A stretch of DNA of 24,870 nt from a virus, in IMG/VR virus record IMGVR_UViG_3300029319_000478, positions 1-24,870 of that record; one strand, 5' to 3'. Positions within the stretch are counted from its first letter, which is position 1. Every line of letters begins with the position of its first letter. Shown one piece after another: positions 1-24,870 of the stretch. The position numbers were made by a program, and so were the translations under genes. The notes beneath the pieces were generated by a model. That model was not told the origin of the DNA. It did no database searches and was given only the letters and a program-made list of their open reading frames with translations.

Positions 1-1160
1 ATGATGTAACAGATGAAGAAAGAGCTGCGCTTAGAAGATACGTGCCTAACTGGTCAAAAAACTCAACAATATTACCAATAAAAAACAAAGACGGTTCGTT
101 TGAGTATGTAGATTTTAGTCATGCTAATGCATATGACACATTAATTAGACCATTACAGACAGTTGTAAATAGAGTGGCTGATGGAGATACAGATAACGAT
201 GGAATAGTTAATGACTTTATTGGTGGTATGTTTGAAGCCATGAAAGAATTTGCATCACCGTTTATATCTGAATCTATTTGGACTGAAGCTGTTGCAGATT
301 TACTTATTAGAGGTGGTAGAACTCGAGAAGGTTTCCAAGTATTTAATCCACAAGATACAGCAGGAGATAAAGCTAGTAAGATTATGGCTCACTTAGTTCG
401 TGCACAAATGCCTTTTTCAGTAAATCAATTAAAAAGATTAGACCAATCTATTGAAGAGGTTGATGTAATTACAAAAGGTAAATTTGACAAGTACGGACAA
501 ACTTATGAATTTGGTGACGAGTTTGCAGGACTGTTTGGTTTTAGAGCTGTGCCTGTAAATCCAGAGAGAGTTTTAAATTTTAAAATAGCAGATTTTCAAA
601 GAGGAACTAGAGAGTCTAGATCTTTGTTTACAAGAGAAACTTTAAGAGGTGGACCAGTGGAACCAAGAGAACTTGTAGATGCGTTTATAAATGCAAACAG
701 AGCTCTGTTTGGTGTTCAAAAAACTATGAAACAGGATATGGAAGCTGGTCAAGTATTGGGTTTAGATGAGGAACAAGTGATAGAGTCTTTTGATAGAGTT
801 GGAACAAGAGCTTATGATGCTTTAAACGATGGAGAGTTTAGACCTTTTTTACCTTCTAGAGAAATTGAAAATGCTTTTGAAGAAAATGCAGCACGTTTAG
901 GTATATCCAATCCTTATGAAGAAGCAGTTGATTCTATTGAAGAGATTTACGATCAATTAGAATCTCTTACATTAGACGAACCATTCTTCCCTACAATTGA
1001 AAACCCATTATTGCCTATAATGCAAGACACACCAGTAACGCAAACTTCGTTAAATTTACCGTCTGTTGATCAATCTGTTATGACACAAACGCAGGCAGCT
1101 AACCAATTTTCTAACTTGACAATGGATCAAAAAATTCGTTTACTATTTCCAAATGGCTAA
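1..1160 (+). CDS. C-terminal part of a large late-module phage protein (5' end outside window)
   Basis: The frame is open from the first base (first full codon at position 3), so the gene begins upstream; the in-frame GTG at 42 is probably internal. About 385 residues are visible. They are acidic, mostly helical-looking, with no membrane segment and no catalytic motif I recognise. The last 60 residues are rich in Pro, Gln and Thr. Position just before the lysis genes, and large size, fit the long virion-associated or polyvalent proteins that close the structural module in marine podovirus-like phages; that is inference from context. Its stop overlaps the next start by 8 bases (ATGGCTAA at 1153). 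Confidence 0.7.
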   Translation, partial: DVTDEERAALRRYVPNWSKNSTILPIKNKDGSFEYVDFSHANAYDTLIRPLQTVVNRVADGDTDNDGIVNDFIGGMFEAMKEFASPFISESIWTEAVADLLIRGGRTREGFQVFNPQDTAGDKASKIMAHLVRAQMPFSVNQLKRLDQSIEEVDVITKGKFDKYGQTYEFGDEFAGLFGFRAVPVNPERVLNFKIADFQRGTRESRSLFTRETLRGGPVEPRELVDAFINANRALFGVQKTMKQDMEAGQVLGLDEEQVIESFDRVGTRAYDALNDGEFRPFLPSREIENAFEENAARLGISNPYEEAVDSIEEIYDQLESLTLDEPFFPTIENPLLPIMQDTPVTQTSLNLPSVDQSVMTQTQAANQFSNLTMDQKIRLLFPNG

Positions 1161-1344
1161 AGATAATGCATTACAGAGAATAGAATCTCATGAGAAGCTT
1201 TGCAGAATAATGCAAAAGCAGACTCATGATAAGATACATAAAATAGAACATCAAATAAACCGTATAGAAAGTATCTTATTAGTGTCTGTTGGTGCATTGA
1301 TTACCGGCATGGCGTATGTTATATTTACATTGTTAACAAAATAA
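1153..1344 (+). CDS. Small membrane protein, holin-like
   Basis: A 63-residue protein with a polar, helical N-terminal half rich in His, Lys and Gln (residues 1-40) and one C-terminal hydrophobic segment (about 41-61, ILLVSVGALITGMAYVIF). An amphipathic helix followed by a single membrane span resembles XhlA-type holin-associated proteins. It overlaps the preceding gene by 8 bases and sits 2 bases before the endolysin gene, so a role in letting the endolysin cross the inner membrane is the simplest reading. The holin assignment rests on topology and context, not on a recognised signature. Another small phage membrane protein is possible. Confidence 0.7.
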   Translation: MAKDNALQRIESHEKLCRIMQKQTHDKIHKIEHQINRIESILLVSVGALITGMAYVIFTLLTK

Positions 1345-1346
1345 AA

Positions 1347-1823
1347 ATGAATCTTTCACGGAACTTCACTCTCTCAGAGCTTACTAAAAGCGACACCGCT
1401 ATACGTAAAGGCATCAACAATAATCCTAACGCAGAGCAAATAGAAAAACTAAAAGCACTATGTGAAAATATCCTACAGCCTGTACGTGATCACTTCGGCA
1501 GAGTTAAGGTAACCAGCGGATACAGGTCACCAGAATTATGTCAAGCTATTGGCAGTTCTGTAAATTCACAGCATGCCAAAGCTGAGGCCGCCGACTTCGA
1601 ATGTATTGGCGTAGACAACGCTGAACTTTTTGATTGGATTAAAAATAATCTTTCACCGGATCAATTGATATTAGAGTTCTACACTCCAGGTGAACCTAAC
1701 TCGGGTTGGATACATTGCTCGTGGATTGAAGGAACACCAAGAGCAAGTTTTTTACACGCGTATAAATCAGAGGGTAAAACAAAATACAGACCTATAATGG
1801 GAAGCGCTAAGGATATAGTTTAA
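1347..1823 (+). CDS. Endolysin, M15-family D-alanyl-D-alanine-type peptidase
   Basis: This 158-residue protein matches the peptidase M15A pattern that cleaves peptidoglycan cross-links. It carries the core SGYRS (57-61), the SxHxxAxAxD-type zinc motif (His76, Asp83) and a downstream His123 in GWIHCSW, giving the expected His/Asp/His zinc ligands. There is no signal peptide, consistent with export through the holin-like protein encoded just upstream. Length suits a single-domain phage lysin without a cell-wall-binding domain. Its 3' end overlaps the convergent helicase gene by 4 bases. The family call is firm; the exact bond cut is inferred. Confidence 0.9.
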   Translation: MNLSRNFTLSELTKSDTAIRKGINNNPNAEQIEKLKALCENILQPVRDHFGRVKVTSGYRSPELCQAIGSSVNSQHAKAEAADFECIGVDNAELFDWIKNNLSPDQLILEFYTPGEPNSGWIHCSWIEGTPRASFLHAYKSEGKTKYRPIMGSAKDIV

Positions 1824-3253
1824 ATCCAGTCCTTTAATTCTTCACCCATAATTTGACTAGCAATATCTACTTTCTTTTTTAAAGCTTTTACTATTCTGTC
1901 ATCAACAGTATCTTCACAGATAATGTCTATGTAAGTCATTGGATGTTCTTGACCAATACGGTCAATTCTAGCTTCTGACTGTTGTCGTTTTTCTAAATCA
2001 TAGCCATTTGAATAATAAACCATGGTGCTTGCCGCTGTTAATGTAATACCATAACCACCAGTTTGAGTCGTGCCTATGAAAAAACGGACCGGGGACAAGG
2101 GATCTTGAAATTTTTCTATATTTGTTTGACGTTCTGCCATTGGTGTAAGGCCATAATAATCTACAAAACTATTTTCGCCAAATTTTTTACGTATCTCCTC
2201 TATTATCCTATGTACATCTTTTTGCCAGTGTGCCCAGATAACTACTTTTCCTTCTACTTCATCTAATACATCCATCAATTCTGGAAGTCTGTTTGATTTA
2301 ACCTCTTTAGTTGTGCCATCATCGGCTGTAAAATGTCCACAAGTAATTTGTTGTAGTCTCATTAACTGAGTCAAGACAGTGGCTGTAGTCATTATCTTAC
2401 CGTCCATTTGCGCTAACGCTAATGTTTTCATTTGTTTATATAATTTTAATTGATCGGGTGTTAATTGAACGGTACGTTTCATAAATGTTTTTTTAGGTAA
2501 ATCTAAACAATCGTCTTTTAATACACGATAAGAAAAAGATTTTAGTTTTTCTGATAGTTCAGCAAGATGCTGATAACCTACAACAATTTGAACAGACCTG
2601 CCACCAAAGTTAGCTGTTTTCATTTTAGCATATCTAGTTCTAAACGTGTAATAAGACGTATGTCCTAGTAATTCTTTTTTAAGAAACTCACATTGTTTGT
2701 ATAAATCTAATGGTGACTTAGTTACAGGGGAGCCAGTTAATATTCTTTTATATGCTGCATACTCTCCAAGAGAACATATGTGTCTAGTTCTTTTAGCATC
2801 TGGATTTTTAATTGTAGTAGACTCATCAATAGCCATTATAGTTCTATGACATCTTAAAAATTTAGCAGCAAACTCTACACCTTTTTTAGTAGAAAAGGCT
2901 TCTACATTCATAATTAAAACATGAAGGTCTTCTCCTACAGCAAATAATTTATCTAATTCTTTTTGTTGTTTTTGATTAATGTTTGCTTGCCATAACACGT
3001 CTTCATATTCTACATGATCTGGCATATGCGTAGGCAGTTCTTGTTCGTACCAGTTTTTGTATACACCTTTTGGTGCCACAATTAAGACACCATTTATCTT
3101 GCCTTGATCGTATAACATTGCAATATTATCTATCAGTACTTTTGATTTACCAGTACCCATTTCCATAAAATAGGCAAAGTACTCCTTATCCCATGACATT
3201 TCCAATGCTTTTAATTGATGCGCATATGGCTTAGTCTTAAATCTATAATTCAT
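1820..3253 (-). CDS. SNF2/SWI2-type superfamily 2 helicase
   Basis: A 477-residue DNA-dependent ATPase. Visible motifs: Walker A EMGTGKSK (31-38), motif II DEST (143-146, in place of DEAH), motif III LTGSP (172-176), and SNF2 motif VI QSEARIDRIGQ (425-435), with an upstream GYGITLTAAS motif V. No accessory DNA-binding domain is visible. Phage proteins of this type are thought to remodel or unwind DNA in replication or recombination. It is the only long minus-strand gene in the first 13 kb and has its own strong promoter (3277-3305) and a weak AAGAAAG ribosome site. Start at 3253 gives the normal N-terminus just before the Q-motif-like YAHQLKAL. Confidence 0.9.
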   Translation of the reverse strand: MNYRFKTKPYAHQLKALEMSWDKEYFAYFMEMGTGKSKVLIDNIAMLYDQGKINGVLIVAPKGVYKNWYEQELPTHMPDHVEYEDVLWQANINQKQQKELDKLFAVGEDLHVLIMNVEAFSTKKGVEFAAKFLRCHRTIMAIDESTTIKNPDAKRTRHICSLGEYAAYKRILTGSPVTKSPLDLYKQCEFLKKELLGHTSYYTFRTRYAKMKTANFGGRSVQIVVGYQHLAELSEKLKSFSYRVLKDDCLDLPKKTFMKRTVQLTPDQLKLYKQMKTLALAQMDGKIMTTATVLTQLMRLQQITCGHFTADDGTTKEVKSNRLPELMDVLDEVEGKVVIWAHWQKDVHRIIEEIRKKFGENSFVDYYGLTPMAERQTNIEKFQDPLSPVRFFIGTTQTGGYGITLTAASTMVYYSNGYDLEKRQQSEARIDRIGQEHPMTYIDIICEDTVDDRIVKALKKKVDIASQIMGEELKDWI

Positions 3254-3266
3254 AATTTTTTCTTTC

Positions 3267-3296
3267 TTGACTTATCTATATAACATCCTATATATT
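3267..3296 (+). promoter_or_regulatory. Divergent plus-strand promoter, probably giving a leaderless mRNA
   Basis: TTGACT (3267-3272), an 18-base spacer and TATATT (3291-3296) precede the ATG at 3305 by only 8 bases, about where transcription would start. There is no Shine-Dalgarno sequence before this ATG. It overlaps the minus-strand helicase promoter. Confidence 0.55.
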
Positions 3297-3305
3297 ATTT
3301 GTCAA
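3277..3305 (-). promoter_or_regulatory. Sigma-70-type promoter for the SNF2 helicase gene
   Basis: Reading the minus strand, TTGACA (3305-3300), a 17-base spacer and TATATA (3282-3277) lie 23 bases upstream of the helicase start. The -35 box is the reverse complement of TGTCAA, which overlaps the start codon of the plus-strand gene at 3305. The gap between the two divergent genes is only about 50 bases, so the two promoters interleave. Confidence 0.75.
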
Positions 3306-3667
3306 TGTCAGAAAGAAAAAAAATAGTATACGTGATTCAAGAATTACCAGGGACAAGAGCCGGTGCACCTAAAATAAATATTATGAGTGCAAGAGAATAT
3401 GGCGAGTTTAATTTTTTGTTACCTGAGTTTTCACAAATTATTTTTTCTCCTGGACCATTAGTTTTTAAATTAAGAAAACTTTTAAAAGATTATACTCCAG
3501 AAGATTATTTATTATTGACAGGTGATCCTGCAATTATTGGAGTCGCATGTTCTATTGTTTCTGAGATGACAAATGGCAAATACAACTTGTTAAAATGGGA
3601 TAAACAAGATAGAGTTTATTACCCAATAAAAATTAATTTACATGAGAAAGGAGAAATGGATGATTGA
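3305..3667 (+). CDS. Conserved-looking phage protein of unknown function
   Basis: A 120-residue soluble protein with no signal, membrane span or catalytic motif I recognise. It alternates short hydrophobic strands (KIVYVIQEL, DYLLLTGDPAIIGVACSIV), suggesting an alpha/beta fold. I prefer the ATG at 3305; a TTG two codons upstream (3299) would also be in frame but overlaps the -10 to start interval. No ribosome-binding site is visible, and the promoter spacing suggests translation from a leaderless transcript. It is first in the plus-strand replication operon and overlaps the next gene by 8 bases. Confidence 0.75.
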   Translation: MSERKKIVYVIQELPGTRAGAPKINIMSAREYGEFNFLLPEFSQIIFSPGPLVFKLRKLLKDYTPEDYLLLTGDPAIIGVACSIVSEMTNGKYNLLKWDKQDRVYYPIKINLHEKGEMDD

Positions 3668-4208
3668 TTTTGAACAAGATCAGAGAGAAGATTTAGATGG
3701 TGCTAATGATGCCAATAAATTATCTGATCAAGTAGTAAAACTACAAGAACTAGAACAGAGTCTTTTAGTTAAAGAACAAGAACTAAAAGAACTAAAAAGA
3801 AAAGTAGAATTAGTTTCTGCCGAGGTAATACCAACTATGATGCAAGAGATGAATATCTCTACATTAAAGTTGGCTGATGGTACCTCTGTAGAAGTTAAAC
3901 CAGTATACGGTGCTTCTATACCTTCTGATAAGAAGGAGGAAGCTTATAAATGGCTTCGTGAGAACGGCCTAGGTGATCTTATTAAAAATGAGGTTACCGT
4001 TGCTTTTGGTCGTTCCGAAGATGACAAGGCACAGCAATATGCTGTCCTTGCGCAAGGTCAAGGGTATGAACCAGTCCAGAAATTAAAGGTTGAACCCATG
4101 ACACTTAAAGCATTGGTTAGAGAGCGTATTGAAAATGGACTCGATATGCCCTCTGACCTTTTTAACGTGTTCACAAGCAACAGAACAAAAATAACAAGGA
4201 ACAAATAA
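3660..4208 (+). CDS. Coiled-coil protein of the replication operon, function unknown
   Basis: 182 residues from the ATG at 3660. This start is preferred over the ATG at 3642 because AAAGGAG (3647-3653) sits 6 bases before it. Residues about 15-50 form a charged coiled coil (repeated Leu/Glu/Lys heptads), followed by a compact domain with TLKLADGTSVEVKPVYGASIP, EEAYKWLRENGLGDLI and VAFGRSEDD. I do not recognise the family with certainty. Its place immediately before another replication-operon protein and the primase suggests a replication or recombination accessory role. Confidence 0.75.
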   Translation: MIDFEQDQREDLDGANDANKLSDQVVKLQELEQSLLVKEQELKELKRKVELVSAEVIPTMMQEMNISTLKLADGTSVEVKPVYGASIPSDKKEEAYKWLRENGLGDLIKNEVTVAFGRSEDDKAQQYAVLAQGQGYEPVQKLKVEPMTLKALVRERIENGLDMPSDLFNVFTSNRTKITRNK

Positions 4209-4210
4209 TA

Positions 4211-4972
4211 ATGAACCAAGTAACAGAGAAAAAGTCTGCACCACTTCCAACAAATATGTTTGAAGAAGATGCAGCAAAAGGTTTGGGCAAAATAGGTCAA
4301 GAAGATCTAGCTCTTCCTTTTTTAAAAATCCTTGGACAGCTTTCACCGGAAGTTAACAAACGTGATGGTAAGTATGTCGAAGGTGCAGAGCCAGGAATGA
4401 TTTACAATTCTGTCTCTGGAGATTTATACGACGGTGTCAAAGGCATAGATGTAATTCCGTGCTTTTACAAACTCGAATACATCGAATGGAAAGACAGGGG
4501 AGAAGGACCAGGTGCACCAGTTGCAATCTACGACTCTTCTTCTGACATCATGTCCAAAACAAAACCAGATGCAAACTACAAAGATAGATTACCGAATGGT
4601 AACTATATTGAAAAGACTGCATCACATTTTGTAATCATAACTGGTGACAGTCCTTCGACTGCATTGATAGCTATGAAATCTACTCAATTAAAAATTAGTA
4701 GAAAATGGAATTCAATGATGTCGGGAATAAAACTAAAAGGTAAGAACGGTTTATATACACCGGCATCTTTTAGCCACATTTACAAACTAAAGACTACTCA
4801 AATGTCTAATGATAAAGGCACTTGGTTTGGTTGGGAAGTTAGTAAAGTTGGCCCTATTTCTGACGCAAGCATCTATCAGCAAGCTAAATCGTTTTCTGAA
4901 AGCATCTCAAAAGGTGCAGTGAAAGCAAAGCATGGTGAAGAAAAGCCGGCAGAAAGTAGCAGCATTATATAA
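4211..4972 (+). CDS. Unknown protein, possible nucleic-acid-binding replication factor
   Basis: A 253-residue protein starting 2 bases after the previous gene, with AAGGA upstream. The N-terminal 40 residues are polar; the core has alternating strands (KGIDVIPCFYKLEYIEW, SHFVIITGD, TALIAMKSTQLKISRKWNSMM) and the C-terminus is acidic and Ser-rich. An all-beta core with a disordered acidic tail is the layout of phage single-stranded DNA-binding proteins such as T7 gp2.5, and the position before primase and helicase fits. This is analogy of shape and place only; no diagnostic motif is seen. Confidence 0.7.
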   Translation: MNQVTEKKSAPLPTNMFEEDAAKGLGKIGQEDLALPFLKILGQLSPEVNKRDGKYVEGAEPGMIYNSVSGDLYDGVKGIDVIPCFYKLEYIEWKDRGEGPGAPVAIYDSSSDIMSKTKPDANYKDRLPNGNYIEKTASHFVIITGDSPSTALIAMKSTQLKISRKWNSMMSGIKLKGKNGLYTPASFSHIYKLKTTQMSNDKGTWFGWEVSKVGPISDASIYQQAKSFSESISKGAVKAKHGEEKPAESSSII

Positions 4973-5028
4973 TTCTCTAAGAGAATAAGTGCACAGTGTG
5001 GGCCAGGAGGGAGACTGAGTGGCCCACA
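4973..5028 (+). other. Two inverted repeats in the gap before the primase gene
   Basis: TTCTCT/AGAGAA (4973-4985, single-base centre) is followed by a G+C-rich 9-bp hairpin, TGTGGGCCA (4997-5005) and TGGCCCACA (5020-5028), with a 14-base loop containing GGAGG. No T-run follows, so a standard intrinsic terminator is not supported. The hairpin ends 12 bases before the primase start; AAGG at 5031-5034 is the likely ribosome site. It may tune primase expression or protect an mRNA end. Confidence 0.5.
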
Positions 5029-5040
5029 TTAAGGTAATTT

Positions 5041-6672
5041 ATGGATGAAAAGTATATAAAATTTTTTGAAGGATATAGGCAGGCTTATGGTGTAGCAGAT
5101 ATGTCTACACTAAAGATAGACCCAGAAAGCAGAAAGCAAAAGCCGATATACAGATGGAACGATCAAGAACTTACAGATAAAATTTACAAGAATCATTTAG
5201 AGGGCACACAATCAATAGGTGTTCAACCATGCAATGAAGATGCAGAGGCAAGATTTGGCGTGATTGACGTAGACCCTAATAACTACGAAGACTTTGACAA
5301 AAAATTTTTTATAGATTTAATTCAAACATACAAGCTACCACTAATACCTGTCTTATCTAAAAGCGGTGGACTTCACTTGTTTATTTTTATGGATAAGTTT
5401 GTATCGGCAGCTTTAATAAAATCTTTTTTAAGTAACCTGCTTCCAATATTTAAATTAAAACCAGACTGTGAAATATTCCCAAAACAAACACAATTAACAA
5501 AAGATAATGAAACAGGTAAATTAAATAAAGGTAACTTTATTAACCTACCTTATTTTAAAAAATCAGAACGGGTTGCTATTAATTTAGATGGCACACCTTT
5601 TACATTTGAACAGTTTATTAAAGTAGTAGAGAACAATACAGTTAATGAAAAAGATTTAAAGATAATAACTGAATCTATTGAACAGCAAGATATGGAAGGT
5701 GTGGATGAAGAGTTTGTCGAAGGTCCACCTTGTCTAGCGCATTTATCTAAAATAATGAAAGACCCAAAGTTTGATGGTAAAGATAGGTTTATGTATAACT
5801 ATCACGTCATGGTTAAGATGAAATATCCAGACTCATGGCAACAAAAAGTTATGAACGCACCAGTAAAATATTTTATAGGTGAACATGCAAACGCCTGGGA
5901 CAAGCAAACATTAAATCAAAAAGTTAGATCGTGGTCAAAACAATTCAAAGGGTATACCTGCACTCAAAGTCCAATTAGTGAGCATTGTAAAAAGGGTATA
6001 TGTGTTAAAAAAAGATTTGGAATATTAGCTGGATCAAAGGGTAACTATCCTGTGTTAACAAATTTAAAAAAGATAGACTTAGATCCAGAACCAGAATATG
6101 AATTTGATGTCACTAAACCAGATGGTATTAGCACAGCTACTGTACATTGTAGATCTATTGAACATTTAAATGACCAACGTAAACGTAGAAATGCAATTGC
6201 AAAAGCCGCAGGGTTTCCGCCACCTATTATAAAAGGTGACGAAGATCAAACAGTATTAGAAACATTATTTAAAACACAGAAGTTGGTGCATCCACCGATA
6301 GGCACATCACCAAAAGAAAAATTACACGATGTATTACATGCAAAAATAAATGGACCAAAAGCCATGAACGATGCAAGTTTTAAATCTGGCACCGTATTAA
6401 TTGAAGATGGTTACGCATATTTTAAATTTGATAAATTTTATGACAAGTTGAGATCTAAGAACTGGAAATACAGTGAAGACAAAACTGGTGTTATGATGAA
6501 GTCAAACTACAAACAATGTGACATACAATTTTTAGAACAAAAAAGATACCCTACAAAAGAAAAAGGTAAATACAATACACCCACAAAAAATATTGTAATG
6601 ATCGATATAGAAGAGTTTAAAGACATAGTTATTAATCATACTAAAATAAAACATAACACGGAGATAATGTGA
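5041..6672 (+). CDS. Archaeo-eukaryotic-type primase (AEP/prim-pol)
   Basis: 543 residues. The N-terminal third has AEP signatures: FGVIDVDP with the metal-binding DxD (Asp76, Asp78), SGGLH (108-112, His112) and a third motif near CEIFPKQ (143-149). This resembles the primase domain found in TOTE systems and prim-pols, which make primers or short DNA. Downstream, four cysteines (Cys231, Cys307, Cys316, Cys321) in a helical context recall the iron-sulphur domain of the eukaryotic/archaeal primase large subunit; that part is inference. The remaining roughly 200 residues have no domain I recognise. No helicase is fused, but a UvrD-like helicase gene follows with a 4-base overlap. Confidence 0.8.
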   Translation: MDEKYIKFFEGYRQAYGVADMSTLKIDPESRKQKPIYRWNDQELTDKIYKNHLEGTQSIGVQPCNEDAEARFGVIDVDPNNYEDFDKKFFIDLIQTYKLPLIPVLSKSGGLHLFIFMDKFVSAALIKSFLSNLLPIFKLKPDCEIFPKQTQLTKDNETGKLNKGNFINLPYFKKSERVAINLDGTPFTFEQFIKVVENNTVNEKDLKIITESIEQQDMEGVDEEFVEGPPCLAHLSKIMKDPKFDGKDRFMYNYHVMVKMKYPDSWQQKVMNAPVKYFIGEHANAWDKQTLNQKVRSWSKQFKGYTCTQSPISEHCKKGICVKKRFGILAGSKGNYPVLTNLKKIDLDPEPEYEFDVTKPDGISTATVHCRSIEHLNDQRKRRNAIAKAAGFPPPIIKGDEDQTVLETLFKTQKLVHPPIGTSPKEKLHDVLHAKINGPKAMNDASFKSGTVLIEDGYAYFKFDKFYDKLRSKNWKYSEDKTGVMMKSNYKQCDIQFLEQKRYPTKEKGKYNTPTKNIVMIDIEEFKDIVINHTKIKHNTEIM

Positions 6673-8153
6673 TTAGAAAAATATTGGGTCCACCAGGTAC
6701 AGGTAAAACAACTAAACTTATTCAGTATGTAAAAACATTTGTTAAACTTGGTACACCTATTGATAAGATTGGATACTTTGCATTCACAACAAAAGCTGCA
6801 AACGAGGCGGTAGATAGAATGTTAGATACTTATCCTAAATTACAAAAGAAAAATTTAAAACATTTTAGAACACTACACTCACTGGCATTTAATCAATTAG
6901 GTATAAAGAAAGCACAGGTAATGCAAGATGAACACTACGAAGACATAGGTAGAAAATTAGGAATAGAAGTTACAGTCTATTCTAATGGAGAAGAGAAAAC
7001 AGGGTTTGTGGATTCTGATAGTGAATATTTTAATATAATAAATGCAGCAAGAATTAAGAACGTATCAATTGAAGATGAATATAACACAGATATGTATTCC
7101 GAAGATATAGACAAACATCAATTACAAATTTTAAAAGACGAAGTAGATAATTATAAACAAGCATATGGCCTGGTAGATTTTACAGACATGATTGAAAAAT
7201 TTAATGTGGCTAAATTGTGTCCAAAATATGATGTAATATTCGTTGATGAGGCACAAGACCTATCACCAATACAGTGGAAAATGTACGATATACTTAAGAA
7301 AAATTCTAAATATGTTATACTAGCAGGTGATGACGATCAAGCCATTTATGGCTGGGCCGGTGCAGATGTTAAGAGGTTTCAAGACGAGCCAGCTAAAGAC
7401 ATAATCTTGCCACAATCTTACCGAGTGCCTAGACAAGTACAACACATAGCAGATCAAATACTAAGTCGAATACCAGATGACAGAAGAATTAAAAAAGAAT
7501 GGGCACCGCGTCCAGAACCAGGGACCACAAATCACATAACTTCTATTGAAGATGCACCTTTGCACGAAGGTAACTGGTTAATACTTGCACGAACAAATGA
7601 CAAATTAATTAAATTAAAATCTACGTTGAAGGACATGGCTATTTATTTTGAGATAAAAGGTAGAAAAAGTTACAGAACAAGACTGTATAAATCAATACAA
7701 GATTTTACTCGTTGGACTAACGGAGACAAGTTATCCTTATCTGAATGCAAAGATTTATTTGAATTTTTAGAAGAAGAAGCACCAACAGAAGAAAGAATGT
7801 ATGATTTATTTGAGTGGGGATATTCAAAAACACAAAGGTGGTTTGATGTATTCAAAACTGATCCAGAAGAAAGTTTATACATAAGAGAAATGTTACGTTT
7901 AGGAGAAGAATTATCTAAACCGGCAAGAGTTAAACTATCTACAATACACGCAGCGAAAGGTGGTGAAGCAGAAAATGTTTTATTAATTTTAGATAACACT
8001 AAAAAAATAAGAGATGCAATAGAGAAAAGTCAAGACAAATACGATGAGGAACAAAGGGTTTGGTATGTAGGCGTTACACGTACGAAACAAAACTTATATG
8101 TTCTAACAGCAAAACAGGAGGACAAAGGTTATGACATCGAAAGTTTGGGATAA
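6669..8153 (+). CDS. UvrD/Rep-like superfamily 1A DNA helicase
   Basis: 494 residues, shorter than cellular UvrD. The order of SF1A motifs is complete: Walker A GPPGTGKTT (7-15), AFTTKAANE (38-46), DEAQD (193-197), GDDDQAIYGWAGA (220-232), LPQSYRVP, TIHAAKGGEAENVLL and YVGVTRTKQNLYV in the last 30 residues. Such enzymes unwind DNA 3' to 5' using ATP. Translation starts at GTG 6669; GGAG at 6660-6663 supports it, and the out-of-phase ATG at 6667 is followed at once by TGA. It overlaps the primase by 4 bases and lies before PolA, so it probably serves replication. Confidence 0.92.
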   Translation: MIRKILGPPGTGKTTKLIQYVKTFVKLGTPIDKIGYFAFTTKAANEAVDRMLDTYPKLQKKNLKHFRTLHSLAFNQLGIKKAQVMQDEHYEDIGRKLGIEVTVYSNGEEKTGFVDSDSEYFNIINAARIKNVSIEDEYNTDMYSEDIDKHQLQILKDEVDNYKQAYGLVDFTDMIEKFNVAKLCPKYDVIFVDEAQDLSPIQWKMYDILKKNSKYVILAGDDDQAIYGWAGADVKRFQDEPAKDIILPQSYRVPRQVQHIADQILSRIPDDRRIKKEWAPRPEPGTTNHITSIEDAPLHEGNWLILARTNDKLIKLKSTLKDMAIYFEIKGRKSYRTRLYKSIQDFTRWTNGDKLSLSECKDLFEFLEEEAPTEERMYDLFEWGYSKTQRWFDVFKTDPEESLYIREMLRLGEELSKPARVKLSTIHAAKGGEAENVLLILDNTKKIRDAIEKSQDKYDEEQRVWYVGVTRTKQNLYVLTAKQEDKGYDIESLG

Positions 8154-8352
8154 ACAACACGGAGGATCACATTACCAAAAATATAAAATACAGCCTAGTA
8201 AGTTTGTAGTGGAGAATGAATTGCTATATCCTGAAGGTTGTGCTATAAAATATATTATTAGACACCGTGATAAAGGAAAGAAACAAGATTTGTTAAAAGC
8301 AATACACTTCATAGAAATGATTATCGAAAGGGATTACAATGAAAATTCCTAA
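8131..8352 (+). CDS. DUF3310 family small protein
   Basis: 73 residues with the family pattern GGSHYQKYKIQPSKFV (11-26), then a helical region holding AIKYIIRHRDKGKKQDLLKA. DUF3310 proteins are frequent in phages, and the domain also occurs in the T7 gp1.7 nucleotide kinase, so a link to nucleotide metabolism or DNA replication is possible but not shown here. AGGAGG (8116-8121) precedes the start by 9 bases. The gene overlaps the helicase by 23 bases and PolA by 14, so the three are likely translated together. Confidence 0.85.
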   Translation: MTSKVWDKQHGGSHYQKYKIQPSKFVVENELLYPEGCAIKYIIRHRDKGKKQDLLKAIHFIEMIIERDYNENS

Positions 8353-10195
8353 GTTCGAAGCACAAACGGAGTGGGTAAAACCTACTGAGTTTCCAGACCT
8401 ACGTAATGTAGATGAGATTGCAATAGATTTAGAAACAAAAGATCCAGACTTATTAAAGAAAGGATCTGGTTCTGTAATTGGTAATGGTGAAGTTATAGGC
8501 ATCGCTGTTGCTACAAATTTTTACAAAGGATATTTTCCTATTGCACACGAGGGTGGTGGTAATATGGAAAAGGCAAGAGTCTTATCTTGGTTAAAAGATA
8601 TACTCGAAGCCCCATCTACAAAAATATTTCACAATGCAATCTATGACGTATGTTGGTTACGAGCGATGGGTTTTAAAATAAACGGTAACATTGCCTGTAC
8701 AATGATTGCATCAGCATTGACTGATGAAAACAGATTTAGATATGATTTAAATAGTTTATCATGGCATTATCTTGGTTACGGAAAAAACGAGGCTGCACTT
8801 GCAGAAGCTGCACAAGAGTGGGGCATTGATCCAAAATCAGAAATGTACAAATTACCTTCTATGCATGTTGGTGCATACGCTGAGCGTGACGCTGAAGTTA
8901 CATTTGGTTTATGGCAAGAGATGAAGAAAGAAATTATTAGTCAAGATTTAGAAGATATATTTGATTTAGAGTCTGATTTATTTCATTGCCTGGTTGACAT
9001 GAGATTTAAAGGTGTGCGTGTAGATATTGAAAAAGCACACCAAATGAAAAAAGAACTAACTTATCATGAAAGATTTTTATTACACAAAATAAAAGGTGAA
9101 ACAAATATTGATACACAAATCTGGGCAGCTAGATCTATTGCAAATGTATTTGATGTATTAAGATTAGAATACCCACGCACAGATAAAACAGGTGCACCAT
9201 CGTTTACTAAAAATTTTTTACAAGAGCACAAACATCCTGTTGTTAACATGATTGCACAAGCAAGAGAAATAAACAAAGCACATACAACTTTCATAGATTC
9301 TATCATTAGGTACGAGCATAAAGGTAGAATCCATGCTGAGATAAACCAACTCAGATCACAAACCGGGGGCACGGTTACTGGTAGGTTCTCCTACCAGAAC
9401 CCAAATTTACAGCAGATACCTGCTAGAAATAAAGATCTTGGACCTAAGATAAGGTCATTATTTATACCCGAGAAGGGCCATAAGTGGGGTGTATTTGACT
9501 ATTCTCAACAAGAGCCTAGGTTGGTAGTGCATTATGCTGCGTTGTATAAATTACCCTCTGTTTATGATGTGGTAGATGCATATGAAAACGATTCAAACTC
9601 AGACTTTCACCAGACTGTTGCAGATATGGCAGACATACCTAGATCACAGGCTAAAACAATTAACCTTGGATTATTTTATGGAATGGGTAAAGCAAAACTA
9701 CAGGCTGAACTAGGTGTAACAAAAGAGAAGGCAGCAGAATTATTTAATACATACCATAACCGTGTACCATTTGTTAAACAACTTATGGAGAAAGCATCTA
9801 ACAGAGCACAAGACCGTGGACAAATCCGTACATTGTTAGGACGACTATGCAGGTTTCACCTATGGGAACCTAATAGTTTTGGTATGCATAAAGCTATGTC
9901 TCATGAAGATGCACTCAGGGAACATGGACCAGGAATTAGAAGAGCTTATACATACAAAGCACTTAATAAACTTATTCAAGGATCGGCTGCTGACATGACT
10001 AAGAAAGCGATGTTAGAACTATATAAGGAAGGTATTATACCACATATACAGATACACGATGAGTTAGACTTATCAATAGAGAGCGAAGAACAAGCTAAAA
10101 AAGTTATTGAGATTATGGAACATGCTGTTACACTAGAAGTTCCTAATAAAGTGGACTATGAGTCCGGAAATAACTGGGGGGAAATAAATGATTAA
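8339..10195 (+). CDS. polA: Family A DNA polymerase with 3'-5' exonuclease domain
   Basis: 618 residues. It has a proofreading domain with Exo I DLET (Asp30, Glu32), Exo II FHNAIYD (97-103) and Exo III YAERD (180-184), then polymerase motif A VFDYSQQEPR (385-394, catalytic Asp387), motif B KTINLGLFYG (439-448) and motif C HDE (573-575). There is no 5'-3' nuclease domain, as is usual in phages. The residue aligned to E. coli Phe762 is Leu443, the Leu762 type common in marine viral PolA and linked in the literature to temperate or slower replication. AAGGG upstream supports the start. Confidence 0.97.
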   Translation: MKIPKFEAQTEWVKPTEFPDLRNVDEIAIDLETKDPDLLKKGSGSVIGNGEVIGIAVATNFYKGYFPIAHEGGGNMEKARVLSWLKDILEAPSTKIFHNAIYDVCWLRAMGFKINGNIACTMIASALTDENRFRYDLNSLSWHYLGYGKNEAALAEAAQEWGIDPKSEMYKLPSMHVGAYAERDAEVTFGLWQEMKKEIISQDLEDIFDLESDLFHCLVDMRFKGVRVDIEKAHQMKKELTYHERFLLHKIKGETNIDTQIWAARSIANVFDVLRLEYPRTDKTGAPSFTKNFLQEHKHPVVNMIAQAREINKAHTTFIDSIIRYEHKGRIHAEINQLRSQTGGTVTGRFSYQNPNLQQIPARNKDLGPKIRSLFIPEKGHKWGVFDYSQQEPRLVVHYAALYKLPSVYDVVDAYENDSNSDFHQTVADMADIPRSQAKTINLGLFYGMGKAKLQAELGVTKEKAAELFNTYHNRVPFVKQLMEKASNRAQDRGQIRTLLGRLCRFHLWEPNSFGMHKAMSHEDALREHGPGIRRAYTYKALNKLIQGSAADMTKKAMLELYKEGIIPHIQIHDELDLSIESEEQAKKVIEIMEHAVTLEVPNKVDYESGNNWGEIND

Positions 10196-10292
10196 AAACT
10201 TAAAAGATAAAGCGCAACACACTTGGTTGATGCACAGAGAGTACATCATTGGTGGTGTTGTAGGTTTCATCATTGGCGCAATAATTTTGTAA
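10188..10292 (+). CDS. 34-residue single-span membrane protein
   Basis: A mini gene starting inside the last codons of polA (8-base overlap) with a strong GGGGGGA ribosome site 4-5 bases upstream. The product has a short basic, polar N-terminus (MIKNLKDKAQHTW) and a glycine-spaced hydrophobic helix (YIIGGVVGFIIGAIIL) that ends at the C-terminus. The GxxxG-like spacing suggests helix packing or oligomerisation. Function unknown. The good ribosome site and tight coupling argue that it is real. Confidence 0.7.
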   Translation: MIKNLKDKAQHTWLMHREYIIGGVVGFIIGAIIL

Positions 10293-10293
10293 A

Positions 10294-10659
10294 ATGCTAC
10301 TGATTGATACTTACTTAGATAAAAGTAAGATACATGGTGTAGGGGTTTTTGCAAAAGAGAATGCTAAAAAAGGTGAAAAAATAAAAGAGGTAAGACCAGA
10401 GTTTGAAATAGAATTCAATAGTGAGAACTTACCTCGAATGCCTTTAGCTCTTGCAAAATTTATTGACACACATTCTTACGAACGAGAACTGGGATCTAAA
10501 ATGTTTGTGATGGGTATTGATAATGAAAAATATTTAAATCATAGCACAGACCCTAGTGTTAATGATGATGGAATAGCATTGAGGGACATTGTAATAGGCG
10601 ACGAAATTACAATAGACTATCGAGACTTTGATGATAGTATGAAAGCATGGCTTACTTAA
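10294..10659 (+). CDS. SET-domain protein, putative lysine methyltransferase
   Basis: 121 residues, a stand-alone SET domain of minimal size. It shows the N-terminal HGVGVFA turn with GxG (15-17), the NHS motif (82-84) that forms part of the cofactor knot, and DEITIDY (103-109) with the conserved Tyr109. SET enzymes transfer a methyl group from S-adenosylmethionine to protein lysine. Pre- and post-SET cysteine clusters are absent. The gene starts one base after the mini membrane gene. The target could be a host or phage protein; nothing in the sequence says which. Confidence 0.85.
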   Translation: MLLIDTYLDKSKIHGVGVFAKENAKKGEKIKEVRPEFEIEFNSENLPRMPLALAKFIDTHSYERELGSKMFVMGIDNEKYLNHSTDPSVNDDGIALRDIVIGDEITIDYRDFDDSMKAWLT

Positions 10660-11291
10660 ACGCAAACATCCCTGCAACATATGCACAAATAAAAAGAGAA
10701 TATTTATATGATCTTAAAAAACACCATGGAGAAGTTGAAGATTGTGTTATCTTTGGTATGTCTGCTTTGGAAGGTCGTGCTATATTATTTCATGCGATTA
10801 TGGAAAATGGTGCAGTCTTTTATAGACTACCTATTAGCGCCTTCATTCAAAGAGGATTTAAACCCGAAGATGTACCAAAAAGAAGACTGGATGAATTACA
10901 GCTTTGGAATTGTTTTAGTTATTATCCTGCTGTCACTTCTTGGGATTTTTTAGTATCACAATCAGGTAAGTACATAGGTAAAGATAAAAAGTGGCATAGA
11001 GGTAAATATTTATTTACTATTGACTTTGCTCACCCAGACGCTAACATAATAGACACTGATCATTCAGAGATTCCGCACGAGCACAAGTGCGCTCACATAC
11101 TTGCTTTAGATGATGGCAACTATGCAGCACAGCCAAATAACAGATTAATATGGGACATACCATCTTTCACAGTGAAAGATACTATTCCTGACTGGAAAGT
11201 GCAGACATCTGAATGGAACGTAGAAGACAGCACTCAGTGGAGAACAGAAGATACTGACAATTTCTTTTACGAAATAGAGGAAAAAAAATGA
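10647..11291 (+). CDS. Unknown soluble phage protein
   Basis: 214 residues, overlapping the SET gene by 13 bases. It is rich in aromatic residues and Trp (DWKVQTSEWNVEDSTQW), with a central region FTIDFAHPDANIIDTDHSEIPHEHKCAHILALDDG containing four His and one Cys that might bind metal. No membrane span or signal peptide. I do not recognise a family. Its close coupling to the SET-domain gene raises the possibility of a functional pair, which is only inference. Confidence 0.75.
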   Translation: MAYLNANIPATYAQIKREYLYDLKKHHGEVEDCVIFGMSALEGRAILFHAIMENGAVFYRLPISAFIQRGFKPEDVPKRRLDELQLWNCFSYYPAVTSWDFLVSQSGKYIGKDKKWHRGKYLFTIDFAHPDANIIDTDHSEIPHEHKCAHILALDDGNYAAQPNNRLIWDIPSFTVKDTIPDWKVQTSEWNVEDSTQWRTEDTDNFFYEIEEKK

Positions 11292-11303
11292 TGAGGTATT
11301 GTT

Positions 11304-11444
11304 ATGAACTACTATTTTACGGGTTTATTGATAGTGCTATTGTGTTTATTGACTCTTTGTGTGGCTCCCATACAAAACCCAGCATTGAAAACTGAGACAA
11401 AAAATATTATACTCCCGAAACCAAAACCAAAAATAAATGAGTAA
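11304..11444 (+). CDS. 46-residue membrane-anchored or exported peptide
   Basis: A small gene with GAGG (11293-11296) 7 bases before its ATG. Residues 1-22 form one hydrophobic stretch (YYFTGLLIVLLCLLTLCVA) typical of a signal anchor, followed by a short Pro/Lys tail (LPKPKPK). The cysteines lack a clean lipobox, since Leu stands at -1 of Cys19. It overlaps the next gene by 8 bases. Function unknown; a periplasm-facing membrane peptide is the safest description. Confidence 0.6.
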   Translation: MNYYFTGLLIVLLCLLTLCVAPIQNPALKTETKNIILPKPKPKINE

Positions 11445-11859
11445 TAGACCTTTAAACATATCTGACGAAGCAAAAGTGCAAATGCCTATGAAGACCGTAG
11501 TGTCTTTGATCACGATGGTAGCAATTGGGACCTGGGCTTATTTCGGTATTATTGAAACTCAAAACAAATTGAGCACGCAAGTAGAGTTAATGCAAAAAGA
11601 TTTAACTGAGAACACAGAATTTAGAATCAAATGGCCTCGTGGACAACTAGGTTCATTGCCCGCCGATTCGGAACAATTCATGATGATCGAGGATCTTTAT
11701 AAGACCACGGATAAGCTTAACGCACACATCGAGTCGATGGCTTTGAATAAGGTAAACATCGAGTTTTTAAGAAAGCAAATGGATAAGGTTTTGATAGATA
11801 TTGAAAAACTAAAAGATGCAAATAGAGAAATGAAATACACAAATGGTAACGGACAATGA
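11437..11859 (+). CDS. Membrane-anchored coiled-coil protein
   Basis: 140 residues with one N-terminal membrane segment (about 19-38, TVVSLITMVAIGTWAYFGII) followed by a long helical region rich in Glu, Lys, Met and Leu (45-135) likely to form a coiled coil. A short Pro/Gly break (IKWPRGQLGSLP) interrupts it. The topology is like an inner-membrane spanin or other periplasmic coiled-coil protein, but it is far from the lysis genes, so I leave the role open. It overlaps its neighbours by 8 and 4 bases. Confidence 0.75.
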   Translation: MSNRPLNISDEAKVQMPMKTVVSLITMVAIGTWAYFGIIETQNKLSTQVELMQKDLTENTEFRIKWPRGQLGSLPADSEQFMMIEDLYKTTDKLNAHIESMALNKVNIEFLRKQMDKVLIDIEKLKDANREMKYTNGNGQ

Positions 11860-12068
11860 TAGAAGCTGTTGTAGGATTACTGATGTTTATCAACGGAGAG
11901 ATTAAAGAGGCACGACTGCAAGACTCGATGGCTATGTGCCTTCGCGGGAAGCGTGAAGCGGAGAGGACCTTTTCCGAATCTGTTACATATAAATGTTGGA
12001 AGGGTAAAGCAGAATTAGAAGATAATATTGATGGATCAAAATCAATCAAGAAGCTTATCATTGAGTAA
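11856..12068 (+). CDS. Small cationic/Cys-containing phage protein, unknown
   Basis: 70 residues beginning with a short hydrophobic stretch (MIEAVVGLLMFI), then a segment QDSMAMCLRGKREAER and SVTYKCWKGKAELE. The two cysteines (28 and 47) may form a disulphide if the protein is exported. The pattern recalls small proteins of marine myo- and podoviruses, but I know no function. Starts within an ATGA overlap with the preceding coiled-coil gene and ends in TAATG with the next, so it is translationally coupled on both sides. Confidence 0.7.
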   Translation: MIEAVVGLLMFINGEIKEARLQDSMAMCLRGKREAERTFSESVTYKCWKGKAELEDNIDGSKSIKKLIIE

Positions 12069-12184
12069 TGAAGAAAGCAAATAAGAAGCGTAATCCTGTC
12101 GCAAAACAATTAAGACATTTTAAAAATAAAGTGATAAAGAATAAAAGAAGATATGATAGAAAAAATTTACGCAGAGATAGTTAA
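12068..12184 (+). CDS. 38-residue highly basic protein (DUF7230-like)
   Basis: The ATG shares one base with the preceding stop (TAATG). About half the residues are Lys or Arg (KKRNPVAKQLRHFKNKV, RRYDRKNLRRDS), with the core KRNPVAKxLRxFKxKV that I associate with small DUF7230-type phage proteins. A nucleic-acid-binding role is suggested by charge only. It overlaps the next gene by 32 bases in another frame. Confidence 0.6.
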   Translation: MKKANKKRNPVAKQLRHFKNKVIKNKRRYDRKNLRRDS

Positions 12185-12365
12185 CGGAAAGTGTCCAACC
12201 TGCGATGAACTAACAATGTTGGTTGGAATTACACACGATCGTTATAGATGTATGAACTGTGGATCTGATTTAATACAGCATATTAATGGTAAAATAAGTT
12301 ATCTACCTACGTTAAGTGCAACTGAAGATGGTAAATATTTTGTAAGAGAGTGGTTGCGTGAGTAA
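12153..12365 (+). CDS. Zinc-ribbon mini protein
   Basis: 70 residues with two cysteine pairs, CPTC (14-17) and CMNC (33-36), spaced as in a zinc ribbon, followed by a short strand-rich tail. Proteins of this kind bind DNA, RNA or partner proteins; which applies here is unknown. A weak AGAAG ribosome site lies upstream, and the frame overlaps its neighbours by 32 and 8 bases. Confidence 0.75.
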   Translation: MIEKIYAEIVNGKCPTCDELTMLVGITHDRYRCMNCGSDLIQHINGKISYLPTLSATEDGKYFVREWLRE

Positions 12366-12507
12366 GAAAAAAGGTAGTTTATACGGTAAAAAAATAGAAC
12401 ACGAAGCTGTATTTCACAAGACAAATATAGGTAGAAATCCTAGCAAAGCAAAAATGAACAAGCACCGTCGGCGTTCGTTCAAAAAATACCGGGGCCAGGG
12501 AAAATAA
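12358..12507 (+). CDS. 49-residue basic protein of unknown function
   Basis: The GTG start at 12358 is embedded in the end of the zinc-ribbon gene (CGTGAG). The product is strongly basic (MSKKKGSLYGKKIEHE, then NKHRRRSFKKYRGQGK) with no hydrophobic core, so it is probably a nucleic-acid-associated or ribosome-associated peptide. Dense packing and an intact frame up to the next promoter support it, though no clear ribosome site is visible. Confidence 0.55.
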   Translation: MSKKKGSLYGKKIEHEAVFHKTNIGRNPSKAKMNKHRRRSFKKYRGQGK

Positions 12508-12510
12508 TAC

Positions 12511-12538
12511 TTGACATTATTTTATGGGATATTATATT
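12511..12538 (+). promoter_or_regulatory. Promoter with very short leader
   Basis: TTGACA (12511-12516), a 16-base spacer and TATATT (12533-12538) lie just before the ATG at 12545, with only 6 bases between -10 box and start codon. A partly symmetrical sequence ATGGG...CCCAT (12524-12544) overlaps the -10 box and may be an operator. Confidence 0.6.
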
Positions 12539-12544
12539 ACCCAT

Positions 12545-12733
12545 ATGAAAGAAAAAAGAATAACAGTAACAAGTAAAAACATTAGTTCCAAACAATGGGC
12601 TGCGTTAGTATTAGAATTAAATCTAATGACAAAAGCGTGGGCTCCTTATGCAAGACTAGAGTTACAGGGACCAGGGCTCAAGAAAATTATAGCCTTTGGC
12701 ACTAAAACAAATGATGACAAACGACCTAGATAA
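12545..12733 (+). CDS. Small unknown protein, probably leaderless
   Basis: 62 residues from the ATG at 12545. The ATG at 12524 would give 7 more residues, but it lies upstream of the -10 box of the promoter just described, so a transcript from that promoter could not use it. The protein is mixed alpha/beta (EKRITVTSKNISSKQWAAL, ARLELQGPGLKKIIAF) with a basic end. No Shine-Dalgarno sequence precedes it. Function unknown. Confidence 0.6.
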   Translation: MKEKRITVTSKNISSKQWAALVLELNLMTKAWAPYARLELQGPGLKKIIAFGTKTNDDKRPR

Positions 12734-12902
12734 CCTAGCAATTCTTTGGAATAAAACCAAAGACCCAAAGTATAAAAAACTTTGGTACAAACAAGTAAAG
12801 GAGATAGCACAGACACATGGATATTATAATTCTAAACGACGGTGTTTACCATTTAATCCCAATAACGAAAAAAATATTGGATGGGATAGCACTGACAAGT
12901 GA
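12711..12902 (+). CDS. Small unknown protein
   Basis: About 63 residues from tandem ATGs at 12711/12714, overlapping the previous gene by about 20 bases. It begins with a helix-rich, Lys- and Trp-containing segment (LAILWNKTKDPKYKKLWYKQVKEIA) and ends in polar sequence. No strong ribosome site is visible. Composition looks protein-like. The region downstream is shared with another open frame (12817-13023), so only one of the two may be fully real. Confidence 0.5.
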   Translation: MMTNDLDNLAILWNKTKDPKYKKLWYKQVKEIAQTHGYYNSKRRCLPFNPNNEKNIGWDSTDK

Positions 12903-13023
12903 AATTGATTGTTTTGATTTGTGTGAAATACTTAGATTAAAACTAACTGGGTATGTTGATACACTGAATTTGCATATGATGAACGATGGTAGTGGTGCCT
13001 TCGTTGGTTGTATGTGCCGATGA
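12817..13023 (+). CDS. Possible small protein overlapping the previous gene
   Basis: A 68-residue frame, offset by one base from its neighbour and overlapping it by 86 bases. It reads as a plausible compact protein (MDIIILNDGVYHLIPI, LKLTGYVDTLNLHMMNDGSG) with a C-terminal FVGCMCR. AAGGAG at 12797-12802 is 14 bases away, too far for an ideal ribosome site. It ends where the G+C-rich candidate RNA begins. Moderate to low support. Confidence 0.4.
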   Translation: MDIIILNDGVYHLIPITKKILDGIALTSEIDCFDLCEILRLKLTGYVDTLNLHMMNDGSGAFVGCMCR

Positions 13024-13026
13024 TGA

Positions 13027-13150
13027 AAAGGACCTCCGTCCATACAACGCCTCGCGCTAGTCCCTGTACGGCAACCTAAGAAGCAGCAAGTACTGTGGAG
13101 GTGTGGAGCCTTTGCTCTCCTAGGAGTACGTGCACGGAAACTAGGAGGGT
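13027..13150 (+). ncRNA. Candidate structured RNA in a G+C-rich gap
   Basis: A roughly 124-base stretch with no convincing gene, about 56% G+C by hand count, between much more A+T-rich genes. It holds paired segments: ACCTCC (13032-13037) with GGAGGT (13097-13102), and CTCTCCTAG (13115-13123) with CTAGGAGGG (13141-13149, one G-U pair). The strand is uncertain. The second stem overlaps the stop codon of the minus-strand gene at 13141. I could not match it to tRNA, tmRNA, RNase P RNA or a riboswitch I know. Confidence 0.4.
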
Positions 13151-13368
13151 TGATATGAAATAGTATTTTCTGGCGTACAAGTAAATCTAATGTACATATT
13201 GTATTTGTTAATATCTTCTCGACCAATCTCTTCTAATTTTCTTTGTGACTCTTCATAACCAAAATGTAAACAGTCGTATTGAGTGTTAAATGTCTCTGGC
13301 CAAGGGTAAGGTGGCATACATGTGTTTGCAACTTGCGAACATATAATTAAACTTAATAAAAATTTCAT
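13141..13368 (-). CDS. Small exported Cys-containing protein
   Basis: 75 residues from the ATG at 13368; an in-frame GTG two codons earlier is less likely. Residues 1-14 are a signal-peptide-like segment (MKFLLSLIICSQVA), followed by Pro/Tyr-rich sequence and cysteines at 17, 33 and 64 that could form disulphides outside the cytoplasm. The cysteines do not fit a lipobox. It is a lone minus-strand gene among plus-strand genes, diverging from the ribbon-helix-helix regulator. A weak -10 box TACAAT lies 8 bases before its ATG. Role unknown; host surface or envelope modification is possible. Confidence 0.7.
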   Translation of the reverse strand: MKFLLSLIICSQVANTCMPPYPWPETFNTQYDCLHFGYEESQRKLEEIGREDINKYNMYIRFTCTPENTISYQPS

Positions 13369-13396
13369 TGACACCTATTGTATATTGTGAGATAAA
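13368..13396 (+). promoter_or_regulatory. Promoter of the ribbon-helix-helix regulator operon
   Basis: TTGACA (13368-13373), a 17-base spacer and GATAAA (13391-13396) precede the regulator gene, which has AAAGGAG (13419-13425) 9 bases before its ATG. The -35 box is the reverse complement of the TGTCAATG that carries the start codon of the divergent minus-strand gene. Confidence 0.7.
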
Positions 13397-13434
13397 TCCC
13401 ATATTATGTTAAATAAAGAAAGGAGTGTATCACA

Positions 13435-13608
13435 ATGACTGATATAACTAAATATAAAAACGTATCACTGAGTCATAAAACATATGACTTGATTGATAAG
13501 ATAAGAAAAGTAATACAACCAGACACGGTTCTGAGTAGATCACAAACTATAAGTATTTTAGTAAATGAGAAAGCGAGGAAACTGAATGGCAAAACCAAAA
13601 AAGACTAA
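13435..13608 (+). CDS. Ribbon-helix-helix (Arc/CopG-like) DNA-binding protein
   Basis: 57 residues with the ribbon-helix-helix layout: a short N-terminal strand (YKNVSLSHK, 7-15), helix one (TYDLIDKIRKVI, 16-27), a turn and helix two (SRSQTISILVNEKARKL, 34-50), then a basic tail. Such proteins dimerise and bind operators through the strand, usually as repressors. Its own promoter and strong ribosome site lie just upstream, so autoregulation is plausible. It is the only clear transcription-regulator candidate in the window. It overlaps the next gene by 23 bases. Confidence 0.7.
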   Translation: MTDITKYKNVSLSHKTYDLIDKIRKVIQPDTVLSRSQTISILVNEKARKLNGKTKKD

Positions 13609-13777
13609 AGTTATTTGTCCGGTATGTAAAGGTAATGGGTACGTTAGAATCCCATTTAAATTAGCAAGAGAAGAAGTTACTGCACAATGTGGTGTATGTG
13701 ATTCGGAAGGAGAGATAGATGCGGATCAACGTGATGATATTTATATTGATTCTGATGGTATCCACAGGCTGCACTAA
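13586..13777 (+). CDS. DnaJ-type zinc-finger mini protein
   Basis: 63 residues with two CxxCxGxG-like repeats as in the cysteine-rich region of DnaJ: CPVCKGNGY (11-19) and CGVCDSEGE (35-43), followed by an acidic tail. There is no J domain, so it is not a co-chaperone of the normal kind; it probably binds zinc and a protein partner. It overlaps the upstream regulator gene and contains the start of a tiny lipoprotein gene in another frame. Confidence 0.75.
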   Translation: MAKPKKTKVICPVCKGNGYVRIPFKLAREEVTAQCGVCDSEGEIDADQRDDIYIDSDGIHRLH

Positions 13778-13850
13778 GTTTGAGTTTGATGGATTCGATC
13801 CTACCACAACTACACTAAGATGGATAACAAAGGAGTTAACGGATGAGTAA
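13734..13850 (+). CDS. 38-residue lipoprotein, mostly nested in the preceding gene
   Basis: From the ATG at 13734 the frame encodes a hydrophobic signal (MIFILILMVSTGC) with a good lipobox STGC (Cys13), then an acidic and Thr-rich mature part of 25 residues ending LTDE. Lipid attachment at Cys13 would anchor it in the envelope. The first 44 bases lie inside the zinc-finger gene and the last 8 overlap the next gene. The ribosome site AAGGAGAG is about 20 bases away, so translation may depend on coupling. It resembles small outer-membrane lipoproteins of phages, such as o-spanins or exclusion proteins; which one is unknown. Confidence 0.55.
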   Translation: MIFILILMVSTGCTKFEFDGFDPTTTTLRWITKELTDE

Positions 13851-14100
13851 ACGCGGACCAAATGATCTTGAAGAAACAATAGAAAAACTTCAAGCAGAAA
13901 AGGTGGCTCTGTATGCAGAAGTTAAAAAATACAGAGAAGAAAACGATGCTTTGCAAAAACAAAAAATATTTTTGCAGGGTAAGTGTAGAACGGCTGGTGG
14001 TGTCATACTAGATCAAGGGGTTAAAATTAAAACTCTTGAAAAAGAAATTGACAGATTATCAGAAGAAAATAGCAACATAAGAACGGTGTTAAAAAAATGA
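13843..14100 (+). CDS. Small coiled-coil protein
   Basis: 85 residues almost entirely helical and charged, with Leu/Ile heptads (residues 8-45 and 58-85) and a short break around CRTAGGVILDQG. AAAGGAG 7 bases upstream supports the start. It ends in an ATGA overlap with the oxygenase-like gene. It may be a scaffolding, chaperone or partner protein. No family recognised. Confidence 0.7.
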   Translation: MSKRGPNDLEETIEKLQAEKVALYAEVKKYREENDALQKQKIFLQGKCRTAGGVILDQGVKIKTLEKEIDRLSEENSNIRTVLKK

Positions 14101-14756
14101 CAGAAGAAATAAAATACGGTATTCTTACCTGGGGGCCATGTGTGGTTCAGTTAAAGATCACCGAAGACTTTAGAAAAAAACTTTTATCTGAAGCAGAACA
14201 AAGCAAACAAGAGGCTTTAAAATTTAATCACAAACTTGCAGGAGTCATTAAGGAAGAGTACACGTATCGTAACAAAGAAATGTTTTTACCAGAAATATCT
14301 CAAGTTCTTGGTGTGTATGATCAAGCGTACCAGAAGTTTAAAAACAAACCTTACGACGAAAAACCAGAGTATTTATTAAATGAGTTGTGGGTAAACTTTA
14401 TGAAGAAGAATGAGTTTAATCCACCACATGACCATGCGGATCAGTTGTCGTTTGTTATATTTTTAGACGTGCCAGAAGAGATACACAAAGAGCAAAAAGA
14501 ATACAAAGGACAATCTGGTGGTCCTGGAAGTCTATCGTTTTTGTATGGTGAAGGTAATAGACAAGCCATTACTTATCAAGGCATTCGACCTAACAATGGT
14601 GACATGTTTATATTTCCATCTTGGGTTAAACATTACGTGGCACCATTTTATTCAGATGTAACTAGAATATCTGTGTCCGGGAATGTTGCTAATTCTATAG
14701 ATCTAAACAAGGTAAAACATTACACAAAAGATAACCTTGCTAATGAGAAATCGTAA
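14097..14756 (+). CDS. 2OG-Fe(II) oxygenase-like protein (first of two)
   Basis: 219 residues. It contains the phage-type oxygenase signature: NPPHDHADQLSFVIFLDVP with the metal-binding HDHAD (111-115), the distal His179 in PSWVKHYV and Arg190 in TRISVSGN for 2-oxoglutarate. This matches the putative 2OG-Fe(II) oxygenase group common in marine phages, which would hydroxylate a protein, nucleotide or metabolite using iron, oxygen and 2-oxoglutarate. The substrate is unknown. It starts in an ATGA overlap with the coiled-coil gene. Confidence 0.8.
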   Translation: MTEEIKYGILTWGPCVVQLKITEDFRKKLLSEAEQSKQEALKFNHKLAGVIKEEYTYRNKEMFLPEISQVLGVYDQAYQKFKNKPYDEKPEYLLNELWVNFMKKNEFNPPHDHADQLSFVIFLDVPEEIHKEQKEYKGQSGGPGSLSFLYGEGNRQAITYQGIRPNNGDMFIFPSWVKHYVAPFYSDVTRISVSGNVANSIDLNKVKHYTKDNLANEKS

Positions 14757-15060
14757 ACACATCAAGGGAGATACCGCAGAACTAATAGCTGCCCAGTATT
14801 TTATTGATAGTGGTTGTTATGTTTTTAAAAACATATCACAGCAAGGACCTGCAGATTTAGTTGTTTTAAATTTAAATGGTGGTGTTGACCTGTACGATGT
14901 CAAGGCTTTTTCTATAAGAGACAAAAACGGATGGAAGGTTAACAGATCTTTGTCAGATTTGCAAAAGAAATGTAACATAAAATTTTTATATGTAGATTTA
15001 ATTAATAAAAAAGTATTAGATTATTTACCCGAAAAGAAAAAATATGAAAAAAAGAAATAG
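14743..15060 (+). CDS. PD-(D/E)XK endonuclease, Holliday-junction-resolvase-like
   Basis: 105 residues from the ATG at 14743; a TTG at 14737 is also in frame. The pattern GDTAE (Glu13), GPADLVV (Asp38) and YDVK (Asp52-x-Lys54) is the compact PD-(D/E)XK fold with spacing like archaeal Hjc or small HJ-resolvase-like enzymes. The Asp in place of the usual Glu before x-Lys is within the known variation. It may resolve branched DNA before packaging. It overlaps the oxygenase gene by 14 bases. Confidence 0.65.
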   Translation: MRNRKHIKGDTAELIAAQYFIDSGCYVFKNISQQGPADLVVLNLNGGVDLYDVKAFSIRDKNGWKVNRSLSDLQKKCNIKFLYVDLINKKVLDYLPEKKKYEKKK

Positions 15061-15277
15061 AATATCTCCAACAGAAAATCGTAATATTGTGTTAGAATTA
15101 CACGCAGAGTGGTTGTTTCAAAATGGTTATCTAAAAGAATGGAAAGATTGTTTAAAAGAAGCAGAAGACTACAAGGCAGGTTATGACTGGAGACAGAGTA
15201 AAAAGAAATACAAATACCCTGCAAAGGTAATAGACTTGAAACAATATAAAATAAATAAAATAATGATGTGGGAGTAG
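15044..15277 (+). CDS. Small unknown basic protein
   Basis: 77 residues with a helical, Trp-containing middle (IVLELHAEWLFQNGYLKEWKDCLKEAEDYKAGYDWRQ) and many Lys. No motif recognised. The helical pattern with paired aromatic residues could be a small DNA- or protein-binding domain. It overlaps the nuclease gene by 17 bases and ends 2 bases before a small membrane-protein gene. Confidence 0.6.
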   Translation: MKKRNRISPTENRNIVLELHAEWLFQNGYLKEWKDCLKEAEDYKAGYDWRQSKKKYKYPAKVIDLKQYKINKIMMWE

Positions 15278-15279
15278 AA

Positions 15280-15429
15280 ATGACGTTGACATATGGAATA
15301 GGAATGTTTGTTTATGGTATGGGCTGTATCGCTATTGGTGCAATCGTAGCCTATAAAATAATAAACAGAAAATCTCCGGAAGAAAGGGAGAACGAAGAGT
15401 ATCTGAAAGAACTAAAGAAAAAATTATGA
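15280..15429 (+). CDS. 49-residue single-span membrane protein
   Basis: Starts 2 bases after the previous stop, with GGGAG close upstream. Residues 5-26 form a glycine-rich membrane span (YGIGMFVYGMGCIAIGAIVAY), followed by a charged cytoplasmic-looking tail (KIINRKSPEERENEEYLKELKKKL). Function unknown. It ends in an ATGA overlap with the next gene. Confidence 0.65.
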   Translation: MTLTYGIGMFVYGMGCIAIGAIVAYKIINRKSPEERENEEYLKELKKKL

Positions 15430-16046
15430 TGAAGACAATCGCAGATAGGGATAATTGGGATTTTAAACCTGATGATATAAATGTTTGGGATAACTTCTTT
15501 ACTGATGAGTGTCTTAAGATATTAAAACACAGGGTCCTCTATGCAAAACATTTTGATCTAGAGTACAAGAATTACTACGCCATAGATTATTTTAAGAATG
15601 ATGATTATCTAAGTGAACTCATAGCTCATCAGCTATCTGCCAAGATACCGTTGCCACCTTTTAAAAGGGCGTGGAGTTTTGTATATCATGTACACGAAGG
15701 AGAGGGAGTCTATCTTCACTCTGATCCTTCTATAATTAATCTAAACATATGGGTATCGGGTGACGATATTGTAAAAGATAAATCTAAGAACGGACTGACA
15801 ATCTACAAGGTCAGGCCCCCGGAAGATTGGACAAGAAAGGATTGGAATAATAACGCAGAAAAATCATTAGAATATGTTAAGTCTAAGAACGTACAGCCAA
15901 CAGAGGTGCCTTATAAAAGTAATAGAGCTATCTTTTTTGATGGTGCATACTTTCATGCCTCTAATGGTATCTCTACGAGAGGAGGCTTTGAGAATCAGAG
16001 GGTCAGTTATACTATGTTGTTTGGAGAACCGGGATGGAGCAAATGA
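15426..16046 (+). CDS. 2OG-Fe(II) oxygenase-like protein (second of two)
   Basis: 206 residues with the core of the 2-oxoglutarate/iron(II) oxygenase fold: HSD (98-100) for the HxD motif, the distal His177 in GAYFHASNG and Arg192 in QRVSYTMLF for the cosubstrate. The pattern is close to the small hydroxylases seen in marine phages, and it differs from the first oxygenase-like gene, so it is not a simple tandem copy. Substrate unknown. It is coupled to the next nuclease gene by a 13-base overlap. Confidence 0.8.
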   Translation: MMKTIADRDNWDFKPDDINVWDNFFTDECLKILKHRVLYAKHFDLEYKNYYAIDYFKNDDYLSELIAHQLSAKIPLPPFKRAWSFVYHVHEGEGVYLHSDPSIINLNIWVSGDDIVKDKSKNGLTIYKVRPPEDWTRKDWNNNAEKSLEYVKSKNVQPTEVPYKSNRAIFFDGAYFHASNGISTRGGFENQRVSYTMLFGEPGWSK

Positions 16047-16786
16047 AATGGAATAAGAGATTTATCTACCCAAAGAGCAGTAGAAGCTTAGTCATGGGTC
16101 AAAGACACTACGAAATAGGTAATGATAAGTTACCATCTGTAACGACTATCTTATCACAAACACAGTCAGAAGAGAAGAAGAAAAGTCTTGCTGATTGGCG
16201 GGCTAAAATGGGCCCAGAAGCAGCAGATAAAGTTAAGGATGTAGCAGCCACACGCGGTACAGCCATGCACAGGTATTTAGAGGCTTATATTGATGGCACA
16301 GGGCACAAGGACCTTACCGCGCTAGGCGTACAGGCCGAGACTATGGCAAACAAGATTATAGAATCAGGGCTCAAGGACCTGGGAGAAGTATGGGGCAGTG
16401 AGGTAACATTACACTACCCTGGATTGTATGCAGGTCAGACAGACGTTGTTGGAGTATACGACGGTCAACCAGCGATTATTGATTTTAAACAGACAAATAA
16501 ACCTAAAAAACGAGAGTGGATTAACGATTATTTTGAGCAGCTGGGCGCCTATTGTATGGCCCACAACTACGTTTATGGCACCAAGATACAGTCTGGAATC
16601 ATTCTAATGTGCAGTAAAGATTTTTTATTTCAAAAGTTTGAAGTCTCCGGAAAGGAATTTGTGAAACATCAACACAACTTTCTTAAGAAAGTTGACCAAT
16701 TCTACCAACAAAAACCACGTGAAACACAAAATGTACCAGAGGGTGAAGACCACCAGAATACAAAAAATGACCCAAAAGTACAGTAA
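16034..16786 (+). CDS. PD-(D/E)XK exonuclease, Cas4/MGME1-like
   Basis: About 250 residues. Motifs in order: RGTAMH (74-79), Glu123 in GSEV, Asp137 in GQTDVVG, DFK (150-152) and QLGAY (169-173), as in the RecB/Cas4/MGME1 group that degrades single-stranded DNA ends. In phages such enzymes trim flaps or act in recombination. Starts at 16034 or 16043 are both possible; GGAG lies before each. The C-terminal 20 residues are polar and low-complexity. This is the last gene before a long non-coding repeat region. Confidence 0.85.
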   Translation: MEQMKWNKRFIYPKSSRSLVMGQRHYEIGNDKLPSVTTILSQTQSEEKKKSLADWRAKMGPEAADKVKDVAATRGTAMHRYLEAYIDGTGHKDLTALGVQAETMANKIIESGLKDLGEVWGSEVTLHYPGLYAGQTDVVGVYDGQPAIIDFKQTNKPKKREWINDYFEQLGAYCMAHNYVYGTKIQSGIILMCSKDFLFQKFEVSGKEFVKHQHNFLKKVDQFYQQKPRETQNVPEGEDHQNTKNDPKVQ

Positions 16787-17069
16787 ATTAGACCATAATC
16801 GTTCAATCATCCCATTGTATACACTTTTCTGTATAAAAAAACAAAATCATTTTTATTTTTTTTCAAAACCGGTTACAATTGGTACAAATGCTAGAAGTAT
16901 TGTATACCAACACTTATTCGCTCAAAATTGTATCTTAGACCAGGATACAATTGGTTACAAAAGATACAAAAGTGTAAAAAAACCAGTGTTTACAACGATT
17001 TAAGGGACGCGCGCACATGATTTACGTTTTTATATTTATAAATATCTGTAGAGGGAGTATACATAGCCG
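16787..17069 (+). repeat. Non-coding A+T-rich gap with iteron-like TACAA repeats; possible origin
   Basis: This 283-base gap has no convincing gene. Between 16815 and 16995 I count nine copies of a motif close to GGWTACAA in either orientation (16815, 16871, 16881, 16900, 16928, 16943, 16953, 16962, 16988). Two pairs make hairpins: AATTGTATC/GATACAATT (around 16927-16952) and TATACA/TGTATA (16818-16835). Long A and T runs lie at 16834-16866, and ATATTTATAAATAT (17032-17045) is a perfect palindrome. Clustered iterons beside an A+T-rich stretch are typical of replication origins or multi-site regulator targets; which applies is inference. Confidence 0.5.
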
Positions 17070-17357
17070 ATGAGAAGAGCCAAAAAATCTAAATACCGAC
17101 ATGTAGTAATTAAAAATAAAAAATATTATTTTTATACAATCCGTTGGGTCGACATCACGGGTGATGCGGGGCATTCGACAGCCGAAGAGTTTTTAAAATT
17201 TAAACCTACAACTATGGTAACACAAGCATATGTGTTTAAAAAAGATAGAAAACACCTTTGGACTTTTGCTAGTTATGAAGAGGGTGATGAGTTGTTTAGT
17301 GATAGAAATGTTTTTCCAATTGGTTGTGTTGTAAAGATGGAAAAATTAATTGTCTGA
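17070..17357 (+). CDS. Unknown small protein
   Basis: 95 residues, basic at the N-terminus (MRRAKKSKYRHVVIKNKK) with alternating strands afterwards (YYFYTIRWVDITGDAGHST, TTMVTQAYVFKKDRKHLWTFASY, NVFPIGCVVKMEKL), suggesting a small beta-barrel. GGGAG lies 12 bases before the ATG, slightly far. It resembles short proteins seen in other marine phages, without known function. Its 3' end overlaps the convergent small-terminase gene by 12 bases. Confidence 0.7.
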   Translation: MRRAKKSKYRHVVIKNKKYYFYTIRWVDITGDAGHSTAEEFLKFKPTTMVTQAYVFKKDRKHLWTFASYEEGDELFSDRNVFPIGCVVKMEKLIV

Positions 17358-17873
17358 GTTATCTTCGTAGTCGCCTTCAACAAGTTTTTGAGCAGCAATT
17401 CTTTCTTTGTTAATCTCTTCAATTCTTTTAATCTCAGCAAGTTTAGCGTCTTTGGCCATTTGATTTACGTTTACATTGTAATTAGTTACTGAGAACATTC
17501 CTGTTGCTTTACCTTTTATGTTAAGCAATGGAGCTATACCTTTGATGGAACTTTCGGTGTTAAAATTATCTAGTTTGTTGTGAGCTAACGCTATATCTTT
17601 AATGAATGACCCATGGCTAACTTTGTATGCTCTGTTTACCTCGTTGCTCTTTTGTTGGTAATAAGCCAATACTTTTGGATTCTTCATAAGTTTATAAGCA
17701 GCTTCGTCAGCACAGTTTTCAGAGTATCCTGCCCTGATAGCAGCGTCTCTACGTGTTGTCCTACCTTCGTGATAGATTAAATAATCTACGAACCTACGTT
17801 GCATCTCAGTGATCTTAATAGGAGCTAAATAATCAATCTTCTTTTTGACAAGATTTTGTTTGTTTTTTGCCAT
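17346..17873 (-). CDS. terS: Small terminase subunit
   Basis: 175 residues from the ATG at 17873; a longer frame from 17912 would place the promoter inside the gene. Residues about 23-70 carry the Terminase_2-like helix-turn-helix: MQRRFVDYLIYHEGR, AAIRAGYSENCADEAAYKLMKNPKV. The middle and C-terminal parts are helical with a charged tail, as in subunits that form a ring and hand DNA to the large terminase. Unusually it is on the minus strand and about 4.6 kb from terL, which is on the plus strand. The promoter upstream predicts a leaderless mRNA. Confidence 0.8.
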   Translation of the reverse strand: MAKNKQNLVKKKIDYLAPIKITEMQRRFVDYLIYHEGRTTRRDAAIRAGYSENCADEAAYKLMKNPKVLAYYQQKSNEVNRAYKVSHGSFIKDIALAHNKLDNFNTESSIKGIAPLLNIKGKATGMFSVTNYNVNVNQMAKDAKLAEIKRIEEINKERIAAQKLVEGDYEDNSDN

Positions 17874-17875
17874 AC

Positions 17876-17904
17876 TTGAATATATACATAAAATCTTATA
17901 TAAA
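17876..17904 (+). promoter_or_regulatory. Plus-strand promoter for the gene at 17913
   Basis: TTGAAT (17876-17881), a 17-base spacer and TATAAA (17899-17904) end 8 bases before the ATG at 17913. No Shine-Dalgarno sequence is present, so a leaderless transcript is predicted. It interleaves with the minus-strand small-terminase promoter. Confidence 0.55.
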
Positions 17905-17909
17905 CACAA
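17881..17909 (-). promoter_or_regulatory. Minus-strand promoter for the small terminase gene
   Basis: On the minus strand, TTGTGT (17909-17904), a 17-base spacer and TATATA (17886-17881) end 7 bases before the ATG at 17873. No ribosome-binding site lies between. Divergent and overlapping with the plus-strand promoter at 17876-17904, so the two may exclude each other. Confidence 0.55.
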
Positions 17910-17912
17910 CAC

Positions 17913-18140
17913 ATGAAAGCGAAAGAACTCAGACAGTATTTAGATAAATTTTTAAAATCTGAAGCAGCTAAAAATGCTAGAGTCCAAATTGAGATGCCTA
18001 ATGGTGACAAATTAGACGTGTATGAAATTCAATTGTTGGAATCTAGAATGATTGGTGATAGAGACACGCACATATTAAATTTGAAAGGAACTAGGTTAAA
18101 AGCCACTTGGAAGATGCCCAAAATAATTGGCAAATTATAG
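17913..18140 (+). CDS. Unknown small protein divergent from terS
   Basis: 75 residues: a basic helical N-terminus (MKAKELRQYLDKFLKSEAAKNARV) followed by strands (QIEMPNGDKLDVYEIQLLESRMIGDRDTHILNLKGT). I recall similar short proteins in marine phages but no function. The start codon follows a promoter by 8 bases without a ribosome site. It leads into the VRR-NUC gene, whose ribosome site overlaps its stop. Confidence 0.7.
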   Translation: MKAKELRQYLDKFLKSEAAKNARVQIEMPNGDKLDVYEIQLLESRMIGDRDTHILNLKGTRLKATWKMPKIIGKL

Positions 18141-18154
18141 GGGAGGTGACCCAG

Positions 18155-18520
18155 TTGAAATTAGAGAAGGATTTGTGGCGTGAGCTTAAAAGAATTAAAA
18201 GTAAAATTAAGTGGACAAGACTGGAAAACCGTAGCTTATTGGGCACTCCCGATCTATTGGGTTATAATGATACTGGCAGGTTTTTCACTGTTGAATTGAA
18301 GGTCAGATTTGGTCAGAAAATTCGGCTATCACCCCACCAAATAAGCTTCCACGTAAAGCATCCTAAGAATACATTTATTCTTGTTGCTTGTGGCCCGGAT
18401 AAGGGGAAGGTTTGCTTGTACCCTGGTTCTGGGGTACTTTCGCTTGTGAACTTTGGCTTGAAGCTTGAACCCTTGGCTCGAGGGCTTGAGGACTCGGTTC
18501 GTTTGCTTGAGAGCTTGTAG
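18155..18520 (+). CDS. VRR-NUC-type nuclease
   Basis: 121 residues from the TTG at 18155, chosen because GGGGAGG (18140-18146) lies 8 bases before it; the frame stays open upstream to 18107. PD-(D/E)XK residues are GTPD (Asp33), ELK (Glu47-Lys49) and the VRR-NUC hallmark LSPHQ (57-61). Family members cut branched or flapped DNA structures. The C-terminal third (from about residue 78) is encoded by the GCTTG repeat array and by much more G+C-rich DNA than the rest, so this tail may be recently acquired or repeat-expanded. Confidence 0.85.
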   Translation: MKLEKDLWRELKRIKSKIKWTRLENRSLLGTPDLLGYNDTGRFFTVELKVRFGQKIRLSPHQISFHVKHPKNTFILVACGPDKGKVCLYPGSGVLSLVNFGLKLEPLARGLEDSVRLLESL

Positions 18521-18587
18521 GCTTGCGGGCTTGCAGCCTCCGTTGCTTCCTGAGCTCAGCATAATATTTCGGATGTCTAAATACCAT
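18375..18587 (-). CDS. Possible small protein coupled to the GP88-family gene, antisense to the nuclease tail
   Basis: A 70-residue minus-strand frame whose ATG shares a base with the stop of the GP88-like gene (TAATG). The first 20 residues look natural and basic (MVFRHPKYYAELRKQRRLQA). The remainder is a Ser/Pro/Gln-rich tail with repeated Gln-Ala pairs produced by the GCTTG array read backwards. It overlaps the end of the plus-strand nuclease gene by 146 bases. The N-terminal part and the stop-start coupling support it; the tail could be a by-product of the repeats. Confidence 0.45.
   Translation of the reverse strand: MVFRHPKYYAELRKQRRLQARKPTSSQANEPSPQALEPRVQASSQSSQAKVPQNQGTSKPSPYPGHKQQE
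18386..18536 (+). repeat. Phased GCTTG tandem array
   Basis: Ten GCTTG copies start at 18386, 18414, 18442, 18456, 18463, 18484, 18505, 18513, 18521 and 18529. The first gaps are 28, 28, 14, 7, 21 and 21 bases, all multiples of 7; the last three are exactly 8. This looks like a decayed heptamer repeat followed by a fresher octamer repeat (GCTTGNNN four times). Further copies lie at 19227-19255 and 19957-19968. Confidence 0.8.
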
Positions 18588-19189
18588 TAATGTTTACCGT
18601 AACACACGTTAGGTGTGGACCTGTCCCAGCACTGTCTGCAGCTGCCGCACTCGTTGCTCTGATCAGGCGCCGGGCATGACCTGCCATCACCGCTGGTTAC
18701 AGTCGACGTCCACGGCCATTGCTTCACCGGTCCCTGGTTTATCATGTGTGAAGACATTCTAATGATTAAGTTTGGCGGAACTGTGGCCGGATCTAAATCT
18801 TTTAATAGTTGAGCTTCTCGCGTTGGCAGCCAGTGCCGGGTCCCTGGTGTGCGCTTGCACACTTCAAAAATTAGTTGTAAGTGCTCGGGCCCTTGCAGGT
18901 CTCCTGAGTCGTGCCACCTGAACCAGTCCTGGCCCTTGATTAACACAACCATGGCTTCAACCCAGCGCGGGTCCTTCAGAGCTTGCAGCCTTCGTTGTAA
19001 TGCTTCCTGGACGTTGCGGAACCTGTAGCGGCCCTTCAGAGCGTAACAGCCAGCGCAGACGCTGCCAGGCACTTGGACCAACTTGGCGCCAGTCTTACAT
19101 GCAACAGCCGGCAGGTTGAAAGCTGGACCAGGCATTTTGGATGGCTTCGACAGGCCGCCTGTTATTTGTCTTGCTTCTTTTTTTAACAT
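18587..19189 (-). CDS. GP88-family Cys-rich phage protein
   Basis: 200 residues matching the phage gene-product-88 pattern: PAFNLPAVACKTG, VCAGCYALKGRY (Cys45, Cys48), FRWHDSGD (90-97) and WLPTRE (120-125), then a C-terminal cluster of five cysteines (172, 181, 184, 187, 196). The cysteines suggest a bound metal or iron-sulphur cluster. Function is not known to me. The coding DNA is strikingly G+C-rich (clearly over half) compared with neighbours, and the gene has its own consensus promoter and AAAGGAAA ribosome site, all typical of a moron acquired by transfer. Confidence 0.8.
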   Translation of the reverse strand: MLKKEARQITGGLSKPSKMPGPAFNLPAVACKTGAKLVQVPGSVCAGCYALKGRYRFRNVQEALQRRLQALKDPRWVEAMVVLIKGQDWFRWHDSGDLQGPEHLQLIFEVCKRTPGTRHWLPTREAQLLKDLDPATVPPNLIIRMSSHMINQGPVKQWPWTSTVTSGDGRSCPAPDQSNECGSCRQCWDRSTPNVCYGKH

Positions 19190-19213
19190 AAGTTTCCTTT
19201 CGTTTTAAATCCC

Positions 19214-19242
19214 ATTATATCCTAGAGCTTGGGACCTGTCAA
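19214..19242 (-). promoter_or_regulatory. Consensus sigma-70 promoter of the GP88-family gene
   Basis: On the minus strand, TTGACA (19242-19237), a 17-base spacer and TATAAT (19219-19214) match the sigma-70 consensus perfectly, the only such case I found. It lies 25 bases before the start, with AAAGGAAA as ribosome site. A GGGAT sequence follows the -10 box. Confidence 0.85.
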
Positions 19243-19292
19243 GCTTGAGAGCTTGAGCCCCCACTTCATGAGGAGCCCGGGCGGGCCCACCC
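19227..19292 (+). repeat. GCTTG repeat cluster and first copy of a G+C-rich 25-base repeat
   Basis: GCTTG occurs at 19227, 19243 and 19251 (last gap 8 bases, as in the main array). Next to it, 19268-19292 reads ATGAGGAGC, one variable base, then CGGGCGGGCCCACCC; the same sequence with one difference is at 22332-22356. The flanks are also related (GAGCC then AC before both copies). This sits between the ends of the STRS-type gene and the start of the GP88-family gene. Confidence 0.75.
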
Positions 19293-19305
19293 AAAAAAAG
19301 GGCCG

Positions 19306-19321
19306 GGCGCATTGCTGCGCC
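19306..19321. terminator. G+C-rich hairpin downstream of the STRS-type gene
   Basis: GGCGCA (19306-19311) and TGCGCC (19316-19321) form a 6-bp stem with a 4-base loop, 25 bases beyond the minus-strand stop at 19346. Read on the minus strand it is followed by GC-rich sequence and then a run of T (from the AAAAAAA at 19293-19299), which gives some terminator character. Confidence 0.4.
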
Positions 19322-19345
19322 AGGTCCGTTCCTAACAGATCGGAA

Positions 19346-19903
19346 TTAGTTTGATTTCTTTGCTTTGCCACCCTGCATCTCAATACTATCTTGTGGAAAC
19401 TTACCAGACAATAGTTTACCAATTTGCGAGATCATTTTGACTTCAGCGTGTTTCTCGTGTTTGTCTTTGTATTTTATATATTCCTTGTTCCTGATCACAG
19501 GCTCAAATTTAGTATAATAAGCAAAAACGCCTCTGTCGTATCCGTCTTTAGTCTTATAATGTTTTTGAGTTGATACATGCCATTGATTATCTTTGTAGAT
19601 ATAAATATATTCTATAAATATATCTCCTTTCATTGCATCCATAAACATCCACTCGTCCCTGTACTCTTTAGCTGGATCCTCTTCGCGGTCCCAATCTCGA
19701 GCGTAAAAACTACACTCTTCAATAGTGTCTCCCAGGTATGACGCGTCTCCATGCTCAAAGAGTTGGGCTGCAAACTCAGGTTGGTCCCAATGATCAACCA
19801 ATGTTTTTCCAACGCCGTATGGATACCCATCAGAGTGAACATATATCACTTTCACTTTTTTTGTCTTTGGGTCCTCTATTGCTATATTACTTCTTGTTGA
19901 CAT
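19346..19903 (-). CDS. Conserved phage protein beginning MSTRSNIAIE
   Basis: 185 residues belonging to a widespread phage and bacterial type starting MSTRSxIxIE and containing a strand-plus-HxDGYPxGVG motif, here YVHSDGYPYGVGKTLVDHW (21-39), followed by GDASYLG. The C-terminal half is Tyr- and Lys-rich. No catalytic role is known to me. A promoter (19927-19955) and GAAAGGAAA leader precede it; the leader is shared with two plus-strand genes downstream, hinting at common control. Confidence 0.75.
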   Translation of the reverse strand: MSTRSNIAIEDPKTKKVKVIYVHSDGYPYGVGKTLVDHWDQPEFAAQLFEHGDASYLGDTIEECSFYARDWDREEDPAKEYRDEWMFMDAMKGDIFIEYIYIYKDNQWHVSTQKHYKTKDGYDRGVFAYYTKFEPVIRNKEYIKYKDKHEKHAEVKMISQIGKLLSGKFPQDSIEMQGGKAKKSN

Positions 19904-19926
19904 AATTGTTTTTCCTTTCTGTTGTT

Positions 19927-19955
19927 ATCTTATAATATCCCAGACCAGCTGTCAA
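19927..19955 (-). promoter_or_regulatory. Promoter of the STRS-type gene with TCTGGGATATT box
   Basis: On the minus strand TTGACA (19955-19950) is followed after 17 bases by TAAGAT (19932-19927); TATAAG two bases nearer is an alternative -10. Between them lies TCTGGGATATT, the same word that forms the palindrome at 21245-21274. The leader then carries AACAGAAAGGAAA. Confidence 0.55.
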
Positions 19956-20000
19956 GGCTTGCGGCTTGACGCCTGACTCGAAAATTATTTTTTAATTCTA

Positions 20001-20123
20001 GTTGTAGTTGCACACTTTTTACATGTGCAAATACAACCGACCAGTTTAGAATGATTCTAAACTAATTCTGTAAATCCTTTCTGCTTTGAGGGGCATTCCA
20101 CACTGGAACTACCTCCCCTCAAA
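20001..20123. other. Three consecutive strong inverted repeats in a 349-base divergent gap
   Basis: No gene is visible between 19904 and 20252. Hairpin 1: GTTGTAGTTGCACA (20001-20014) pairs with 20024-20037 at 13 of 14 bases around a 9-base loop. Hairpin 2: AGTTTAGAAT (20043-20052) and ATTCTAAACT (20054-20063), a near-perfect palindrome. Hairpin 3: TTTGAGGGG (20085-20093) and CCCCTCAAA (20115-20123) enclosing a smaller TTCCA/TGGAA stem. Three in a row suggest a structured RNA, an origin or a recombination/packaging site. No homology known to me. Confidence 0.6.
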
Positions 20124-20169
20124 TGCTCACATAGTTATTTAAGTTTTTGTAAATAAATTAACATAATAT

Positions 20170-20199
20170 CTTATATAATCCCTTGACAATAAATGTCAA
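20170..20199 (-). promoter_or_regulatory. Palindromic -35 region and possible minus-strand promoter
   Basis: TTGACA (20183-20188) and TGTCAA (20194-20199) form a 6-bp palindrome with a 5-base centre. On the minus strand, TTGACA (20199-20194) is followed after 18 bases by TATAAG (20175-20170), and it would transcribe towards the three hairpins. A plus-strand use is weaker: only 14 bases separate TTGACA from TATAAA (20203-20208). The plus-strand gene at 20253 must start somewhere here. Confidence 0.45.
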
Positions 20200-20252
20200 T
20201 AGTATAAATTTATTTTTATGCAAATAATAAAAAACAGAAAGGAAATAACATT

Positions 20253-21233
20253 ATGAGCAGAATAAGACTAAACCAAGAGTACAGGAATAAAATCGCAAAT
20301 CGTATGCGAGTACATCTTGAACAAGAAGACACAAAAGAAAAACAAAAGTATGATGAACTGAAAGCAAACCAGATTGATCTAAATGACAATGCGTGGAAAG
20401 TTGCTGAAACAATAGTAAGACGACATTATACTGATGATGATGTTGAAAAAGCAAGATACCTACAAAATAAATTTGAGAATGTAGATACTATTGCAAAAGA
20501 TAGTTGTTTTCATTTTCATTACATGGGTGAGGTTGAAAGTAGAGATTATGATAATAATCCTATCATGGAACAAAAAGCTATTGAAAAACATTTTGATTTT
20601 CGTTTGAATGGTTCAATAGATATGGAAAATAATTCTTCTTATTCAACCGACAATGAATATGGTTATGCTTTGTATCGTGATGAGTTAAAAGCACAAGAAG
20701 ATTGCAACCCAGATATTTTGATTGAACAAGAGGGTAAAGATCACAACCCACATAGAACAAAATATGTTGAGGCAAACAATAAGTATCTTGGTGATGATGA
20801 CAAAGGTTATGGCAAACAATGGAATGAAAAATATCAATTAGATTTAATTGGTAGAAATTATTGTAGAGATCGTTCTATTGCTTGTTCTGAACAAGAGTTT
20901 ATGATGTTGCAAGAATGGAAATCTCAAAAAGGTAAATTTGTTGTTGCACATTATAAATGGATTAAATCTATTTTAGATCAAATGAAAGAAATTAAAATTG
21001 GTCTAAAAGGTTATAAATATTTAGATGAGGCGATTGAACTTTCAAAAGAACTTGGTTTAAATATTAATGAGGCAGAAATAATTAGAACTAATAGTACAGG
21101 GCTAGTTATTTATAATCCTAAAAATCTTGCTGAAAGAATTAAAGGCATGAAGAATAAGGGTTCATCAAGAGAAGAAAAAATAAAAGCTAGACTGTTATAC
21201 GAGCAACAACAGGCAGAAAATAGTTTAAATTAA
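20253..21233 (+). CDS. Unknown 326-residue early-type protein
   Basis: A soluble, charged protein. The N-terminal 80 residues are helical (MSRIRLNQEYRNKIANRMRV, then KAETIVRRHYTDDDVEKARYLQNKF-like heptads), and weakly recall the start of Nmad5-type phage proteins proposed to act in nucleotide modification; I hold that only loosely. The middle is acidic and Asn-rich; a DYDNNPIMEQ stretch and a Cys/His-containing CFHFHYMGE segment (85-93) are visible. No membrane part. AACAGAAAGGAAA leads its start, and the gene heads a plus-strand operon. Confidence 0.7.
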   Translation: MSRIRLNQEYRNKIANRMRVHLEQEDTKEKQKYDELKANQIDLNDNAWKVAETIVRRHYTDDDVEKARYLQNKFENVDTIAKDSCFHFHYMGEVESRDYDNNPIMEQKAIEKHFDFRLNGSIDMENNSSYSTDNEYGYALYRDELKAQEDCNPDILIEQEGKDHNPHRTKYVEANNKYLGDDDKGYGKQWNEKYQLDLIGRNYCRDRSIACSEQEFMMLQEWKSQKGKFVVAHYKWIKSILDQMKEIKIGLKGYKYLDEAIELSKELGLNINEAEIIRTNSTGLVIYNPKNLAERIKGMKNKGSSREEKIKARLLYEQQQAENSLN

Positions 21234-21237
21234 ACTA

Positions 21238-21274
21238 TTGACAATTCTGGGATATTCGTGTTAATATCCCAGAA
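21238..21274 (+). promoter_or_regulatory. Promoter overlapped by a 12-bp palindrome
   Basis: TTGACA (21238-21243) is followed by TTCTGGGATATT (21245-21256), a 6-base loop and AATATCCCAGAA (21263-21274), a perfect inverted repeat. The -10 box (TAATAT, 21262-21267, 18-base spacer) lies inside the right arm, so a protein bound to the palindrome would block the promoter. It sits just after the stop of the previous gene and before the AACAGAAAGGAAAA leader of the gene at 21291. Confidence 0.65.
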
Positions 21275-21290
21275 TAACAGAAAGGAAAAT

Positions 21291-21524
21291 ATGAAACTAA
21301 CAGAAGAAAACATAGCAGATATTCCAAATAAGTTTTTTGTAACTTATTTTGCGAATAAACATAACAAGTACATCACTAGAAAAGGTCAATGGTTTAAACC
21401 AGATACCGACAAAGAAAGTAAGGCGTTTGTTTCAAAGAATGGAATTCTTTGTTTCGTGTATTGGGATTTAGACGCAGACGGGTGGAGAATGGCAACCAAC
21501 GAGATAGTAATGAGGGCAATATGA
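21291..21524 (+). CDS. Small unknown protein
   Basis: 77 residues from the ATG at 21291, preceded by AAAGGAAAA. An in-frame upstream GTG at 21258 would sit inside the palindrome, so it is less likely. The protein is strand-rich (NKFFVTYFANKHNKYITRKGQWF, GILCFVYWDLDADGWRMA), suggesting a small beta fold. Function unknown. It is joined to the next gene by an ATGA overlap and has its own palindrome-controlled promoter. Confidence 0.7.
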   Translation: MKLTEENIADIPNKFFVTYFANKHNKYITRKGQWFKPDTDKESKAFVSKNGILCFVYWDLDADGWRMATNEIVMRAI

Positions 21525-21727
21525 TTTATTTTTTAATTAGAAAATTTCATATTGCAGACGGCAACATGAAACCAGAATACAGGGTTGAAAAATATACTGA
21601 CAACATAGACGAGGCAAATAAATTTCTATCTGCCTTAAATTTGTTAGAAGATAATAAACATATCTCGTGGCATATCGTTCAACACAATTTTGATGAACCA
21701 TTAATCTTAACAAAGGAAGTTGCTTAA
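21521..21727 (+). CDS. Small unknown protein
   Basis: 68 residues from the ATG at 21521, which forms ATGA with the preceding stop. Sequence: hydrophobic start (MIYFLIRKFHIA), then helix-like DNIDEANKFLSALNLLEDN and a final strand segment. No motif recognised. Its stop shares a base with the next start (TAATG). Confidence 0.65.
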   Translation: MIYFLIRKFHIADGNMKPEYRVEKYTDNIDEANKFLSALNLLEDNKHISWHIVQHNFDEPLILTKEVA

Positions 21728-21912
21728 TGACAGACAAAGTCGATAGTGCAATTTATATTTTTGACTCGGAACAAAACCGAGTCAAAACTATTAGACTGCA
21801 AACTTTTTTAGATAGAGTTAATAATATTTTAAGGAATGAAAACAAAATTTATTTTGCTTTAAAAGATGAGGCAAAAAAATTTAGAAAGGAATATAATAAT
21901 GACAACGCATAA
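21727..21912 (+). CDS. Small unknown protein
   Basis: 61 residues, coupled by TAATG to the upstream gene. A short strand (AIYIFDSEQNRVKTIRLQTFL) is followed by a basic helix (LRNENKIYFALKDEAKKFRKEY). No family recognised. Its end overlaps the next gene by 14 bases, and the AAAGGAA ribosome site of that gene is embedded in it. Confidence 0.65.
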   Translation: MTDKVDSAIYIFDSEQNRVKTIRLQTFLDRVNNILRNENKIYFALKDEAKKFRKEYNNDNA

Positions 21913-22255
21913 TTGGTGTCATAATCCAAAATGTCATACCTATCAAACAAGTGACAGGGTACGAGGTACAGGCGACAACAAAGTATTGAGAACAAGAAAG
22001 GTAAAAATTAACACAGGAAATTACGAATGGTATAATTCTATTTGGGATTATTTTTGTAATCAAGGTTGTTTAATGGCTTTCTTATCTCAGTTCGCAACAG
22101 AAGTAGTTGCGATTGCACCTGTTACTAAACCAAGTGAAACTCCAATCAAAGTTGAAAAAGAAAAATATCAAACCTATAGATTTAGGTGGACAGAAAATAA
22201 TGGAGGTGAACGAGTACCATACCAAGCAACGAGGACAAAAATTATGGACAGATAA
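21899..22255 (+). CDS. Treble-clef-like zinc-binding protein
   Basis: 118 residues from the ATG at 21899, chosen because AAAGGAA (21884-21890) lies 8 bases before it. Cysteine pairs at Cys7/Cys12 (CHNPKC) and Cys53/Cys57 (CNQGC), the second followed by a hydrophobic helix LMAFLSQFA, resemble the MYM/TRASH-type treble clef that binds zinc and mediates protein contacts. The C-terminal half is basic and Pro-rich. Function unknown. It is the last gene before the repeat-rich gap upstream of terL. Confidence 0.65.
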   Translation: MTTHNWCHNPKCHTYQTSDRVRGTGDNKVLRTRKVKINTGNYEWYNSIWDYFCNQGCLMAFLSQFATEVVAIAPVTKPSETPIKVEKEKYQTYRFRWTENNGGERVPYQATRTKIMDR

Positions 22256-22320
22256 CCCAGAATATCCTATGCAATAATTGCATAGGATAATCCCAGAAAC
22301 TATATGCAAAAACTGCATAG
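22256..22320. repeat. Tandem hairpin units downstream of the operon
   Basis: Two related units, each beginning CCCAGAA: the first holds TATCCTATGCAA (22263-22274) pairing perfectly with TTGCATAGGATA (22278-22289); the second holds CTATATGCA (22300-22308) with TGCATAG (22314-22320), an imperfect version of the same core. The first could terminate the upstream operon in part, but no T-run follows. The CCCAGAATA word is shared with the palindrome at 21263-21274. Confidence 0.6.
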
Positions 22321-22331
22321 CTCGAGCCACT

Positions 22332-22356
22332 ATGAGGAGCGCGGGCGGGCCCACCC
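22332..22356 (+). repeat. Second copy of the G+C-rich 25-base repeat
   Basis: Reads ATGAGGAGC, G, then CGGGCGGGCCCACCC, identical to 19268-19292 except one base, in the same orientation and 3.06 kb apart. The rest of 22357-22453 is A/C-rich and holds a CCCCT/AGGGG hairpin (22416-22435). Non-coding; role unknown. Confidence 0.7.
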
Positions 22357-22453
22357 CAAACCAATAGAGGTACCAGGCCCAAGCAACAATCCAAACAAAA
22401 AACAAAGACCCAACCCCCCTAAAAAACAAAAGGGGTCCCAGACCTAGTGTATA

Positions 22454-22482
22454 TTGCTTAATTCAGACAGTTAGTCTATAAG
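22454..22482 (+). promoter_or_regulatory. Promoter of the large terminase gene
   Basis: TTGCTT (22454-22459), a 17-base spacer and TATAAG (22477-22482) lie 20 bases before the terL start. The spacer contains AGAC-AGTTA-GTCT, a small symmetrical element. No clear ribosome site is seen before the ATG. Confidence 0.5.
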
Positions 22483-22502
22483 AACAAAAACATATTAGTG
22501 AT

Positions 22503-23990
22503 ATGCAAGACGGAAAAAATTTTACAAAAAAATATTCAGGTTTGCTTCCTGAAGAAGAAGCACATCTACTAGAGTTAAAACGTAGCGTAGCTTTGGATGA
22601 TGCTAAACCAAAAATTGCAAAAAATTTTTTAAGTTTCGTAAAATACGTTTGGCCTGAATTTATTAAAGGTTCACACCATAAAATTATTGGAGAAAAATTT
22701 AACGATTTGGCAGAGGGTCGATGTAAACGATTGATCATCAATATGCCACCAAGACATACTAAGTCGGAGTTTGCCTCATACTTACTTCCGGCTTGGATGA
22801 TTGGAAATAATCCCTCTATGAAAATTATTCAAGCTACTCACACAGCTGACCTTGCAATTGACTTTGGTCGTAAAACTAAAAACTTAGTTGATGATGAAAA
22901 ATATCAAGAACTTTTTTCAACTAGGTTACAAGAGGACTCACAGGCCGCTGGTAAATGGAAAACGGAACAGGGAGGCGAATACTTCGCAGCCGGTGTCGGT
23001 GGAGCAATAACAGGTCGTGGTGCTGATCTATTAATCATTGACGATCCACACAAAGAACAAGATATTAAAAAAGAAGGTGGTAAAGCTTTTGAGAAAGCTT
23101 TTAATTGGTATACGTCAGGTCCACGTCAACGTCTACAACCTAATGGAATTATTGTAGTCGTAATGACTAGATGGTCTACAAAAGATATAACTGGTGAGCT
23201 TATAAAAGCACAATCAGAAAAAGGGTCGGATAAATGGGAGGTCGTAGAGTTACCAGCTATCTTACCAAGTGGCTTACCGGTATGGCCAGAGTTTTGGAAA
23301 AAAGAAGAACTACTTCAAACAAAAGCTTCAATTCCTGTTGCAAATTGGAATGCTCAATACATGCAAGCACCAACTGCAGAAGAAGGGGCTATACTCAAAC
23401 GAGAATGGTGGGTAGATTGGGAAAACACACAACCACCGCCATTAAATTATATTGTCATGTCCTTAGATACTGCATTTACTAAATCCACATCATCAGACTA
23501 TAGTGCTATTACCATGTGGGGTGTATTTAATACTGAGGCTAATGGAGAGGGAATTATATTACTTAACGCTTTTAAAGGCAGGTATGACTTTCCAGAACTT
23601 AGAAGAATCGCTCTTGAAGAGTATCAAGATTGGCGACCTGATATGGTAATTGTTGAGGCAAAGGCTTCAGGGCTGCCTCTAACCCACGAGTTAAGACAAA
23701 TGGATATACCCGTTATTAACTTTACTCCGAGCCGAGGAAATGATAAACAATCTAGAGTAAACTCAGTAGCTCCGCTTTTTGAAAGCGGCAAAGTTTTTGC
23801 TCCTATGCATGAGCATTTTGCTCAAGAAGTCGTAGAAGAATGTGCGTCTTTTCCATTTGGAGATTACGATGACTTTGTGGACAGCACAACCCAAGCTATT
23901 ATGAGAATAAGACAGGGCGGTTTGGTTCGACACCCTGAAGATTATAAAGATGAACCGATTGTAAGAGGACACTTAAAGTATTATGGCTAA
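22503..23990 (+). CDS. terL: Large terminase subunit
   Basis: 495 residues, normal for the family. N-terminal ATPase: Walker A variant MPPRHTKSE (81-89), Walker B LLIIDDP (176-182) and coupling motif VVMTRWS (219-225). C-terminal RNase H-fold nuclease: SLDTAF (Asp322), VEAK (Glu385) and DDFVDS (457-461). It pumps DNA into the procapsid and cuts concatemers together with TerS. It heads the late module and has a promoter upstream. Its stop overlaps the next gene by 8 bases (ATGGCTAA). Confidence 0.97.
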   Translation: MQDGKNFTKKYSGLLPEEEAHLLELKRSVALDDAKPKIAKNFLSFVKYVWPEFIKGSHHKIIGEKFNDLAEGRCKRLIINMPPRHTKSEFASYLLPAWMIGNNPSMKIIQATHTADLAIDFGRKTKNLVDDEKYQELFSTRLQEDSQAAGKWKTEQGGEYFAAGVGGAITGRGADLLIIDDPHKEQDIKKEGGKAFEKAFNWYTSGPRQRLQPNGIIVVVMTRWSTKDITGELIKAQSEKGSDKWEVVELPAILPSGLPVWPEFWKKEELLQTKASIPVANWNAQYMQAPTAEEGAILKREWWVDWENTQPPPLNYIVMSLDTAFTKSTSSDYSAITMWGVFNTEANGEGIILLNAFKGRYDFPELRRIALEEYQDWRPDMVIVEAKASGLPLTHELRQMDIPVINFTPSRGNDKQSRVNSVAPLFESGKVFAPMHEHFAQEVVEECASFPFGDYDDFVDSTTQAIMRIRQGGLVRHPEDYKDEPIVRGHLKYYG

Positions 23991-24870
23991 AAAAGAATTA
24001 GTAGAAAACATTATCAGACTGTATTCAAAACTAGGTGGGAATATTGGTGATGTCCTTGGTTCCCGATCCAACATAACTTTTCTAGGTAGAGGTAAGAACC
24101 CAGAACCATTTGTCGAAATGGACATTAACGTAGAAGCTGTGGGTGCACTCGGTAAATCAAATATATTAAAAGAATTAAAAGGCCCTATGGGGTATCTGAC
24201 TGCTGACAAGTTAAACGATGTTCAAGCAGGTAAATTATACCAAAATATGTTAAAGCTCGATGAGTTTTATAACCCTAGACAAGTTTCAAACATCACTGAC
24301 CTGGCAACAGGGACCAGGGATCTTACAGCTGAAGGTTTGGGTTCTCTTAGAACAAGAACGCCAACTAAAAAAATGATTGATGATGCAATTGAAGATGCAT
24401 CACCAGGATTTGCAAACGACAGAAAAGTTGATGCAGAATTAGTAGCAGAAAATTTGGCACAAAGAATGGGATTAGTCTACGATGATCTTCCAACAAAACA
24501 AAGATTAGATCTTTATGATAAAGCATTTCAAGGTTTATCAAAACAAAGATTTGGTGACTTACCACCACCAGGTTCGCGTGGAGGACCAGAAGATATTGCA
24601 GCACCAGTTCAATCAGCTGAAGAAACAATCAGACAACTTAGAATACAAGATCCTGATCTAGCTGACCAAGTTAGAAAAATGGTGGATCAAGGTATAATGA
24701 GTGTTGGTAACAGAGGTGACATACCAATTAAAAGAGCAAATGCTAGAGAGTTTTTAGTAGAGGCATTAAAAAAAGATACGTTAGATCCTAAGACATCAGG
24801 ATTTGGTAGAACAAATTTAAATGATGTTGTGTCTGCAGAGGACGTAAAATTTATTACTGAAGGTGGTGGA
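23983..24870 (+). CDS. N-terminal part of a large late-module protein (3' end outside window)
   Basis: The frame opens at ATG 23983, overlapping terL by 8 bases, and stays open for 296 codons to the window edge. Composition is polar and helical; notable stretches are ENIIRLYSKLGGNIGDVLG near the start and PPPGSRGGPEDIAAP (about 190-204), a flexible linker. No catalytic motif recognised. Position right after terL, where a portal gene often lies, is suggestive, but I do not see portal features. It may be a structural or polyvalent virion protein like the one ending at 1160. Confidence 0.75.
   Translation, partial: MAKKELVENIIRLYSKLGGNIGDVLGSRSNITFLGRGKNPEPFVEMDINVEAVGALGKSNILKELKGPMGYLTADKLNDVQAGKLYQNMLKLDEFYNPRQVSNITDLATGTRDLTAEGLGSLRTRTPTKKMIDDAIEDASPGFANDRKVDAELVAENLAQRMGLVYDDLPTKQRLDLYDKAFQGLSKQRFGDLPPPGSRGGPEDIAAPVQSAEETIRQLRIQDPDLADQVRKMVDQGIMSVGNRGDIPIKRANAREFLVEALKKDTLDPKTSGFGRTNLNDVVSAEDVKFITEGGG

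Follow-up and report, generated by a model that had tools for sequence, protein, structure and literature searches.

Promoter-adjoining arrays of a conserved five-base word as predicted operator-like elements in HTVC023P-type pelagiphages

The omega protein (ParB) of pSM19035, a ribbon-helix-helix protein, binds as one dimer per heptad and is both a regulator and the binder of the parS arrays, whose non-palindromic 7-bp direct repeats come in runs of 7-10 and overlap promoters (PMC9499535). The omega repeats occur in both orientations and have the consensus WATCACW, and the system includes a ParA partner. Another ribbon-helix-helix protein, MetJ, acts on the met boxes, which are tandem 8-bp repeats lying over promoters that are palindromic and few in number. 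In the archaeal virus SSV1 the ribbon-helix-helix protein F55 is a small viral regulator of several early promoters, where its targets are tandem repeats (PMC5569661), with just one or two short sites per promoter and a role in lysogeny control. A different setting for direct repeats is the pac region of the phages SPP1 and SF6, where they are found near terS and the complex of TerS with DNA lowers transcription (PMC4737164).

Here we describe arrays of the asymmetric word CAAGC (GCTTG on the complementary strand) in an IMG/VR virus record of 24,870 bases, the whole of which was analysed and is henceforth called the window. Its gene order is that of the SAR11 phage isolate HTVC027P, a member of the lytic HTVC023P type (PMC12753301, PMC9599517): primase, helicase, polymerase A, exonuclease, terS (minus strand), nuclease, GP88 (minus strand) and terminase large subunit. 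At the sequence level the arrays are characterized by a kept word, free linkers, a single orientation, a recurrent promoter geometry, restriction to one regulon and a pitch that is separate from GP88 ancestry. We consider the chances about even that the array noted first in the window belongs to a set of operator-like arrays forming an HTVC023P-type pelagiphage regulon, to which a small protein would bind cooperatively.

The closest analogue is the omega/parS heptads of pSM19035, followed by the MetJ boxes and then by F55 of SSV1. The array would be like the omega/parS, MetJ and F55 systems in its manner of working but, by word or by tested protein identity, is a member of none of them. As in omega/parS, 7-bp non-palindromic direct repeats overlap promoters, and in one phage lineage, with a pitch of exactly 7 bp, they form contiguous asymmetric heptads over promoters; the window has a mixed pitch of 7 and 8 bp. 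However, the phage word is CAAGCNN rather than WATCACW, its arrays run in one orientation only, a second pitch (7/8) exists and the phage is reported to be lytic. The 8-bp part of the array recalls MetJ in having short tandem boxes at an 8-bp pitch, although the phage words are asymmetric and number up to 20. The phage arrays also differ from the one or two F55 sites and their role in lysogeny, and from the SPP1 boxes, which are few, weakly specific and not part of a regulon-wide heptad array. A literature search on GCTTG or operators in phages and on pelagiphage operators returned nothing relevant, and we found no description of gene regulation in HTVC023P-type pelagiphages. These phages infect SAR11, among the most abundant bacteria of the ocean.

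The word arrays in the window and its relatives

The first-pass annotation had reported ten GCTTG words with gaps of 28, 28, 14, 7, 21, 21, 8, 8 and 8, and our recount of array A agrees with it exactly, with plus-strand starts at 18386, 18414, 18442, 18456, 18463, 18484, 18505, 18513, 18521 and 18529. The 7/8 phasing that it had pointed out is real and non-random, and acts on the DNA and not on codons. In 400 order-1 Markov sequences, as long as the window and matching the GC-rich island in composition, 5 copies was the most reached in any stretch of 148 bp, as against the 10 observed. The window as a whole has 43 GCTTG matches against 38 expected, without overall enrichment, and the signal of array A is thus local. 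Two further clusters, arrays B and C, are additions to the first description (Table 1). Array A is placed where the 3' ends of GP88/ORF2 and of the nuclease gene converge and itself has no promoter. The stretch 18250-19500, spanning the arrays and GP88, has a GC content of about 50% versus about 35% in its surroundings, which fits a cassette moving between lineages.

Table 1. Coordinates and supporting evidence of the features discussed, in window positions
Feature	Position	Strand	Evidence
Predicted binder, first choice: 57-aa ribbon-helix-helix-like protein	13435..13608	+	AlphaFold; weak RHH_1 in homologues; presence pattern
Predicted binder, second choice: terminase small subunit	17346..17912	-	Pfam Terminase_2; type predicts pitch
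Nuclease-like ORF (phrog_2165); final codons and stop inside array A	18107..18520	+	phrog match
ORF2, 70 aa, MVFRHPKYYAELRKQ..., counterpart of HTVC027P gp32	18375..18587	-	starts on GP88 stop (TAATG)
Array A: ten GCTTG (CAAGC on minus strand), mixed 7/8-bp pitch, downstream of GP88	18386..18533	+	word count; homologous arrays in relatives
GP88-family gene (PF17338), main gene behind array B	18587..19189	-	Pfam E 8e-32
GP88 promoter: TTGACA (19242-19237), 17-bp spacer, TATAAT (19219-19214)	19214..19242	-	12/12 consensus
Array B: three CAAGC over and upstream of GP88 promoter, one within -35/-10 spacer	19227..19255	-	word count
Second array-promoter gene, phrog_1987, function not assigned	19346..19903	-	phrog match
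Promoter of ORF 19346-19903: TTGACA-N17-TAAGAT, beside CAAGC	19927..19955	-	10/12 matches
Array C: two CAAGC, 7-bp pitch, upstream of ORF 19346-19903	19957..19968	-	word count

We retrieved 80 loci encoding the nuclease and 80 encoding GP88, and most of them carry the array at the equivalent place, often in a far clearer form than the window; in one locus (L072), for instance, the gaps run 7,7,7,7,7,7,7,23,7,7,7,7,7,7,7,7. Counted over 211 distinct loci, the copies in array A number 7-20, with a median of 12. In complete or long (58-60 kb) relatives, GCTTGNNGCTTG clusters near GP88 in a single orientation, and neither this pattern on the opposite strand nor a reversed control pattern was found there. 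No word was chosen beforehand in a search of about 466 kb from related genomes for 5-mers present in four or more copies at an exact 7-bp pitch. It returned GCTTG/CAAGC at this locus only, its sole other return (CTTGA in G008) being the same array read in a shifted register. The unit is the asymmetric CAAGC (GCTTG) followed by a free linker of 2-3 bases, always in one orientation and within about 2 kb.

HTVC023P, which is without GP88, has no such array. A scan of periods 6-13 in the array-less HTVC023P and 023Pt uncovered no replacement heptad array and just one 9-bp repeat, in 023Pt, and we dropped the notion of a switch to another motif in these two phages. The locus of phage 023Pt_psg01 (L203) shows, at and around 15367-15398, a degenerate array with GAGC at 4-bp steps where relatives carry heptads. 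In an array-poor lineage (L135, L142, L143 and L144), CAGGCA repeats at a pitch of about 6 bp stand beside a few CAAGC, and a change of word there is possible. Two contigs (L279 and L292) with little or no similarity to HTVC027P also have the operator pattern, which is compatible with chance given the size of the collection.

Conservation of the word and the reading frames laid over it

To compare word and linker, motif positions were set in one sequence and divergence was read in the other over 3,004 ordered pairs from 109 distinct relatives: it amounts to 0.065 in the motif, 0.268 in the linkers and 0.191 in the flanks and outside, with the qualification that repeats could align out of register, which strong gap penalties limit. 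Each of the five motif positions diverges alike (0.054-0.076), and the linkers hold just 0.03-0.04 bits of information. Within each unit of 7 (or 8) bases conservation is limited to 5, and the linkers come close to random sequence. In true tandem growth the whole unit would be copied, and the proposal of the first-pass annotation, that an old heptamer repeat had been joined by a younger octamer repeat, fails on this point. Nor is the octamer end young, since the 8-8 end by GP88 is common to dozens of relatives. When copy number and phase were compared in relatives, as had been suggested, the word positions proved to be common to them, with gains and losses of single sites and no copy-number slippage.

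The linkers also set the viral arrays apart from minisatellites, in which the whole unit including the linker is duplicated: every linker is different in 154 of the 231 viral runs, but in most cellular (CAAGCNN)n runs a single linker recurs. Cellular (CAAGCNN)4 matches, considered as possible kin, were set aside as they look like ordinary minisatellites. A decayed heptamer tandem repeat with a younger octamer part, whose frames are open by chance or selection, would explain why the 7- and 8-bp periodicity is exact. Nevertheless, we regard it as close to untenable: the linkers evolve faster than their surroundings, dozens of relatives have the 8-bp end, the same CAAGC word is found at promoters and the viral arrays look unlike the cellular minisatellites of CAAGC. 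We instead see the arrays as predicted binding sites, which would constitute a control element and not a growing DNA repeat.

Array A had further been noted for remaining open on both strands. This holds for the minus strand, where the frame 18375-18587 spans the array, but not for the plus strand, where the nuclease frame ends inside it at a TAG (18518-18520), as it does within the array in 175 of 211 relatives. A CAAGCNN array has no stop codon on the CAAGC strand in any frame (0/12,288), and about 30% of 21-nt stretches of the opposite (GCTTG) strand contain one. Since the CAAGC strand can never hold a stop, the open minus frame is largely explained without selection. ORF2 combines a recognisable head, MxFRHPKYYxELRK, with a Gln/Ala/Ser-rich tail that is array A read in frame, and we infer that the tails encoded over array A are by-products. 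The fact that the ORF2 tail is recognisably alike in close relatives might speak for selection on the ORF2 or nuclease tails at the protein level as the force shaping the array. We find this very improbable because the conserved unit disregards the frame, the linkers are more diverged than the neighbouring sequence, the nuclease frame ends within the array in most relatives, and the arrays upstream of promoters carry the same word.

Promoters adjoining the words and expression in HTVC027P

Among the minus-strand promoters in 3.1 kb, that of GP88 is the best and that of ORF 19346-19903 the second, and both adjoin words. At the GP88 promoter CAAGC abuts the -35 box, in a layout that is alike in relatives. 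Upstream of GP88 in the mixed-pitch lineage, the word runs into the -35 box as CAAGCtctCAAGCTTGACAggttaCAAGCtnnnnnTATAAgAT; in the pure-7 lineage there are up to six exact heptads, ending CAAGCTTGACA. Across the loci, 491 TTGAC sites have two or more CAAGC in the 60 bp upstream of them. In 295 of these sites there is no gap between TTGAC and the last CAAGC, and in 303 the best -10 box lies at 17 bp, versus 210 of 1,436 in the background, counts that are not independent as the loci overlap. The gene downstream is GP88 at 231 of the 491 sites and otherwise belongs to a range of small families. Some contigs have word-type promoters, the terminase and the nuclease but lack a GP88 match. A transcript that starts at such a promoter does not include the part of the array upstream of the -35 box, which counts against a reading at the RNA level.

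These layouts suggest a mechanism. The words run into the -35 box of strong promoters of the sigma-70 type, from which accessory genes on the minus strand, GP88 above all, are driven. A small DNA-binding protein of the phage, with the ribbon-helix-helix-like product of 13435-13608 as the likeliest candidate, may bind as one dimer per word and extend cooperatively from word to word. By covering the -35 box where an array meets a promoter, it could switch these genes off following an early-middle burst, with array A perhaps serving as an auxiliary site or a reservoir, through looping or titration. Repression is proposed here; activation is also a possible sign of the regulation.

In HTVC027P, array A falls within gp32, whereas gp33 (GP88) is preceded by six copies of the word and gp34 by three, and only gp33 and gp34 have array-type promoters. 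Its CAAGC clusters at 50.6-50.9 kb fall within annotated plus-strand genes and have no 7-bp runs. An RNA-seq study of this phage placed gp33 and gp34 alone in an "extra cluster 2", high at 6-9 h, which was left unexplained, and neither promoters nor motifs come up in its main text (PMC12753301). The coincidence of the array-promoter genes with a separate temporal class, two genes of 87, is suggestive; gp33 and gp34 are adjacent on the same strand, and a common time course could have another cause. Directly downstream of gp33, gp32 is not reported in extra cluster 2. The arrays offer a cis-element for this unexplained expression class along with a short list of trans-factors, and could be used as a marker for accessory genes under common control.

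The region upstream of GP88 is highly variable (L082-L161), with differing small genes, many of which have a CAAGC-array promoter of their own. GP88 itself has many invariant cysteines and an RWHDSGD motif in 20 relatives. Its predicted model (pLDDT 78) has no significant match in the PDB, the weak ones being TIM-barrel enzymes, including radical SAM proteins.

Array pitch, the genome backbone and candidate readers

The arrays occur in two pitch dialects, a pure 7-bp one, with 2027 gaps of exactly 7 bp in that lineage, and a mixed 7/8-bp one, to which the window belongs. The type of the terminase small subunit predicts the pitch in 247 of 248 loci: one type is found with the pure-7 pitch in 138 of 139 loci and the other types with the mixed pitch in 109 of 109. 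L332 is the sole locus in which terminase type and pitch are at odds. Pitch also correlates with the subtype of the ribbon-helix-helix-like protein; at the two loci where the two types disagree (L575 and L147), it follows the terminase. Among the genes tested on the full set, the terminase small subunit also shows the strongest Mantel correlation (0.63); that of the terminase large subunit is high too (0.58, on 46 loci).

When mapped on gene trees, pitch changes 1-3 times on those of the exonuclease, terminase subunit, nuclease, gp31-like and ribbon-helix-helix genes, but 16 times on that of GP88 and 19 times on that of a gp28-like small ORF converging on terS (window 17070-17357). The GP88 tree has 12 independent pairs of differing terminase type, and an average of 11.5 of these show the corresponding difference in pitch (p 0.0005). 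Few changes on the backbone trees and many on that of GP88 indicate that pitch belongs to the backbone and not to the mobile GP88. GP88 alleles move, and the arrays on either side of them take the pitch of the recipient: recombination may be limited to the coding part, or the array may be selected anew. Such conformity to the recipient favours a backbone-encoded trans-factor without naming the reader. With two pitches tied to the backbone and GP88 alleles crossing between them, these phages provide a natural experiment on the co-evolution of operator and reader.

As to the reader, a presence/absence comparison singled out HTVC027P gp21 (59 aa) and its homologues, including the window protein encoded at 13435-13608. 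This ribbon-helix-helix-like protein is present in all array-bearing genomes compared, with a mean identity of 56% among them and of 33% to its counterpart in 023Pt, where the array is poor and degenerate; this drop is among the largest of the compared genes, behind purM and gp31. AlphaFold predicts an extended segment followed by two helices (H14-27 and H35-49). For the window protein itself, Foldseek and VIA-align with the predicted monomer gave no significant or useful match, and sequence searches of the PDB and of Pfam, including RHH_1, gave none. Homologues match RHH_1 weakly in the right register, below the curated cut-off (L350, E 0.014; that of 023Pt, E 0.0023), and a profile comparison with the window protein scored 16.7, little above the shuffles, which reached at most 14.2, and above the reversed profile, which gave 14.7. 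Most such regulators have an array at the promoter of their own gene; this one does not. L590 encodes a close homologue yet has almost no array. The weak fold assignment, the missing own-promoter array and L590 all count against this protein as the reader. We rejected it as the only cause of pitch, which the terminase, exonuclease and other backbone genes predict as well or better, and keep it as the first choice for word recognition only, since its conservation tracks the presence of the array. An invariant word, in dialects whose terminases share just some 30% identity, also favours it.

The terminase small subunit is a tentative alternative as the binder. Array A would then be a pac-like site of packaging initiation, and TerS bound at the promoters would shut off GP88 and its neighbours as packaging starts. 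In addition to its prediction of pitch, which holds in both loci with disagreeing types, and its leading Mantel correlation, terS is some 0.5 kb away from array A and shares its strand with the GP88 promoter, and in SPP1 the pac direct repeats span the terS promoters and the TerS-pac complex lowers transcription of the motor operon (PMC4737164); this position and precedent favour the terminase. However, the small subunits of the 7-only and mixed dialects are no closer to each other than to those of array-less phages even as the word is invariant. The trees of the exonuclease, TerL and gp31-like genes fit the pitch too (1-2 changes), and the link may be one of lineage. Moreover, the arrays abut the -35 boxes of unrelated accessory genes that packaging does not need. 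A composite scheme appears doubtful: the same arrays would act as a packaging site (array A, bound by the small terminase) and as operators of exchangeable accessory genes, with the two dialects set by the terminase/backbone lineage. Any gene brought in would then have to take on the dialect of its new genome, and its expression would stop at the start of packaging.

It is unlikely that the binder is instead another backbone protein, such as the gp35-like 326-aa protein (20253-21233) or the gp31-like small protein, or a regulator of the host. We disfavoured a host regulator because none of 385 alphaproteobacterial genomes, a sample with an unspecified SAR11 share, contains the operator pattern. 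Neither the gp35-like nor the gp31-like protein is a known DNA binder, and the former is also found in the array-poor L142, L143, L144, L224 and L249 and in HTVC033P. In their favour, the gp35-like protein is present in all five array-bearing genomes compared and missing from HTVC023P and the searched part of 023Pt, and gp31 shows an identity drop like that of the ribbon-helix-helix-like protein.
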